A stretch of 64,000 nucleotides of DNA from Streptomyces sp. NBC_00250 (GTDB lineage Bacteria; Actinomycetota; Actinomycetes; Streptomycetales; Streptomycetaceae), in assembly GCF_036192275.1 (NCBI RefSeq), contig NZ_CP108088.1:7860001-7924000 (forward strand), given 5' to 3'. The number at the start of each line of letters is the position of its first letter. Within the stretch, counting starts at the first letter, position 1. The position numbers and the translations under genes were made by a program. Below the pieces are notes generated by a model. The model did not search any database, had not been told where the DNA came from, and worked only from the letters and a program-made list of their open reading frames with translations. This document shows, piece by piece, positions 1 through 64,000 of the stretch.

Positions 1-85
1 CCGGCATCGGCGGGGCCCCTGGAACCGGCGCCGGTTCCACTGCCGGTCCAGCCGCCGGGTTCGACCGCTGCCTTCGGCCTTCGGC

Positions 86-694
86 TCAGCTGCCGGTACC
101 GGTCCGGCCCCAGTCGGGGCCCGTCGCCGCCCACGCGCGGTCGAGGCGCGCGTACCGCAGCAACACCAAGCGGCGTACGGCGAGGCGGCGGACGATCTCC
201 ACCATGAGGCCCGCGAGGAGGGCGGCCGTCAGACCGGCGACGGCCGCGTGCGCGCGGGCCGTGTCCGCCTGCATCGGCGGCGCCACCGGATGCCCGTACC
301 GGTCGGTCCAGATCGGGAAGGTGGCGCCCGGAGCGGCGGTCCGCCGGGCCGTCGTCACCGTTCCCGTACGGGCCGAACCGTCGGGCGCGGTCCACTGGGC
401 CACGACGGAACGGCGCAGCCGCTCCTCACCGGCCGCCTCCGCGGCCCGGGGTCCGCTCGCGGGCCGGTCGGCGGGCCGCAGGACCCGGGCCGTCGTCGGC
501 ACGCGCTGCTCCTGCTGGGTGCGGACCGCGCGCTGGAGCGAGCCGTGGGCGGAGGCGCCGGCCGCCCAGCCGGTCAGGGGCACCACGACACAGAGCACCG
601 CGACCGCCGCGAACGCGACCCAGGCCTCCACGAGATCGGTGGTCCGGCGCAGGGGATTGTGCCGCCAGCGCCAGAGTCCGATGGCTGCGCGCAC
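86..694 (-). CDS. Rv1733c-like two-TM membrane protein
   Basis: Predicted 202-residue membrane protein of unknown function. It opens from a GTG at 694 with a short basic stretch. One hydrophobic segment lies near residues 25-47 and a second near 145-168. The loop between them is rich in Thr and Arg and carries a WTAPDG/GTVTT pattern. This architecture matches the actinobacterial family named after mycobacterial Rv1733c. No catalytic motif is visible. It stands alone, about 90 bp downstream of the MOSC gene on the same strand. The family call rests on architecture and local motifs, so it is moderate. Confidence 0.7.
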   Translation of the reverse strand: MRAAIGLWRWRHNPLRRTTDLVEAWVAFAAVAVLCVVVPLTGWAAGASAHGSLQRAVRTQQEQRVPTTARVLRPADRPASGPRAAEAAGEERLRRSVVAQWTAPDGSARTGTVTTARRTAAPGATFPIWTDRYGHPVAPPMQADTARAHAAVAGLTAALLAGLMVEIVRRLAVRRLVLLRYARLDRAWAATGPDWGRTGTGS

Positions 695-782
695 GTCGGA
701 ACCCCCTCGTTGCTCAACGCTCCTTCAACGAGTGTGCCCCGGGGGAGGGTTCCGCGCCTGTCGGGCCGGGAAGTGTGACGCG

Positions 783-1607
783 TCAGTCGAGGATCTTCAC
801 CTCGTCGCCGACCCGGACCGTACCGGTGTGCTCGGGGACGAGGTTCTGGCCGAAGATGACCCGGCCGTCGCTCTTGCGGTGCCGGGCGAGGGTCCGCAGT
901 GGTTCCTTGCCGCGCTCGGCGGTGAACTGGTTCGTGGTGGTGACGACACAGCGTCCGCACGGCCGGGCGACCCGGAAGGTGACCTCTCCGACGGCGAGCC
1001 GCGTCCAGCCGTCCTCCGCCCAGGGGGTGGTCCCCTCGACCACCAGGTTCGGCCGGAACCGGTTCATCGGCAGGGGACCCTCGTGGGCATGGTCCCCCTG
1101 GGCGATCAGCGAGTTGAGGGCGTCCAGCGAGGACGTGGTGGCGACGAGCAGCGGATAGCCGTCCGCGAAGCTCACCGTCTCGCCCGGCAGCGCGTACTCC
1201 GGGTCGACCGGACGCCGGTGCTCGGGCGCGTCCATGTGGACCAGCCGGAACTCGCCCTCCAGGTACGCCGAGAGCCAGCCGGCCGCCTCGGGGCCGGCCG
1301 GCACCGCCTCCACCGGCTTGTCGAAGATCTCCACCGTGACCGTGGACGAGGGGTGCGGCACCTCGATGGTCAGCGGCGGGTGGCCGGACGCGGACAGGGT
1401 GATCCCGCCGTCCGGCAGCGGCTCCGCCGTGGCCAACGCCATCCGGGGGTGACGGCGTTGGGTCACGACCTTGTCCGACGCGTCGACGACGGCCCAGCGG
1501 CGGTCCCCGGCCAGCCCCCAGGGCTGGACCTCGGCCTCCGTGGGGGCCAGCGCGCGCATGGCCTTCACCGGATGGACGTGGACGGAGCGGAGCACAGGAG
1601 TCGGCAT
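783..1607 (-). CDS. MOSC domain protein (MOSC N-terminal barrel + MOSC)
   Basis: A 274-residue YcbX-type protein. Residues 1-120 form the MOSC N-terminal beta barrel (LRSVHVHPVKAM start, typical of the family). Residues about 130-274 form the MOSC domain, with MNRFRPNLVV at 181-190 and PCGRC at 216-220, whose Cys is the residue expected to bind sulfur or molybdenum cofactor. Family members transfer sulfur to Moco or reduce N-hydroxylated substrates; the substrate here is unknown. The ATG at 1607 is chosen because the protein then starts exactly where homologues do; the open frame continues upstream without support. It is a plausible partner of Moco enzymes such as the hydroxylase encoded at 14-18 kb, but that is only inference. 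Confidence 0.88.
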   Translation of the reverse strand: MPTPVLRSVHVHPVKAMRALAPTEAEVQPWGLAGDRRWAVVDASDKVVTQRRHPRMALATAEPLPDGGITLSASGHPPLTIEVPHPSSTVTVEIFDKPVEAVPAGPEAAGWLSAYLEGEFRLVHMDAPEHRRPVDPEYALPGETVSFADGYPLLVATTSSLDALNSLIAQGDHAHEGPLPMNRFRPNLVVEGTTPWAEDGWTRLAVGEVTFRVARPCGRCVVTTTNQFTAERGKEPLRTLARHRKSDGRVIFGQNLVPEHTGTVRVGDEVKILD

Positions 1608-1662
1608 ACGGTCATCCTGCCAGCCGCTCCGGAACCGACGTCGTCCGGAGTGCGAAAGCCGG

Positions 1663-2166
1663 TCAGTAACCCCCGCCCTGGTAGGGACGGTTGTACGGGT
1701 CGTCGTACTGCATCGGCGCGGGAGCGGGCCGGGGGGCCGCCGGACGCATCGCCTCGTACCCCGCGGGCGCGGGGCGGGGCGGCTGCGCGTACTGACCGCC
1801 CTGGTAGCCGCGCGGGGCCACCTGCTGCTGCGGGATGTACGGGGCGGGGGCGTGCTGCAGGGGCACGGGGGCCATCTGCGGCGTGGGCTGCGGGTATCCG
1901 TAGCCGTTGCCGTAGGAGGGCTGCGGGGAGGGCGCCACCGGAAGGGCGGGCAGTGCCGCGGGGAGCGCCGGCAGGTAGGAACCGCTTGAGGGGAAGCTGC
2001 TGCCGGAGGCCTGGAAGCTGCTGCCGGTGTCGTAGGCGGCGGGCACTCGGATCGGGGCGATCTGAGGCGTGCCCCGCTCCGCGACCAGGGAGTCGTAGAT
2101 CGGGGTGTCCGGGAAGGACGGCGCGGTGTGGTAACCGCCTCCATAGGTGGAGCGGGGGGAGGTCAT
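1663..2166 (-). CDS. DUF6643-like Tyr/Pro/Gln-rich protein
   Basis: A 167-residue low-complexity protein starting MTSPRSTYGGGYH. It is rich in Pro, Gln, Tyr, Ala and Gly, with no signal peptide or membrane segment. The composition (YGNGYGYPQP, PYNRPYQGGGY at the C-terminus) matches a Streptomyces-specific family annotated DUF6643. Function is unknown; such compositions suggest a disordered protein, perhaps envelope- or development-associated. The start at 2166 gives the family-like N-terminus, and the open frame runs on upstream without coding support. About 385 bp of non-coding DNA precedes it. Confidence 0.75.
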   Translation of the reverse strand: MTSPRSTYGGGYHTAPSFPDTPIYDSLVAERGTPQIAPIRVPAAYDTGSSFQASGSSFPSSGSYLPALPAALPALPVAPSPQPSYGNGYGYPQPTPQMAPVPLQHAPAPYIPQQQVAPRGYQGGQYAQPPRPAPAGYEAMRPAAPRPAPAPMQYDDPYNRPYQGGGY

Positions 2167-2551
2167 GGCACATAAGTTAAGCCCACGATGTGCTGGTTGG
2201 GGAGACCGATTAGAGGGTTGTTTGACGGGCTTCGTGAAGAAGCGGATCCCCAATCCGAGCGAACGTGACAAAAACGGGCGCCGTTGAGTCTCAAGATCGC
2301 GTAAAAGCCGAGTTCGGAGGGGGTTACCGGCGGGTCGGACGCCCCGGACCGACCTCGGGGCCCCGGGCATGAAGAACGCATAAAGAAAAGGTGCCGAGAA
2401 GGGGTGGGGGAAGTGATCATGGGCATGATTAAGCGTCAATCCGCAGCCGCCCGGGGCGATGTGTACACGCCGAATTGACGGCGCTACTCCCCGTGTCGGA
2501 AAAACCATTTCCGTTAAGAAGACGCCCCGCCCACCCGAAGTGACCGAACGG
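2167..2551. promoter_or_regulatory. non-coding leader region with two short inverted repeats
   Basis: This 385-bp stretch carries no convincing gene and is less GC-rich than its flanks. It should hold the promoter for the minus-strand gene ending at 1663. Two inverted repeats are visible: ATCATG-gg-CATGAT at 2416-2429, and GTGACC-gaac-GGTCAC at 2540-2555, which overlaps the last codons of the glycosyltransferase gene. Either could be an operator or a weak terminator. No factor is identified. Confidence 0.4.
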
Positions 2552-3853
2552 TCACCGGTCCGGTGCAGCCTCCGGGCGCGCGTACGTCCGGCCCTTCCAC
2601 GCCGCACCGACACCCCGGTAGTGCCGCACCGCCGAGTCCACCGTCATCAGGAGATAGAGGAACGCGGTGAACGGCAGCAGCGGAGCGAGCCACAGCGGCT
2701 GCCGGTAGTAGCGGAGCATCGGCACGTACGTCCCCGCCATCACCGCCCAGGCCGCACCACCCGCCCAAGCCGCCACCCCGTCCCCGCCCGACACACCCGC
2801 CACCAGGGCCACCGGCGGCACCAGATAGACGAGCACGAGCCCCGCCACCGTCCCCGCGAGCAGCAGCGGGTTGTGCCGCAACTGCGCGTACGCGCTCCGC
2901 GCGACCATCCGCCACAGCTCGCCGAGTCCCGGATACGGGCGCACGCTGTCGACCCGCTCCGCGAGCCCCAGCCAGATCCGGCCACCGGCCCGCCGCACCG
3001 CCCGCGCCAGCGAAACGTCGTCGATCACCGCCTGCCGGATCGCCTCCGGCACGTCCGCCGCCACCGCCGTCTCCGTCCGCAGCAGCACACAGCCACCCGC
3101 GGCGGCCGTCGCGAGCGGCCGCGCCCGGTTGATCCAGCGGAAGGGATAGAGCTGCGCGAAGAAGTAGACGAACGCGGGCACGACCAGGCGCTCCCAGAAG
3201 CTCACCACCCGGAGCCGGGCCATCTGCGACACCATGTCCAGCCCGTTGGTCGTCGCCGCCGACACCAGGAGGCGGAGACTGTCCGGCTCATGGGCGATGT
3301 CCGCGTCCGTCAGGAGCAGAAAACCCGGTCCGCGCGTGCGTGCCAGCGCCATGCCGTGCCGCAGCGCCCACAGCTTGCCCGTCCAGCCCGGCTCGGGCTC
3401 GCCAGGCGACACCACGGTCAGCGGCAGCCCTCCGTGGCGGGCGGCGAGCTCGGCGGCGAGCTTCCCCGTGCCATCCGTACTCCCGTCGTCCACCAGGATC
3501 ACCTCGGCGACGCCCGGATAGTCCTGCGCGAGGAGCGACGGCAGGCTCAGCGGCAGCACCCCGGCCTCGTCCCGCGCCGGCACGACGACGGCCACGCGAG
3601 GCCACGGCTCCGACTCGGTGTGCGTGGGCGGTCGGCGTTCCGGCTCCGTGGGTGTGAGGGGCCGGCGTTCCCGCTCCGTGGGTGTGCGGGGCTCGACGTC
3701 GCGGGAGGTCGGTGGCAGCCGCTGGTCCGTGCGCCAGAAGAAGCCCTGGCCCAGCAGCAGCCAGACCCAGACGGCCAGGGAGACGAGCGCGAACCAGGTG
3801 AGGGTGCTCATTCGCGGCAGTCTGCCCCAGATCGCGGGGGACAGAATGCTCAT
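2552..3853 (-). CDS. HpnB-like family 2 glycosyltransferase
   Basis: A membrane-anchored GT2 enzyme of 433 residues (419 if the inner ATG at 3811, MSTLTW, is used). An N-terminal TM helix is followed by a linker with short Pro/Thr/Glu/Arg repeats. The GT-A core has VVVPARDEAG, the nucleotide-binding VDDGSTDGTG and the DxD-type LLTDADIAHEP. Further TM helices lie near the C-terminus. The order resembles hopene-associated glycosyltransferase HpnB and relatives that transfer sugars from NDP-sugars to lipids at the membrane. No hopanoid genes are nearby, so the acceptor is unknown. It is divergent from the racemase gene, with only 16 bp between the two starts. Confidence 0.85.
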   Translation of the reverse strand: MSILSPAIWGRLPRMSTLTWFALVSLAVWVWLLLGQGFFWRTDQRLPPTSRDVEPRTPTERERRPLTPTEPERRPPTHTESEPWPRVAVVVPARDEAGVLPLSLPSLLAQDYPGVAEVILVDDGSTDGTGKLAAELAARHGGLPLTVVSPGEPEPGWTGKLWALRHGMALARTRGPGFLLLTDADIAHEPDSLRLLVSAATTNGLDMVSQMARLRVVSFWERLVVPAFVYFFAQLYPFRWINRARPLATAAAGGCVLLRTETAVAADVPEAIRQAVIDDVSLARAVRRAGGRIWLGLAERVDSVRPYPGLGELWRMVARSAYAQLRHNPLLLAGTVAGLVLVYLVPPVALVAGVSGGDGVAAWAGGAAWAVMAGTYVPMLRYYRQPLWLAPLLPFTAFLYLLMTVDSAVRHYRGVGAAWKGRTYARPEAAPDR

Positions 3854-3869
3854 CGGCTAGGGTGACCGG

Positions 3870-4664
3870 GTGAAGATCGCGCTCATGGACTCCGGCATCG
3901 GCCTCCTCCCGGCAGCGGCCGCGGTGCGGCGACTCCGGCCGGACGCCGATCTCCTCCTCTCGAACGACCCCGACGGCATGCCCTGGGGACCGCGTACCCC
4001 CGAGGACCTCACGGAGCGCGCCGTCGCCGTCGCCCTCGCCGCCGCCGAGCACCGCCCGCAGGCACTGATCGTGGCTTGCAACACGGCCACCGTGCACGCT
4101 CTGCCCGCCATCCGCGCCGCCCTCGAACCGGACATCGCCGTCATCGGCACCGTGCCCGCGATCAAGCCCGCCGCCGCGGGCGGCGGCAAGGTCGCCATCT
4201 GGGCCACCCCGGCCACCACCGGCAGCGCCTACCAGCGCGGACTCATCCGCGACTTCGCCGACGGCGCCGAGGTCACCGAGGTGCCCTGCCCCGGACTCGC
4301 CGACGCCGTGGAGCACGCCGACCCCGAGGCCGTGGACCGGGCCGTCGCCGCGGCGGCCGAGCTCACCCCCCGGGACGTCCGCACCGTCGTCCTCGGCTGC
4401 ACCCACTACGAACTGGTCGAGGAGCGCATCCTCGCCGCGCTCCAGGACCGCCGCGGCGCCGGACTGCCCCCGCTCGTCTTCCACGGCTCCGCCGACGCCG
4501 TCGCCGCTCAGGCGCTGCGCCGCGTCGGCGCGGAACCCACCCCCGACGCGGCCCCCACCGGCAGCCTCTCCGTCCTGCTCAGCGGTCGTCCCGGACGGCT
4601 CCCCGCCACGGCCCTGGGGTACGCCGAAGGCCGGCTCCTCGGGGCGGTCGCGCCCGCGCACTGA
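3870..4664 (+). CDS. aspartate/glutamate racemase family protein (MurI-like)
   Basis: A 264-residue cofactor-independent racemase starting at a GTG. The two catalytic cysteines are present: ACNTA with Cys70 and GCTHYE with Cys177. The N-terminal ALMDSGIG corresponds to the FDSGVGG of MurI. Glutamate racemases supply D-Glu for peptidoglycan. This copy departs from canonical MurI (short N-terminus, no VGGL), so it may be a second racemase rather than the housekeeping one, and aspartate specificity cannot be excluded. Confidence 0.85.
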   Translation: MKIALMDSGIGLLPAAAAVRRLRPDADLLLSNDPDGMPWGPRTPEDLTERAVAVALAAAEHRPQALIVACNTATVHALPAIRAALEPDIAVIGTVPAIKPAAAGGGKVAIWATPATTGSAYQRGLIRDFADGAEVTEVPCPGLADAVEHADPEAVDRAVAAAAELTPRDVRTVVLGCTHYELVEERILAALQDRRGAGLPPLVFHGSADAVAAQALRRVGAEPTPDAAPTGSLSVLLSGRPGRLPATALGYAEGRLLGAVAPAH

Positions 4665-4811
4665 GCCGGACGCCCACCGGCTGCCCGCCGGCCCCTCACC
4701 GACCGCGCGTGGACGTCTCCGGCCGCTCGCCGCGGCTGCCCCTCACCGACCGTGCGCGGACGACTTCGTCCCGTCGCGCTGTTCCTGACGATCCTGGGTA
4801 CTCTTCCCGAT

Positions 4812-5384
4812 ATGAGGGAGCATGCCCGGAATCAGTACGCCGACGAGCCGACGCCCGCCGTGTGGACCGGCCGCGCCACCAACCGCTTTCAGTGGCTCGC
4901 GGCCGCCGCCGGTGCCGCCTGCGTCGCCCTCGGCATCACCCTCGCCGTCGCATCGGCCTGGACCTCGGGCATCGCACCCCTCCTGATGGCCGTGATCGGC
5001 TGCGTCGCCGCCGGACTGCTCGTCCTCTTCGGCACCCTCGCCTTCGTCCATGTGGCCGTGAAGGTCGACGACCGCGCCATGGAGGTCCGCTGCGGCCACA
5101 TGGGCGTGCCGCGCCGCCGTATCCCCCTCTCCCTCGTCGTCGGCGCCGACTTCGAACCGAGCGTCACCCCGCGCCACTGGGGCGGCTGGGGTTACCGATG
5201 GCGCCCCGAGAAGGGCACGGCCGTGGTCGTGCGGCGGGGCGAGGGCCTGATCCTGCGGCTGGGCGACGGACGGACGTTCACGGTCACCGTCGACGACGCC
5301 GAGTCCGCGGTCCGCGTCATCCGCGACCACCTCCGCGACATGGCCCCGCCGACACCGCCCGCGCCGACCGGCCGCCCCGTCTGA
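4812..5384 (+). CDS. two-TM membrane protein with PH-like cytoplasmic tail
   Basis: A 190-residue protein starting MREHARNQYADEP, with two hydrophobic helices near residues 30-55 and 60-82. A soluble C-terminal region of beta-rich character follows, containing MEVRCGHMGVPRRRIPL and GWGYRW, which resembles bacterial PH-like domains. The ATG at 4812 is preferred over an in-frame upstream ATG at 4752 because the extra 20 residues look non-native. Function is unknown. It sits 113 bp upstream of lnt on the same strand. Confidence 0.72.
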   Translation: MREHARNQYADEPTPAVWTGRATNRFQWLAAAAGAACVALGITLAVASAWTSGIAPLLMAVIGCVAAGLLVLFGTLAFVHVAVKVDDRAMEVRCGHMGVPRRRIPLSLVVGADFEPSVTPRHWGGWGYRWRPEKGTAVVVRRGEGLILRLGDGRTFTVTVDDAESAVRVIRDHLRDMAPPTPPAPTGRPV

Positions 5385-5497
5385 CTCCGGATGCGCGGGG
5401 ACCGGCGTGAGCCCGGGACCCGGGGCGGGTCACCCGGCCCGGCGTTCGGCCCGCCCGCTCCCCTCGGTCGACAGGAACGACCCGTAGACTCCGCAAG

Positions 5498-7231
5498 GTG
5501 AGCGCCACCATCACCCCCGTCGACGCGTCCGGAGCCGACACCGCACCCACGCCGGGCTCCCGGCTGTCCCGGCTGCGGCGGTTCGTACGGCCCGGGGCGG
5601 CTCTGCTGTCCGGGTTCCTGCTCTACCTGAGCTTCCCGCCACGCCCCCTGTGGTGGCTCGCCCTGCCGGCCTTCGCGTTGCTCGGCTGGACCCTGCGGGG
5701 CCGTCGGCTCCGCGCCGGGTTCGGCCTCGGGTACCTCGCCGGGCTCGGCTTCCTGATGCCCCTCCTCGTCTGGACCGGCGAGGAGGTCGGCGCGGGCCCC
5801 TGGCTCGCCCTCGCCGCGGTCGAGGCGCTCTTCGTCGCCGTCGCCGGCCTCGGCATCGCGGCGGTCTCCCGGCTTCCGCTGTGGCCGGTCTTCGCCGCCG
5901 CCGTGTGGATCCTCGCGGAGGGGGCACGCGCGCGCGTGCCGTTCGGCGGCTTCCCCTGGGGCAAGATCGCCTTCGGTCAGGCCGACGGGATCTTCCTGCC
6001 ACTCGCCGCCGTGGGCGGCACCCCGGTGCTCGGCTTCGCCGTCGCCCTCTGCGGCTTCGGCCTGTACGAGACGTACCGCCAGATCCAGGCCCGCCGGGCC
6101 CCGGGCACGGGCACGGCATCCGACACGGACGCCACCCCTGGTACGGACGCCACCCCTGGTACGGACGCCGCCACCGTCGCGGACACCGCCACTGGTGCGG
6201 ACAGTGCCTCCGGTACCCGCACCGGCGCCAGGACCCTCCCGCGCGGCCCGCTCGTCGCCGCCGCGCTCGCCGTGCTCGTCCCGGTCACCGGCGCCCTCGC
6301 GGCGCTGCCGCTCGTCGACGACTCGGCCGAGGACGGCACCGCCACCGTTGCCGCCGTGCAGGGCAACGTGCCCCGCCTCGGCTTCGACTTCAACGCCCAG
6401 CGCCGGGCCGTCCTCGACAACCACGCCGCCCGCACCCGCGAACTCGCCGAGGACGTGAAGGCCGGCCGCGCGCCCCAGCCCGACTTCGTCCTCTGGCCCG
6501 AGAACTCCTCGGACATCGACCCGTACGCGAACGCCGACGCGGCCGACGTCATCGAGGGCGCCGTCCGGAAGATCGGCGTACCGACCGTGGTCGGCGCGGT
6601 CATCGCGCCCGAGACCGGCAAGCTCCGCAACACCCTCATCGAGTGGGACCCGGACCGCGGCCCCGTCGCCACGTACGACAAGCGGCACGTCCAGCCCTTC
6701 GGCGAGTACATCCCGATGCGGTCCTTCGTCCGCATCTTCAACAGCAACGTCGACCGTGTGAGCCGCGACTTCGGCGCCGGCACGAAGATCGGCGTCTTCG
6801 ACCTGGCCGGTACGAAGGTGGGCCTCGCCACCTGCTACGAGGCGGCCTTCGACTGGGCCGTGCGGGACACCGTCACGCATGGCGCCCAGCTCATCTCCGT
6901 ACCCAGCAACAACGCCACCTTCGGGCGCAGCGAGATGACCTACCAGCAGCTCGCGATGTCCCGGGTACGGGCCGTCGAGCACAGCCGGTCGGTCGTCGTG
7001 CCCGTCACCAGCGGGGTCAGCGCCATCATCCGCCCCGACGGCGAGATCGTCGCGGAGACGAAGATGTTCACCCCGGACGTCCTGGTCGAGAAGGTGCCGC
7101 TGCGCTCCTCGCTGACCCCGGCGACCCGGATGGGCACCCTGCCGGAGGCCCTGCTCGTGGCGCTCGCGGCGGCCGGTCTCGGCTGGTCGGCCTTCCGTTC
7201 GGTACGGGCCGGGCGCACGCGGTCGGAGTGA
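5498..7231 (+). CDS. lnt: apolipoprotein N-acyltransferase
   Basis: A 577-residue integral membrane enzyme that N-acylates the diacylglyceryl-Cys of lipoproteins. An N-terminal block of TM helices is followed by a nitrilase/CN-hydrolase domain and a final TM near the C-terminus. The catalytic triad is visible: Glu335 in LWPENSS, Lys395 in YDKRHVQPFGEY and Cys446 in ATCYEAAFDW. An insert around residues 205-230 carries an in-frame repeat of TDATPG units, absent from canonical Lnt. The GTG start at 5498 fits the family N-terminus. The stop codon lies in the first copy of a 36-bp tandem repeat. Confidence 0.93.
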   Translation: MSATITPVDASGADTAPTPGSRLSRLRRFVRPGAALLSGFLLYLSFPPRPLWWLALPAFALLGWTLRGRRLRAGFGLGYLAGLGFLMPLLVWTGEEVGAGPWLALAAVEALFVAVAGLGIAAVSRLPLWPVFAAAVWILAEGARARVPFGGFPWGKIAFGQADGIFLPLAAVGGTPVLGFAVALCGFGLYETYRQIQARRAPGTGTASDTDATPGTDATPGTDAATVADTATGADSASGTRTGARTLPRGPLVAAALAVLVPVTGALAALPLVDDSAEDGTATVAAVQGNVPRLGFDFNAQRRAVLDNHAARTRELAEDVKAGRAPQPDFVLWPENSSDIDPYANADAADVIEGAVRKIGVPTVVGAVIAPETGKLRNTLIEWDPDRGPVATYDKRHVQPFGEYIPMRSFVRIFNSNVDRVSRDFGAGTKIGVFDLAGTKVGLATCYEAAFDWAVRDTVTHGAQLISVPSNNATFGRSEMTYQQLAMSRVRAVEHSRSVVVPVTSGVSAIIRPDGEIVAETKMFTPDVLVEKVPLRSSLTPATRMGTLPEALLVALAAAGLGWSAFRSVRAGRTRSE

Positions 7232-7313
7232 AGCGGAACCCGGGCCGGGCGCACGCGGTCGGAGTGAAGCGGAGTCCGGGCCGGGCGCACGCGGTCCGAG
7301 TGGAGCGGAACCG
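7206..7313 (+). repeat. 36-bp tandem direct repeat, three copies, spanning the lnt stop
   Basis: Three consecutive 36-bp units begin at 7206, 7242 and 7278, each opening gggccgggcgcacgcggtc. The period is a multiple of three, so the lnt reading frame is preserved across copies. The lnt TGA (7229-7231) lies in copy 1 and an equivalent TGA lies in copy 2, while copy 3 carries TGG there. Copies differ by a few substitutions. The array fills most of the space before the NUDIX gene. Confidence 0.9.
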
Positions 7314-7366
7314 GGCCCGGGAAAGAGGGCCCGCGACCCGATCCGTAGATGATCTAGGGTCGGGGC

Positions 7367-7849
7367 ATGGCTACCCCTGACTTCATCCGGGCCCTGCGCG
7401 AGACTGCCGGCCACCAGCTCCTCTTCCTACCCGGGGTGAGCGCCGTCGTGTTCGACGACCGGGGCCGGGTGCTGCTCGGCCGACGCGCCGACAACGGACG
7501 CTGGGCGGTCATCGGGGGCATCGTCGAGCCCGGCGAGCAGCCCGCCGACTGCGCGGTGCGCGAGGTCTTCGAGGAGACCGCCGTGCGGTGCGAGGTCGAG
7601 CGGATCGTGCTCGTCGAGACCCTCCGCAAGCCCGTCGTCTACCCCAACGGCGACCAGTGCCAGTTCCTGGACGTCTCCTTCCGCTGCCGCGCGGTGGGCG
7701 GTGAGGCACGGGTGAACGACGACGAGTCGACCGAGGTCGGCTGGTTCGACGTGGACGACCTGCCGGAGATGAAGCGTTTCTCGTATCTGCGGATCGAGAA
7801 GGCGCTGGCCGACGAACCCACATGGTTCCGCACCACAGAAACCAGCTGA
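7367..7849 (+). CDS. NUDIX hydrolase
   Basis: A 160-residue protein with a complete Nudix box at residues 51-73: Gly51, Glu57, then REVFEE at 65-70. It hydrolyses an X-linked nucleoside diphosphate; the substrate cannot be read from the sequence. The N-terminal half (FIRALRETAGHQLLFLPGV) is typical of actinobacterial MutT-like proteins that lack extra domains. The ATG at 7367 follows the tandem repeat. It is probably transcribed alone. Confidence 0.92.
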   Translation: MATPDFIRALRETAGHQLLFLPGVSAVVFDDRGRVLLGRRADNGRWAVIGGIVEPGEQPADCAVREVFEETAVRCEVERIVLVETLRKPVVYPNGDQCQFLDVSFRCRAVGGEARVNDDESTEVGWFDVDDLPEMKRFSYLRIEKALADEPTWFRTTETS

Positions 7850-7904
7850 ACTATGGGACCGGAGCACATCGGTGGGGGAGTGGGCCCTTCATAGGGTGCG
7901 GAGC

Positions 7905-8780
7905 ATGAGCGCCCCCATCACCGTCCCCGGTGCCGCAACGGATCTCGATTCCGCAGCGGGTCCGGACTCCGCGTCCGGTCCCGGCTCGGTCTCCGCCGCA
8001 CCCCGGCCCCATGCCGTCGTCCTCGACCTCACCGGCCGCACCGCGGTCGTCACCGGCGCGGCCGGCGGCATCGGGCGCGCCTGCGCGCTGCGGCTCGCCG
8101 CCTCGGGGGCCCGGGTCAGAGCCGTCGACCGTGCGGCCGAGGGCCTGGAGACCCTGGCCGAGGAGGCCGCCGCGCTCCCCGGGAGCCTCGAACCCCGGCT
8201 GCTCGACCTCACCGATCTGGACGCCGCCGAGGCCGCCGCCGACGGCGCCGACATCCTGGTCAACAACGCCGGACTCCAGCTCGTCCGCCCCCTCCACGAG
8301 TTCCCGCCGGACGTCTTCCACACCGTTCTCACCGTGATGCTGGAAGCGCCGTTCCGCCTCATCCGGGGTGCCCTGCCGCACATGTACGCCCAGGGCTGGG
8401 GCCGGATCGTCAACATCTCCTCCGTCCACGGGCTGCGCGCCTCGGCCTTCAAGTCCGCGTACGTGGCCGCCAAGCACGGCCTGGAGGGCCTCTCCAAGAC
8501 CGCCGCCCTGGAAGGCGCCCCGCACGGGGTCACCTCCAACTGCGTCAACCCCGGCTATGTGCGCACCCCGCTCGTCGAACGGCAGATCGCCGACCAGGCC
8601 GCGGCCCACGGCATCCCCCCGGAGCGTGTCCTCTCCGAGGTCCTCCTGAAGGACTCGGCGCTCAAGCGGCTCATCGAACCGGACGAGGTCGCCGAGGCCG
8701 TCCTCTACCTCTGCACCGCCCAGGCCTCGTTCATCACCGGTACCTCCCTCACCCTCGACGGCGGCTGGACCGCCCACTGA
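7905..8780 (+). CDS. 3-hydroxybutyrate dehydrogenase-like short-chain dehydrogenase
   Basis: A 291-residue SDR. The Rossmann motif TGAAGGIGRA starts at residue 50, followed by NNAG. The catalytic triad is about Ser173, Tyr186 and Lys190 (YVAAKHG). The C-terminus has the TGTSLTLDGGWTAH pattern of D-3-hydroxybutyrate dehydrogenases, which oxidise 3-hydroxybutyrate to acetoacetate with NAD+. The first 35 residues are an Ala/Ser/Pro-rich extension not found in most family members. ATG 7905 is preferred to an in-frame GTG at 7872. The substrate call is by overall pattern and could be another SDR activity. Confidence 0.85.
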   Translation: MSAPITVPGAATDLDSAAGPDSASGPGSVSAAPRPHAVVLDLTGRTAVVTGAAGGIGRACALRLAASGARVRAVDRAAEGLETLAEEAAALPGSLEPRLLDLTDLDAAEAAADGADILVNNAGLQLVRPLHEFPPDVFHTVLTVMLEAPFRLIRGALPHMYAQGWGRIVNISSVHGLRASAFKSAYVAAKHGLEGLSKTAALEGAPHGVTSNCVNPGYVRTPLVERQIADQAAAHGIPPERVLSEVLLKDSALKRLIEPDEVAEAVLYLCTAQASFITGTSLTLDGGWTAH

Positions 8781-8857
8781 AGGTTGCCCCTGATGTCCCT
8801 GTGAAGGTTGTCCACAGGGGTGGTGCGACCACACGTTCGGCAGGTATCCCTGTGTCC

Positions 8858-10756
8858 ATGTCCCACGAACACGTCTCCTATCTCGAACTCCTCTCCCGGG
8901 GAGCCGCGACGGAGGCCTACGACCGGCCCGTGCTGCTCGCCCGTGCGAGCGGCGCGGGCCCCGAGGCGCTGGCCGAACTCGAAGAGGCCAAGCAGCTCGC
9001 CCTGCGGGTCCGGGCCGAGCTGGAGGGACGGCGGCGGCGCGAGGCGGAACTGTCCGCGCTCTTCGCCACCGCCCACGACCTCGCGGGACTCCGCGACCTC
9101 GACGCCGTGCTGCGCGCCATCGTCCAGCGCGCCCGTTCGCTCCTCGGCACCGAGTGCGCCTATCTCAGCCTCAACGACCCGGCCGCCGGAGACACGTACA
9201 TGCGGGTCACCGAGGGTTCGGTCTCCGCCCGCTTCCAGCAGCTCAGACTGGGCATGGGCGAGGGGCTCGGCGGTCTCGTCGCCCAGACGGCCCGCCCGTA
9301 CGTCACCGACGACTACTTCGACGACGCGCGCTTCCAGCACACCCGGACCATCGACACGGCCGTACGGGACGAGGGCCTCGTCGCCATCCTCGGCGTCCCG
9401 CTCAGCCTCGGCAGCCAGGTCATCGGCGTCCTGTTCGCCGCCGACCGCAGGGCGAGGGTCTTCGAGCGCGAACAGGTCGCGCTGCTCGGCTCGTTCGCCG
9501 CGCACGCCGCCGTCGCCATCGACACGGCCAACCTCCTGGCCGAGACCCGCTCGGCCCTCGCGGAGCTGGAGCGTGCCAACGACATCATCCGCGAGCACAG
9601 CGGGGTCATCGAGCGCGCCTCGGAGGTCCACGACCGGCTGTCCGAGCTGGTCCTACACGGCGGCGGCGTCCACGACGTGGCCGATGCCGTCTCCGAAGTC
9701 CTCGGCGGAACGGTCGAGTTCACCGAGGAAGGCGCGGGAGCCGCCCGCCGCGCCGGGGGCCACGCGGTCCGCGAGGGCGACGACTGGGTCGCAACCGTCT
9801 CCGCCGGCGGCGAGACCCTGGGCGCCCTCGTGCTGCACGGCCAGCCGGACCTCGACCCGGTCGACCAGCGCACCCTGGAGCGTGCCGCGCTGGTCACCTC
9901 GCTGCTCCTGCTCGCCCGCCGATCGGCGGGCGAGGCCGAGCAGCGGGTACGGGGCGAACTCCTCGACGACCTCCTCGACGCCCCGGACCGGGACCGCCGG
10001 CTGCTCCGGGAGCGCGCGGCCCGGCTCCGTACCGACAGCGAAGCCCCGCACGTGGTGCTCGCCGCCCGGATCGACCGGGCCGGCGGCACGGCCGATCCCG
10101 ATGCGGGCGGCCGCGAGAGCGCCGACCGGCAGCGCCTGTGGTCGGCCGCCACCCACCTGGCCGCCACCCGCCACGGACTCGCCTCGGCCCGCGACGGCGG
10201 AACGGTCCTTCTCCTGCCGCTCGGCCCCGGCGAGAGCGCCGCCGACCTCGCCCGGCAGACCGCGAGAAGCCTGGGCGGCACCCTGCGCGAACCGGTCACC
10301 GTCGGCGCCTCCGCTCCCGTACGCGCGCCCCTGGACCACCCGGACCAGGTGGCCGTCGCGTACGAGGAGGCCCGCCGCTGCCTCGACGCGCTCCGGCTCC
10401 TGCACCGCTCGGGCCAGGGCGCCGCCGCCGAGGACCTCGGCTTCCTCGGGCTGCTGCTCGCCGACAGCCGCGACATCCACGGCTTCGTCGAACGCACGGT
10501 GGGCCAGGTCGTCGCGTACGACCGGCGCAGGGGCACGGACCTGGTCCGCACCCTGGACGCGTACTTCGCGAGCGGGATGAGCCCGGCCCGGACCAAGGAC
10601 GACCTCCACGTCCACGTCAACACGGTGGCCCAGCGCCTGGAACGCGTCGGCCGACTCCTCGGCCCGGACTGGCAGTCCCCGTCCCGGGCCCTGGAGATCC
10701 AGCTGGCACTGCGCCTGCACGCACTCTCGGACGCGGTCACGGTCACGGGAAAGTAG
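8858..10756 (+). CDS. GAF domain / PucR-type helix-turn-helix regulator
   Basis: A 632-residue cytoplasmic regulator. A coiled segment (LEGRRRREAELSALF) leads into a GAF domain at about residues 75-225 (GLGGLVAQTARPYVTDDYF). A middle CdaR/GGDEF-like region follows, ending in a PucR C-terminal HTH (TLDAYFASGMSPARTKDDLH then HVNTVAQRLERVGRLLG). The GAF domain probably senses a small ligand, and the HTH controls catabolic genes. It lies 77 bp downstream of the dehydrogenase gene, so it may regulate it. ATG 8858 (MSHEHVSY) is chosen over 8801 because homologues start near there. The gene ends at a strong bidirectional terminator. Confidence 0.87.
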   Translation: MSHEHVSYLELLSRGAATEAYDRPVLLARASGAGPEALAELEEAKQLALRVRAELEGRRRREAELSALFATAHDLAGLRDLDAVLRAIVQRARSLLGTECAYLSLNDPAAGDTYMRVTEGSVSARFQQLRLGMGEGLGGLVAQTARPYVTDDYFDDARFQHTRTIDTAVRDEGLVAILGVPLSLGSQVIGVLFAADRRARVFEREQVALLGSFAAHAAVAIDTANLLAETRSALAELERANDIIREHSGVIERASEVHDRLSELVLHGGGVHDVADAVSEVLGGTVEFTEEGAGAARRAGGHAVREGDDWVATVSAGGETLGALVLHGQPDLDPVDQRTLERAALVTSLLLLARRSAGEAEQRVRGELLDDLLDAPDRDRRLLRERAARLRTDSEAPHVVLAARIDRAGGTADPDAGGRESADRQRLWSAATHLAATRHGLASARDGGTVLLLPLGPGESAADLARQTARSLGGTLREPVTVGASAPVRAPLDHPDQVAVAYEEARRCLDALRLLHRSGQGAAAEDLGFLGLLLADSRDIHGFVERTVGQVVAYDRRRGTDLVRTLDAYFASGMSPARTKDDLHVHVNTVAQRLERVGRLLGPDWQSPSRALEIQLALRLHALSDAVTVTGK

Positions 10757-10757
10757 A

Positions 10758-10805
10758 GGACGGCCCGGTGCCCCGCTCGTCGACGAGCGGGGCACCGGGC
10801 CGTCC
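10758..10805. terminator. 48-bp perfect palindrome, bidirectional terminator
   Basis: A perfect inverted repeat of two 22-nt arms around tcga, very GC-rich. It sits immediately after the stop of the GAF/PucR gene and 35 bp before the stop of the convergent transporter gene. This is the place and shape of a bidirectional transcription terminator. No T-tract follows, as is usual in Streptomyces. Confidence 0.85.
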
Positions 10806-10839
10806 AACGCTGAAGTACGCCTCAGGCCTCTCAGACGTC

Positions 10840-12207
10840 TCAGGCGTCGACGCCGACCTTGGCGTCGGCGGCGGTCCGCTCCTCGATATCGCCGAGGTCC
10901 CGGTCGCGGGTCTCCTTGGCGCAGGCGATGGCGACGACGGTGAGCAGCGCGGCGGCGATCACGTACAGCGCGATCGGGGTCGAGTTGCCGAAGTCGGCGA
11001 GGAGCGCCGTCGCGATCAGCGGGGCGGGCGCGCCGGCGGCCACGGAGGAGAACTGGGCGCCGATGGAGGCGCCGGAGTAGCGCATCCGGGTCGCGAACAT
11101 CTCGGAGAAGAACGCGGCCTGCGGCGCGTACATCGCTCCGTGCAGGACCAGACCGACGGTGACCGCGAGGAGCAGGCTGCCGAAGGTGCCCCGGTCGATG
11201 AGCGTGAAGAACGGGAACATCCAGGCACCGACACCGATCGCGCCGATCAGGTACACGGGACGGCGGCCGAGCCGGTCGGACAGCGCGCCCCAGAGCGGGA
11301 TCACCGCGAAGTGGACGGCGGAACCGATGAGGACGGCGTTCAGGGCGGTCTGCTTGGAGAGGCCGACCTGGGTGGTCGCGTACACGAGGATGAACGCGGT
11401 GATCACGTAGTACGAGATGTTCTCCGCCATGCGCGCGCCCATCGCGATCAGGACGTCCCGCCAGTGGTGACGCAACACGGCGACCAGCGGCATCTTCTCG
11501 ACCTGCCCGGCGACCGCCTTGCGCTCCTCGGCGGCGGCGAGGGCCGCCTTGAAGACAGGAGACTCGTCGACCGAGAGCCGGATCCAGAGGCCGACGATCA
11601 CGAGCACACCGGAGAGCAGGAAGGGAACCCGCCAGCCCCAGGAGGCGAAGGAGGCCTCGGAGAGCAGCGCGGTCAGCGCCGACAGCACACCGGTCGCGAG
11701 CAACTGCCCGGCCGGCGCGCCGGTCTGCGGCCACGAGGCCCAGAACCCGCGCCGCTTGGCGTCCCCGTGCTCGGACACGAGCAGGACGGCCCCGCCCCAC
11801 TCACCACCCAGCGCGAACCCCTGCACGAGCCGCAGCACGGTCAGCAGCACCGGGGCGGCGGACCCGACGGTCGCGTGCGTCGGCAGCAACCCGATGGCGA
11901 AGGTGGCCCCACCCATCAGCAGCAGGCTGAGCACCAGCAGCTTCTTCCGCCCCAGCCGGTCGCCGTAGTGCCCGAACACCAGCGCCCCGAGGGGCCGGGC
12001 TGCGAACCCGACCGCGTACGTCAGGAAGGACAGCAGGGTCCCGACGAGCGGATCGGACTCGGGAAAGAACAGCTTGTTGAACACGAGCGCGGCGGCGGAC
12101 CCGTACAGGAAGAAGTCGTACCACTCGATGGTGGTGCCGATGAGGCTGGCGGCGACGATGCGCTTGAGCGAACCGGGTGGGGTCGGGGAGGTTGTTGCGG
12201 CGGCCAT
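10840..12207 (-). CDS. MHS-family major facilitator transporter
   Basis: A 455-residue, 12-TM transporter of the metabolite:H+ symporter branch of the MFS. Diagnostic pieces are the N-terminal ASLIGTTIEWYDFFLYG, the loop 2-3 motif GDRLGRKK, LRLVQGFALGGEWGGAVL and the second GALSDRLGRRP. Family substrates are organic acids and osmolytes such as citrate, alpha-ketoglutarate, proline or shikimate; the substrate here is not predictable. ATG 12207 is supported by GGAAGTGG about 10 bp upstream. The first 93 bp of this gene plus its leader are duplicated at 26.45 kb. Confidence 0.9.
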   Translation of the reverse strand: MAAATTSPTPPGSLKRIVAASLIGTTIEWYDFFLYGSAAALVFNKLFFPESDPLVGTLLSFLTYAVGFAARPLGALVFGHYGDRLGRKKLLVLSLLLMGGATFAIGLLPTHATVGSAAPVLLTVLRLVQGFALGGEWGGAVLLVSEHGDAKRRGFWASWPQTGAPAGQLLATGVLSALTALLSEASFASWGWRVPFLLSGVLVIVGLWIRLSVDESPVFKAALAAAEERKAVAGQVEKMPLVAVLRHHWRDVLIAMGARMAENISYYVITAFILVYATTQVGLSKQTALNAVLIGSAVHFAVIPLWGALSDRLGRRPVYLIGAIGVGAWMFPFFTLIDRGTFGSLLLAVTVGLVLHGAMYAPQAAFFSEMFATRMRYSGASIGAQFSSVAAGAPAPLIATALLADFGNSTPIALYVIAAALLTVVAIACAKETRDRDLGDIEERTAADAKVGVDA

Positions 12208-12301
12208 GTGCACCACTTCCAGGCATGTGCGGGGACGTTTCGGTGTCGCCACACCGTAGGAAGCAGCAGGTCAGGGTCGTATGTGGTGGGACACCATAGT
12301 T
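12115..12301 (+). repeat. 187-bp direct repeat, copy 1 (transporter 5' end and leader)
   Basis: This segment covers the first ~31 codons and about 95 bp of upstream DNA of the MHS transporter gene. It recurs at 26452-26638 in the same orientation with only two mismatches that I can count. Weaker similarity continues a few tens of bases beyond the right end of both copies. The two copies bracket a 14.3-kb mosaic region. Confidence 0.93.
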
Positions 12302-12432
12302 CGGGTGTGCCGTGTGCGCCCGGCCTCCATGGCCTGCTCTTGCGACCCTGCCGAAGGCCCGAGAGGGGCCGGGAGAGGGGCTGTCCGGGTTGCACTGATC
12401 GGGCACGTTTTGGTGGTGCGGTGCTGACTCCC

Positions 12433-12451
12433 GTGCTGGTTTGGTGCTGAC
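12433..12451 (+). repeat. 19-bp repeat at island left edge
   Basis: The sequence gtgctggtttggtgctgac recurs with one mismatch at 26379-26397, just inside the second 187-bp repeat. The two short copies therefore sit at the inner edges of the 14-kb island in the same orientation, as old attachment or target-site repeats would. No recombinase gene is seen nearby. Confidence 0.45.
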
Positions 12452-12671
12452 TACGCAGCGTTGAACTCCGACATCTGCAGCAAGTTTCGCGGCCGAGGGT
12501 GTCGAGGGAGTGGAGCAGGACGGCGGCCAAGCGGTCGATGCCTCGTTGGGTGCGTCGGTGCGGAGGTAGTGCACGGCTTTGGCGGGCTGGATGCCGCCGA
12601 GTACGGCGTAGGGCTCGGCGTTGGGCCGACGTAGCGTTCGCAGCCAGGTATGGACTGGTGCCGTGGTGGTG

Positions 12672-12912
12672 ATGTCGAGTCGGGCGGCTCGGTGCCGGCC
12701 TTCGGAGTGACGGACTTCCAGAAGTCCTGCGCGTACTGCTTGTGGACGTGGACCGAGGACAGCCCGAGCCGGGGCATGACGCGCATGCTCTCGCTGCCCG
12801 GCAGGTCCTCGGACTTCGTTCGCAGCGCCGCGGCGTCCGGAGTGCCCTGGAAGTCGACGATGGCCGGGAGTTCGGCGGACTCGGTGTCGGCGTATCCGTC
12901 CCGTATCAGGCG
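12672..12912 (-). pseudogene. subtilase (S8) propeptide-region fragment
   Basis: Reading the minus strand, about 80 residues (RLIRDGYADTESAELPAIV then FQGTPDAAALRTKSE and HVHKQYAQDFWKSVTP) resemble the N-terminal pro-region of large Streptomyces S8 serine peptidases. There is no start, no signal peptide and no catalytic domain, and the similarity stops abruptly. The right edge abuts the end of the TrmB-like gene. Downstream to 12452 only unrecognised degenerate coding-like sequence is present. I take it as a relic left by rearrangement. Confidence 0.5.
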
Positions 12913-13706
12913 GCTGACACTGAGAGTTCGTTTCTGCCGGGTGTTTCGGCGAGCCGCGGGTCCAGAGGGAGTGCCGACGTCCATGCAAGTTCGAAGAGTG
13001 CGATCAGGGCGTCGAGCAGGGGCCCCTGATGGATCTGGACCACGGCACCCGGCGGTCTGCGGCCGTCGGTTCTCAGTGCCACGAGGGCGACGGATCTGTC
13101 GGCGATGACGAGTTTGACGGGGAGCCTGCCGAGTACACGTGCCTGCTCGCCGGCATCCGCGTACAGGCGCATCTCCCCCTGTGTGCCGTCCTCCTCGAGC
13201 GCGGCGCGGTCGTACACCGTACGGTAACGAATGCCTGCGGTCAGCTGCTCGAGCTCGGCCGCGTTGACGTCCTCGTCCACCAGATAGGGCGCCGTGTCGA
13301 AACGCAGCACCTCCTGGCGCGCGCGACGCTGGATCTGCTCGTATCGCTGCGCCAGTGTCTCCTCCGGCACGATCTCGGCGATCTCCTCCAGCGAGGCAGG
13401 TCCTGCAGTGGTGCGGTATTCCTTGGTGAGCTGTCTCAGCACACCTCTGACGGACTGGAGTTCGTTCATCCGCAACAGCAGGAGCGTTTCCCCGGCAATG
13501 TCCGGCGGGGCGGGTATTACGTGTGTGGGCCGGTCGTCGGTGATGGTGACGAGGCCCTTGTTCGCAAGTCCTCTCAGGGCCTCGTCGAGATCATCGCCGC
13601 TCAGCCCGAGGAGCTGCCCCACCCGGTCGACTCGGCTTCGGCCACGCCCCACCAGCAGTTGGTAGACCTGAGACTCGGCCGTGCTCAGGCCCAGCGCCTC
13701 CAGCAT
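12906..13706 (-). CDS. TrmB-like helix-turn-helix regulator
   Basis: A 266-residue regulator. A TrmB-type winged helix lies at residues 1-70 (LEALGLSTAESQVYQLLVGR, VDRVGQLLGLSGDDLDEAL). A coiled region with RMNELQSVRGVLRQLTKEY follows, then a phospholipase-D-like or ligand-binding half (IRYRTVYDRAAL). Streptomyces relatives often carry a C-terminal LuxR HTH; this one ends without it, either naturally or by truncation near the subtilase relic. ATG 13706 has a strong AAAGGA site. It follows coxG-like 13788-14423 on the same strand and probably belongs to that operon. Confidence 0.78.
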   Translation of the reverse strand: MLEALGLSTAESQVYQLLVGRGRSRVDRVGQLLGLSGDDLDEALRGLANKGLVTITDDRPTHVIPAPPDIAGETLLLLRMNELQSVRGVLRQLTKEYRTTAGPASLEEIAEIVPEETLAQRYEQIQRRARQEVLRFDTAPYLVDEDVNAAELEQLTAGIRYRTVYDRAALEEDGTQGEMRLYADAGEQARVLGRLPVKLVIADRSVALVALRTDGRRPPGAVVQIHQGPLLDALIALFELAWTSALPLDPRLAETPGRNELSVSAA

Positions 13707-13787
13707 GCATGTCCTTTCCTCGCCCATTCCTGCCCGCCAACGGCTGCTCCGGGATCGTGGTTCGGGCCGGGGGCGCACCGTAGGACA

Positions 13788-14423
13788 TCACCTGCGGGAG
13801 CGCCGCCTCAGCGCCTGGATCACCACCACTGCGAACAGTACGGCCGCCGTGGGTGCAGCAGCCTTCCTGAGCAGCACGGGCAGCGCCGCCGCACCGAGGT
13901 CGATGGCTTCCGGTTCGGTCGCGCGCCGGCCCTGGAGGGTTTCCGCCGCGCCCGTCGTGGACATCTCGGACGCGGCGGGCCCGGCGTCCCGCAGAAGTTC
14001 CTCGAGTCGGGTGGCGAACTGCCGGACTATGCGGTCGCCGACCTCGGTCATGATGCCCCGGCCGAACTGTGCCGGCCGGCCGGTGATGTCGAGGTCCGTG
14101 CGTACGCGCACCAGGGTGCCGGCCGGGTCGACGGTCAGCGTCGCGGTGACCGTGGCCGACGCGGTGCCCGCGCCGCGGGTCTCGCTCCCGCTGAGGTCGA
14201 GGAGCATCGAGCGGGCGGCGTCGTCGCGGGTGACGGTACCCTCGCCGCGGTAACTCATCTGCACCGCGCCGACCTTGACCTTGACGCGGCCGGTGAAGGA
14301 GTCGCCGTCGAGGGTGTCCAGCACGGCGCCGGGCATACAGGGCGCGACCCGGTCGAGGTCCTGGAAGAGCTTCCAGGCGTCGTCGAGGTGGGCTGGGACG
14401 GTGAAGGAGTGATCGAGCTGCAT
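13788..14423 (-). CDS. CoxG-like SRPBCC membrane-anchored protein
   Basis: A 211-residue protein. Residues 1-150 form the carbon monoxide dehydrogenase subunit G (SRPBCC/START) domain, with the hallmark LDHSFTVPAHLDDAWKLFQD and VAPCMPGA. A C-terminal hydrophobic segment (AAVLFAVVVIQAL) followed by RRRSRR would anchor it in the membrane with a basic cytoplasmic tail. In Oligotropha, CoxG recruits the hydroxylase to the membrane. It lies 71 bp downstream of the large subunit gene. The anchor fits that role. Confidence 0.87.
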   Translation of the reverse strand: MQLDHSFTVPAHLDDAWKLFQDLDRVAPCMPGAVLDTLDGDSFTGRVKVKVGAVQMSYRGEGTVTRDDAARSMLLDLSGSETRGAGTASATVTATLTVDPAGTLVRVRTDLDITGRPAQFGRGIMTEVGDRIVRQFATRLEELLRDAGPAASEMSTTGAAETLQGRRATEPEAIDLGAAALPVLLRKAAAPTAAVLFAVVVIQALRRRSRR

Positions 14424-14494
14424 GGTTGTCCAATCAGGAGGCGACCGGCCGGGGACGGCCGTGGATGCGGAGCCTGTTCAGGTGTGGGGCGGAC

Positions 14495-16882
14495 TCAGGT
14501 GCCGGCTGCCGTACGGATCAGTGCGCGCACCCGGCTGGGCGAGAGGGGGCCGCGTCGTACGACCACGCCGAAGGGGCGCAGCGCGTCCTCGACGGCCCCG
14601 GCGAGCACCGCCTGGGGGGCGATCGCGCCGCCTTCGCCGAGTCCCTTGACGCCGAGGTCGTTCATGGGGCTCGGGGTGAAGATCTCGTCCATGTCGAGGT
14701 CGGGGATCTCCGAGGACGTGGGCACCAGATAGTCCATGTAGGTGCCGGTGCGGGGCTGACCGTCGGGGCCGTAGACCATCTCCTCGTACAGCGCTCCGCC
14801 GATCCCCTGCGCGATGCCGCCGGTGACCTGTCCTTCCGCGATCATCGGGTTGACGATGTTGCCCGCGTCGTGGACGACGACGTAGTGCAGGATCTCGATC
14901 TCCCCCGTGTGTTCGTCGACTTCGACGACGGCCGCGTGCGCTCCGCTCGCGACCGCGAAACCCGGTGGGCGGAAGTGCACGGTCTCGCTGATCTCGGTGC
15001 CGTGCCGGCCGTCGGTGGGTTCGGGGGTGCCGGGCAGCGGTGCCTTCCCGGCCAGTTCCGCCAGGCTGATGGAGGGGCCGCCCGGTTCCTTGGCCCGCAC
15101 GATGCCGTCGCTCAGGTCGAGGCGGCCTTCCGAGACACCGAGGCGGCGGGCTGCCGCTTCGACGATCTTCTCGCGGACGAGCCGGCCTGCCCGGTGGGTG
15201 GCGTTTCCGGCGTTGACCAGGGCGCGGCTGGCGATGGTACCCACGCCGAACGGGGTGGCTTCGGTGTCGCCGCCGACCACGTCGATGACATCGAGGGGCA
15301 CTCCGATGGCATCGGCGGCGATCTGCGCCATGGAGGTGCGGTGTCCCTGCCCCTGGGAAGGGGCGCCGATGGCGAGCCGCACCCGGCCGCTGGGGGCGAT
15401 GTCGATGCGCGCGGTCTCGAACGGTCCGAGGCCGGTGGCCTCTATGTACATGGCGAATCCGATGCCGACGTGCTTGCCGTCGCGGGCGCCTTCGCGTTGT
15501 CGGGCGCGTACCTGGTCGACGTCGGCCTTCGCGACGGCGCGGCGCAGGAGTTCGGGGAAGTCCCCGGAGTCGTAGGTCTGCGGTCTGCCCGAGCGGTCCA
15601 CCAGGCCGGTCGCGTACGGCATCTCGTCGGGCCGCACGAGATTGCGTGCCCTCAGCTCCTCGGGCTCGATGCCCAGTTCCGCGGCCAGTCGGTCCATGGC
15701 TCGTTCCATGGCGAAGACCGTCTCGGGACGTCCGGCTCCCCGGTAGGGCGTGGCGAAGGTGGTGTTGGTGAGCACGCCGACGACGTCGATGTGCACGTTC
15801 GGGACGCGGTAGGGGCCCAGGAGGTGGCACAGCGAGTTGTACGGCACGACAAGCCCGGTCATGTTGTACGCGCCGAAGTTGACGGTGATGCGGTCGCGTA
15901 CGGCGATGAGGCGGCCCTCGGCGTCCGCGGCGAGTTCGATGCGGTGGATCTGTTCGCGGGCGTGCGAGGAGGCGGTCAGGTTCTCGTTGCGGTCCTCGCG
16001 CCACAGCACGGGGCGGCCGAGGTGACGGGCGGCGTGCGGGATGAGGAGTTCCTCGACGTAGAGGATGCCCTTCTGGCCGAAGCCCCCACCGACGTCGGCC
16101 GCGATGACGTGGACCGTGGCGGGTTCCAGGCCGAGGGTGTGGGCGATGGCGTCCCTCAGCCGGTGCGGGGTCTGGGTGCCCGACCAGACGGTCAGCCGGC
16201 CGCTGTACGGATCGACCTGGGCCGAGATCGCACGGGTCTCGATCGGCGAGGCGACGTACCGGTGAGCCTCGAACTGCTCGCTGACCACGGCGTGCGCGCC
16301 GGCGAACGCCTCCTCCGGGTCACCGACGCGGGTGGCGACGGCGACCGCGGTGTTGTCCGGCAGGTCTTCGTGCAATCGGGTCGCGCCCTCGGTCAGGGCA
16401 TGTTCGGGGTCGACGTGCACCGGCAGCGGGGCGTACCGCACCTCGACGAGTTCCAGGGCGTCCTCGGCGAGGTAACGGTTCTCGGCGAGGACGACGGCGA
16501 CGGGCTGGCCGACGTAGAGGACTTTGTCGCGGGCGAGCAGGGGCATGGGAGTCATCCGGACCAGCGGGTCCAGGAGTTCGGCGAGGCCCGGCGGGGTGCG
16601 CAGTTCTTCCTTGTTCAGCATCGCGGGCAGGTCCGCCACGTCGTCGCCGGTCCACACGGCGACGACGCCGGGTGCGGCCAGGGCCGTGGTCACGTCGATC
16701 GACTCGATGCGGGCGTGGGCGTGCGGGCTGCGCAGGAAGGCGGCCTCGACGGCGCCGGGGAGGGCGATGTCGTCGACGTAGCGGCCGTTGCCGCGCAGCA
16801 GCCGGTCGTCCTCGACGCGTGGGACGGAACGGCCGATCCAGCCGCCGTCTCCGGACCGGGCCCGGTCGGAATCGTGGGACAT
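14495..16882 (-). CDS. molybdopterin-binding hydroxylase large subunit (CoxL form II-like)
   Basis: A 795-residue Moco subunit of the xanthine oxidase family. It starts with the family pattern IGRSVPRVEDDRLLRGNGRYVDD, has the GGGFGQKG molybdopterin motif and ends with GLGEGGAIAPQA, which holds the catalytic Glu. The active-site loop reads PYRGAGR, matching form II CO-dehydrogenase-like enzymes rather than the AYXCSFR of true form I CODH. The substrate is therefore probably an aldehyde, purine or N-heterocycle and not certainly CO. ATG 16882 has a GGGGAG site. The small-subunit stop lies 5 bp upstream, so translation is likely coupled. Confidence 0.9.
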   Translation of the reverse strand: MSHDSDRARSGDGGWIGRSVPRVEDDRLLRGNGRYVDDIALPGAVEAAFLRSPHAHARIESIDVTTALAAPGVVAVWTGDDVADLPAMLNKEELRTPPGLAELLDPLVRMTPMPLLARDKVLYVGQPVAVVLAENRYLAEDALELVEVRYAPLPVHVDPEHALTEGATRLHEDLPDNTAVAVATRVGDPEEAFAGAHAVVSEQFEAHRYVASPIETRAISAQVDPYSGRLTVWSGTQTPHRLRDAIAHTLGLEPATVHVIAADVGGGFGQKGILYVEELLIPHAARHLGRPVLWREDRNENLTASSHAREQIHRIELAADAEGRLIAVRDRITVNFGAYNMTGLVVPYNSLCHLLGPYRVPNVHIDVVGVLTNTTFATPYRGAGRPETVFAMERAMDRLAAELGIEPEELRARNLVRPDEMPYATGLVDRSGRPQTYDSGDFPELLRRAVAKADVDQVRARQREGARDGKHVGIGFAMYIEATGLGPFETARIDIAPSGRVRLAIGAPSQGQGHRTSMAQIAADAIGVPLDVIDVVGGDTEATPFGVGTIASRALVNAGNATHRAGRLVREKIVEAAARRLGVSEGRLDLSDGIVRAKEPGGPSISLAELAGKAPLPGTPEPTDGRHGTEISETVHFRPPGFAVASGAHAAVVEVDEHTGEIEILHYVVVHDAGNIVNPMIAEGQVTGGIAQGIGGALYEEMVYGPDGQPRTGTYMDYLVPTSSEIPDLDMDEIFTPSPMNDLGVKGLGEGGAIAPQAVLAGAVEDALRPFGVVVRRGPLSPSRVRALIRTAAGT

Positions 16883-16887
16883 GCGGG

Positions 16888-17424
16888 TCACTCCCCGAAT
16901 CGCTCGTCGAGTGCCTGGCACACGGCACGGCGGATGTTGCGGTAGCCGGTGCACCGGCACAGGTGTCCGCTGAGCGCGTCGGCGACCTGTTCCTCGTCGG
17001 GGCGCTCGTGCTGCTCGACCAGGGCGGTCGCCGTCATGACGAATCCGGGCGTGCAGAAGCCGCACTGCATGCCGTGGCACTCGTGGAAGGCTCGCTGCAC
17101 GGGGGTGAGCGGGGCGTCGGCGGGGGCGAGGCCCTCTACGGTGCGGAGCTCGGCACCGGCGCATTGCACAGCCAGGGTCAGGCAGGTGCGCACCGGCTCG
17201 TCGTCGACGAGAACGGTGCAGGCCCCGCAGACTCCGTGTTCGCAGCCGACATGGGTACCGGTGAGGCCGAGCCGGTCGCGCAGGAAGTCGCTGAGCAGCA
17301 GCCTCGATTCGACCTGGGCGGTGACCGGCCGTCCGTTGACGGTGAGGCTGATCTCGTGCCAGGCGGAGGGCTCGGCGAGCGGCGGTGTGCGCGCGCCGAG
17401 CGGGGTGGGGACGGAGGGGGTCAT
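16888..17424 (-). CDS. [2Fe-2S] small subunit of molybdenum hydroxylase (CoxS-like)
   Basis: A 178-residue iron-sulfur subunit that passes electrons from Moco to FAD. The plant-type cluster binds CEHGVCGACTVLVDDEPVRTC, and the second cluster uses CGFCTPGF and CRCTGYRNI. The N-terminal 25 residues are a Pro-rich extension. The start ATG overlaps the stop of the FAD-subunit gene by one base (TGATG), showing translational coupling. The gene order FAD, Fe-S, Moco subunit (M-S-L) is the classical cox order. Confidence 0.94.
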   Translation of the reverse strand: MTPSVPTPLGARTPPLAEPSAWHEISLTVNGRPVTAQVESRLLLSDFLRDRLGLTGTHVGCEHGVCGACTVLVDDEPVRTCLTLAVQCAGAELRTVEGLAPADAPLTPVQRAFHECHGMQCGFCTPGFVMTATALVEQHERPDEEQVADALSGHLCRCTGYRNIRRAVCQALDERFGE

Positions 17425-18344
17425 CAGCAGCGCTCCCAGGCGGTGGTGCAGGCGCGGACGAGGAGGCGGGCGGCGCCCTCGCGCCGGTACTCGGCGGTGG
17501 CGTGGACGTCGTCGGAGGGGGTGAGGTGGGAGAGTGCGGCGTGGGCCGCTGTGGCGAGTGCCTGCTCTCCGACGTCGCTCCCCACGAGCGCGTCCTCCGC
17601 GGCGGGCAGTCGTACGGGGACGGGGCCGGCGCCGCAGAAGACCACGCGGGCGGCGCGGCAGGTGTCGGTGGCGGTGTCCCGTTCCAGGACCGCGGCTACG
17701 CCGACGGTGGCGAAGTCGCCGTGTCTGCGGGTCAGTTCTTCGAATGCCCAGCCCCGCTGTGCCGGGGGCCGCGGGAAGACGACCTCGGTGAGGAGCTCGT
17801 CCGCCTCGACGGCCGTGGAGAAGGTGGCGACGAAGAAGTCCTCGGCGACGACCGTACGGGTGCCCCGCGGACCGGTGATCACGAAGCGGGCGTCCAGGGC
17901 CAGTGCCGCGGTGGGCAGCTCCGCGGCCGGGTCGTGGTGGGCGAGGCTGCCGCAGACGGTGCCGCGGTTGCGGATCTGAGGGTGCCCGATGTGGCCGATC
18001 GCGGCGGCGAGCAGCGGCCATCCGTCCCGTACCGCGTGGTCCGCGGCGGCGTGGGCCTGCCGTACGGCGGCTCCGATGCGGAGGTCGCCTGACTCGTCCA
18101 CGTGGAGACGGCCGAGTTCGGGGATCCGGGTGATGTCCACGAGCAGCTCGGGCCTGGCGAGACGCATGTTCAGCATGGGGATCAAGGACTGGCCGCCCGC
18201 CATGACCTTGGCCTCCCGCTCCTCGTCGGCGAGGAGGGCGACCGCCTCGCCGACGGTGCTGGGGGCGGTGTAGTCGAAGGGTGTGGGTTTCAACCTGCTG
18301 CCACCGGACCTCTCGTGTCGTCGTCGCGCCGTGGCATTCGACAC
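17424..18344 (-). CDS. FAD-binding subunit of molybdenum hydroxylase (CoxM-like)
   Basis: A 306-residue FAD subunit. The first FAD motif is AGGQSLIPMLNMRLARP and the second is the NRGTVCGSLAHHDPAAELP type. A C-terminal CO-dehydrogenase flavoprotein domain follows. Two starts are possible: GTG 18344, with no visible ribosome site, or TTG 18293, which gives LKPTPFDYTAP, almost exactly the family start (MKPxPFDY). I favour the latter biologically but list the longer frame. The promoter must lie in the AT-rich gap shared with the divergent xdhC-like gene. Confidence 0.9.
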   Translation of the reverse strand: MSNATARRRHERSGGSRLKPTPFDYTAPSTVGEAVALLADEEREAKVMAGGQSLIPMLNMRLARPELLVDITRIPELGRLHVDESGDLRIGAAVRQAHAAADHAVRDGWPLLAAAIGHIGHPQIRNRGTVCGSLAHHDPAAELPTAALALDARFVITGPRGTRTVVAEDFFVATFSTAVEADELLTEVVFPRPPAQRGWAFEELTRRHGDFATVGVAAVLERDTATDTCRAARVVFCGAGPVPVRLPAAEDALVGSDVGEQALATAAHAALSHLTPSDDVHATAEYRREGAARLLVRACTTAWERC

Positions 18345-18434
18345 GGGTCGATCTATCTAGTACCTAAAATGATTTACATTAAAGTTTCTTCTTGGCAAGA
18401 GGTTGCCAGAGATTTCACGGTCCGCGGAGGCGAC
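18345..18434. promoter_or_regulatory. AT-rich divergent promoter region
   Basis: The gap between the CoxM-like gene and the XdhC-like gene contains about 45 bp of strikingly AT-rich DNA (around 18350-18395) in an otherwise very GC-rich region. An AATG-5-CATT inverted repeat lies at 18368-18380. It must carry the promoters for both divergent transcripts, and the repeat is a candidate operator. GGAGG at 18426-18430 is the ribosome site for the XdhC-like gene. Confidence 0.5.
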
Positions 18435-19529
18435 ATGCGACACGTCATCGACCAGGCAGCCGCCTGGCAACGCTCCGGAACCCGCTTCGCCATGGCAACC
18501 GTCGTGCGGACCTGGGGCTCGTCCCCGCACGGTCCGGGTGCGTCGATGCTCGTGTCCGAGGAGGGCCGCATCGTCGGCAGCGTCTCCGGCGGCTGTGTCG
18601 AAGCCGCCGTCTGCGCGATCGCGGAGGAGGTGCTCGCGGGAGCCGCCCCGACGCTCGAACGCTGGGGAGTCGGTGACGAGGACGCCTTCGCGGTGGGTCT
18701 GACCTGCGGCGGAACGATCGAGGTACTGGTCCGCGAGGTGGGTGCGGATGTACCGCTCAGCCGGCTCGCCGCCGACATCGCGGCCGGCGTACCGGTGGCC
18801 CTGGTCACCCCCGTCGACGGCAGTGGCTGCCTGGCCGTCGGCGGCGGGACGACGACCGGCTCCCTGGGTGATCCCGGGACGGACCGGGCGGCGGCCCTGG
18901 TCGCCGAGGGCATGCTCCGGCGCGGCGCCAGCGGGCTGGTGACCAGCGGGGACGACACGACCGAGGAATCCGCCTGTGCGCCGGAGCGTGAGCTCCTGGT
19001 GCAGTCCTTCGCCACGCGGCCACGCCTGCTGATCTTCGGCGCGGTGGAGTTCGCCCGGCCCCTGGCGGACATGGGCGCCGCACTCGGGTACCGCGTGACG
19101 GTCTGCGACGCCAGGCCGGCCTTCGCGGTGGCCGAGCGCTTCCCGAGGGCCGAGGATGTCGTCACCGAACGACCCGACCGCTGGTTCCGCGCCCATGACC
19201 ACCTGGTCGACGCGTCGTCCGCGGTGTGCGTGCTGACCCATGACGCACGGTTCGACGTGCCGGTTCTCGCCCTCGCCCTGCGCAGTATGGCCGGGTACGT
19301 CGGAGCCATGGGCAGCCGCCGGACGCACGAGGACCGACTGGAGCGGCTGCGTACGGCGGGCACGACGGACGCGGAACTCGCACGGCTGCGCTCGCCGATC
19401 GGGCTGGATCTCGGTGGCCGGGGCCCGGAAGAGACCGCTGTGTCGATCTTGGCCGAGATCGTCGCGGTACTGCGCGGCGGCACCACGCTGCCGCTCGCCC
19501 TGCGAACCGGCCCGGTGCACAAAGTGTGA
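18435..19529 (+). CDS. XdhC/CoxI family molybdenum cofactor maturation protein
   Basis: A 364-residue protein of the XdhC family, which binds Moco, protects it, and helps install the sulfido ligand in xanthine-oxidase-type enzymes. The N-terminal XdhC/CoxI domain has WGSSPHGPGASMLV and GSVSGGCVEAAV. The C-terminal Rossmann domain has LLIFGAVEFARPLADMG and FDVPVLALAL then YVGAMGSRRTHEDR. The ATG has a GGAGG site five bases upstream. It is divergent from the CoxM-S-L-G operon and is expected to activate that enzyme. Confidence 0.92.
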   Translation: MRHVIDQAAAWQRSGTRFAMATVVRTWGSSPHGPGASMLVSEEGRIVGSVSGGCVEAAVCAIAEEVLAGAAPTLERWGVGDEDAFAVGLTCGGTIEVLVREVGADVPLSRLAADIAAGVPVALVTPVDGSGCLAVGGGTTTGSLGDPGTDRAAALVAEGMLRRGASGLVTSGDDTTEESACAPERELLVQSFATRPRLLIFGAVEFARPLADMGAALGYRVTVCDARPAFAVAERFPRAEDVVTERPDRWFRAHDHLVDASSAVCVLTHDARFDVPVLALALRSMAGYVGAMGSRRTHEDRLERLRTAGTTDAELARLRSPIGLDLGGRGPEETAVSILAEIVAVLRGGTTLPLALRTGPVHKV

Positions 19530-19538
19530 CCGTTTTTG

Positions 19539-19564
19539 AACGAGTGTTTTTATGAACACTCGTT
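19539..19564. promoter_or_regulatory. perfect 10-bp inverted repeat operator
   Basis: AACGAGTGTT and its exact complement AACACTCGTT are separated by 6 bp (tttatg). The site lies between the XdhC-like stop (19529) and the GTG of the TetR-MarR gene (19578). Size and symmetry are those of a TetR-family operator, so it is the likely autoregulatory site of the downstream fusion regulator. Confidence 0.75.
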
Positions 19565-19577
19565 TAATCTGGATCAC

Positions 19578-20855
19578 GTGGATCCGAGGAACAAGAGCCG
19601 TCGACGATCGACCGCAAGCCCCACGCCGGAAGCGGAAACCGGCTGGGGAGCAGGGCAACCGCCACCGCGCCGTCCCGGCTCCCACGACCCGGAGGGCAAT
19701 CGCCAGGCGGTCCTCGACGCGGCGCGGCGCCTGTTCGGCGCGCACGGCTACAAGGGCGTCGGCGTCCGCGCCATCGCGGCCGAGGCGGGAGTGACGCCCG
19801 GCCTGGTGATGGCGTACTTCGGAACCAAGGACGGCCTGTTCCGTGAGGCGGTGGCCGGCGGGTCGGGCATCACCGAAGACGTGCTGTCCGCCGCAGTGGG
19901 CAGCACGGGCGAACTGCCCGCGGCCCTGGCCCGCGCCTACCTCGACCGATGGGATCACCTGCCGGTCGATGATCCCTGGCCCGCATTGATCCGCTCGGCC
20001 GTCAGCCACCCGCCGAGCGCCGAGCTTCTGCGCACGATCCTGGAGAAGCAGGTCGGCGAACCTCTCGCGCGCCTACTGGGCGACTCGGCCGACGCGGAGG
20101 TGCGCGCCGCCGTCATTCGGAGCGTCCTGTTCGGCGTGATCATGGAGCGCTACCTCTTCGCCCACGAACCGGCGGCCTCCGTCCCCACCGACGAGCTCGC
20201 TCCTGCGTTGACGGACGTCCTCACCACCGCATTCGGCAACGCTCTCGACCTCGCTCGCCCATCTGCGCCGGGCGGCACGGCCGACGGCCAGGACGGGTCC
20301 GTGCGCCCCGGCGTCGACCGCCCCGCAACGGGCCCCGAGGCCACCCGGCCGCACTCGGAGCCCGTACACCCCGATCGTCTTCGCCCGGAGCCCGCCGCCC
20401 TGGCGGCGGACAGCTCACCCGCAGCCGTGCTCGCACGGCTCAACGAGTGCGCCACTGTTCATCAGGAGCTGATCAGCAGGACCGTCCGCGAATACGGCAT
20501 CAGCCTGCCCGCCTATGACGTGCTCGCCGCCCTCCGCGACGCGGGCGAGCCCTACCGTCGGACGACGGGCGAGGTGGCGGCGGCCGGCAGGGTCCGCGCG
20601 GGCGGTCTCACCCAGCACGCGGACCGTCTGGAGGCAGCGGGGCTGATCCGGCGGGAGCGCGACGCGGACGACCGTCGGATCATCCGGCTGTGTCTCACCC
20701 CGGAGGGTCTCGCGCTGGCCGAGCGGATCTTCGCCGTACGGTCGGCCCAGGAGCAGGAACTGCTCGCCGGACTGGGCTCGGCAGACCGGCGCCGGCTCTC
20801 CGGGCTGCTCGGCGCCCTGGGGCGAACGCTGGGGGCGGGTGTCCCGGAGCAGTGA
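19578..20855 (+). CDS. TetR-MarR fusion transcriptional regulator
   Basis: One 425-residue frame carries two complete regulators. A TetR N-terminal HTH (VLDAARRLFGAHGY, VRAIAAEAGVTPGLVMAYFG) with a TetR ligand domain reaches to about residue 210. A Pro/Asp-rich linker follows, then a full MarR winged helix (VHQELISRTVREYGISLPA, TTGEVAAAGRV, and the wing DADDRRIIRLCLTPEG) ends the protein. I see no stop or frameshift between the halves. GTG 19578 is chosen because the frame's earlier TTG (19536) lies within the operator region. It follows the XdhC-like gene and probably controls the Mo-hydroxylase region, which is inference. Confidence 0.85.
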   Translation: MDPRNKSRRRSTASPTPEAETGWGAGQPPPRRPGSHDPEGNRQAVLDAARRLFGAHGYKGVGVRAIAAEAGVTPGLVMAYFGTKDGLFREAVAGGSGITEDVLSAAVGSTGELPAALARAYLDRWDHLPVDDPWPALIRSAVSHPPSAELLRTILEKQVGEPLARLLGDSADAEVRAAVIRSVLFGVIMERYLFAHEPAASVPTDELAPALTDVLTTAFGNALDLARPSAPGGTADGQDGSVRPGVDRPATGPEATRPHSEPVHPDRLRPEPAALAADSSPAAVLARLNECATVHQELISRTVREYGISLPAYDVLAALRDAGEPYRRTTGEVAAAGRVRAGGLTQHADRLEAAGLIRRERDADDRRIIRLCLTPEGLALAERIFAVRSAQEQELLAGLGSADRRRLSGLLGALGRTLGAGVPEQ

Positions 20856-20867
20856 CGGCATCCGGCA

Positions 20868-21329
20868 ATGGCCATTGAAGTCCCGCCCGAGGTGCCCACC
20901 CAGGTTGCTGTCGATCTGGGGAAGAGGGGCATCCCAGGCGGGTTGATCGGATACGAGTACCGGCCACTGAGCAAGCCGGTGCACTTCGCGGGGTCCGGTG
21001 AACGTGGGCTGATCGACATCGCGATGAGTGGCCTGTTCGGACGTATCGCCATTGACGTGGCCAGCGGTCACGTGGTGCACACTCCCGAGATCGAGTCAGC
21101 GGCGGTCAGTCACGTGAACAGGGACCTCGCTTCGTTCAACCGATGCATCGCGGCTGTGATCGCACGCTTCCCGTTCCATGCCGAGGGCGACGAGGAGACA
21201 TACGAGGTGGCGGAAGAGCTGCGCGACCTAGTCTCCGGCATCGACGAGACCGCTCTCTTGCGCGATGGGATTTGGGAGACCTTCTGCGCCGACGTGGAGA
21301 TGGGGGACCATGCGGACAGGGATGGGTGA
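20868..21329 (+). CDS. SUKH-4-like immunity family protein
   Basis: A 153-residue protein starting 13 bp after the fusion regulator. The pattern GLIDIAMSGLFGRIAIDVASG (listed in pieces: GLIDIAM, GRIAIDVASGHVVHTPE) then FNRCIAAVIARFPFHAEGDEETYE and IDETALLRDGIWETFCADVE matches the C-terminal part of SUKH-4 family proteins of Streptomyces. Those are associated with polymorphic toxin immunity, although many occur without a toxin. The usual C-terminal segment after WETFCADVE is short here, so the end may be frameshifted. No toxin gene is adjacent. Confidence 0.6.
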   Translation: MAIEVPPEVPTQVAVDLGKRGIPGGLIGYEYRPLSKPVHFAGSGERGLIDIAMSGLFGRIAIDVASGHVVHTPEIESAAVSHVNRDLASFNRCIAAVIARFPFHAEGDEETYEVAEELRDLVSGIDETALLRDGIWETFCADVEMGDHADRDG

Positions 21330-21389
21330 TCCGGGACTGGTCCCCGGTTGCGGTCAGCCATCCAGACTCAGGCCGGTGGCAGTGATGCA

Positions 21390-21563
21390 GTCATCGACGG
21401 GCCGCCGGGCGCGGACCACGCCCGCCGCAACGCGAGAGACTACGAGCGTCTCCCGCAGCATTCCGAGGCTCACCTGAACTGGTCCCTCATCACCCTCATG
21501 ACCAGGCGGCTCACGAGGAAGGGCCTGCCCCCAGGCTGGACGAAGAAGGCTGCGGCCACCTGA
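21390..21563 (+). pseudogene. IS5-type transposase C-terminal remnant
   Basis: About 55 residues (IDGPPGADHARRNARDYER, LPQHSEAHLNWSLITLMTR, RLTRKG) resemble the extreme C-terminus of IS5-family DDE transposases. No upstream catalytic domain or inverted terminal repeats are found. It is a relic and one of several breakpoints in the 14-kb island. Confidence 0.6.
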
Positions 21564-21599
21564 GGTCCGAGGCAGAACCCGCCGCGCAAGGTGCCCGCC

Positions 21600-22145
21600 T
21601 CATTGGTATGACGGTTCTTTGTCGCTTGCCAGCCTCGCGTGGAGTTCGACGTCATAGCGCACGCCGTCGTATTCGAGCTTCTGCCGCTGAAGACCCTCGA
21701 CCGCGAAGCCGGCGGCGGCAGCGACCCGGCACGACGCGGGGTTGTTGACCCGGTGGCCCAGCTCGAGGCGGGACAGCTCAGCGTCAGAGAAAGCCCACCG
21801 CGCCAGAGCCCTGCATGCCTGCGAGGCGACACCCCGCCCGCGGGCCGTTGACGTCGTCCAGTACGAAACCCAGCCGGTGGCATGACGCCGATCGACGGCA
21901 CCAACGGCGACGTTTCCGAGTACGGCGCCTCCTCCGTCAACCACGGCGAAGGCGAAGGCCGCCCCCGCGTCCCATCGCTCCGTCCACACCGAAATCCACC
22001 GTTCCGCAGCGTCCTGCGAGTCGATCGCCGCCTCGGACTGCCCACGCATCAAAGGGTCTGCAAACGCACTCATCACCGGGCGGGCATCCAGCGCGGCCCA
22101 TCGACGCAGCAGCAGCCCGGATGGAGTCTCTACGTGATCACGCAT
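21600..22145 (-). CDS. GNAT family N-acetyltransferase (RimJ/RimL-like)
   Basis: A 181-residue GNAT fold protein. The acetyl-CoA loop region reads TTSTARGRGVASQACRALARW, and the C-terminal RVNNPASCRVAAAAGFAVEG is the RimJ/RimL-type motif B. Such enzymes acetylate N-termini, small amines or antibiotics; the substrate is unknown. ATG 22145 (MRDHVETPSG) matches the family start. It is convergent with the transposase relic, which lies 36 bp from its stop. Confidence 0.85.
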   Translation of the reverse strand: MRDHVETPSGLLLRRWAALDARPVMSAFADPLMRGQSEAAIDSQDAAERWISVWTERWDAGAAFAFAVVDGGGAVLGNVAVGAVDRRHATGWVSYWTTSTARGRGVASQACRALARWAFSDAELSRLELGHRVNNPASCRVAAAAGFAVEGLQRQKLEYDGVRYDVELHARLASDKEPSYQ

Positions 22146-22326
22146 GGCCGGAGTCTCGCCCAACACAGGGCCACTGTCACTCCGTTTCTCGCAGAGCTCA
22201 GGTTCGAAACACTCACTCAGTACTCAGGAAGTGGGCACGTTCATCCGTACATGACCGGGCACGTTCACGTGTACGCCGACACATGGGACGCGCCGTCGCA
22301 TCTACGGCGCATCGCTGAGTGCACGA

Positions 22327-23466
22327 TTACCTACGCCGAGCGTGCGGCTGCGGAACGGCAGCTGAGATTCGAGCAACGGGCATCACTCGGGCGGCGGTCG
22401 TCGGTGGGGGCGCGGCGACGAGGGTCGTGGCGGTGGAGACGAGTTCAGCCAGGAGGGCCTCGGCGACACCGGCGGAGAGCCTGATCATCCACGCCGCACG
22501 GTCGACGTTGTCGCCGCCGTGGAGGGTCCAACGGTCGGCGGTGGAGTGTGGGGTGTGCCCGAAGGTGACCGAGCGGCTGCCCGCTGTCCAGCCGGCGTGG
22601 GCGGGGTGGCTCGCTGGGCTCCATCCTGCGGCCCGCAGGATCTCGTGGGGGCCCTCGCCGGACCAGACAGGAGGTGAATCGAGGTGCTGAAGGATCGTTG
22701 CGATCAAGGGGACGGGCGTACTCGCCGTGATCGTGGCGTGCCAGATGCGTTCGCCGACCGGGCCGTCGTACTCAGAGATCGTCCAGGCCACGTCGGAACG
22801 GTGTCGGGCCTCATGGTCGAACTCGGCCCGGGCGGTCAGGGATTCGTTGACGGCGATCGTCGTCTCGTCGAACGGCCGGTATCTCTCCCACCGGGGTTCA
22901 TCTGCGAAGAGGGTCTGGATGAAGGCTTCGTGCTCGCCAGGTCCTGCGGCCGGCGGCTCCGCCCCAGGCGTCACGGCTTCTGTGTAAGCAATCGGCTGCC
23001 CGCAGGTGAGGACTTGGCGGACGGTGCGTTCGAGGTCGGTCAGTGGGGCGGGGCCAGGGTGGGCGGCGACGGAGTACAGCCGCTGGAACTCGGCGATGGC
23101 CTCCGTCTTGTCCTTGAACGTCGAGCTGACCTGCCGGACGTGGTCTTCGCCGTGGAGGTGCACGTGACGCCGGACCCCGGTGCTGTAGCTGCCGACGGCA
23201 ACAGTGTTCTGTCCGTCGTTGGCGTGCAGGTGGACGACGAAGCGGCCTTCGGCTATGTCGTCGTGGATGCGCTGGGCTTCGGCGCTTACCTCGCGGACTT
23301 CCTCCCTGGTGCACCAGGGAAACGGGTAGTTGGCCCATTCCCACTTGGTGTCGATCTCGTCCTGGAGGCCGGGCGTGATGTCGACGGTGAAGCCGTAGCG
23401 CCGGAGCTGGCGGGCGGCGAGGTTGGCGTAGTGGGGCTCTTCGCGGTCGACGCGGGCGAGCACCAT
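22327..23466 (-). CDS. conserved hypothetical protein of actinobacterial accessory regions
   Basis: A 379-residue acidic soluble protein with no recognised catalytic domain. Two similar halves can be sensed. The first has VLARVDREEPHYANLAARQ, a CTREEVREVSAEAQRIHDD segment, and VVHLHANDG then RRHVHLHGEDH. The second has LTARAEFDHEARHRSDVAW and a C-terminal block (SRSVTFGHTPHSTADRWTL) typical of ligand-binding folds. ATG 23466 is used, but similarity to what I recall of this family begins about 20 residues upstream without a start codon. It may therefore be expressed through the preceding DnaB-N-like gene or by re-initiation. Function unknown. Confidence 0.6.
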   Translation of the reverse strand: MVLARVDREEPHYANLAARQLRRYGFTVDITPGLQDEIDTKWEWANYPFPWCTREEVREVSAEAQRIHDDIAEGRFVVHLHANDGQNTVAVGSYSTGVRRHVHLHGEDHVRQVSSTFKDKTEAIAEFQRLYSVAAHPGPAPLTDLERTVRQVLTCGQPIAYTEAVTPGAEPPAAGPGEHEAFIQTLFADEPRWERYRPFDETTIAVNESLTARAEFDHEARHRSDVAWTISEYDGPVGERIWHATITASTPVPLIATILQHLDSPPVWSGEGPHEILRAAGWSPASHPAHAGWTAGSRSVTFGHTPHSTADRWTLHGGDNVDRAAWMIRLSAGVAEALLAELVSTATTLVAAPPPTTAARVMPVARISAAVPQPHARRR

Positions 23467-24592
23467 GGTGGTGGGGCTGGTGCTGCGCCAGCCGAGTTCG
23501 TGGAGGTGGGAGCGTGCGGCGTCGGCTGTTGGTCCGGTGGTGGTTGCGGTGACGCCGGGGCGGATGTCGCGATGGGGCGGGTGGCCTGCTGCCAGCGGCT
23601 GCGGACGGTGTGGAGGTCGGCGAGCGCGCGGCGGCTGCCGGCGATGAGCTGGTGCACGCTGTTGGTGGGGTCCGCGGCGTAGGCGGTGATCTGCCCGGCG
23701 GCGTGGAGGGCTCGTGCCAGGAGGGCCCGTTCGACGAGTCGCTCGCCCCAGTACCTCGCGGAGCCGACGGGCTCCGAGAGCAGGGCGATCACGGCGGCGG
23801 GGGCGACAGCGGTGGCGAGGAGGCCCTGCTGCTGGGCCTCCCACAGCACCGTGATCGGATCCACGGGGTGCCCGCGGTGGGCCAGTGCGGTGACGCATTG
23901 CCACAGGCCGGCGTGGACCGGGTCGAGGAAGTCGTCGGCGGTCAGCCAGCGCATTTCGCTCAACTGCTCTGGCCGGGAGACCGCGCCTGCGAGCAGCCAC
24001 TGTTCGGCCTCCCGCCCCTCGTCTCCCTCTGCCGGTCGGGGGGCCGGCGGGTGCGGGGTGCGGGGCAGCGGGCGGGCATGGGAGGGGAAACGTCCCGCGA
24101 GCTGATCGAGGTGCCGTGCGAGGTCGTCGGCGGCGGTGAGGGTGTGCCGGGGGCGTTCCGGCACGGTGGTGTCTGTGGCGGCCCGTGCGAGCTGTTCGGC
24201 GTGGTGGTGGATGGTGCGCCGGGCGTACTCGGCGCGGATGACGACGGCGTACGCGGAGGCGTGCTGGGGCTGGGGGCAGGCGGAGACCAGATTGTGCATG
24301 TACGAGGGGGCAGGCCCGGTGTCTGCGTCCGGGCCTTGGCCAGGACGGTGTTCAGCCAGTCGAGCCCGCCGACGGAGGTTGCTTCCTCGGGTGCGGGGAC
24401 GTCGTGCATCGCGGCGAAGACGGCAGCGTGGACGGGGCTGTCGAAGGCGGAGGTGTCGAGGTCCTCCAGGGCCAGCAGCAGTTGGGGCTGGAGGAGGACG
24501 GCACCCAGGAGCGCTTGCTCGGCGTAGTAGAGCGGAGGGCGCTCGGTCGGCTCGTACGGATCCTCCGTGCCGGGGTCGGGGGTTGGGGACAT
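23286..24592 (-). pseudogene. DnaB-like helicase N-terminal-domain protein, frameshifted
   Basis: Starting at ATG 24592, whose A is also the last base of the methyltransferase stop, the frame encodes YYAEQALLGAVLLQPQLLLA, the start of a DnaB N-terminal domain. After residue ~95 (KARTQTPGLPP) the similarity moves to another frame, which continues YMHNLVSACPQPQHASAYAV. A second DnaB-N-like repeat follows (EQWLLAGAVSRPEQLSEMRW, FLDPVHAGLWQCVTALAHRG). One extra C in the run of five at about 24306-24310 would restore it, so this is either a real frameshift or a sequencing error. No ATPase domain follows. Its end overlaps the hypothetical gene 22327-23466. Confidence 0.65.
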
Positions 24593-25386
24593 CAGGCTGC
24601 CAGGGTGAAGTCGTCGGCGGTGAGGGTGCGGTCGAGGTGCGGGGCGAGGAGGTGTGCGGCGAGTCGCGGCGGGACGGCGTTGCCGATCTGGGAGGACTTG
24701 GCGCCCTTGGTGCCCTGCCAGGGGTAGTCGTCGGGGAAGGTCTGCAGGGTGCCGGGCTCCGCGGCGGTGATCCGGATGGGGGCCGGCGGCGTGGTCTCCT
24801 GCTCCTCCCCGTGGGCTGGGCGGGCGACCCACATGCACTCGTTCGCCCGGTGCCCGAAGAACAGCGTGCCAGCGGGCTCGTCTACACCTCGGATGGTCGC
24901 GTTGGACTGATTGTTGCTGCGCAGGGCCCAGGTCCAATGCGCAGCCTTGCTGGTGCACGTTGGGGCGGGGCCGGAGGCGGGGCTGTTCCCGCGCGTTCCG
25001 TGCCGGGCCGTCCAACCCGCCCCGCGGGTCTGGGGCTTGAGGACGATGTCCGCAGCCTTCGGCGGTTCCGTCCAGGTGCCGCGGTCGCGGGCGTCCGTCA
25101 GCGTCTTGCGGGCGCCGGACGGGAAAGGTTCGGGGCCGCCTCCGGGCCCGCCTCCGGCGCAGACCGTGGGCACGGGGCGGTCGGTGGCGCCCCAGCCGAG
25201 GGCCTCTGCCATGGACACCCACCGGGCGCGCCTCGGCCCGAAGAGGCTCTCGGGCTCAGCGAAGCGGGCGTGCGTCGGCGGCGGAGGCCCGGCGGTTCGG
25301 ACGCGCGATGCGAGGAGGATCGCCCGCTTCCGCGTCTGCGGAACGCCGTAGTCGGCCGCGTTGAGGACGCCGGTCCAGACCGAGAC
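24592..25386 (-). pseudogene. C5 cytosine DNA methyltransferase, C-terminal fragment
   Basis: About 264 residues of the C-terminal half of a Dcm-type enzyme: motif VIII (YGVPQTRKRAILLASR), a long variable target-recognition region and motif X (SSQIGNAVPPRLAAHLL). Motif I, the PCQ catalytic loop (motif IV) and ENV (motif VI) are missing. The open frame continues upstream to 25632, but that part is not homologous. The enzyme cannot be active as encoded. It is followed without gap by the DnaB-N-like gene, a pairing I recall from other Streptomyces accessory regions. Confidence 0.75.
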
Positions 25387-26430
25387 CCCCCGGCGGCTCC
25401 ATCTGGCTTGGCGCCTCGATTCGGCCGCAACGGCTGCTCCCCCTGGTCGTGCCGCAGCGAAGCCGACGCGGGCTTCCGGAGCTGCTCGCGACGTCGCAGC
25501 CGCACCACCGCGTGAAGCCGGGACGTTGCCCATGCCCCGGCAGGTGTCCAGGTTGAGTTGGCCCCGGACGGTCCCGAGCGTACGAGTCCAGCCGAGCCGA
25601 CCAGCCATCCGGTCGTTCGGTGCGGTCTCCACTCGAGTGGCAACCGAGGCGGTCCATCAGCTCTTCGACCAGCCCAGGCGCACGACGGTGTCAGTTGCCT
25701 GCCCAAGCGCGGTCCGTCCGCCATCACCAGAGGTCAGCGCGCCACCCGCTTACGAGAGGTCCGCCACCGTCTACCTGGCCGGACTTCATATCGCGGCCAT
25801 CCTCGTCTGGTCACCATGATGATCCAAGAGAAACGACCTACTCCTTCACCTGTTGGGGCGGGGCGCGAGGTCAAGCTCACCGTTCACAGCCGCTGCCGTC
25901 AGGCGGATCGCGGTCGCCGCTGTCTTGAGCAGCGCATCTTGGTCAGGGAGTGGACCGCAGCGGCGGCGCCTGCCACGTCATCCCCGGGGGCTGGAGTAGG
26001 GGCGAGGGCTCGGGGCCGGGGTCATCGGTGTCGACGACTCCGGCGGCCGTGTGGTTGAAGTCGGCGGGCCAGCGGGTGTTCTCGCTAACGGCGTGTAGGT
26101 CGGGCCGGCGCGCCCGTGGCGTCCGACTGTCAGATGCAGCCGCGCCAGCTACCTCCGGTGGACAGGCTTGTGATTCGGCGGTTGCTGATGATCACTGAGC
26201 AAGTCACGTTCCGCACGATCCGACCATGATCAACCATCGACGACTCGCGGCCTACCTGCACGAGCTCGTTAGTGGGGCAGCGCGCTACGGTAAGTGACCG
26301 GCTCTGGGATTTCCGCTCAAGGCCGCCGCCAGTCAGAACGCGTACATCCTCGATTGCCTGCCGACACGAGATTCTCCGGTGCTGGTTCGGTGCTGACCTC
26401 GGAGGGGTAGCAGCAGGAAAACCACAGGTC
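25387..26430. other. 1-kb degenerate region without recognisable genes
   Basis: No frame here has convincing homology, a ribosome site or consistent codon bias. GC and third-position bias are weaker than in neighbouring genes, particularly in 26150-26350. The DNA lies between the truncated methyltransferase and the truncated transporter copy, and looks like decayed or junction sequence of the island. Confidence 0.5.
26379..26397 (+). repeat. 19-bp repeat at island right edge
   Basis: gtgctggttcggtgctgac repeats the sequence at 12433-12451 with one mismatch, in the same orientation. It lies 55 bp before the second 187-bp repeat. See the left-edge copy for interpretation. Confidence 0.45.
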
Positions 26431-26544
26431 CTAGCTCTGGTCGGATGAGTTGTCGTACCACTCGATGGTGGTGCCGATGAGGCTGGCGGCGACGATGCGC
26501 TTGAGCGAACCGGGTGGGGTCGGGGAGGTTGTTGCGGCGGCCAT
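26431..26544 (-). pseudogene. truncated 5' copy of the MHS transporter gene
   Basis: The minus strand encodes the same 31 N-terminal residues as the transporter at 10840-12207 (MAAATTSPTPPGSLKRIVAA then SLIGTTIEWYD), then diverges to NSSDQS and a TAG at 26431-26433. Its leader and ribosome site are also copied, so a 37-residue peptide could still be made. It is a by-product of the duplication. Confidence 0.85.
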
Positions 26545-26638
26545 GTGCACCACTTCCAGGCATGTGCGGGGACGTTTCGGTGTCGCCACACCGTAGGAAG
26601 CAGCAGGTCAGAGTCGTATGTGGTGGGACACCGTAGTT
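26452..26638 (+). repeat. 187-bp direct repeat, copy 2
   Basis: Second copy of the transporter 5' end and leader (copy 1 at 12115-12301), same orientation, two mismatches. It marks the right boundary of the mosaic island, and after it the sequence passes into an unrelated SdrD-B-domain fragment. Confidence 0.93.
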
Positions 26639-26731
26639 CTGGGTCGTCGAGTGCGGCCGGCAGCCATGGCTGCCGTATCGAACTCCAACCGCTGGTTCCC
26701 GTGGACGGCCGTCCTCTGCGACGAACCGGCC

Positions 26732-26941
26732 GTCCGGATCGGCAGCCGCGTCCGGTACGAGCGCAACAAGGGCGGCGCGCAGAGCGTCGACGACGACGAA
26801 CCCGGCATCCCCGGAGTCACCGTCCAGCTCCTGGCCGAGGACGGCACCGTGATGGCCACCGTCCGCACCGGCGTCGACGGCGCCTACTGCTTCGGCCCCG
26901 AGCACGGCGTCCGCCCGAACTCATACGTCGTGTTCGCTCCC
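26732..26941 (+). pseudogene. SdrD B-like surface-protein domain fragment
   Basis: About 70 residues (VRIGSRVRYERNKGGAQSV, DDDEPGIPGVTVQLLAEDG, TVMATVRTGVDGAYCFGP) form most of one SdrD/Cna B-type repeat domain, as found in surface proteins with collagen-binding-like folds. Signal peptide, further repeats and sorting signal are absent. The 3' end runs into the tail of the convergent Trm112 gene, so the breakpoint is near 26925-26940. Confidence 0.55.
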
Positions 26942-27127
26942 GACGACGGGTTCCTCGGCGACGGCGGGCACACCGGAGGAGGGAAGCAGCTGCGGGACGC
27001 CGTCGACGATCGGGTAGCGCCGGCGCAGGCGCGGGTTGTAGAGCGTGCCCCCGATCTCGTCCAGGATCAACGGCCCTTTGTCGAGCGGGCAGGCGAGAAT
27101 CTTCAGCAGCGGGCTGTCGGGCTTCAT
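26921..27127 (-). CDS. Trm112 family protein
   Basis: A 68-residue protein: MKPDSPLLKILACPLDKGPL, then LYNPRLRRRYPIVDGVPQLL. This is the Trm112/UPF0434 zinc-ribbon-like fold, although only one of the usual four cysteines (ACP) is kept, as often in actinobacteria. Trm112 proteins activate SAM-dependent methyltransferases. The start overlaps the stop of the DMT gene (ATGA), making it the last gene of the seven-gene operon that also encodes two methyltransferases. The last residues (GSEHDV) reach the rearrangement junction, so the native C-terminus may differ. Confidence 0.82.
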   Translation of the reverse strand: MKPDSPLLKILACPLDKGPLILDEIGGTLYNPRLRRRYPIVDGVPQLLPSSGVPAVAEEPVVGSEHDV

Positions 27128-28029
27128 GACCGGGTTCCTTCGGGAGTGGGGGTGTTCGCCTCGTGTCGCGGCAGGGTGAGCAGGACCGTGAGCGCCAGTA
27201 CGGTGCCGCCGAGACGCAGTAACAGCCGCAACGGGTCGTCGGGCAGGGGCTCGTCGAACGCGATCGTGCCGCTCACGATGGAGAACACGCAGCTCACCGT
27301 CGAGCACACCGGGACGATCAGGGACGCCCGGCAGCGCTGCAGGGCGGTCTGCGACAGCACCAGTCCGCTGACGCCCGTCGACAGCAGGAGGTACGGGTAC
27401 GGGGAGGCCAGCACGGCGGGCACGGAGCCCATGAGGTCCTCGGCGTCCAGGTGCCCGGAGACGCCCTTGATCGCGAGCGAGCTGACGCCGTAGATGAGAC
27501 CGACGGCGACCGCGTAGGCCACTCCGGTGGTCGGCTGCCGATGCCGTCGGCGGGCGCGCCGCTCCGCGGCCGCGTAGAGCAGGAGACCGGCCGCGAGGGT
27601 CGGCAGGCACAGGGCCAGCAGGATTCCGGTGGGAGCGGTACGGCTGATCTCCTCGCTGGTCTCGTACAGCGAGGCCACCACCATCACAAGCGCAAGACCG
27701 ATGACGGCCACCGCACGCCGCTCGCGGCCGGAGGGCCGTTCGCCGAGCACCACCGATGAGAGCACGAGCAGGAGGACGAGACCGGACAGGAACAGACCCT
27801 GGGCGGCGGCGATCGGCAGGGTGCGGTAGACGGCCAGCTGCGCGGCGAACCCCAGGGCGAGCGCCACGGCCCCGCAGATCCACAAGGGCCGGCCGGCCAG
27901 CAGCAGGAGGGCCCGGCCCGGCCGTGCGGCGCTCAACGGCGGCATGCCGGCCAGCGCCCGCTTCTCCAGGACGAAGCCGGTGCTGTACAGGACGTTCGCC
28001 ACCAGCGCGGCGGCCACACCCCACACCAC
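27124..28029 (-). CDS. DMT/EamA-like 10-TM membrane protein
   Basis: A 301-residue protein with about ten TM helices in two repeats. It begins GVAAALVANVLYSTGFVLEK and has LPIAAAQGLFLSGLVLLLVL, typical of the DMT branch related to NIPA/EamA proteins. It probably moves a small metabolite or lipid-linked intermediate, and within this operon a flippase-like role is a reasonable guess only. It starts 4 bp after the upstream methyltransferase stop and overlaps Trm112 by 4 bp. Confidence 0.82.
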   Translation of the reverse strand: MVWGVAAALVANVLYSTGFVLEKRALAGMPPLSAARPGRALLLLAGRPLWICGAVALALGFAAQLAVYRTLPIAAAQGLFLSGLVLLLVLSSVVLGERPSGRERRAVAVIGLALVMVVASLYETSEEISRTAPTGILLALCLPTLAAGLLLYAAAERRARRRHRQPTTGVAYAVAVGLIYGVSSLAIKGVSGHLDAEDLMGSVPAVLASPYPYLLLSTGVSGLVLSQTALQRCRASLIVPVCSTVSCVFSIVSGTIAFDEPLPDDPLRLLLRLGGTVLALTVLLTLPRHEANTPTPEGTRS

Positions 28030-28032
28030 GGG

Positions 28033-28857
28033 CTACACCTTTCTCGCATGCACGAGGAGGATGGACGCGAGCGACGGCGCCCCGCAGGCCAGCCGGTCCA
28101 GCGGCCGGAGCGGGCGCGGGACTCCGTGGAACGGCGCGCCGGCGAGCTTCACCACCTCGAATCCGGACGCGGCCACGAACTCGCGCAACGCGCGTGCCGT
28201 GTACAGCCGCAGATGGCCCACGACCTCGCTGCCCGGTCTGCCGTGGATGCGCCGCAGACTCACCTCGGAGAAGACCGGCTGGACTCCGGCGAGCAGCAGC
28301 GCGCGGTTGTACCAGGCGCCGAGGTTCGGCGTGGAGAGCATGAGATGCCCGCCGGGGCGCAGGATCCTGCGCAGTTCGTCGAGGGCGCTGTCGGGGTCGA
28401 CAAGGTGCTCGACGACCTCGCTGAACAGGACGGCGTCGGCACTGTCGGAGGCGAACGGCAGACCGCTGCCGGTCAGCTCGCCGCGGACGACCTGGCTCAG
28501 GCGCGGGGCCGCGCGGCGCAGGGCGTCCTGCGACCAGTCGATCCCCACGACGCGGTGCCCGCCGAGTACGCGGGCCGCGATCGCGCCCGCCGAGCCGTCC
28601 CCGCAGCCCACGTCGAGTACGGTCGCGGCCGGGCGGCCGGGCCCCACGGGGCCGAGCGCGTCGGCCAGCATCCGGGCCTGCCGCACTGTCCGGGCCTCCC
28701 CGGAGGCGACGGGAACGGTGGGGTTCTCGTAGAAGTCCCGCAGCCCGGGGGTGCGCGGGGCCGGCGAAGTCGCCTCCGTCGCGGGCGACTTATCGGCTGC
28801 CTCCGAGTCGGTGGCTGCGGATTCGGTAGCTGCGGATTCGGTGGCTGACGTGGTCAT
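28033..28857 (-). CDS. class I SAM-dependent methyltransferase
   Basis: A 274-residue methyltransferase. Motif I is VLDVGCGDGSAGAIAARVLG, followed by VVGIDWS and FSEVVEHLVDPDSALDELRR, a Methyltransf_11-like core. The first 35 residues are a low-complexity Ala/Thr/Ser/Glu stretch built on near-repeats (SAATES, SAATDS). The C-terminal LYTARALREFVAASGFEVV is usual for small-molecule or glycan methyltransferases. The start overlaps the acyltransferase stop (ATGA, 28854-28857). It probably decorates the operon's product. Confidence 0.87.
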   Translation of the reverse strand: MTTSATESAATESAATDSEAADKSPATEATSPAPRTPGLRDFYENPTVPVASGEARTVRQARMLADALGPVGPGRPAATVLDVGCGDGSAGAIAARVLGGHRVVGIDWSQDALRRAAPRLSQVVRGELTGSGLPFASDSADAVLFSEVVEHLVDPDSALDELRRILRPGGHLMLSTPNLGAWYNRALLLAGVQPVFSEVSLRRIHGRPGSEVVGHLRLYTARALREFVAASGFEVVKLAGAPFHGVPRPLRPLDRLACGAPSLASILLVHARKV

Positions 28858-30341
28858 GACGGCCTCTTGTGGTTGTCCTGGGTGGAGCGGGTTCCCACCG
28901 GTGTCCTGTCCGGACGCGGTGTGTCGTCCCCGGCCTGAGTGAGAGACGTCGTCGACAGCGACTCCGCGAACAGGGCCGCCAGTTCCGCGCCTGACGCGTC
29001 ACCGAGCAGCGCCCGCGACCAGCGCAACGTCACATGCAGTCGCCCGCCGGTGGCAGCCGCCGCCACGCTCAGCCCCCGTGGCATCCGCGCCGGTGCGGAG
29101 AACCACACGGCCGTCGCCCGTCCCGCGTCGCCGAAGTCCAGCGCGTACGGCACGCGTCCGATGTTCGTGACCAGCGCCGTCGACGTCCAGGACGCCACCG
29201 CCCGCCGCGCGCCACGGGTGAGCACGCCCCGGACGCCGACCGGCAGCAGCGGTGCGGTCAGCAGGCTCGCCCCCGCGCCCATGGGGGCGCCGTCGGCGGA
29301 CTTCAGAGCGCGGGTGCGCCGTGCTGTGGTGCGCAGCAGCCGGGCCACGGCCTCCGGGTCCGGCCGCTCACCGAGCAGCAGCTCCATGTCGCGCGGGTCC
29401 TCGGAGGGCATGGCCACCTCGACGAGCCGGGTTCCGTTGCCCATCGGCATGTCCGTGCCGCGCGGCCGGTCGTCCACGGGCATCGTGAGACGTACCGGAC
29501 CGGCCGGCCGGCCCTGCGAGACGTTCCAGCGCCCCACCGTCAGTGAGGTGGCGACAAGGAGTTGGTCGTTGACGGTCCAGGGCGGGAGGCCTCCGTCTCG
29601 CGCCGCACGCCGCGGAACGGGCAGGTCCGCCTGGACCATGCCGTTGCCCACTGCACGCGCGCGTACCGGCCCGGGGCGGGAGTCCGGCGCGACCCGTACG
29701 GGCCGCGCCAGTACGGTGCGGCCGGTGGCACCGGTCCCGCTCGGAGTCGGACCCGGGCGCTCCGGCCGGACCCGCCCGGGAACCGGGAGGGCTTCCGTGC
29801 CGCCGTACCGTTCGGCGGTCGTGGCGAGCACCCGCAGCCCCGACGGGGCGTCGAGAGCGGTGTGATGCAACATCAGCAGCAGTACGGTCCCACCCTCTTC
29901 CACCTGGACGACTTCCAGGCGCATCGGCGGAGCCAGGGTGAGCGGTGGGCATTCCGTCAGGGCGCGGGATCGGGCCTGCGCCAAGGCATCGGGCCCCGGC
30001 CCCGCGAAACTCACCGGATCGCTGTCCGGTCGACCGGTCAGCTCCCACGCGAAGGACCGCCGGTGCCCACGCCCGGGCACTTCTCGTGCCAGTACCCGGG
30101 GGTGTGCGAGGAGGGCCTGCTGGAACGCGACCCGCAGCCGTACCGGGTCCAGCCTGCCGGGGAGATGGACCTCGATGTGTACGCTCTCCGGTTCGTCGTC
30201 GCTGAGGCAGTGCCGCGACACCTCGTCGACGGTCGGAAAGGGAATCCGGACCCTGCCGGGAGGGGTAGCGGTCCCCCTCCCGGCGGCGGTCTCCTTCTCG
30301 GGGGCGGCCCCTGTCCCGGCCGTGGTGCCCGGCTCGGTCAC
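28854..30341 (-). CDS. condensation-fold acyltransferase (PapA/WES-like)
   Basis: A 495-residue protein of the CoA-dependent acyltransferase/condensation superfamily. The catalytic motif is HHTALDA (HHxxxD), preceded by MRLEVVQVEEGGTVLLLMLH, and VTNIGRVPYALDFG plus the downstream WFSAP occupy the position of the DFGWG-type C-terminal motif. Such proteins esterify alcohols, including sugar hydroxyls, as in mycobacterial PapA. No carrier-protein or adenylation domain is present. GTG 30341 overlaps the stop of the large transferase gene by 4 bp. An O-acylation of a surface glycolipid fits the context. Confidence 0.75.
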   Translation of the reverse strand: MTEPGTTAGTGAAPEKETAAGRGTATPPGRVRIPFPTVDEVSRHCLSDDEPESVHIEVHLPGRLDPVRLRVAFQQALLAHPRVLAREVPGRGHRRSFAWELTGRPDSDPVSFAGPGPDALAQARSRALTECPPLTLAPPMRLEVVQVEEGGTVLLLMLHHTALDAPSGLRVLATTAERYGGTEALPVPGRVRPERPGPTPSGTGATGRTVLARPVRVAPDSRPGPVRARAVGNGMVQADLPVPRRAARDGGLPPWTVNDQLLVATSLTVGRWNVSQGRPAGPVRLTMPVDDRPRGTDMPMGNGTRLVEVAMPSEDPRDMELLLGERPDPEAVARLLRTTARRTRALKSADGAPMGAGASLLTAPLLPVGVRGVLTRGARRAVASWTSTALVTNIGRVPYALDFGDAGRATAVWFSAPARMPRGLSVAAAATGGRLHVTLRWSRALLGDASGAELAALFAESLSTTSLTQAGDDTPRPDRTPVGTRSTQDNHKRPS

Positions 30342-33300
30342 GAGGGGCCACCGCCCTCCGGCCGCCAGAAGGGCTGCTCGGGCCGGTGCCCGTCGCCGGT
30401 GCTTCGCGGCCTGGCCGTGACCACCGGTCCGGCGTCCGGCGCGGCGGAACCGCCGTCGCCTTCACGCCCGTCGCCGTCCGCCCATCCGTCGTCGCCTCCC
30501 TGCCCGTCGTCGTCCCCGCGGCCGTCGGCCGCGGCCGACGGCCGCACCGCCGTCACCAGCGCGGCGGACAGGGCCACCAGCGTGAGCACCTGCGCCAAGC
30601 CGCTGAAAGCGCCGACCCCGTCGGCGACCGGATCCCCGGCGCCCAGGGCCGCGACGACGCCGGCGCCGCCCATCGCCACCGCCGCCGTCGGCACCAGCAC
30701 ACCCGGCCGGAACCGCGCCGCCACGGCGAGCACGGGCACGACCAGGGCCGGCGGCCCCGCCGCCACCGCGACGACCGTGGTCAGCACCAGCGTTCCGAGC
30801 AGCATCCCCGGGGCCGCCGGTTCGGGCAGCTGCTCGTCGGTGTCACCGTCGTCGCGCCGACGGCCCACGAAGGCCAGGGTGGCGAGGGCGACGAGCGCGA
30901 GCGCACCGCCGGCCAGGGCCGTCCGGTACGAACCTGAGGGCTCGAACTCCATGGTCACCGTGCCGGAGGCGCCGGCCGGGATCACCCAGGCCTGCTGCCA
31001 GCCGTCGAGGCGCACCGGCTCGAGCTCTGTGCCGTCCAGGGTGGCCTTCCATCCGTCGTTGGCGTTCTCGTAGGTCCGCAGGTACACGGCCTCGCCCGCG
31101 CCCGCCGACACCGAGACGGTCCGGCTGTCGTCGGCCCACCTGGTGACGGTGGCCTCACGGCCCGCCGCTCCGTCCATGGCCCGCGGGGTGCCGAGGGTCA
31201 GCGTGACGTCGGTGATCGCCAGCGGGCCCGCGTCACTCGCCTCCACCTCGTGATCGCCGGACGGAAGCTCCAGGGTGCCGTCCTTCTCCTCGCCCGCGCA
31301 GAGGGTGACGGTGACGGGGCGTCGCTCGGTGAGGTCCCGGACGAGCCCGGAGGCCTTCGTCTTGTGCAGGACACCGCCCACGGCGAGGTCCGGGCCCCCA
31401 CCGCACGGCAGCGAGAAGCGGGCGGACGGCTTCGGCCGCGGCACCCGCAGGTCGGCCAGCGCGGGAACGTGCACCTCGCTCAGGCCGACGGGCAGCTGCA
31501 ACTGCGCGTTCGCCACCGGGTTGTGAACGGTGAGCGGCGCGACCCTGGTGATGGTGATGTCGAGCCGGTTCGTCTCGATCGCCGGGAAGCGGACCCGCCC
31601 GTTCTCGTCCACGTCGGCCACCGCGGCGCCGTGCGGGGAGCTGATCATCACCTGCTCGGGCCGGGTGGACACCCCGCCCGCCGCCGCGAGGACGATCTCG
31701 TCGATCTTCTTCATCGCGGGCCAGCTCAGGTGGACGACCGGCCGGTCGCCGGCGATCCAGGCGGTCGTCAGATCGCCGTCGACCAGGTTGCGGGCGCCGA
31801 GTGACGTGCCGTTGCGGCTGATGGAGTCCACGGCGGCCGTCAGCCGGTTCTTCGATCCGAGGGCCGAACGGTCGAGCAGTTCGTCCAGCGCGCCGCCGGG
31901 TACGGCGACGGCTCGCGCGGACACCCGGTACTCGCCCGACTCCTCGGTGCTGAACTGCCGGTGCAGTCCCACCTCGGCCGACGCGGGCGACAGGCCGCCC
32001 GCGTCGGTACCGCGGTGCAGGGAGTACACGGTCGACTCCGCGTCGGTGTTCCCCGCGTCGGCGGGCAGCTCAAGCAGGCGCGTCACCTGCACGTCCGGGA
32101 TCGACACCTCGGAGAACCCGGCGCCGGAGAGTCCCGGGCGCGCCTGCTGCGAGGCAAGGACGGTGATCTTCATCCAGGAGGCCTGGCCGGCGGGAGCCTT
32201 GACGGTCTGCGGCAGGCCGTCCGTCCGCAGGGGACTGTCGGCCGAACCGCGGTCGGTCTCGATCCGCACCTGGGTGGGCGCCGCGCGCATGGCGTCGCCC
32301 GGCAGGGGCGTCAGCTGGAGGGAGGCCGGGATGTCGGTCGGCCGGGAGAAGTCCACCCGGAGCCACTGTCCGACCGGCTCGCCCGGGCTGCCCTCGGCCC
32401 ACGCGGTGTCCGGGTTGCCGTCGAAGGCGTTCACCGGGTCGTACTGCGGGAGGTGGAACAGCCAGTTGCCGCTGCTGGAGGCCGTCACGGCCTGGGCGCC
32501 GCGCAGCACCGCCGTCGTCTGGTGACCGGTGCCTTCCGACGGCAGGATCTGCTTGGGCTTCTCGCCCGGGTTCTGCAGGCTGCCGGAGTGATTGCGCTCG
32601 TCCGCGGTGTAGGTGTACGAGGTGTTGTTGTTGACCAGGCCGAACCGGGTGTCGGCCCGGCGCAGCCCGTCCGCGACCGCCTTCACCGGTGCGACGAGGC
32701 CCTTGGGAAGCGTGTCCCCGGCCAGTACGGCCGGACGGCCGGTCATCGAGGGATCGGCGGACAGCTGGAGCAGCGCCTCGGGTCCGCCACTGACCAGGGC
32801 CGTGTCGGCCACGGCCGAGACACCGACCCTGCCGGGCCGCCCGGTGTCCTGCGGCTGGTAGATCTCCACGGCCTGGAGCCGCGGGTAGAGCCCCTGCACC
32901 TGGAGCGGGGTGCCGGCGGCGATGCGTCCGCCGGTCACCAGCGGGCCGAATCCGGTGACCTTGCGATAGCCGGACGACTCCAGGGTTCGCTTCACCGTCT
33001 GCGGCGGGACGTAGCCGATCTGGTCGGGGTCGAGGTCGTTGCGGACGACCACCTCGTGCATGCCGGCCCGGGCGAGGTACTCCCGGAGGCCCGGGACCTC
33101 GGCGCCGGAGAGCAGCGCCTGCTCGACGGCGTCCGTCATACGGCGTGCGCCGGGGGTGCCGAAGGGGACGAAGTCACGTTGTGCCCAGGGGGTCTCGGCC
33201 AGCACGTCGAACGGCTGGTCGATGGGGGAGCCCCAGGTGTAGATGCCGTGCGCCGTCGCGGGGACGACCAGGGCCCTACTGTCCCGGGCGTTGTCCTTGA

Positions 33301-34657
33301 GCCAGTCGGCGGCCTTCTCCCAGTGGGTGGGCAGCTTGGTGAACGCCCCGGGCTGGAGGATCGAGCCGTTGACGTAAGGGAGCGCCAGACCGGGCAGTAC
33401 GAGCACGGCCGCGGTCGCGGGCACCCAGCGGCGACCGCGGAGTGCGTGAGAGCCTCTGCTCTCGGACAGCACGGCCGTCAGATGGGCGAGTCCGAGGACG
33501 AGCGCGAGGGCCAGTCCCGGCTGGAACTTGTAGATGTTGCGGAACGGCTTCAACGGCCCGTTCAGCCAGTCCTGGACGGCGCCGTGGAAGGGACCGCCGA
33601 AGGATCCGGCGTACCCGGCGAGCGCGATCAGGACGACGGCCAGGACGGTCAGGAGCAGCCAGCGGCGCTCCGGCAGGTCCCGCCGTGCCAGGCCGGCGAG
33701 GCCGAGCGCCGCGGCGAACGCCGAGCCGAGGACGGTGACGACGGAGGTCGCGACGGTCCAGCCGGCGGGCAGCCATGCCTCACCGAAGTTCAGATAGGCC
33801 ACCCAGTTGCCGGCGCCGCGCAGCAGCTCGGTCGCGGACATGGTGGCGGTGGTGGTGTCGGCCTGCTCGACGTACGGCATGAAGTTCTCGCCGTACGCGC
33901 CGAGCAGGAGCAGCGGCACCACCCACCACACGGTGGCGAGCGCGACGCCCGGTATCCACCAGCCGAGCAGCGCGCGCCGGCGCCGGCCGGGCGGGCGGCT
34001 GAGGAGGTACAGGCCCACGGGCAGCAGCGCGGCCAGTGTCGAAGCGGCGTTCACGCCGCCCATGAAGGGGATCAGGAGGGCCGACCGTGCGGCGGCCTTC
34101 CGGGGGCTGTACGCCGTGGAGGTCAGCGGCAGCAGTACCCAGGGCAGCAGGGCACCGGGCAGCGCGGCGGCGGAGGTCGAGCCGATGACGATCGTGAAGG
34201 TGGGCCACAGTGCGTAGGCCACGGCACCGAGGACCCGGGACGCGGGCGTCCCCACCCGCAGCCGCTCGGCGAGCCGGAGCGCGCCCCAGAAGGCGGCGGT
34301 CACGATGATCGAGAGCCAGAGCCGTTCGGCCACCCAGACCGGCACCTGCAGCAGGTCCATGAGCCCGTAGTAAGGGAGTGCGGGGAAGGCATAGCCGACG
34401 TACTGGTTCGCGATGCCGCCGAGGCCGACGTTCCCGTTCCACAGCGACCCGAGGTCGCCGAGGAAGCGCCAGGGGTCGAGGGCGACGCCGAGTTTGGTCT
34501 CGAACGTCATCTTCCCCGGTGACACCGCGAGGAACGCCACCAGGACGAGGGCCCAGAAGCCGAACAGCAGGCGGCGTCCGCGCGGTTCGCCGGACGCCTT
34601 GGTCGGCGTCGGGCCGGGCTGCGGCACCCAGGTGGGCGCCTGGACCGTAGTGGTCAT
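30338..34657 (-). CDS. AftD-like alpha-(1->3)-arabinofuranosyltransferase
   Basis: A very large (1439-residue) membrane GT-C enzyme of the DUF3367/AftD type. Roughly residues 30-450 hold a dozen TM helices, with LGVALDPWRFLGDLGSLWN supplying the acidic loop-1 motif and YVGYAFPALPYYGLMDLLQV following it. A long extracytoplasmic region has two carbohydrate-binding (F5/8 type C-like) segments near residues 700-830 and 960-1030. Four TM helices close the protein. AftD in mycobacteria branches arabinan using decaprenyl-phospho-arabinose. Streptomyces is not known for a mycobacterial arabinogalactan, so the donor or acceptor must differ. Central gene of the operon. Confidence 0.88.
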   Translation of the reverse strand: MTTTVQAPTWVPQPGPTPTKASGEPRGRRLLFGFWALVLVAFLAVSPGKMTFETKLGVALDPWRFLGDLGSLWNGNVGLGGIANQYVGYAFPALPYYGLMDLLQVPVWVAERLWLSIIVTAAFWGALRLAERLRVGTPASRVLGAVAYALWPTFTIVIGSTSAAALPGALLPWVLLPLTSTAYSPRKAAARSALLIPFMGGVNAASTLAALLPVGLYLLSRPPGRRRRALLGWWIPGVALATVWWVVPLLLLGAYGENFMPYVEQADTTTATMSATELLRGAGNWVAYLNFGEAWLPAGWTVATSVVTVLGSAFAAALGLAGLARRDLPERRWLLLTVLAVVLIALAGYAGSFGGPFHGAVQDWLNGPLKPFRNIYKFQPGLALALVLGLAHLTAVLSESRGSHALRGRRWVPATAAVLVLPGLALPYVNGSILQPGAFTKLPTHWEKAADWLKDNARDSRALVVPATAHGIYTWGSPIDQPFDVLAETPWAQRDFVPFGTPGARRMTDAVEQALLSGAEVPGLREYLARAGMHEVVVRNDLDPDQIGYVPPQTVKRTLESSGYRKVTGFGPLVTGGRIAAGTPLQVQGLYPRLQAVEIYQPQDTGRPGRVGVSAVADTALVSGGPEALLQLSADPSMTGRPAVLAGDTLPKGLVAPVKAVADGLRRADTRFGLVNNNTSYTYTADERNHSGSLQNPGEKPKQILPSEGTGHQTTAVLRGAQAVTASSSGNWLFHLPQYDPVNAFDGNPDTAWAEGSPGEPVGQWLRVDFSRPTDIPASLQLTPLPGDAMRAAPTQVRIETDRGSADSPLRTDGLPQTVKAPAGQASWMKITVLASQQARPGLSGAGFSEVSIPDVQVTRLLELPADAGNTDAESTVYSLHRGTDAGGLSPASAEVGLHRQFSTEESGEYRVSARAVAVPGGALDELLDRSALGSKNRLTAAVDSISRNGTSLGARNLVDGDLTTAWIAGDRPVVHLSWPAMKKIDEIVLAAAGGVSTRPEQVMISSPHGAAVADVDENGRVRFPAIETNRLDITITRVAPLTVHNPVANAQLQLPVGLSEVHVPALADLRVPRPKPSARFSLPCGGGPDLAVGGVLHKTKASGLVRDLTERRPVTVTLCAGEEKDGTLELPSGDHEVEASDAGPLAITDVTLTLGTPRAMDGAAGREATVTRWADDSRTVSVSAGAGEAVYLRTYENANDGWKATLDGTELEPVRLDGWQQAWVIPAGASGTVTMEFEPSGSYRTALAGGALALVALATLAFVGRRRDDGDTDEQLPEPAAPGMLLGTLVLTTVVAVAAGPPALVVPVLAVAARFRPGVLVPTAAVAMGGAGVVAALGAGDPVADGVGAFSGLAQVLTLVALSAALVTAVRPSAAADGRGDDDGQGGDDGWADGDGREGDGGSAAPDAGPVVTARPRSTGDGHRPEQPFWRPEGGGPS

Positions 34658-34679
34658 GACCGTTCCTCGCTTCGCATGC

Positions 34680-35465
34680 TCATGGGCTTCGCCTGAGAAT
34701 CAGCAGCAGATTCCAGGTGGCGATCTCGCGGAGTCCCGGCACCCGGGTGATCGTGCTCGCGAGGAACGGCCAGTAGCGTGACCGCGCGGTCACGACCTGC
34801 ACGTCGTCGCGACCGCGGACGTGCCGCAGGGTGGAGCCGATGTGGACGGGGAAGAGGTTCTCCCCGAGCGTGTGCTTGGCCGCGCGGCCGGTGCGGCGTT
34901 CGTAGCGTGCGCGGGCCCGCTCCGCCCCGAGGTAGTGCCACGGCGCGGTCTCGTGACCTCCCCAGGGCGAGAGCCAGTTGGTGAACGACAGGTAGATCAG
35001 CCCGCCGGGGCGGGTGACCCGCGCCATCTCGCTGATGAACGTCTGCGGATCCGATACGTGCTCGAGCACGTTGGACGAGAAGCACACGTCCGCGACGCCG
35101 TCGGCGAGCGGCAGCAGGTATCCGTCGGCGAGGACCGCGTCCTCGGTGGTACGGCCGCGGGCGTTCAGCTCCCGCGGGTCGGGCTCGAAGAGGTAGCCGT
35201 GTGCGCCCCGGCGGCGGAACTCCTCTGTGAAGTGGCCGCTGCCGCCGCCGACGTCGACGACGATCTTGCCGGCCAGGTCGACATGGCGTGCCACCTGGGC
35301 GACCGAGTCACGGGCGAGCAGGGTGTAGCACCGCTCGGGATCGTCGGGTTCGCGCATGAACGCTCGGAAGAGGGCGGCCGACCGCCTCAACGACGGGTCC
35401 TTGAAGCCGTGTGCGGTGTCGCCGGCCGATGGAGCCCTGGGCTCGCGTTCGGTGGTCTCAGCCAT
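34680..35465 (-). CDS. class I SAM-dependent methyltransferase
   Basis: A 261-residue methyltransferase with motif I VVDVGGGSGHFTEEFRRRG, FEPDPRELNARGR and CFSSNVLEHVSDPQTFISEM. The C-terminal LSPWGGHETAPWHYLG segment is characteristic of methyltransferases in actinobacterial polysaccharide clusters. ATG 35465 overlaps the 3' end of the glycosyltransferase gene by 8 bp, and the large transferase follows 22 bp later. The substrate is presumably a sugar of the operon's glycan. Confidence 0.87.
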   Translation of the reverse strand: MAETTEREPRAPSAGDTAHGFKDPSLRRSAALFRAFMREPDDPERCYTLLARDSVAQVARHVDLAGKIVVDVGGGSGHFTEEFRRRGAHGYLFEPDPRELNARGRTTEDAVLADGYLLPLADGVADVCFSSNVLEHVSDPQTFISEMARVTRPGGLIYLSFTNWLSPWGGHETAPWHYLGAERARARYERRTGRAAKHTLGENLFPVHIGSTLRHVRGRDDVQVVTARSRYWPFLASTITRVPGLREIATWNLLLILRRSP

Positions 35466-36684
35466 GGACGCTCCTGCCGCGTCCGGGGGACGCCGTGCGG
35501 GCCACGGCCTCGGCGGCGACCGCCTGGAACTGACGGACCGTCGCGCTCCAGCGGAAGCGCTTGGCGCGCAGCACCGCGGCACGCCCCATGGCCGCGCGCC
35601 GGTCGGCACTGAGGGACAGGGCGCACCACGCGGCGGCGAACGAACTCTCGCCCCGGGCGAGCACCCCGGTCTCCCCGTCCTCGACGGAGTCGCGCAGGCC
35701 GGGTATGTCGAATCCGATCGCGGGGGTGGCCCGCGCGGCCGCCTCGGTGACGACCAGGCCCCAGCCCTCGACGAGGGAGGGGTGCAACAGCAGCCACGCC
35801 TCGCACATCAGCCGGTGCTTCTCGGCTTCCGATACCCGGCCGGCGAACGTCACGGAGGGGCCGGCCATGGCTTCGAGCCGCTCCCGTTCGGGGCCGTCCC
35901 CCACGATGACGAGCCGGCCGCCGGTGACGGGGCGCACCCGCTCCCACAGTCGTAGGAGCAGGTCGACGCGCTTGTACTCCACCAGTCTGCCGACGGCCAG
36001 GAACAGCGGTTCCTTCGCTTCGGGCAGCAGAGGGGCGGGCTCTTCGACACCGTTGTTGACGATCCGGATGCGGTCGGGTGCCACGCCGATGGCGCGCAGC
36101 TCGGCGGCGGTCGAATCGGAGACGGCCACCATCAGGTTGTCGCGATGGGTGCCGGCCAGTGCCCAGTGCTCCAGTCTGCGTCCGAGCCGTGCCGCCGGGC
36201 CCGGGTAACGCATCTGCCAGAGATCGGTGTGTACGTGGTTGACCAGGCACAACGTGGGCCCGCGGTGCCACAGCGGCGCCAGGTACGGCATGCCGTTGCA
36301 CACTTCGACCAGCAGGTCGCAGTTGCCGACCTCGCGGGCGAAGGTCGATCTGGCGTGCAGGAAGTGACTCGCGTCGCCTCCCGCGGAGACCACCCGGTAG
36401 TCGCGTGCGGCGGCCGGGCCTCCGCACAGGAGCGTGACGTCGTGGCCGTCGGCGGTCAGACCGTCGGCTATCCGGTCGATGAGCAGTTCCGATCCGCCGG
36501 CGGCCCGGTTGGCCAGGTCGCGGCGGGCGAGGAAGGTGATCCGACGCGGCACGGGCGCCACGGGGGACGCGGTGTGGGGGTCGAGGGCGAGCGATTCGGT
36601 GACGTGGCTGCCCGTGCGTGCTTGAGCGGGGACGGAACGGGAGTCCTTCTGGCCGGGGGCCAGAGCGGACGAGCGCTGGGGCAT
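35458..36684 (-). CDS. GT4 family glycosyltransferase
   Basis: A 408-residue GT-B retaining glycosyltransferase. The donor domain has LFLAVGRLVEYKRVDLLLRL, VIVGDGPERERLE and the EX7E region HPSLVEGWGLVVTEAAARAT. The acceptor domain is at residues 50-230 (RRDLANRAAGGSELLIDRIA). The start at 36684 (MPQRSSALAPG) has a GGAG site and a 45-residue disordered lead. It is the first gene of the seven-gene minus-strand operon and likely adds a hexose to a lipid-linked intermediate. Confidence 0.9.
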   Translation of the reverse strand: MPQRSSALAPGQKDSRSVPAQARTGSHVTESLALDPHTASPVAPVPRRITFLARRDLANRAAGGSELLIDRIADGLTADGHDVTLLCGGPAAARDYRVVSAGGDASHFLHARSTFAREVGNCDLLVEVCNGMPYLAPLWHRGPTLCLVNHVHTDLWQMRYPGPAARLGRRLEHWALAGTHRDNLMVAVSDSTAAELRAIGVAPDRIRIVNNGVEEPAPLLPEAKEPLFLAVGRLVEYKRVDLLLRLWERVRPVTGGRLVIVGDGPERERLEAMAGPSVTFAGRVSEAEKHRLMCEAWLLLHPSLVEGWGLVVTEAAARATPAIGFDIPGLRDSVEDGETGVLARGESSFAAAWCALSLSADRRAAMGRAAVLRAKRFRWSATVRQFQAVAAEAVARTASPGRGRSVHG

Positions 36685-36962
36685 AGAGGTGCTCCAACTC
36701 GGCGGCTGCGGGTGGGGGATGCGCAGGGGGATGCGCACATGAGGGTGTGCCGGGCTTCCGGGGATGAAGCGCTGGGCTGGCTCGTACGGAGTGCTGCGGG
36801 TACGGGTACTGCGGACACCGCGGTGGTAGGCGGCCGAGGGTGGCGGCCGGTTCAAGTGGACACGTTGGCCTTACCGCGGGGTAACATCAGTGTTCGTTCA
36901 AGCATTCGTTCCGGCTACTCACGCCGATGACAATTTCGGGACTTTGGGCAGGCCCGTTCTAC
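36685..36962. promoter_or_regulatory. operon promoter region with near-palindrome
   Basis: This 278-bp gap separates the envelope operon from the DUF3068 gene. It is less GC-rich around 36860-36960 and should hold the operon promoter. A 14-bp near-palindrome TTACCGCGGGGTAA lies at 36871-36884 (one mismatch), resembling actinobacterial TetR-type operators. No factor gene is adjacent. Confidence 0.45.
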
Positions 36963-37919
36963 TCACTCTGTTGAGTGTTCGCCCCGCCGGGGACCGCGGA
37001 TCAGCAGCACGGCGCCGGCGACCGCCAGCAGACCGCCCGCCACGCCGCCCACGAGCGGAGCGGTCTCGCCGAGCAGCTCCAGCCGGCCGCTGTCGTCGGA
37101 GGCCAGCGCGACCTGCTCGCGCCGGGTCGCGTCCGTGAACTCCAACCCCTCACTGGCCAGCAGGGTGACCGCGTCCTTCTTCGAACCCGGGGCCCGCAGC
37201 GTCTTCTTCGGCGCGATCAGCGCGTTCATGATCCGGCCCGTGCGCTGGTCCACGGTCAGCTCGATCCTCGCGTTGGAGTACCACTCCTCCGCCAGGATCT
37301 GACCACCCTTCGAGCTGCCCACCAGCACGCCGGGCACCAGACGGGTGCCGGTCGGGGTGGCCTCGACCTTGCCGACGAAGCGGTAGCCCTCACGCCCGTC
37401 GACCTTCGCGACCTTCTCGAACTCCAGCGGCACGGTGGCACCCAGGGTGCTGTCCCACCAGGAGTAGCCGCGCTTCTCGACGTCGAACGGGAACTTCAGA
37501 TAGGCCTCGCCCTCGAACTCGGGCTTCTCCTCGCAGCAGCGCACCGGCAGGTTCGTCCGGCGGTCGGTCACCCAGCGTTCGGTGGTCCACTGCAGAGATT
37601 TGCGCGGGTCGCGCAGTGCGAGCGTCTTCGGCGAGTCGATCTGGGTCGACACGTCCCAGATCGCGTTTCCGCTGTGCTCGCCGGCGGCGACGTCCCCCAG
37701 GACACGACGGGTGATCGTGAGCGTCTGGCCATCCAGTTCGGAGACGGACCCGGTGTCGAAGTAGCTGCCCTGACCACTGAAGACCGTCGTGGAGTCCACA
37801 TCGGTCGGTGTGCGCTTGGCGCGCGGCTCCACGTACCAGACCAGCAGCTGGGTGAGCACCAGGAGGAAGACTCCGACACCCAGCAGAATCAGGGACAAAG
37901 GTGATGTTGAACGACGCAT
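36963..37919 (-). CDS. DUF3068 (PorA-like) membrane protein
   Basis: A 318-residue protein with an N-terminal TM (LSLILLGVGVFLLVLTQLLV), a large external domain and a C-terminal TM near residues 285-305 followed by basic residues. The external part has DSTTVFSGQGSYFDT and YSWWDSTLGATVPLEFEKV, the hallmark of DUF3068, which databases group with corynebacterial PorA-like proteins. The role is unknown but envelope-associated. It is encoded on the same strand just upstream of the GT4-AftD operon, a linkage that supports a common cell-surface pathway. Confidence 0.85.
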   Translation of the reverse strand: MRRSTSPLSLILLGVGVFLLVLTQLLVWYVEPRAKRTPTDVDSTTVFSGQGSYFDTGSVSELDGQTLTITRRVLGDVAAGEHSGNAIWDVSTQIDSPKTLALRDPRKSLQWTTERWVTDRRTNLPVRCCEEKPEFEGEAYLKFPFDVEKRGYSWWDSTLGATVPLEFEKVAKVDGREGYRFVGKVEATPTGTRLVPGVLVGSSKGGQILAEEWYSNARIELTVDQRTGRIMNALIAPKKTLRAPGSKKDAVTLLASEGLEFTDATRREQVALASDDSGRLELLGETAPLVGGVAGGLLAVAGAVLLIRGPRRGEHSTE

Positions 37920-38132
37920 ACGGGTACTCCAATACGGGCGCGACGTGCGAGGGGGCTCGTGGGCCGTGCGGAAAGGAGGCGCACACACGGGGTGCAGCCT
38001 GACCGGGGCGAGATGCGTACCCGGGAGTAACAGTCCTGTGGCGGCGAAATTAGGCGGCTCTTGACCACCTGTCAATGCGCCTCTCATACTGGCGGCGCCG
38101 GACCGGGCCGGCGCGCTGGGTGACAGACCTCG

Positions 38133-38339
38133 ATGACCGAGAGGCCGATCATCCCCATGCCCAGACTGCTTGCCGCCTTCCTGACCTGCGTCGCCGCCGC
38201 CCTCCTGGCCGCAGGCGTCGCCTTCGGAATCGTCACCGCTCTCGACGCCACACCCGAGCAGCAGAATGTGCCGCTCGTCACGTTCCCCGAACCGCCCACG
38301 GGCGACACGTCCAGCACGGCCGGCTCCGGCGCGGGCTAG
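38133..38339 (+). CDS. small single-pass membrane protein (DUF2613-like)
   Basis: A 68-residue protein with one TM helix (LLAAFLTCVAAALLAAGVAF) and a Pro/Thr/Ser/Gly-rich outer tail. The pattern GIVTALDATPEQQNVPLV fits small Streptomyces proteins of the DUF2613 type. Function unknown. ATG 38133 is used; an internal ATG at 38157 is possible. It precedes the PucR gene by 8 bp and may be co-transcribed with it. Confidence 0.7.
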   Translation: MTERPIIPMPRLLAAFLTCVAAALLAAGVAFGIVTALDATPEQQNVPLVTFPEPPTGDTSSTAGSGAG

Positions 38340-38347
38340 GTTGGAAC

Positions 38348-39613
38348 ATGCGGCCCGCAGACCGAGCGCGTACGGACTGGACGCCCAGGAGCGGTGTGGT
38401 GGAAACGTCGTCAGCGTGGCACGACGTGCCACGAGAACGGATTCAGCAGTTCGCCGACCGTGCCTTGGAGCAGGTCCCCGAACTGGCCCAGGACATCCTC
38501 GCCGAGATCCGGCGGGAGTATCCGGGCCTGGTGCTCCTCCCCGACGAGTCCGGAGAACCGAAGGCCCTGGTGGCCATCCGGCACGCCCTCGAGCTCTTCG
38601 TGGAACAGATGACCACGGGGTCGGACCGGCCGCGCGCCCTCCCGGAGCTGTTCCGCGACTTCGGCCGCGGCGAGGTCTCCCAAGGGCGCAGCCTGGACTC
38701 CTTGCAGGGGATCTACCGGCTGGGCGTCCGCCTCTCCTGGCGGCGCATGGCGGAGGTCGGCCAGCAGGTCGACATCCCGCCTTCGGCCATGTACGAACTG
38801 GCCGAGTCGGCGTTCGAGTACCTCGACGTCATGGTGGCCCAGTCGGTACGCGGCTACGCCGAAGCCGTCGCCCGCCAGGCCGGGGAGCGCCTGCGCCTGC
38901 AACGGCTGCTCGTCGATCTCCTGCTCACCGAACACCGCACGGATCCGACCGCCCTGCTCGCCGACCGCGCGGCCGGCCTGGGCTGGCAGCTGCCCGGGAA
39001 GGTGGCGGTGGCGGTGCTGCTCCGCCCTGCCCAGGAGGCCGTCGCCCCTGCCGTGGGCGACGAGATGCTGCTCGACATGGAGGGCGCGCAGCCGCGTCTG
39101 GTCGTACCGGACCCGGACGCCCCGGGACGCGCGGAGCTGCTGGACCGGGCGGTGACCGGCTGGTCCGGGGCGATCGGCCCGTTGGTCCCCCTGGTGGAGG
39201 CCGTCACGTCACTGCGCTGGGCGGAGGCCGCCGTCGGGATGATCCAGCAGGGGCTGCTGCCACGAGGGCGGCTCCTGCACTGCGGCGAGCACGTCGAAGC
39301 CCTGGTGCTCCTGCCCGCGGGTGAGCTGATCGACGACCTGGCACGGCGGCGGCTGGCGCAGCTGGACGAGGCCGGCGGCCCGGCGCACGCCCAACGACTC
39401 GCCGAGACGCTGCTGGCCTGGCTGGAGACGCGGGGTGGTGCTCCCGAGGTGGCCGCCCGGCTCGGAGTCCACCCGCAGACCGTGCGCTACCGCCTGAGGC
39501 AGCTCCGTGAGCTGTGGGGCGACGACCTGGACGACCCGGACCGCCGCTTCGAGCTGGAGCTGGCGCTCCGCACCCGGCGGCTGCGAGGGGAGCTGGCCCC
39601 ACCGCCCGACTGA
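38348..39613 (+). CDS. PucR-type helix-turn-helix regulator
   Basis: A 421-residue regulator. The N-terminal RsbR/CdaR-like helical region has FADRALEQVPELAQDILAEI and RSLDSLQGIYRLGVRLSWRR. A central domain follows, and the C-terminal PucR HTH reads VAARLGVHPQTVRYRLRQLR. Proteins of this layout are common in Streptomyces and usually act as activators of nearby genes; the effector is unknown. ATG 38348 follows GGTTGGA. Its 3' end faces the DUF2218 remnant. Confidence 0.88.
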   Translation: MRPADRARTDWTPRSGVVETSSAWHDVPRERIQQFADRALEQVPELAQDILAEIRREYPGLVLLPDESGEPKALVAIRHALELFVEQMTTGSDRPRALPELFRDFGRGEVSQGRSLDSLQGIYRLGVRLSWRRMAEVGQQVDIPPSAMYELAESAFEYLDVMVAQSVRGYAEAVARQAGERLRLQRLLVDLLLTEHRTDPTALLADRAAGLGWQLPGKVAVAVLLRPAQEAVAPAVGDEMLLDMEGAQPRLVVPDPDAPGRAELLDRAVTGWSGAIGPLVPLVEAVTSLRWAEAAVGMIQQGLLPRGRLLHCGEHVEALVLLPAGELIDDLARRRLAQLDEAGGPAHAQRLAETLLAWLETRGGAPEVAARLGVHPQTVRYRLRQLRELWGDDLDDPDRRFELELALRTRRLRGELAPPPD

Positions 39614-39719
39614 CCTCGGGACGGCGAAGGCGAAGCGGGATGTCCGGGATCCCCTGTGCGAGGAGCGCCGCGGGCGGTGCATCACTTCCTGCCGGGTACG
39701 GACCGGCCGGCCGTGACAG

Positions 39720-39899
39720 GAGGTAGGTGCGGCCCTTCTCCCCGGTGTCCCTCAGCCACTCCACGACCAGCTCGGTCTTCGTGTCGAAGCGGACCAGACG
39801 GCGGCCGACGACGTCCTCCAGCACCTCCGGGCCGGCGTCGTCCGCCTCGATGGCCAGGACGAGTGCGTCGGGGGTCGCGGTGAGCGCTGCCGCCCCGAT
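39720..39899 (-). pseudogene. DUF2218-like C-terminal remnant
   Basis: Sixty residues on the minus strand (LTATPDALVLAIEADDAGP, VVGRRLVRFDTKTELVVEW) resemble the C-terminal half of DUF2218 proteins. An in-frame TGA immediately precedes it, and the original stop is lost, since the frame runs on through the PucR gene. The 540-bp gap 39614-40154 holds nothing else I can identify. Confidence 0.45.
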
Positions 39900-40154
39900 T
39901 CACTCGAACGGTCCCTTCCGCCTCGCTGGAGGCGCCCGCCCTGCGCCAGGCTCGGGATCAGGGCCGCGTCGAGTCGCCCGGCGCGGCCGCACCTCGGAGA
40001 GGAAGAGGCATGGCCCACGCACCCCAGGCCGCCACCGGGAGGAGCGCGCCGGCCGAACCGGCCGGACCGGGCGATGAGTCCAGAGAGGCGCTTCGATCGG
40101 CGACGATCTGTCCCGGTCCTCGTGCCCGCACGTCTTGACGGGTGGGAGGGACGG

Positions 40155-42209
40155 GTGGACGCACACCCCGAGGAGCCCCGCGAACAGGGGGGCCGCGACG
40201 GTCCTGGGCGCCGTAGCCGACCGGAACCGGACGCCACCGATGCGGAACGCGGCCGGCGGAGTGTGTGGGACGAGGCAATCCTCGACGCCGTCTTCGCGCA
40301 GTCGGACGTGGGACTCCACGTCCTGGACACGGATCTGCGGATCGTCCGCGTGAACGCGGTCGCCCTCGGCTCGCTCGGCTTCCAGGCGGAGCGCATGGTC
40401 GGGCTGCCGGCGGCGGAGGCCTACGCCCCTGTCGGGGTCCGTGTCGACGGGACCGTGCTGCACGAGGTCCTCGCCACGGGACGCCCGGTGATCGAACGAC
40501 TCATCACGAGCCGTCCTCCTGCCGATCCGCAGAGCAGGCGGGTCTTCTCGGTGTCCGCGCACCGACTGGAGGACCATGCGGGGCATGTGCTCGGGGTGGT
40601 CGTCACGAGCACGAACGTGACCGAGCGCGAACGCGCACAGGACCGGCTTCGACTGCTGCACAGCGCCCGCGAACGGATCGGCTCCAGCCTCGATGTGGAG
40701 CGCACGGCACGGGAACTCGTCGACGTGACGGTGCCCGACTTCGCCGACTGGGCCGTCGTCGCCCTCACCGACGCCGTCATGCAAGGAAAGGAGCCCGGTC
40801 TCCAGGGACAGGACAGCATTCCGCTGCTGCGCTGCGCGGCGGCCGGGAGTGCGGGCGGGGACATCCCCGTTCCGGAGGCAGGAGCCATCCTGCTTCCCGG
40901 TGTCTTCGGAGACGCCCTGTCCGCGACCGCTTCATCGATCATGTCAGGGACGGGCGGACGCGACGCCGGTACCGGGATCGCGGCGCCGTTGGCGGTTCGC
41001 GGGCAGCTCTTCGGCGCCGTCGTCTTCCACCGCCGGGCAGGGGCCGAACCGTACGGGGCCGACGACCTCGATCTCGTCGACGGCATGGCCGCCCGTACGG
41101 TGACCTGCCTGGAGAACGCCCTGCGGTTCACCCGCGAGCACATCGTGATGACGGCGCTGCAGAGCTGGCCGCTGCGCCAGGAGCAGGTCACGCAGAGGGC
41201 CGTCGAAGTCGCCCAGCGGCACCGGTCCGGCGGCCGCGGCGCCGGCTCCTGGTTCGACGTCATCCCACTTCCGGGGGCGCGAGTCGCGCTCGTCGTGGGC
41301 CAGGTCGAGCACGCGAGGCTGAGTACCGTCGCCACCATGAGCCGGCTGCGGACCGCCGTCAACAGTCTGACCACCCTCGACCTCGACCCGCACGAACTGC
41401 TCGCGCGGCTCCACGCCACCACCCTCCGGCTCGCCGCCGAACAGGACGGTCCGTCCGACGGGGGCGTCCCGACCGCGAGCTGCACGGTCGCCGTCCACGA
41501 CCCGGTCGGCGGGCGGCTGGACATCGCACGTGCCGGCCGTTCGTTGTTCGTCGTCGTCCACCCCGACGGAACGGTCGACACGGAGCCGGTCGACGACGGC
41601 CCCCTGCTCGGGGCCGAGGGGCCGCCCTTCGCCTGCTCCTCGCACTTCCTGCCCGAGGGAAGCGTCCTCTGCTTGGCCTCCGCGGCGGCATCCGTCGACG
41701 ACGGCCCGTCAACGGCAGCCGTCGTCAACGCCCTTGTCCACCCCGAACGCACCCCGGAGGCGATGGCGGACGACGTGGACCGGCTCCTGGCCCCCGACCG
41801 CGTCCTGGTGGTCGCCCGCACACGCCACCTGCCGCCGAGCGAACTGGCCCAGTGGACCGTTCCCTTCGACTTCTCGGCCGTCGCCACCGCACGGAGTCAC
41901 GTCGAGTCGTGCCTCCGGCAGTGGGGACACCCCGCCGACCCCTTCACAGCGACGCTGGTGGCCAGCGAACTCGTCACCAACGCGATCCGGTACGGCGCGG
42001 CCCCGATCACGCTCCGACTCATCGCGGATCCATCGGTTTCGGCGGGGCTCATCTGCGAGGTCAGCGACGCCGGCGCCGCCGCCCCGCATCTCCGGCACGC
42101 CAGAGCAGTCGACGAAGGCGGCCGCGGACTGCTCATCTGCGCCACCGTCGCGGAGAACTGGGGCGTGCGCTACGCCGACGACGGAAAGACGGTGTGGGCC
42201 GAAATCTGA
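40155..42209 (+). CDS. PAS-GAF-SpoIIE phosphatase-HATPase signalling protein
   Basis: A 684-residue multidomain regulator. A PAS domain lies at residues ~40-160 (VFAQSDVGLHVLDTDLRIVR), and a GAF domain to about 330. A PP2C/SpoIIE-type phosphatase follows (SWFDVIPLPGARVALVVGQV, where the usual GGDWYD/D-x-G metal residues are partly altered). The protein ends with an HATPase_c serine-kinase domain (LVASELVTNAIRYG, GRGLLIC). Such proteins dephosphorylate or phosphorylate anti-anti-sigma partners in response to a signal. GTG 40155 has a strong GGAGG site, preferred to ATG 40074. The altered SpoIIE motif (VGQV for D-G-G) suggests reduced phosphatase activity. Confidence 0.87.
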   Translation: MDAHPEEPREQGGRDGPGRRSRPEPDATDAERGRRSVWDEAILDAVFAQSDVGLHVLDTDLRIVRVNAVALGSLGFQAERMVGLPAAEAYAPVGVRVDGTVLHEVLATGRPVIERLITSRPPADPQSRRVFSVSAHRLEDHAGHVLGVVVTSTNVTERERAQDRLRLLHSARERIGSSLDVERTARELVDVTVPDFADWAVVALTDAVMQGKEPGLQGQDSIPLLRCAAAGSAGGDIPVPEAGAILLPGVFGDALSATASSIMSGTGGRDAGTGIAAPLAVRGQLFGAVVFHRRAGAEPYGADDLDLVDGMAARTVTCLENALRFTREHIVMTALQSWPLRQEQVTQRAVEVAQRHRSGGRGAGSWFDVIPLPGARVALVVGQVEHARLSTVATMSRLRTAVNSLTTLDLDPHELLARLHATTLRLAAEQDGPSDGGVPTASCTVAVHDPVGGRLDIARAGRSLFVVVHPDGTVDTEPVDDGPLLGAEGPPFACSSHFLPEGSVLCLASAAASVDDGPSTAAVVNALVHPERTPEAMADDVDRLLAPDRVLVVARTRHLPPSELAQWTVPFDFSAVATARSHVESCLRQWGHPADPFTATLVASELVTNAIRYGAAPITLRLIADPSVSAGLICEVSDAGAAAPHLRHARAVDEGGRGLLICATVAENWGVRYADDGKTVWAEI

Positions 42210-42316
42210 CGTGACCGGCGGAAGAGCAGGGACGGGACATACCGCGATATGCACCGATTACAAATGAATGGTCCTATTGATCGACAGTGCGCCAGACCAT
42301 GCAACGGAGCGGCCGT

Positions 42317-44137
42317 ATGAGCACCCTGCCCTCGTTCGAGGACACGACGGACTTCGAGAACGCCGATCGGGGGTTCATCGGCGCACTCGTCCCAGGCGTC
42401 GTCAAGGCAGCGGACGGCCGGGTCGTCTACGACAACGACCTCTACGCCTTCCTCGAGGGCGACTGCCCCGACACCGCGCACCCGAGCCTGTGGCGCCAAG
42501 GGCAGCTCTGCGCCCGACAGGGCCTGTACGAGGTCACCGAAGGCATCTACCAGGTCCGCGGCCTGGACCTCTCCAACATGACGATCGTCGAGGGCGAGCG
42601 CGGGATCGTCGTCATCGACCCGCTCATCTCCGCCGAGACCGCAGCCGCGGCCCTCGCGCTCTACCGGGAGCACCGCGGCGACCGCCCGGTCACCGGGCTG
42701 ATCTACACCCATTCGCACGGCGACCACTTCGGCGGCGCCCGTGGCGTGCTCCCACACGGCACCGAGGAGGGTGTGCCGATCCTCGCGCCGGCCGGTTTCA
42801 TGGAGCACGCGGTCAGCGAGAACGTCTACGCCGGCAACGCCATGGGCCGCCGCGCCGGATACATGTACGGCGTCATGCTCCCCACCTCGCCGGCGGGCCA
42901 GATCGGCGTGGGCCTCGGACAGGCCACCTCGACCGGCGCCATCTCCCTCGTCCCGCCGACCGTGGACATCACGGAGACCGGCCAGGAGGAGACGGTCGAC
43001 GGGGTGCGGATCGTCTTCCAGCTGACGCCGGGCACCGAGGCACCGGCCGAGATGAACTTCCTCTTCCCCGACCACCGCGCCCTGTGCCTGGCCGAGAACG
43101 CCACGCACAACATGCACAACGTCCTGACCCTGCGCGGCGCCGTCGTGCGCGACTCGCGGATCTGGGCCCGGTACCTCGACGAGGCGATCGAGTACTTCCA
43201 CGGGCGGTACGACGTCGGCTTCGCCTCCCACCACTGGCCGACCTGGGGCCACGACAACGTGGTGCGGTTCCTCTCCGAGCAGCGCGACCTGTACGCGTAC
43301 ATGCACGACCAGACGCTGCGGCTGCTCAACGACGGCCTGACCGGCGTCGAGATCGCCGAGCGGATCGAACTGCCCCCCGGCCTGCAGAAGTCCTGGCACG
43401 CCCGTGGCTACTACGGTTCCCTCAGCCACAACACCAAGGCGATCTACCAGCGTTACCTCGGCTGGTACGACGGCAACCCCGCCCACCTCTGGGAGCACCC
43501 GCCGGTGGAACTCGCTGTGCGGTACGTGGACCTGGCCGGCGGCCCCGCCGAAGCACTCGCCAAGGCCCGCACGTACATCGAGAGCGGCGATCTGCGGTTC
43601 GCCGCGACGGTGCTCAACCACCTCGTCTTCGCCGATCCGGAGAACGCGGAGGCGAAGACCGCTCTCGCCGGGGTGTACGACACGCTCGGACACGGCGCCG
43701 AGAACGCCACCTGGCGGAACTTCTACCTGACGGGGGCGAAGGAACTCCGTGACGGCCCGTCCTCCGACGTCGTCGACCTGTCCAACCCCGAGATGTTCAT
43801 GGCGCTCACGGTCCCGATGCTCGTCGACTCGATCGCCATCCGGGTCGACGGACCGCGCGCCTGGGACGAGGACATCACGATCGATCTCGTGCTCATCGAC
43901 GAGAACGCCCGTCATCGCCTCACCCTGCACAACGGCGCCCTCACCCACCGGACCGTGGCAGGCGAACCCCGCACCCCCGCCGGTCTGACGCTCACCCTGA
44001 CGAAGGCACGGCTCCTCGGTGTCCTGGCCGGGAAGGGCCTGGACGGAGTGGTCGTCGACGGCGACCCCGAGCTGCTGGCCCGCCTCTTCTCGTACGTGAC
44101 GAAACCGGACCCGACCTTCCCGATCGTCACCCCCTGA
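42317..44137 (+). CDS. linear alkylsulfatase (SdsA1-like metallo-beta-lactamase fold)
   Basis: A 606-residue class III sulfatase. The zinc motif is THSHGDHFGG in the MBL domain, with ENATHNMHN further on. An alkylsulfatase dimerisation domain follows (RYVDLAGGPAEALAKARTYI), and a C-terminal SCP2-like domain ends the protein (LHNGALTHR, GLTLTLTKARLLGVLAGKGL). It hydrolyses alkyl sulfates such as SDS to alcohol plus sulfate. The start MSTLPSFEDTTDF at 42317 has GGAGCGG upstream. No signal peptide is evident, so it is probably cytoplasmic. Confidence 0.92.
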   Translation: MSTLPSFEDTTDFENADRGFIGALVPGVVKAADGRVVYDNDLYAFLEGDCPDTAHPSLWRQGQLCARQGLYEVTEGIYQVRGLDLSNMTIVEGERGIVVIDPLISAETAAAALALYREHRGDRPVTGLIYTHSHGDHFGGARGVLPHGTEEGVPILAPAGFMEHAVSENVYAGNAMGRRAGYMYGVMLPTSPAGQIGVGLGQATSTGAISLVPPTVDITETGQEETVDGVRIVFQLTPGTEAPAEMNFLFPDHRALCLAENATHNMHNVLTLRGAVVRDSRIWARYLDEAIEYFHGRYDVGFASHHWPTWGHDNVVRFLSEQRDLYAYMHDQTLRLLNDGLTGVEIAERIELPPGLQKSWHARGYYGSLSHNTKAIYQRYLGWYDGNPAHLWEHPPVELAVRYVDLAGGPAEALAKARTYIESGDLRFAATVLNHLVFADPENAEAKTALAGVYDTLGHGAENATWRNFYLTGAKELRDGPSSDVVDLSNPEMFMALTVPMLVDSIAIRVDGPRAWDEDITIDLVLIDENARHRLTLHNGALTHRTVAGEPRTPAGLTLTLTKARLLGVLAGKGLDGVVVDGDPELLARLFSYVTKPDPTFPIVTP

Positions 44138-44225
44138 CCGCGTGACCGGAGCCTTCCGTCCCGTGCGCCCGAGCCGGCCGCGCTCGAAGAAGACGTCCTG
44201 GTTCGCCCGATTCCCCCCAGGGGCG

Positions 44226-45644
<1,419 letters not shown>

Positions 45645-45679
45645 GGGGTGCTCCTGTGTCGAGGCGGCGGCAGGGAAAG

Positions 45680-45711
45680 CGGCCCGGCCGCCCTCGCGGG
45701 CGTCCGGGCCG
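45680..45711. terminator. possible hairpin terminator
   Basis: CGGCCCGG and its complement CCGGGCCG are spaced by 16 bp in the 82-bp gap after the DUF1996 gene stop (45727) and before the GH1 start. It would attenuate read-through into the glucosidase gene. The loop is long, so the call is weak. Confidence 0.35.
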
Positions 45712-45726
45712 GGTGCGGGAGACGGA

Positions 45727-46830
45727 TCAGGGCAGACGGTGGTTCTCGTCGAGCACGACACCGCGTTCGGGGCGGTACAGGTCGAAGCCCCGGGTGTCGC
45801 ACTGCAGCCCACCGACGATGCAGTGGTCGACGAGGGCCTTGAGGGTGCGCTCCTCCCACGCGTTGAAGAAGTCGTAGTGGAAGGAGTAGCCGCGGCCACT
45901 GGCCAGGCGGACCTGGCTCATGTCGCCGTTGACGGGCCACGCCATCTTGAACTCGATCATCGGCAGGGCGACCGGGTGGGAGGCCGGGCACATGTTGTCG
46001 TTGGTGCCGGGCTTGACCACCGGGTACGCCATGTGGCTCTTGTGGTCGGGCGTGTCGAGGTACAGGCCGTTCCAGCAGCTGGGGGCCTGCATGCGCAGGT
46101 TGAGCTGGACGTCGGGCCGGCTCGGACAGCTCGCCGGGATGTCGGTGTTGAAGAAGCTGTCACCGCATTCCCAGCCCTCGACGAAGCCCTTGTGGCCGCG
46201 GAACTCCTCGGCGGTCTGCATCGGGTTGCCGACGACGAACCGCAGACCCTTGGGGAAGGGCCGCACGCTGCGGTAGTCGGTGACGCCGGCCTTGTAGTAG
46301 ATGACCTGCGGGCCGACGGGCAGGATCTTCTGGTCGCCCTTGTACAGCGAGGGCATCCAGTACGCGGAGGCGTCCGCGGGCGCCTTGCAGGTGGTGCTGC
46401 CTCCGTAGAGCGAGCCGGTGGTGCTGGCCGCGTTCGTGGAGGTGTTGCCCATGAACGTGTGGTCGTGGGACTTGCCGAACTGGCCCGGGTAGACGATCGG
46501 GTCGTCCGGCGCGGTGTGGGTGACCGAGCAGCCGGCCTGGAACTCGTGATGGTAGGCCGGGGGAGGGGTGGCCGTGGACGGGGTCACACCGGTGACCTGG
46601 GGTACGGCCGGGATGTAGCCGTCGCCGTCGGCGTCGTCCCCCGAGGGGAGCGCGGAGGCGGCCATGACGTGGCCTTGGGCCGCGCCCGCCGCGTGCGCCC
46701 CGTGGGCGGCGGCCGGGGCGGTGGTCTCCCCGTGGGCGGTGGCCGCGGTGTAGGTGTTCACCGTCAGGGCGGAGACGCCCAGGGCGGCGCTGAGCAGTAA
46801 GGCGGACAGGGTCCGGCCGCGGATTCTCAT
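45727..46830 (-). CDS. secreted DUF1996 protein
   Basis: A 367-residue secreted protein. The signal peptide spans about residues 1-33 (MRIRGRTLSALLLSAALGVS, cleavage after ATA-HG). DUF1996 then starts with HHEFQAGCSVTHTAPDDPIV and contains GKSHDHTFMGN, FVEGWECGD and CWNGLYLDTPDHKSHMAYP. The domain is shared by fungi and actinobacteria and its activity is unknown. The conserved His and Asp residues suggest metal binding. It lies 27 bp downstream of the discoidin/TIM-barrel gene and is probably co-expressed with it. Confidence 0.88.
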   Translation of the reverse strand: MRIRGRTLSALLLSAALGVSALTVNTYTAATAHGETTAPAAAHGAHAAGAAQGHVMAASALPSGDDADGDGYIPAVPQVTGVTPSTATPPPAYHHEFQAGCSVTHTAPDDPIVYPGQFGKSHDHTFMGNTSTNAASTTGSLYGGSTTCKAPADASAYWMPSLYKGDQKILPVGPQVIYYKAGVTDYRSVRPFPKGLRFVVGNPMQTAEEFRGHKGFVEGWECGDSFFNTDIPASCPSRPDVQLNLRMQAPSCWNGLYLDTPDHKSHMAYPVVKPGTNDNMCPASHPVALPMIEFKMAWPVNGDMSQVRLASGRGYSFHYDFFNAWEERTLKALVDHCIVGGLQCDTRGFDLYRPERGVVLDENHRLP

Positions 46831-46857
46831 CGTGATCTCCTCGTTCTCCTCAGGGGG

Positions 46858-49044
46858 TCAGCTGTAGATGCCGAACTCGTGGAGCGAGTAGCCCCAGCCG
46901 GTGCCGCGCGCGGTGAGCTGGAGCCGGACGTACCGTGCGGTGGCACCGGTCTCGATGGTGTCGATGTCGCCGTTGCCGGTGGTGGTGGCGTGGATGGTCC
47001 GCCAGGTGTCACCGTTGTCGGAGACCTGGACCTCGTAGGCGCGGGCGAAGGCCGGGTCCCAGACCAGCTGGAGCCGGTTGAAGGAGCGGACCGAGCCGAG
47101 GTCGACCCGGATCCACTGCGGGTCGCTCCAGTCGCTGGCCCAGCGCGTGGTGGTGTTGCCGTCGGTCGCGTTGGTCGCCGGGCAGGGGCAGTCGCCGTAG
47201 GAGGCCTGCGCGGAGGAGGCGGTGGTGGGCTTGTTCAGGGCGATGTTGGTGCCGGTGACCGGCGGGGCGACGACCTTGACGGACTTCGTCTCGATGCCGG
47301 CGTTGCCGCGGCCGTCCTCGGCCTGGACGTACACCTTCCACACGCCGAGCTTCTCGGGCGCGGTGACGGCGAAGGCGCCGTTGCCGAGCGGGCGGTACTG
47401 GGCGTCGATCAGGCGCTTGTCGCCGTTGGCGTAGTTGCCGCTCAGGTAGATCTTGGTGGTGACGGGGTCGCCGTCGGGGTCGCGGACGTCGGCGCGGACC
47501 GTGAACTCGCCACCGGCCGACGCGGATCCGGCGGGCGTGACCGTCATGTCGCTGATGACCGGCGGGGTGTTGTCGCCGGCGACGGAGCCGGTGTACGCCT
47601 TCTTGAGGGCGTAGTACGAGAGGCGCTTGAGGCCGTCGGGGAGCAGGTTGAACCAGACGCCGCCGAAGTCGTGCTCGGTGCCGTAGTGGAAGACGGTCGC
47701 GCCGAGGGCGACGCCCTGGTGACCGGTGACGCAGTTCCAGGCCTTGGTGTAGCCGTCGGCCTTCTGCACGTCGGTGGGTTCGTCGGGGACGCCGTTGGCG
47801 TCCTTGGGGGTCTCCCATTCGCCGGCCGGCCCGGTCTCGGTGATGATGTACGGCTTGGTGTAGCCGCCCTCCACCCAGTCCTCGCGGACCCCGCAGATGT
47901 CGCCGTAGGCGTTCATCGAGTAGAGGTCCAGGTCGGGCGCGTTGCGCTTGTAGTAGGGCCAGGCGCCGGTCCACGCGTCCGTGGAGGTCACGGGGTGGTC
48001 GGGGTCGATGGAGTGGATCTTCTTGGCGACGTCGTTGACGAAGGTCGTGTACGCGTTGCGCTGGGCTTCCAGCTCGGCGCCGCTGTAACAGTTCTGCAGA
48101 CCGAGGACCGACTCGTTGCCGACGTTCCACATGAGGGTGGCGGGGTGGGACTTGTAGGTGTCGACCCACTTCGCGAACTCGGTGAGCGAGCTGGTCTTGT
48201 ACGCGGTGTCCGTCACGTAGTCGACACAGCCGCCGGAGCCGGGACCGCCGCCCGGCTGGAGCCAGAAGCCGTTGATCACCTTGACGCCGTTGGCGGCCGC
48301 CGCGTCGAGCAGCGGCTTGGTGCCGGCGTCCGTGCCCCAGGTGCGGACGGTGTTGACGCCCATGGACTTCACGTCCGGCATGTAGCGGGGGGCGTCGGCC
48401 ATCGCGGGGCCCCAGGTGACGCCCTTGACGGTGTACGGCTGCCCGCCCACCGTCAGCTGCCAGTCGCCCTGCGTGCCGCTCACGCGGACGGCGCCGCCGG
48501 GCTCGGGCTGCGCGGACCCGCCGCCGTACACCTGGAACTCCCACAGGGAGTAGCCGTAGCCGGTGCCCCGGGTGATCCCCTGGAGGCGTACGTAGCGGCC
48601 CTTGCCGCTGACCGCGAGCTCGTCGGTGCCCCCGTCGCCGGCGGTCACGGACTTGACGGTGCGCCAGTCGGTCCCGTTGTCGGAGAGCTGGATGTCGTAC
48701 GCCTTGCCGTAGGCGCCCTCCCAGTTCAGGACGACGCGGCTGATGTCCGCGCTGCTGCCCAGGTCGACCTGGATCCACTGGGCGTCGCTCCACTGGCTCG
48801 CCCAGCGGGTTCCGGTGAGGTCGCCGTCGACCGCGGCGGAGGCGGCCCAGGCGGCGCCCTCGCTCGACGAGGCGGTGGCGGTCTTCCCCTGGGAGAGGAG
48901 GGTCTCGGCGGCGGTGGCCGGGGCGGCGGTCAGCGCCGTCGCCGAGGTGGCGAGCAGGGCACCCAGGGAGACGAGTGAGCCTGTCGTACGGGCGCGGTCG
49001 CGTGCGCGGCGCCTTCGTGTCGTGGGGGCATGGGACGCGGTCAT
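46858..49044 (-). CDS. secreted clan GH-A glycoside hydrolase with two F5/8-type (discoidin) domains
   Basis: A 728-residue secreted enzyme. The Tat/Sec-like signal (residues 1-48) starts MTASHAPTTRRRRARD. Discoidin domain 1 lies at 50-180 (LLSQGKTATASSSEGAAW). A TIM barrel at 190-480 has MWNVGNESVLG (acid/base) and YIITETGPAGEWE (nucleophile). An Ig-like domain follows, and a second discoidin domain closes the protein. It resembles GH2-like glucanases or glucanosyltransferases. Start 49044 is chosen from the signal peptide. It follows the beta-helix gene, and two hairpins separate them. Confidence 0.85.
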   Translation of the reverse strand: MTASHAPTTRRRRARDRARTTGSLVSLGALLATSATALTAAPATAAETLLSQGKTATASSSEGAAWAASAAVDGDLTGTRWASQWSDAQWIQVDLGSSADISRVVLNWEGAYGKAYDIQLSDNGTDWRTVKSVTAGDGGTDELAVSGKGRYVRLQGITRGTGYGYSLWEFQVYGGGSAQPEPGGAVRVSGTQGDWQLTVGGQPYTVKGVTWGPAMADAPRYMPDVKSMGVNTVRTWGTDAGTKPLLDAAAANGVKVINGFWLQPGGGPGSGGCVDYVTDTAYKTSSLTEFAKWVDTYKSHPATLMWNVGNESVLGLQNCYSGAELEAQRNAYTTFVNDVAKKIHSIDPDHPVTSTDAWTGAWPYYKRNAPDLDLYSMNAYGDICGVREDWVEGGYTKPYIITETGPAGEWETPKDANGVPDEPTDVQKADGYTKAWNCVTGHQGVALGATVFHYGTEHDFGGVWFNLLPDGLKRLSYYALKKAYTGSVAGDNTPPVISDMTVTPAGSASAGGEFTVRADVRDPDGDPVTTKIYLSGNYANGDKRLIDAQYRPLGNGAFAVTAPEKLGVWKVYVQAEDGRGNAGIETKSVKVVAPPVTGTNIALNKPTTASSAQASYGDCPCPATNATDGNTTTRWASDWSDPQWIRVDLGSVRSFNRLQLVWDPAFARAYEVQVSDNGDTWRTIHATTTGNGDIDTIETGATARYVRLQLTARGTGWGYSLHEFGIYS

Positions 49045-49076
49045 GGCGGCTCCTGGACGGAGAGGGAGGGGGATCG

Positions 49077-49118
49077 CCTTCCGGGCGGCGCGGCGGGGAC
49101 TGGGCGCCGCCCGGAAGG
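49077..49118. terminator. GC-rich hairpin
   Basis: Fifteen-nt arms (CCTTCCGGGCGGCGC and its complement) with a 12-nt loop, just downstream of the beta-helix gene. With the next hairpin it forms a tandem pair that should terminate or attenuate transcripts coming from 51.4 kb. Confidence 0.7.
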
Positions 49119-49128
49119 GGTGGGAGGG

Positions 49129-49160
49129 CCGGGACGCCCCGGATGGGCGGGGCGTCCCGG
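49129..49160. terminator. GC-rich hairpin
   Basis: Thirteen-nt arms (CCGGGACGCCCCG and complement) with a 6-nt loop, 8 bp before the stop of the beta-helix gene on the minus strand. It is the first hairpin reached by that transcript. Confidence 0.7.
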
Positions 49161-49168
49161 CGGGACCG

Positions 49169-51364
49169 TCAGGGGAAGGAGACGACGGTGGACGGCACGG
49201 TGGAGGTGCCGGCGGGGATGGTGGAGGCCCCGGTGTCATTGATGACGTGGTTGTAGTGGCCCATTCCGCCGAGGGACACCACCAGGAGGCTGTGGAACTT
49301 CACCCCCGGCTTGACGGGTGCCTTGAAGCCGTGGTCCTGGACGATCGTCGAGTCCACGTTGTAGTTGCAGTAGCTGCCGAGGCCCCAGGCCTCGTGGGTG
49401 TTCACGGAGTCGTCGACCCGGTAGGCGGCGTACCCCTTCGTCGAGCCGTTCTGGATGGCGGCCTGGTTGGGGGCGTCGTAGGCCTTCTCGTTCTGGTAGA
49501 AGATCGTGCGGCCGCGCTCGCCGTACCACTCGACGTCGTACTTGTTGAAGTGCTCGACGAACAGACCGGTGGCGAGCACGTCGTCGCCGTTGACACGGAC
49601 GCCGTAGTCGGCCCGGTTGGTCTCCCAGCCGACGCCCTCGCCGTGGTCGGCGCGCCACACCCAGGTGTGGTCGATGATGGCGTCGTCGCTGTTCACGACC
49701 ACGCTGGTGGTGGCCTTGCCCGCGCCCGCGCCGCCGATGCGGACGTACACGTCCTGCACGGTGGTGGGGTTGGCGGTGTGGTCGGCGGCGGAGTTCTGCG
49801 GTCCGAGCTCCAGCAGGACCGGCGAGTTGACCGGGCCGGCGTCGATCAGGAAGCCGGCGAGGCGGACGCCGTCGACGTCGGCGACCTTCATCGCGGTGAC
49901 GCCGTTGTCCGGGATGATCGTGGCGAGGCCGAGGCCGAGCACGATGGTGTTGGCGCGGTTCACGTTGATGGTCTGGTCGACGTGGTAGACGCCCGGTGTG
50001 AACAGCAGGTGCAGGCCCTGGGCCAGCGCCTGGTTGATGGTGGCGGCGGTGGCGCCCGGCTTGACCACGTAGAACTGGCTCAGCGGGATCGACTCGCCCT
50101 GCGGGGCGCCGTTGGCCCAGCTGGTGCCGCGGGCGTTGACGCGCTTGGCGGGGGCGAAGACCTTGTACTCGTTGCCGTCGAGGTAGAGGTACGGCTTCTC
50201 GCGGGAGATCGGCGTGGTGTCGAGCGTGGTGTAGCGGGGCTCGGGGAAGGAGGTGGCCGGAGCGCCCTCGACGCCCGAGAAGGTCTGGTTCCAGACGCTG
50301 TTGGACCAGCCGCCGATGGAGCTCTCCCGCGTGTACCACTGCTGCTGGGAGTAGTTGCCGATCTGGCCGTCGACCTTGGAGTCGGCGATGTAGCCGCCGC
50401 TGGCCCAGCCGTAGCCGTTCGGCGCGAGGTTGAGGCCGCCCTTGACGTGCATGCGACGGAAGGACGAGGCCTGCGAGACGGCCCAACGGTCGGTGCCGTT
50501 CACCGGGTTGAGGGTCAGGCCCTCCGCGCCGCGCCAGAAGTTCTGGGTGGCGTTGCCGTTGAACCAGCCGGCGTCGACGGTCACGTCACCGTTGATGGTG
50601 GTGTCGCCGGGGCGCAGACCGAGGCCGGCGATCTGGGTGTAGAAGCCGATCTGGGCGTTGAGGCCGTTGTACGTGCCGGGCTTGAAGAGGAAGGCGTGCC
50701 GGCCGCTGCCGAACTGGGCCGACTCCTGCTCCTGGAAGACCTGGTCCAGCTTCGCCTGGATGCCCGGTGTGGACGGGTCGAAGACATGCACGTTGGGGCC
50801 GAGGTCGCCGCCGCCGGGGAGCGTCGGGCCGGTGCCGCCGGTGGTGCCGTAGACCTGGAACTCCCAGAGGGAGAAGCCGTATCCGGTGGCCCGGGTGAGG
50901 CCGTTCATGCGGATGTAGCGGCCGGTGCCGGAGAGCGTGACGTTGTCGGTGCCTCCGTCGCCCGCGCTGACGGTGGTGACGGTCCGCCAGTCGGTGCCGT
51001 TCTCGGAGGCCTGGATGTCGTAGCTCTTGCCGTACGCCGCCTCCCAGTTGAGGACGGCGTGGCTGAGCGTGGCGCTGCTGCCGAGGTCGACCTGGATCCA
51101 CTGGGCGTCCTGCCAGGCGCTGGCCCAGCGGGTGCCGGTGAGGTCGCCGTCGACGGCGGCGGAGGCGGAGAAGGCGCCGCCCTCGGTGGAGGAGGCGGTC
51201 GCGGTCTTCCCCTGGGAGAGCAGGGTGGGGGCCGCTTGTGCCGTCGTGGCGGGACCGAGGGCGAGCAGGCCGCCGGCCAGTGAAGTGACAAGTGCGCCGA
51301 CGGTGGCCCGGCGGACGCGTGAGGCGGGTCGCCGGAAGACCGGCGGGGACCCGACGGAAGACAT
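49169..51364 (-). CDS. secreted discoidin + right-handed beta-helix protein (GH55-like)
   Basis: A 731-residue secreted protein. The signal peptide spans 1-44 (VGALVTSLAGGLLALGPATT). A discoidin domain very similar to that of the neighbour lies at 45-175. A long pectin-lyase-fold beta-helix follows (VFDPSTPGIQAKLDQVFQEQ, NGDVTVDAGWFNGNATQNFW, GLGLATIIPDNGVTAMKVAD, MGHYNHVINDTG). Databases often label this family adenylyl cyclase, which the sequence does not support. The fold resembles GH55 exo-beta-1,3-glucanases, but the assignment is by fold only. It is divergent from the LacI gene across a palindromic operator. Confidence 0.8.
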   Translation of the reverse strand: MSSVGSPPVFRRPASRVRRATVGALVTSLAGGLLALGPATTAQAAPTLLSQGKTATASSTEGGAFSASAAVDGDLTGTRWASAWQDAQWIQVDLGSSATLSHAVLNWEAAYGKSYDIQASENGTDWRTVTTVSAGDGGTDNVTLSGTGRYIRMNGLTRATGYGFSLWEFQVYGTTGGTGPTLPGGGDLGPNVHVFDPSTPGIQAKLDQVFQEQESAQFGSGRHAFLFKPGTYNGLNAQIGFYTQIAGLGLRPGDTTINGDVTVDAGWFNGNATQNFWRGAEGLTLNPVNGTDRWAVSQASSFRRMHVKGGLNLAPNGYGWASGGYIADSKVDGQIGNYSQQQWYTRESSIGGWSNSVWNQTFSGVEGAPATSFPEPRYTTLDTTPISREKPYLYLDGNEYKVFAPAKRVNARGTSWANGAPQGESIPLSQFYVVKPGATAATINQALAQGLHLLFTPGVYHVDQTINVNRANTIVLGLGLATIIPDNGVTAMKVADVDGVRLAGFLIDAGPVNSPVLLELGPQNSAADHTANPTTVQDVYVRIGGAGAGKATTSVVVNSDDAIIDHTWVWRADHGEGVGWETNRADYGVRVNGDDVLATGLFVEHFNKYDVEWYGERGRTIFYQNEKAYDAPNQAAIQNGSTKGYAAYRVDDSVNTHEAWGLGSYCNYNVDSTIVQDHGFKAPVKPGVKFHSLLVVSLGGMGHYNHVINDTGASTIPAGTSTVPSTVVSFP

Positions 51365-51395
51365 GGGGTCTCCTCTGGATACATGGGGGAAACGT

Positions 51396-51411
51396 GGGAG
51401 AGCGCTCTCCC
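51396..51411. promoter_or_regulatory. LacI-type operator, perfect 16-bp palindrome
   Basis: GGGAGAGCGCTCTCCC lies between the beta-helix gene (start 51364) and the divergent LacI gene (start 51556). The central GAGCGCTC is the core of CebR and related Streptomyces LacI operators, so the neighbouring LacI protein is the likely ligand. Repression would be relieved by an oligosaccharide. Confidence 0.8.
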
Positions 51412-51555
51412 GAAACCTTGCCCGCAGGGCGAGTTGACGGTCAAGGCGTATGACACGACTTTTCTTTTGGCTTTCATTAAGTGTCGACGCCAACCGGTTC
51501 CAGCCGGCCGTGGACCGTCCTCCCACCGGACACACGGCACCGTTAAGGTGCGCAG

Positions 51556-52575
51556 GTGGGGAATCGAGGACCGACTCTGGAAGACGTCGCACGCGAGGCG
51601 GGGGTATCGCGCGCGACGGTGTCCCGCGTCGTCAACGGCGTGCGCAACGTGGCCCCCGACATCCAGGAGAGCGTGCGCGAAGCCATCGCCCGCATCGGCT
51701 ACACGCCCAACCAGGCCGCCCGTTCCCTCGTCACACGGCGCACCGGGACCGTGGCCCTGGTGCTCTCCGCCACGGGCAGGTCCTTCACCGCCCGGGTGTT
51801 CTCCGACCCGTTCTTCGGACGCGTGGTGGACGGTGTCCTGCCCGTCCTGCGCCGCCGCGCCATCCAGCCCGTGCTGCTCGTCGCCGAGTCAGAACAGGCC
51901 AGGGCCCAACTCGTCGAGTACCTGCGACAGGGCGGCGCCGACGGAGCCCTGGTCGTGCCGCTGGACGAGAACGACCCGCTCCCCTCGATGCTGGTGGCGG
52001 CGGGCCTTCCCACGGTGCTGTTCGGCCGCCCCCGCGACGGGGAGCGGTGCGGCTACGTCGACCTCGACAACCCCGCCGGCGCGCGACTGGCGGCGGAGCA
52101 CCTGTGGGCGACCGGCCGGCGACGCCCGGCCACCATCGCCGCACCGGTCACCGCACCCACGGCGGACGAACGCCTCGACGGCTTCCGCCAGGCGCTCGCG
52201 GCGCACGGGGTGACGTCGGTTCCCGTCGTACGGGGCCGGTTCACGGTGGACAGCGGCAGACGCGCCATGGCCAGACTCCTCAAGGACCACCCGGAGATCG
52301 ACGCCGTGTTCGCCGCCAACGACCTGATGGCCCAGGGCGCCTGTCAGTACCTGCGTGAGCAGGGGGTCTCGGTCCCCGGCACGGTGGCCGTGGTGGGCTT
52401 CGACGACTCGGTGGCAGCGCGGAAGGCCCGGCCACAGCTGACCACCGTGCGCCAGCCGGTGGAGCGCATGGCGGCCGCGATGGCCACGTTGCTCGTCGAG
52501 CAGCTCGACGGCGCCCGGTCCGAGCCGGCCGCGAAGGTGTTCGAACCGGTGCTGGTCGTACGCGAGTCCACCTGA
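51556..52575 (+). CDS. LacI family transcriptional regulator (CebR-like)
   Basis: A 339-residue repressor from GTG 51556. The HTH at residues 6-27 (TLEDVAREAGVSRATVSRVV) is followed by the hinge NQAARSLVTRRTG and a periplasmic-binding-type sugar domain (VDGVLPVLRRRAIQPVLLVA, AVFAANDLMAQGA, VAVVGFDDSVAARKA). It faces the beta-helix gene and an exact palindrome, and likely represses the minus-strand glucan genes and itself. The inducer is unknown, probably a beta-gluco-oligosaccharide. Confidence 0.94.
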   Translation: MGNRGPTLEDVAREAGVSRATVSRVVNGVRNVAPDIQESVREAIARIGYTPNQAARSLVTRRTGTVALVLSATGRSFTARVFSDPFFGRVVDGVLPVLRRRAIQPVLLVAESEQARAQLVEYLRQGGADGALVVPLDENDPLPSMLVAAGLPTVLFGRPRDGERCGYVDLDNPAGARLAAEHLWATGRRRPATIAAPVTAPTADERLDGFRQALAAHGVTSVPVVRGRFTVDSGRRAMARLLKDHPEIDAVFAANDLMAQGACQYLREQGVSVPGTVAVVGFDDSVAARKARPQLTTVRQPVERMAAAMATLLVEQLDGARSEPAAKVFEPVLVVREST

Positions 52576-52644
52576 GCCGCTCCGCCGCGGCGGGCGGGCT
52601 CGCGGTGAGCACGGAGACGGTGCCCGCCGATCGCCCCCCGCACG

Positions 52645-53676
52645 TCACGCCTCCAGGGCGTCGAGTACGGCGAGCTGCTCCATGACACGGTCGGCGGACC
52701 AGCTGTCGAGCCAGCCCGCGAAATCCCCGCCGTAGGCGCGGGGGACGGATTCCACGCGCATCACGAGGGCGAGATAGACCCGGTAGAGGGCGAGGCGGAC
52801 ACGGGCGCCGGTGTCGACGGTCAGGGCGGGGGTGACGGAGCGGTAGCCGGCCAGGAGGTCGGCGTCGTCCTCGGCCGCGCCGAGCGGGTCGAGTCCGACG
52901 AGTTCGGCCAACGGATCGCCGAAGAGGGCGCGTTCGCCGTCGATCAGCCCGCTCAGGTGCCACGGGCCGTTCCCGGTCCCGGCGAGGACGACGTTGCCCT
53001 CCCAGGCGTCGAAGTGGACGAGGGCGGGACGGCGAACCTCGGCGAGCCGGTGGCCGAACCGTCCCGGCAGCCCTGCGAGGAACCCGGCGGGGGCGGGCAG
53101 GGCGACGTCGAACCGGTGCGCGTCGGCGAGGACCGCGTCCAGCATGGCGGTGAACGCGGTCGGCCAGTCGGGAGCCGACAGCCCAGCGGTGGGCTGCGGG
53201 TATCCGTACGCCGGACCGGTGACGCCGGCGATCCGGGCCAGGCTCTCTCCCAACTCTCGGCGCAGCGTCGCGCGATCGGCCGGGGTGAGCCGGTCGCGGG
53301 CGGCATCCCAGGTGGTGCCGTCGAGGTAGGAGAGGAGCAGCCACTCGGCGGGCGTGCCGGGACCGGCGGGCTCATGGTGCAGGACGGTGGGCACCCGGGC
53401 GCCCGTCCTGGCGGCGAGACGGTGGAAGAGGGCCTCGGTGCCGAGGAGGCCCCGCTCGTGGGTGAGGGCGGCGGCGCTCGCCGGAGGCGCGGTCTTGAGC
53501 ACCAGGTGCCGTCCGTCGGAGAGTTCGAGCAGCCGGGCGGAGTTGTGGAGACCACCGCTGAGGGCGGTGCCCCGGACGACCGTCGTCGGGCCGAGGACGT
53601 GACGGAGCCGTTCGGCGGCGAGCTCGTCGGCGTTGTCGGCCCCCGGGGGAGGGGACGGAGCGGCGCTGGCGGTCAT
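52645..53676 (-). CDS. aminoglycoside phosphotransferase-fold kinase
   Basis: A 343-residue APH/choline-kinase fold protein. The catalytic loop is LVHFDAWEGNVVL (HxDxxxxN, with Phe for the usual Gly), and GLIDGERALFGDPLAELVGL carries the metal-binding Asp (DGE for the common DWE). An ATP-binding Lys is in HLVLKTAPP. Such enzymes phosphorylate sugars, amino alcohols or drugs. It sits between the LacI gene and a GH1 gene and may phosphorylate a released sugar, but resistance or other roles are possible. Confidence 0.83.
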   Translation of the reverse strand: MTASAAPSPPPGADNADELAAERLRHVLGPTTVVRGTALSGGLHNSARLLELSDGRHLVLKTAPPASAAALTHERGLLGTEALFHRLAARTGARVPTVLHHEPAGPGTPAEWLLLSYLDGTTWDAARDRLTPADRATLRRELGESLARIAGVTGPAYGYPQPTAGLSAPDWPTAFTAMLDAVLADAHRFDVALPAPAGFLAGLPGRFGHRLAEVRRPALVHFDAWEGNVVLAGTGNGPWHLSGLIDGERALFGDPLAELVGLDPLGAAEDDADLLAGYRSVTPALTVDTGARVRLALYRVYLALVMRVESVPRAYGGDFAGWLDSWSADRVMEQLAVLDALEA

Positions 53677-53746
53677 GGGGGCACTCCTTCAAGGGGATGC
53701 CGGCGGAGGGAAGGGGTGGAGGCGGCGGGGGAGAGGGAGGTGGAGA

Positions 53747-53789
53747 CTCCGGAAGGCCGCCCCGGTGGTGCCGGGGCGGCCTTCCGGAG
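53747..53789. terminator. perfect 19-bp hairpin terminator
   Basis: Two 19-nt GC-rich arms (CTCCGGAAGGCCGCCCCGG and complement) around tggtg. It lies 20 bp after the GH1 stop and upstream of the phosphotransferase start, so it ends the binding-protein/permease/GH1 transcript. Confidence 0.85.
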
Positions 53790-53809
53790 GATCGCGAAGG
53801 GGCTTCCGG

Positions 53810-55201
<1,392 letters not shown>

Positions 55202-55236
55202 GGGGAACCTCTTCGTGATGGGTGTGGAGAGGGGCG

Positions 55237-56118
55237 TCACTTGACCGCACCTGCGGTGAGGCCGGCGACGAGATAGCGCTGGAGGAGCAGGAAGCCGACG
55301 ACGACGGGGACGCTCACCACGAGGGAGGCGGCCATCACCTGGTTCCAGTAGACGTCGTTCTGGGTGGCGTACCCCTGGAGACCGACGGCGAGGGTGCGGG
55401 TGGTGTCGTTGGTCATGACGGAGGCGAAGAGGACCTCGCCCCAGGCGGTCATGAAGGCGTAGACGGCGACGGCGATGATGCCGGGGGACGCGGCCGGGAC
55501 GATCACGCGGAACAGCGCGCTGAGCGGCCCGCAGCCGTCGACCTTGGCGGCCTCGTCGAGCTCGCGCGGGATCGAGTCGAAGTAGCCGGTCAGCATCCAG
55601 ATGGAGAACGGCAGCGAGAAGGTCAGATAGGTGAGGATCAGGCCTTCCCGGGAGCCGAAGAGGGCGATGCCGGTGGCGTTGCCGATGTTGACGTAGATGA
55701 GGAAGAGCGGCAGCAGGAAGAGGATGCCGGGGAACATCTGGGTGGACAGCACCGTGACCGTGAAGACCCGCTTGCCGCGGAAGGTGTAGCGGCTGACGGC
55801 GTACGCGGCGAAGATCGCGACCACCACCGAGCACACCGTGGCCGCGCCCGCGACCACGATCGAGTTCACGAAGTAGTCGGCGAGCGGGACGGTTTCCCAG
55901 ATGTCGAAGTACGGGCGGAGCGTGAGCCCGGAGGGGATCCACTCGAACTTCCCCGAGACGTCCTCCAGCGGCTTCAGGGAGCTGGAGACCATGACGTACA
56001 CCGGCAGCACCACGAAGGCGGTGAGCAGGGTGAGGAAGATCCGCCGGGTCCAGAGGAACGAGCGGGGTGCCGCCATGGGGGAGCGCGGAGCCGCGCGCCG
56101 GGATGCGTGCTCAGACAT
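55237..56118 (-). CDS. carbohydrate ABC transporter permease (MalG/CebG type)
   Basis: A 293-residue permease with six TM helices. The EAA loop reads [20 protein letters not shown]. The N-terminal part carries [16 protein letters not shown] and the C-terminal ends [12 protein letters not shown], the CUT1-family hallmark. It forms a heterodimer with the product of the gene upstream; an ATPase is not encoded here, so a shared MsiK-type ATPase is expected. The start overlaps the previous gene's stop by 8 bp. Confidence 0.93.
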
Positions 56119-57103
56119 CGGAGGTCTTCCTTCCGCGGCTGGTGAGCAGGAGGTAGACGCCCGTGACGACGAGGAGGAAGAGCAGCAGGAGCACGGACAT
56201 GGCCGAGCCGGTGCCGAAGTTCCAGGTCTGGAAGGACGACTGGTAGATGTGGAGCGAGATCAGGTCCGCTGCCTCGGGCGCCGCCTTGCCGAAGAGCACG
56301 AACGGCGTGTTGAAGTCGTTGAACGTCCAGAGGAACAGGACGAGCACGAGGACCTGGTTGACGGAGCGCAGCGACGGCAGGGTGATGTGCCGGATCTGCT
56401 TCCAGACGCCGGCGCCGTCGAGCGCCGCCGCCTCGTACATGTCCCGCGGGATGTTCTGCAGGCCGGCCATGACGGTGAGGAAGGCGAAGGGCCAGCCCTT
56501 CCACACGGAGACGACGAGCAGGGTCCAGAAGGCGTTGTCGCCGATGAGCCAGAAGGCGGGGCTGTCGCCGATGCCGAGCTGGTCGTGGAGGACGTGGTTG
56601 ATGAGGCCGTTGTCCCGCTGGAACATGAACGCCCAGGTGATGACGGCGGCGTAGACGGGCAGGGCGTACGGGACCAGGAACAGGGTCCGCAGGAAGCCGC
56701 GGCCCTTGAAGTTCTCCTGGAGGAAGATCGCGGCGGCCGTTCCGAGGAACCAGCACAGCCCCACGGAGAGGACGGTGAACAGACACGTCGTCAGGAAGGA
56801 CTTCAGGAGCGCCTGCCCGACGGGGGCGTCGAAGTCGATCGCGACGGTGTAGTTGTCGAAACCCGACCAGGGAGCCTCGCCCCAGTTCCGGATGTAGAAC
56901 TGGGTGAGCTCCTTGAAGCTCATGGCGATGCCCATGAGCATCGGCACGAGGTGGACGAGGAGTTCGAGGAGCAGGGCGGGCAGGAGCAGCAGGTAGGGCA
57001 GTGCGATGCGGCGACGCCCGGAGCGGCGTGGTGCGCGTGCCTCTCCGGGTGTGGCCTTGCGCACCGCCGGCTCGGTCGGGTGAGCGACGGCGGTTTCGGT
57101 CAT
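56111..57103 (-). CDS. carbohydrate ABC transporter permease (MalF/CebF type)
   Basis: A 330-residue CUT1 permease. The start MTETAVAHPTEP is followed by an Arg-rich cytoplasmic stretch, six TMs and the EAA motif MYEAAALDGAGVWKQIRHIT. The F-subunit hallmark AFWTLLVVSVWKGWPFAFL is present. It lies 11 bp after the binding-protein gene and overlaps the partner permease by 8 bp, so the three are one operon. Confidence 0.93.
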   Translation of the reverse strand: MTETAVAHPTEPAVRKATPGEARAPRRSGRRRIALPYLLLLPALLLELLVHLVPMLMGIAMSFKELTQFYIRNWGEAPWSGFDNYTVAIDFDAPVGQALLKSFLTTCLFTVLSVGLCWFLGTAAAIFLQENFKGRGFLRTLFLVPYALPVYAAVITWAFMFQRDNGLINHVLHDQLGIGDSPAFWLIGDNAFWTLLVVSVWKGWPFAFLTVMAGLQNIPRDMYEAAALDGAGVWKQIRHITLPSLRSVNQVLVLVLFLWTFNDFNTPFVLFGKAAPEAADLISLHIYQSSFQTWNFGTGSAMSVLLLLFLLVVTGVYLLLTSRGRKTSDV

Positions 57104-57114
57104 GGTGGGGCGGC

Positions 57115-58419
57115 CTACTTCTTGGGCATCTGCTGCTGGGCCTTTTCGAGCTTGGCCTTCACGGACTCCGTGGTGACGGGGCGGCCGGCGGCGGCGTCGG
57201 CGAACAGCTCCTTGACCGCGGTGCCCACGACCGTCTCGAACTGCGACTCCTCGGGCACCTGCGGCAGGGCCGCGGCGCTGGTGGCGAGGGTGTCGCGGAT
57301 GACGGCGAGCGACGGGGCGGCGAAGCCGGGGTCCTTCTGGGCGCTCTTGACCGGCGGGACGGAGCCGTACGCCTTGTTGAGGACGATCTGCTCCTCGTCG
57401 CTCGTCATGTACTTCACGAACTTCAGCGCGCCGTCGAGGTTCTTGGTGTTCTTGAAGACGGCCAGGTTGATGCCGGCGACCATCGAGTTGGTCTGGGCGC
57501 CCTGACCGGGCTTGCCCGACGGGACCGGGGCGGGAGCCACACCCCACTCCTCCGGGCCCATGCCCTGCGAGGAGAAGGTCTGCGACGGGGTCTGCCACAG
57601 GACCATGCCGGTCTTGTTCTTGGCGAAGTCGCTGAGGGACTGGTTCTGGGCGTACTCGGCGTTGCCGGGGGCGACGATCTTCTGCACGGCCATCAGGTCG
57701 ACGTACTGCTTGACGGCGGCGACGGCACCGTCGGACGTGAAGTCGGGCTTGCCGTCGGCGGTGAAGAAGTCGGCGCCGTGCTGCTTTCCGAGGACGAAGA
57801 CCTGGTGGATGTTGTTGGAGAGGTTGGAGCCCTCGACCCCGATGCCCGACTTTCCGTTCTTGCTGAGCTTCTTGCCGGCCGCGGTCACCTCGTCCCAGGT
57901 GGTCGGCGGCTTGGCTATGCCCGCGTCCTTGAACATCTGCTTGTTGTAGTAGAGCGCGTAGGCCATGGAGTAGAGCGGGACGGCGGCGGGGTCCTGGCCG
58001 GGGACGCCGGTGGAGCCGAGTGCGGAGTCGACGAAGCGGTCCTTGCCGCCGATGGCCTCCAGGTTCTTCGCGTCCCAGGGCAGGAGGGCGCCGGTGGACT
58101 GGAGCGAGGCGCTCCAGGTGTTGCCGATGTTGAGGATGTCGGGGCCCTGGCCGGAGGTCGTCGCGGTGAGGATCCGGTTGAGCAGGTCGGACCACGGGAT
58201 CACCTCCAGCTTGACCTTGATCCCGGTCTCCTTCTCGAACTGGTCGAGCTCGGGCTGCAGGACCTTCTTGTCGACCTCCAGGCTGGCGCCCTGGTTGGAG
58301 GCCCAGTAGGTGAGGGTCTTCGGCGCCGACTCGCTGCCTTCACCCCCGCCGCAGGCGGTGGCGGTGAAGGCGAGGGAGAGGGTGACGACACCGGTGACAG
58401 CGGCTCTGACTCTGCGCAT
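57115..58419 (-). CDS. extracellular sugar-binding lipoprotein of CUT1 ABC importer
   Basis: A 434-residue solute-binding lipoprotein. The signal peptide ends in a lipobox (SLAFTATACGGG). A family 1 binding fold follows, with TLTYWASNQGASLEVDKKVL, YNKQMFKDAGIAKPPTTWDE and MTSDEEQIVLNKAYGSVPPV. ATG 58419 has AGGAG at a good distance. It captures the oligosaccharide for the two permeases. It lies divergently from the ROK gene, whose product probably controls it. Confidence 0.93.
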   Translation of the reverse strand: MRRVRAAVTGVVTLSLAFTATACGGGEGSESAPKTLTYWASNQGASLEVDKKVLQPELDQFEKETGIKVKLEVIPWSDLLNRILTATTSGQGPDILNIGNTWSASLQSTGALLPWDAKNLEAIGGKDRFVDSALGSTGVPGQDPAAVPLYSMAYALYYNKQMFKDAGIAKPPTTWDEVTAAGKKLSKNGKSGIGVEGSNLSNNIHQVFVLGKQHGADFFTADGKPDFTSDGAVAAVKQYVDLMAVQKIVAPGNAEYAQNQSLSDFAKNKTGMVLWQTPSQTFSSQGMGPEEWGVAPAPVPSGKPGQGAQTNSMVAGINLAVFKNTKNLDGALKFVKYMTSDEEQIVLNKAYGSVPPVKSAQKDPGFAAPSLAVIRDTLATSAAALPQVPEESQFETVVGTAVKELFADAAAGRPVTTESVKAKLEKAQQQMPKK

Positions 58420-58493
58420 GGCTCCTGGGCCCTTTCGGGGACGAGGGGATCGCCGATGTGGTGGGCGTCTGGAGGCCTCGCCGTGACATCGGC

Positions 58494-58514
58494 TTAATTT
58501 AGGATGTGAGTTAA
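58494..58514. promoter_or_regulatory. imperfect palindrome, candidate ROK operator
   Basis: TTAATTTAG-gat-GTGAGTTAA is a 21-bp imperfect palindrome (6 of 9 arm positions match) in the AT-richer gap between the binding-protein gene and the divergent ROK gene. Position and composition fit a ROK/NagC-type operator. Confidence 0.5.
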
Positions 58515-58553
58515 ACCCCATGAGAAGGTCGCGTCAAGGCTTGTACTGCGGGT

Positions 58554-59897
58554 ATGTTGCAACGAACGACTTCAGAGACGGGGACCAAAGTGCACGCGAG
58601 AACTGGCCGCACGGTGCGTGACCTGCGGCGCGAGAACCGCACCGCCGTTCTGCGCAGGCTGTACTTCGACGGACCGATGAGCCGCCTCATGCTCGGCCCG
58701 GCGACCGGACTCAGCTCGGGCTCCGTCAGCAACGTGGTCGCCGAACTCGTCGCCGACGGCCTCGTCGAGGAGGCCGGCAGCGTCGACTCCGCGGGCGGGC
58801 GCCCCCGCACCCTCGTCAGGATCACGCCCGCCAGCGGCTTCATGATCGGCGTCGACATCGGCGAAACCCGGGTCCGGATCGAGCTGTTCGACCTCACCCT
58901 CACCGAACTCGCCCGCACTGAACGCCCGTTGGCCTGCTCCGGGCCCCGCACGGCCCGCTACGACGTCGATCTCGTCGTCGACCGTCTCCGCGAGGGCATC
59001 GCCGAGGTGCTGCGTCTCGCGGACGTACCGGCCGACCGCCTCATCGGCGTCGGCGTCGGCGTCCCCGGCATCGTCGCCCGCACCACCGACGACGGTGCCG
59101 TCGTGCACGGCCAGACCGTCGGCTGGGACGCCGTCCCCTTCGAGCGACTCCTCCGCGCCGCCGTCGACCTTCCCGAGTCCGTCCCGTACTGGATCGACAA
59201 CGGTGCCAAGACCCTCGGCCAGGCCGAGATGTGGTTCGGCGCCGGGCGGGGCGCGCGCAGCGCGGTGGTGGTCCTCTTCGGCTCGGGCGTCGGCGCGTGC
59301 GTGGTCACCGACCCGATGGGGCCGGGCCGGGCGATCGAGTGGGGTCATCTGACGGTACGGGTCCGGGGGCGGCGCTGCCGCTGCGGCGCCCAGGGCTGCC
59401 TGGAGGCGTACGCCGGAGCCGAAGCCCTCCTGGAGCGGTGGCGGGAGGCAGGTGGAGTGCCCCCGGCGGGCGCGGACGAGGAGACGGCGCTGACGGCGAT
59501 GCTGGCGGCGGCGTACCCGGCGGAGGCGGGGGCGGAGCCCGATGCCACCGCGGTCGCCGTCCTGGAGGAGACCGCCGAGTACCTGGGCGCCGGATTCGCC
59601 GACCTCATCAACCTCTTCCAGCCCGAGCGCATCCTGGTCGGCGGCTGGGCGGGCCTCCAGCTCGGCGCCCGCTTCCTCGAATCCGTGTCCGGCCACGCAC
59701 GTGAGTACGCGCTCAAGTACCCGGCCAGCCGCACCGACATCGGTCTCGGCACCCTCGGCCCGGAGGCGGTCACGGTCGGCGCGGCCCTGCTGCCGCTGGT
59801 CGACTTCTTCGCCCAGGGAGGCCGACGCCCCGAGAGCAAGCCCACCACCCCCGCCCCCGCCTGGCAGTCGGCCCTCCAGGACAGGGTCTCTCCCTGA
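58554..59897 (+). CDS. ROK family transcriptional regulator
   Basis: A 447-residue (435 from GTG 58590) repressor. The N-terminal winged helix has RLMLGPATGLSSGSVSNVVA. The ROK domain has GVDIGETRVRIELFDLTL, the sugar motif EWGHLTV and the zinc motif CRCGAQGCLEAY with all three cysteines. GTG 58590 has a better ribosome site (GGGGA) than ATG 58554. It probably binds the divergent promoter and responds to a sugar or sugar phosphate from the ABC importer. Confidence 0.9.
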   Translation: MLQRTTSETGTKVHARTGRTVRDLRRENRTAVLRRLYFDGPMSRLMLGPATGLSSGSVSNVVAELVADGLVEEAGSVDSAGGRPRTLVRITPASGFMIGVDIGETRVRIELFDLTLTELARTERPLACSGPRTARYDVDLVVDRLREGIAEVLRLADVPADRLIGVGVGVPGIVARTTDDGAVVHGQTVGWDAVPFERLLRAAVDLPESVPYWIDNGAKTLGQAEMWFGAGRGARSAVVVLFGSGVGACVVTDPMGPGRAIEWGHLTVRVRGRRCRCGAQGCLEAYAGAEALLERWREAGGVPPAGADEETALTAMLAAAYPAEAGAEPDATAVAVLEETAEYLGAGFADLINLFQPERILVGGWAGLQLGARFLESVSGHAREYALKYPASRTDIGLGTLGPEAVTVGAALLPLVDFFAQGGRRPESKPTTPAPAWQSALQDRVSP

Positions 59898-60160
59898 GAC
59901 GACCGGCCCTCCCCCGGCGGCGGGAGTGAGGGGTTCGGCGCGACGACCGTCGTGATCGTTCCGGCCACCTCGGCGAAGCCCACCGCGGACCGGCCCGTAC
60001 GCCGATCCGGTCGCACGCCGTCACGGTCCCCTGCGTGGCCGCTGCTTGAGGCCCGACGCCGGTGAGCGTGCCGACCGAGCGTTGGCCCGACCGGGTCCTC
60101 CGTACGGGCGTCCGCCGGTGTCGCCCCTCGGCCGGCCGCCGCCCCGGTGAGGATCGGGCC

Positions 60161-61015
60161 ATGGGCGTCGTCCTGCCGGTCCTCTTCTCGCTGTTCGCCG
60201 CGTTGAGCAACGCGCTGGCCACGGTGCTGCAGCGGCGTGCGGCGCTCACCGTCCCGCAGTCCCACTCCTTCCGGCCCGGACTGATCCTCGACCTGCTGCA
60301 CCGCCCCCTGTGGCTGGCCGGCATCCTCGCCGTCATCGCCGCCGGTGTCGGACAGGCGGCCGCCCTCGCGACCGGGCCGCTGGCCCTCGTACAGCCGCTT
60401 TTCGTACTCGAACTTCCCCTCGCCCTGCTGATCGCCACCCTCCTGACGCGCGAACGACTGCCCGCCCGGCTCTGGGCTGCCGTGGCAGGGGTCGTGCTCG
60501 GCCTCGGAGTGGCGCTGGTGGCCGCCTCGCCCACCGGCAACCGCACCCGGGTGGAACTGGACCGCTGGGTACCGGTCCTGGTGGCCTGCGCCGTCGCCGT
60601 GGTGGCCCTCGCCGCCATCGGACTCCGCAGGCCGCCCGGCCGCGCGAGGGCCGGGTGTCTGGGGGCCGCGACGGCGATCTGCTACGCGCTCACGGCCGCC
60701 CTCATGAAGACGTCCATGCACATCCTCGGCGACGGCGGCATCGGCGCCTTCCTGACGGCCTGGCAGACCTATGCCTTCTGCGCGGCGGGGATCGCGGCCC
60801 TCCTGCTGCTCGAACACGCCATGCAGGGCGGTCCGCTCGTCGCCTCACAGCCCGCCCTGACCCTCGGCGACGCGACCGTGAGCCTGAGCCTCGGTGTCCT
60901 GCTGTACGAGGAGCACGTACGGGCCGGCTGGTGGCTGCTGCCCCAGCTGGCGGGGATCGCACTGATCGTCCTCGGGGTGTTCACGCTGGCTCGCAGCGGA
61001 GTCGGAACGACCTGA
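60161..61015 (+). CDS. DMT family transporter
   Basis: A 284-residue protein with ~9-10 TM helices. It is of the same DMT subfamily as 27124-28029 (opening SLFAALSNALATVLQRRAAL, LVQPLFVLELPLALLIATLL) but a clear paralogue. Substrate unknown. ATG 60161 with GAGG upstream is preferred to the in-frame ATG region at 60062. It is convergent with the lanthipeptide permease gene, 19 bp away. The 263-bp gap before it shows no gene. Confidence 0.82.
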   Translation: MGVVLPVLFSLFAALSNALATVLQRRAALTVPQSHSFRPGLILDLLHRPLWLAGILAVIAAGVGQAAALATGPLALVQPLFVLELPLALLIATLLTRERLPARLWAAVAGVVLGLGVALVAASPTGNRTRVELDRWVPVLVACAVAVVALAAIGLRRPPGRARAGCLGAATAICYALTAALMKTSMHILGDGGIGAFLTAWQTYAFCAAGIAALLLLEHAMQGGPLVASQPALTLGDATVSLSLGVLLYEEHVRAGWWLLPQLAGIALIVLGVFTLARSGVGTT

Positions 61016-61034
61016 TACCGACCGGAGCGGTGCG

Positions 61035-61970
61035 TCATTCCGGACGGCTGAAGCGTCGCGCCGCCCAGAGCAGGGCGACGGCGCCGATGACGAGGAGGAG
61101 GCCCGCTTCGAGGGGGAGGGGAGGCTGCCGGCCGGCCCACTCGACGCCGGTGGTCGCCCGCTGGTCGGGTACGCGGTAGGCGATGCACCGGCGCAGGAGG
61201 TCCACGGCGAGGGCGAGGGGGTTGGCGCCGGCGAGCGTGTGGGCCCAGCCGGGCAGGGCCCGCAGGGGGAAGAAGCCGCCGGAGAGGAACAGCAGCGGCA
61301 TCATGACCACGCCCAGGAGGGTATGGAACGTCTCCGCCCTGCGGAGGGACACGGCCAGGGTCAGGGCCAAGGCGGTGATCGTGAACGAGGCCAGGATCAT
61401 GCCGCCGAGCAGCAGGACCAGGAGGATCGGGTCGTAGGGCAGGCCGACCGTGCCGACGAGGCCGAGCAGGAGAGCGCCTTGCGCAGTGGCGGTCATGGTG
61501 CCGCCCGCGCAGTGACCCAGGAGGAGGGTGGCGCGGCTGACGGGGGCCATGAGGAGCTCCCGCACGTAGCCGCTCTGCCGGTCGGTGATCAGACGGATGC
61601 CGACCATGATGGCCGGTGTCTGCACCGTCATCATCAGCATGCCGGGGAAGAGGTAGGTCTGGTAGCCGACGCCCAGTGAGGATCGGGGGATGAGGGCGGC
61701 GAGTCCGCCTCCCAGGACGAGGAGGTACAGCGTCGGGTGAAGCAGCATCAGCGCGGTGTGGGTGCGCTGGCCCGCCAGGCGCAGCAGGTCGCGGTGGACC
61801 AGGGCGTGGATCGCGCGCAGTTCGCGCCGGAGACGGGCCGCCCGCCCGCTGCCGCGGATGACGGAGTCGCCGGAGTCGCCGGAGTCGCCGGAGTCGCCGG
61901 GGGCGCCCGCGGCACCCGGGCCGTCGGGAGTGCCGACGGTGGCCGGGGCCTTCACGGTGAGGTCGGTCAT
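61035..61970 (-). CDS. venH: ABC-2 type permease of lanthipeptide cluster
   Basis: A 311-residue membrane protein with six TM helices of the ABC-2 family (LLHPTLYLLVLGGGLAALIP, FPGMLMMTVQTPAIMVGIRL, LFLSGGFFPLRALPGWAHTL). The N-terminal tail contains a run of GDS units (DNA: four 9-bp tandem units at about 61863-61900). Its start overlaps the stop of the ATPase gene by 4 bp, so the two form one exporter. By analogy with the venezuelin cluster, which has venT and venH, it exports the peptide or gives self-protection. The symbol rests on that analogy. Confidence 0.85.
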   Translation of the reverse strand: MTDLTVKAPATVGTPDGPGAAGAPGDSGDSGDSGDSVIRGSGRAARLRRELRAIHALVHRDLLRLAGQRTHTALMLLHPTLYLLVLGGGLAALIPRSSLGVGYQTYLFPGMLMMTVQTPAIMVGIRLITDRQSGYVRELLMAPVSRATLLLGHCAGGTMTATAQGALLLGLVGTVGLPYDPILLVLLLGGMILASFTITALALTLAVSLRRAETFHTLLGVVMMPLLFLSGGFFPLRALPGWAHTLAGANPLALAVDLLRRCIAYRVPDQRATTGVEWAGRQPPLPLEAGLLLVIGAVALLWAARRFSRPE

Positions 61971-63115
61971 CGGTGGCCGCCGGTTTCTGACGTGGTTGCG
62001 GACGACGGGGTGGGGGCCGTCGGCGTGTGGCCGGGCTCGGTGTCGAGACTGCGGCCGGTGTGGTGGAAGAAGACGTCGTCGAGCGTGGGCCGGGCCGCGG
62101 AAGCGGCGTGTACGGCGATGCCGTGGCGTTGCAGTGCCGCGCAGAGGCGCGGAATCCATGTGCTGCCGTCCGGCACCCGCAGGGAGACTCCGCCGGCGTC
62201 CGCGGTGACGGCCCGGTCCGGCGGAACGATGCCGCGCACGATCCGTAGCGCTGCCGGGTCGTCGCCCGTACGCAGGACCACCCGGTCGTCTCCGATCGCC
62301 GCCTTCAGCGCGAGGGGCGTGCCCCGCGCCACCACACGGCCGCGGTCGATGATGGCGATGCGATCGCAGTGCTCCGCCTCCTCCAGGTAGTGGGTGGTGA
62401 CGAAGAGCGTGCTGCCGTCACGGTCGCGCAGCGCGCGCAGATGCTCCCAGACCCGGGCACGGGCGTGCGGGTCGAGGCCGGTGGTCGGCTCGTCCAGGAA
62501 CAGCACCCGGGGGGAGTGCAGCAGGGCCCGGGCGATCTCCAGGCGCCGCCGCATGCCCCCCGACAGGGTGCGTACGGGGGAGCGCCGCCGGTCGGTCAGC
62601 CCGGCCGTCTCGAGTACCTCCGCGCCGCGCGAGCGGGCACGGCGGCCGGACAGCCCGTAGAGGCGTGCGTGGATGAACAGGTTCTGTTCGGCTGTCAGGT
62701 CCGCATCCAGAGCACTGTGCTGGAAGAGCATGCCGACGCGTCGCCGTACCTCGTGGGGCCGACCGAGCACGTCGACGCCGGCGACGGTGGCCTGACCGGC
62801 GGTGGGTCGGGCCAGGGCACACAGGACGGCGATGGTGGTGGACTTCCCGGCGCCGTTGGGCCCGAGGAAGGCGAACGTCTCGCCCTGCGGCACGTCCAGG
62901 TCCACGCCGCGCACGGCGAGGGTGGTCGTGCCGTGCGGGCCCGGATAGCTCTTGACCAGGCCGCGCGTGCTGATGGCGTACCCGGGCTCGGGAACGTGAT
63001 GGGCGACGGCCGTGCCGGCGGCGGCCGTCCTGAGCGCTGTGGGGGCGAGGTCGTCGCCACCGGCGGTCGGTCGCACGGGGTCTGGTCGGTCCTCTTCACC
63101 GGCGGGTAGCTGCAT
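61967..63115 (-). CDS. venT: ABC transporter ATP-binding protein of lanthipeptide cluster
   Basis: A 382-residue ATPase. Walker A is FLGPNGAGKSTT, the signature LSGGMRRRLEIA and Walker B VLFLDEPTTGLD. The H-loop follows in VTTHYLEEAEHC. A C-terminal DrrA-type extension (about residues 265-382) is present. ATG 63115 gives MQLPAGEEDRPD; the longer frame to 63154 is not needed. It lies 90 bp downstream of the precursor gene and overlaps the permease gene. Transport of the lanthipeptide is inferred from position. Confidence 0.88.
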   Translation of the reverse strand: MQLPAGEEDRPDPVRPTAGGDDLAPTALRTAAAGTAVAHHVPEPGYAISTRGLVKSYPGPHGTTTLAVRGVDLDVPQGETFAFLGPNGAGKSTTIAVLCALARPTAGQATVAGVDVLGRPHEVRRRVGMLFQHSALDADLTAEQNLFIHARLYGLSGRRARSRGAEVLETAGLTDRRRSPVRTLSGGMRRRLEIARALLHSPRVLFLDEPTTGLDPHARARVWEHLRALRDRDGSTLFVTTHYLEEAEHCDRIAIIDRGRVVARGTPLALKAAIGDDRVVLRTGDDPAALRIVRGIVPPDRAVTADAGGVSLRVPDGSTWIPRLCAALQRHGIAVHAASAARPTLDDVFFHHTGRSLDTEPGHTPTAPTPSSATTSETGGHR

Positions 63116-63205
63116 GCGGTCGGGTCCTCTTCTACGGGTTCGCCCTGGGAACATCCGGTCGGCGGCTTCCCGGGTGGGCCGCCGACCGGATGGTGGGTGC
63201 CTGTC

Positions 63206-63361
63206 CTACGCGCAGCTGATGCCGATACAGACCGTGTTGAGGAGGGTCAGCAGGCCGACGCACTCACACGTCGCCGCGAACGGTGCTGCGTCGACACCGA
63301 CCGGGTCGGTCTCCGGAAGGGCGTGGAGGTGGGCCAGCAGTTCGATGTCGTTGTTCTCCAT
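63206..63361 (-). CDS. venA: venezuelin-like class IV lanthipeptide precursor
   Basis: A 51-residue peptide. The leader MENNDIELLAHLHALPETDP is followed by VGVDAAPFAA and the Cys/Thr/Ser-rich core TCECVGLLTLLNTVCIGISC-A. The core has four Cys (32, 34, 45, 50) and four Ser/Thr (31, 39, 43, 49), enough for lanthionine rings. From memory, the sequence is nearly identical to VenA of S. venezuelae, whose product venezuelin is made by the LanL synthetase VenL. A strong AAGGAG site lies 7 bp before ATG 63361. The synthetase gene is immediately upstream. Confidence 0.9.
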   Translation of the reverse strand: MENNDIELLAHLHALPETDPVGVDAAPFAATCECVGLLTLLNTVCIGISCA

Positions 63362-63406
63362 GGGCTTCTCCTTCGTTCTGTGAGCCGGCGGCTGACGTGC
63401 TGCCGC

Positions 63407-64000
63407 TCAGACCGGCTGCTGGACCATCCAGTGCCGGGGGTCTGCGTGACGGATCCGCAGGAGGAAGGCCAGGATTCCGGCGGATCCGTCGCTCCAGCTG
63501 GTCGAGACGTCCCCGTACTCGTTGGGGAAGACCACCTGGGCATGGCGGTGGGCCCTCTCGCCGAGGATGAGGCGGGCCAGGTCCTCGGCCATGGTCCGGT
63601 GGACCGGGTCGCCCGTGGCGTCGGCCATGTCGAGGAGGAAGTCGCCGTTGCCCGCAAGGCCGTGGCACTGGGCCAGGGCGGCGCGGGAGGCGCGCTCCGT
63701 GACGGCGTACGTACTGCGGCGGGCGAGGTCGCCGAACCTTTCGTCCCCGGTGGCCTGCCACAGCCGGACGAGGAAGGTACCGATGCCCGCCGCGCCGTGG
63801 CACCAGTACGGGGCCGTGGGCAGGTCCGCGGACCGGGCGGGCCACTGGGCGGCCTCGCCGGTGAGTACGGCGCAGTCCAGCACGTGCTCACCGGCCTCCA
63901 CCGCGAGGTCCATGTGCTCCGGGCGCCCCGAGACCCCAGCGGCGGCGAGGAGGAAGCAGCCGATGCCGGCCGTGCCGTGGGCGAAACCGAGGTAGCGTGT
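63407..64000 (-). CDS. venL: class IV lanthipeptide synthetase LanL, C-terminal part (cut by window edge)
   Basis: The last 197 residues of a LanC-type cyclase domain. LGFAHGTAGIGCFL carries the proposed catalytic His, YWCHGAAGIGTF the first zinc Cys, and QCHGLAGNGDFL the Cys-His pair; all three zinc ligands are present. The 5' end lies beyond the window, so the lyase and kinase domains expected of LanL cannot be seen. LanM or LanKC cyclases cannot be formally excluded, but the VenA-like precursor downstream argues for LanL. Confidence 0.88.
   Translation of the reverse strand, partial: TRYLGFAHGTAGIGCFLLAAAGVSGRPEHMDLAVEAGEHVLDCAVLTGEAAQWPARSADLPTAPYWCHGAAGIGTFLVRLWQATGDERFGDLARRSTYAVTERASRAALAQCHGLAGNGDFLLDMADATGDPVHRTMAEDLARLILGERAHRHAQVVFPNEYGDVSTSWSDGSAGILAFLLRIRHADPRHWMVQQPV

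Follow-up and report, generated by a model that had tools for sequence, protein, structure and literature searches.

The stretch of DNA analysed here, referred to as the window, comprises 64,000 nucleotides (G000:C1:7860001-7924000) of a Streptomyces genome of 9.27 Mb in two contigs. The region 60800-64000 of the window was read and its open reading frames were listed, and the remainder of the synthetase gene was read on the same contig (L004). Between positions 61035 and 64000, four genes follow each other on the minus strand in the order lanL (C-terminal part), lanA, lanT and lanH, accompanied by a stem-loop:

63407..64000, minus strand: C-terminal part of lanL, residues 713-909 and stop (197 residues), recognized by NF038150 and Pfam domains
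63206..63361, minus strand: lanA, 51-residue precursor of the VenA family, recognized by NF038147 and by relatives at 68 loci
63152..63192, minus strand: predicted stem-loop directly 3' of the lanA stop, 15-bp perfect inverted repeat with an 11-base loop, from folding against shuffles
61967..63115 (longest frame to 63154), minus strand: lanT (venT-like), ABC transporter ATPase, ABC_tran 118 bits
61035..61970, minus strand: lanH (venH-like), ABC-2 type permease of 311 amino acids, ABC2_membrane 90.7 bits

The gene order of this set, with the ATPase gene T and the permease gene H following L and A, is that of the venezuelin type, and neither a protease nor a regulator gene is included. The same gene content and order are described for the venL-venA-venT-venH cluster of Streptomyces venezuelae (Goto et al., 2010; PMC2843593; what is taken from this and the other papers cited below refers to excerpts of them). 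A first-pass annotation of the sequence had proposed a minus-strand order of synthetase C-terminus, precursor, ABC ATPase and ABC permease and a match to the venezuelin gene content. The former is borne out by the coordinates listed above and the latter by the gene order and the profile matches. Chance can be ruled out for the cluster parts from the profile scores for LanL (far over its cut-off), VenA, ABC_tran and ABC2_membrane. All four frames are open, the tested catalytic and ring residues are intact in this strain, and in the tests made on the locus and its relatives nothing was found that contradicts a class IV venezuelin-type assignment. The identification of the cluster is secure, and we place at about 96% the probability that this Streptomyces chromosome carries at the locus a class IV lanthipeptide cluster of the venezuelin type, complete with lanL, lanA, lanT and lanH. 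Its kind, the venezuelin type, is already known.

Lanthionine synthetase and transporter genes

The lanL gene runs past the window edge to G000:C1:7926136 and its full frame is located at L004:3407-6136, with 943 codons if the first possible start is used and 909 from the ATG that matches the numbering of VenL. The cluster had been annotated as intact except for the window edge, and indeed the missing N-terminal part of lanL was found on the same contig in an open frame. LanL matched the NCBIfam class IV model NF038150 with 1205.5 bits (cut-off 650), all 851 model positions being covered, and Pfam domains occur in the order RamC_N (201.6 bits), Pkinase (60.4) and LANC_like (141.5). RamC_N and Pkinase are situated beyond the window edge, and the lyase and kinase domains implied by the annotated cluster type are thereby both present. 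Cys779, Cys824 and His825, which we take to be the zinc ligands, reside in WCHG and CHG motifs inside the window, in line with the intact LanC-type ligands of the first-pass annotation. In the kinase domain, Lys254, Asp357, Asn362 and Asp375 are present and presumably fulfil the usual kinase motif roles. Lys51, His53, Arg83 and Tyr108, named as the lyase residues of VenL, occur in LanL at exactly the same numbers, and the three-domain build is likewise shared with VenL (PMC2843593).

Conservation of these residues was assessed in an alignment of 67 LanL rows, comprising the window and 66 relatives from the 68 loci described below; L011 (broken frame) and L071 (contig end) were left out. Lyase residues Lys51, His53, Arg83 and Tyr108 are kept in 66, 67, 62 and 66 rows, respectively, with Arg83 replaced in five, and kinase residues Lys254, Asp357, Asn362 and Asp375 in 66, 66, 66 and 67 rows. 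The candidate zinc ligands Cys779, Cys824 and His825 are kept in 66, 67 and 67 rows, partly by construction as rows were chosen by the CHG motif. In L011 (Streptomyces diastatochromogenes), the longest motif-bearing piece of the broken lanL frame has 420 residues and the precursor is intact; a sequencing error or decay are both possible.

The synthetase also matches the NCBIfam class III model, which raises the question of whether the cluster could be of the LanKC, labionin-forming type. The score of 515.1 bits is, however, below the cut-off of 575 for that model, as against the class IV score given above. In addition, zinc ligands are present in LanL and lacking in RamC (PMC2843593), and the precursor belongs to the VenA family. 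A class III cluster is therefore hardly conceivable here and we reject this assignment in favor of class IV. Among solved structures, LanL finds its best sequence match in 8car (1e-85), whose 865-residue entry is labelled a serine/threonine protein kinase; several entries for class III LanKC enzymes come next.

The ATPase LanT reached 315.8 bits with the TIGR01188 drrA subfamily model (cut-off 312.45). Its longest frame opens at 63154, inside the stem-loop, and the start is probably the methionine at residue 14 of this frame (63115), judged from the match to LanT, which begins at residue 14 in L006, L015 and L021 and earlier in L008, L016 and L099. The start of lanH overlaps the stop of lanT (ATGA), and the two genes adjoin each other in relatives too.

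The precursor and its predicted product

The lanA product matched the NCBIfam VenA family model NF038147 with 91 bits (E 4.2e-26, cut-off 35). Both this model and NF038150 match over their full or nearly full length and over cut-off, and the tests made revealed no departure from the family. The core contains Cys32, Cys34, Cys45 and Cys50 as well as Thr31, Thr39, Thr43 and Ser49 in venezuelin spacing, which are the four cysteines and four serine or threonine residues that had been counted in the first reading. The closest precursors retrieved are those of L006, L010 and G015, a genome of the same genus; two of 51 positions separate each of them from the window, all before residue 30. In G015 the differences are at positions 4 and 25, and we take the G015 precursor to be VenA in sequence. 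Residues 30-51 of the window precursor are identical in G015 and in nine of 56 other precursors of 51 residues.

Sixteen positions of VenA are named in the text of PMC2843593, namely 18, 25-32, 34, 39, 43, 45 and 49-51. Compared at these positions, LanA matches in 15, including all core Cys and Ser/Thr residues; the sole mismatch is position 25, Gly in VenA and Ala here, in agreement with the annotated near-identity with differences in the leader. The core is thus not different from that of venezuelin. It had further been suggested that the mature peptide is identical or nearly identical to venezuelin. With cleavage between residues 29 and 30, the preferred site in VenA (PMC2843593), the peptide would indeed be identical. 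This needs qualification, as position 25 sits at another site considered for VenA, 25-26 (PMC2843593); even with cleavage there, the ring part would be the same. The product is thus very probably venezuelin itself or a peptide that differs only outside the rings, and this strain would be one more host for a compound already described. Streptocollin from S. collinus Tu 365 (Iftime et al., 2015), a class IV compound grouped as venezuelin-like and called a moderate PTP1B inhibitor (PMC10676316), resembles it by description.

For VenL and VenA, four dehydrations and four overlapping rings have been demonstrated, including the chemistry and the ring assignment (PMC2843593). By likeness to that system, the LanL kinase domain most likely phosphorylates Thr31, Thr39, Thr43 and Ser49 of LanA, and the lyase domain would then eliminate the phosphates. 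The zinc-containing cyclase domain would join the four cysteines to the dehydro residues, resulting in four overlapping (methyl)lanthionine rings with the pattern 34-39, 45-49, 32-43 and 50-31 assigned for VenA. LanT and LanH may export the product, and a protease encoded elsewhere may cut off the leader, probably between residues 29 and 30. We infer that this strain expresses the cluster and exports and cleaves its product.

Relatives of the cluster and the stem-loop behind lanA

To collect relatives, genomes of 84,980 species were scanned for precursors, which were picked by exact 8-residue patterns of the window LanA. This yielded 68 loci. Streptomyces accounts for 63 of them, Actinomadura for two, and Microtetraspora, Streptosporangium and Planosporangium for one each. 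When 392 genomes were sampled within the genus of the window, 46 had a match, its own genome included; the venezuelin-type family is common. In 60 of the 68 loci lanL, lanA, lanT and lanH occur in the same order on one strand. The full order was not seen in the other eight: the contig ends before lanH in L037 and begins just before lanA in L071, and in L059, L060, L062, L066, L072 and L073 no lanT or lanH of the same type was found beside lanA.

The precursors of the 68 loci and the window were aligned (69 sequences; a script chose the start codon in five loci, and position 1 was set to Met throughout). None of the 69 lacks any of the eight ring residues, position 49 being occupied by Ser in 65 and by Thr in four. 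Thr31, Cys32, Cys34, Gly36, Leu38, Thr39, Asn42, Thr43, Cys45, Gly47 and Cys50 are invariant. As exact 8-residue patterns of the window precursor served to find the relatives, these figures lean high. The most variable positions are 4, 27, 29 and 30, where the commonest residue occurs in 38, 27, 35 and 36 of the 69 sequences; positions 27, 29 and 30 are at the proposed cleavage site. For the 57 precursors of exactly 51 residues, pN/pS (uncorrected, all pairs) amounts to 0.41 in residues 1-29 and to 0.25 in residues 30-51, the latter being under stronger constraint; these ratios share the lean towards conservation. In many streptomycetes, and in other actinobacterial families as well, the venezuelin core is kept by purifying selection and the ring pattern is fixed.

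Some of the more distant loci deviate in organization. The VenA core is almost unchanged in the two Actinomadura loci (L059 and L060), the leader is different and about 1.9 kb separate lanL from lanA; in L059 two large permease-ATPase (ABC) exporters take the place of lanT and lanH. In Planosporangium thailandense (L072:7303-8180), three VenA-like precursors lie in a row with starts at 7531, 7768 and 8001, their cores having insertions between the conserved ring residues, and a fourth small Cys-containing frame is present at 7303.

The stem-loop behind lanA in the window has a z-score of -4.0 (60 shuffles). When the window stretch was shuffled, a stem of at least 9 bp arose in five of 300 cases and one of 15 bp in none. 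The 75 bases after lanA were then compared in 70 sequences (68 loci, the window and G015; 60 dinucleotide shuffles each). The z-score is below -2 in 50 of the 70, and 49 contain a perfect stem of 9 bp or longer, for which the shuffle baseline of five in 300 comes from the window stretch alone. Among seven inspected loci outside Streptomyces or without lanT and lanH, the stem-loop is mostly absent (L059, L060, L066, L071, L072 and L073; z -0.6 to -1.9). The longest stem, a perfect one of 30 bp, is nevertheless that of Streptomyces sp. col6 (L062:8112-8186), where no lanT or lanH of the same type was found.

Alignment of the post-lanA region with MAFFT and RNAalifold gave no consensus structure (energy 0), as the alignment broke up. 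In a second approach, which favors pairing by construction, a consensus arm was placed on each separately folded sequence, succeeding for 53 of 70 and failing for 17. Paired changes were apparent at the stem among the 53 placed sequences, which are related to each other and whose pairs were taken from folding; of several such pairs, one is C-G in 28 and T-A in 17, another T-A in 34 and C-G in 15, and a third G-C in 44 and C-G in seven. The words inverted repeat, hairpin, stem-loop, terminator and intergenic do not occur in PMC2843593, and a literature search on stem-loops in connection with lanthipeptides and LanL found no paper, whereas one on venezuelin and terminators listed two. Rfam gave no match in 61000-64000 at gathering scores. 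In other lantibiotic operons, hairpins between lanA and the next gene act as partial terminators. By analogy, the stem-loop is likely a partial terminator that may limit or stabilize the transcript, such that more precursor than transporter would be made.

Flanking genes, loss of the cluster and the role of venezuelin

The cassette is neighbored by a DMT-family transporter gene (60062-61015) and, outside the window, by genes for SDR oxidoreductases (SDR1 and SDR2). As SDR1 immediately precedes lanL in the same orientation and short-chain dehydrogenases accompany certain clusters in each of the four lanthipeptide classes (PMC7268733), the SDR genes or the DMT transporter could be thought to belong to the cluster and to tailor or move the peptide. 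Synteny argues against this. At an identity of at least 70%, the DMT gene is found beside the cassette in five of the 68 loci and SDR1 in six, two of which are merely pieces. The flanks of the window, with DMT, sulfatase and SDR1 genes, recur around the cassette in five loci (L006, L008, L010, L015 and L016), SDR1 being nearly full length in the first four and a piece with 51 matching residues in L016. In G015, the cassette is placed directly between sulfatase and ROK genes, and neither DMT nor SDR1 nor SDR2 was found in the surrounding 19 kb. The window and G015 thus share the cassette site, with the SDR and DMT genes, which the window has in addition, standing outside the set; their membership in the cluster is extremely unlikely and was rejected. 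In the window itself, 53810-59897 looks like an ordinary sugar-uptake operon with genes for a family 1 glycosidase, a solute-binding protein and a divergent ROK regulator, and permease-like frames between.

The genome G004 of the same species has the flanks at 96-99% identity and lacks the cassette. Missing are 5,703 bases between the word CGGTG at L004:1028-1032 and its copy at 6731-6735, of which one copy was kept. The DMT gene remains, and the match to SDR1 ends at residue 241 of 327, the last 86 residues being removed. Since the junction truncates SDR1, which is almost complete in four of the loci with shared flanks, a deletion in G004 is the simplest reading, simpler than an insertion. 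Arrival of the cassette at this site as a mobile unit was also considered and rejected, as the G004 junction cuts SDR1 and the shared word has just five bases. That G004 retains the DMT gene together with a truncated SDR1, the cassette being gone, again speaks against these genes as members of the set.

The loss in G004 was evidently tolerated, and the cluster might accordingly be decaying or non-functional in the strain studied here. However, the open frames and intact residues noted above and the absence of a TTA codon from lanL render this very improbable, and we hold to a complete cluster.

The natural product was undetected in S. venezuelae or S. lividans, growth and development were unaffected by deletion of venA or venL, and venezuelin showed no antimicrobial activity, according to excerpts of PMC2843593; a 2023 review agrees on production and activity (PMC10676316). 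One tentative idea is that venezuelin is a conserved signalling or developmental peptide rather than an antibiotic, its dose being set by the partial terminator. If so, the negative antibiosis results for S. venezuelae would be expected. The lack of an effect of the venA and venL deletions on growth or development speaks against this, as does the life of G004 without the cluster, and we consider the idea rather unlikely. To the known picture, the stem-loop in most copies and the same-species genome without the cluster are small additions. Combined with the natural spread of precursors, they offer a setting for asking about the role of venezuelin.

The same genome contains a second lanthionine synthetase outside the window (G000:C1:8076645-8080145; L005:5646-9146). 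It is of the class II LanM type, with DUF4135 (415.9 bits) and LANC_like domains, and a prolyl oligopeptidase gene is located about 6 kb away.
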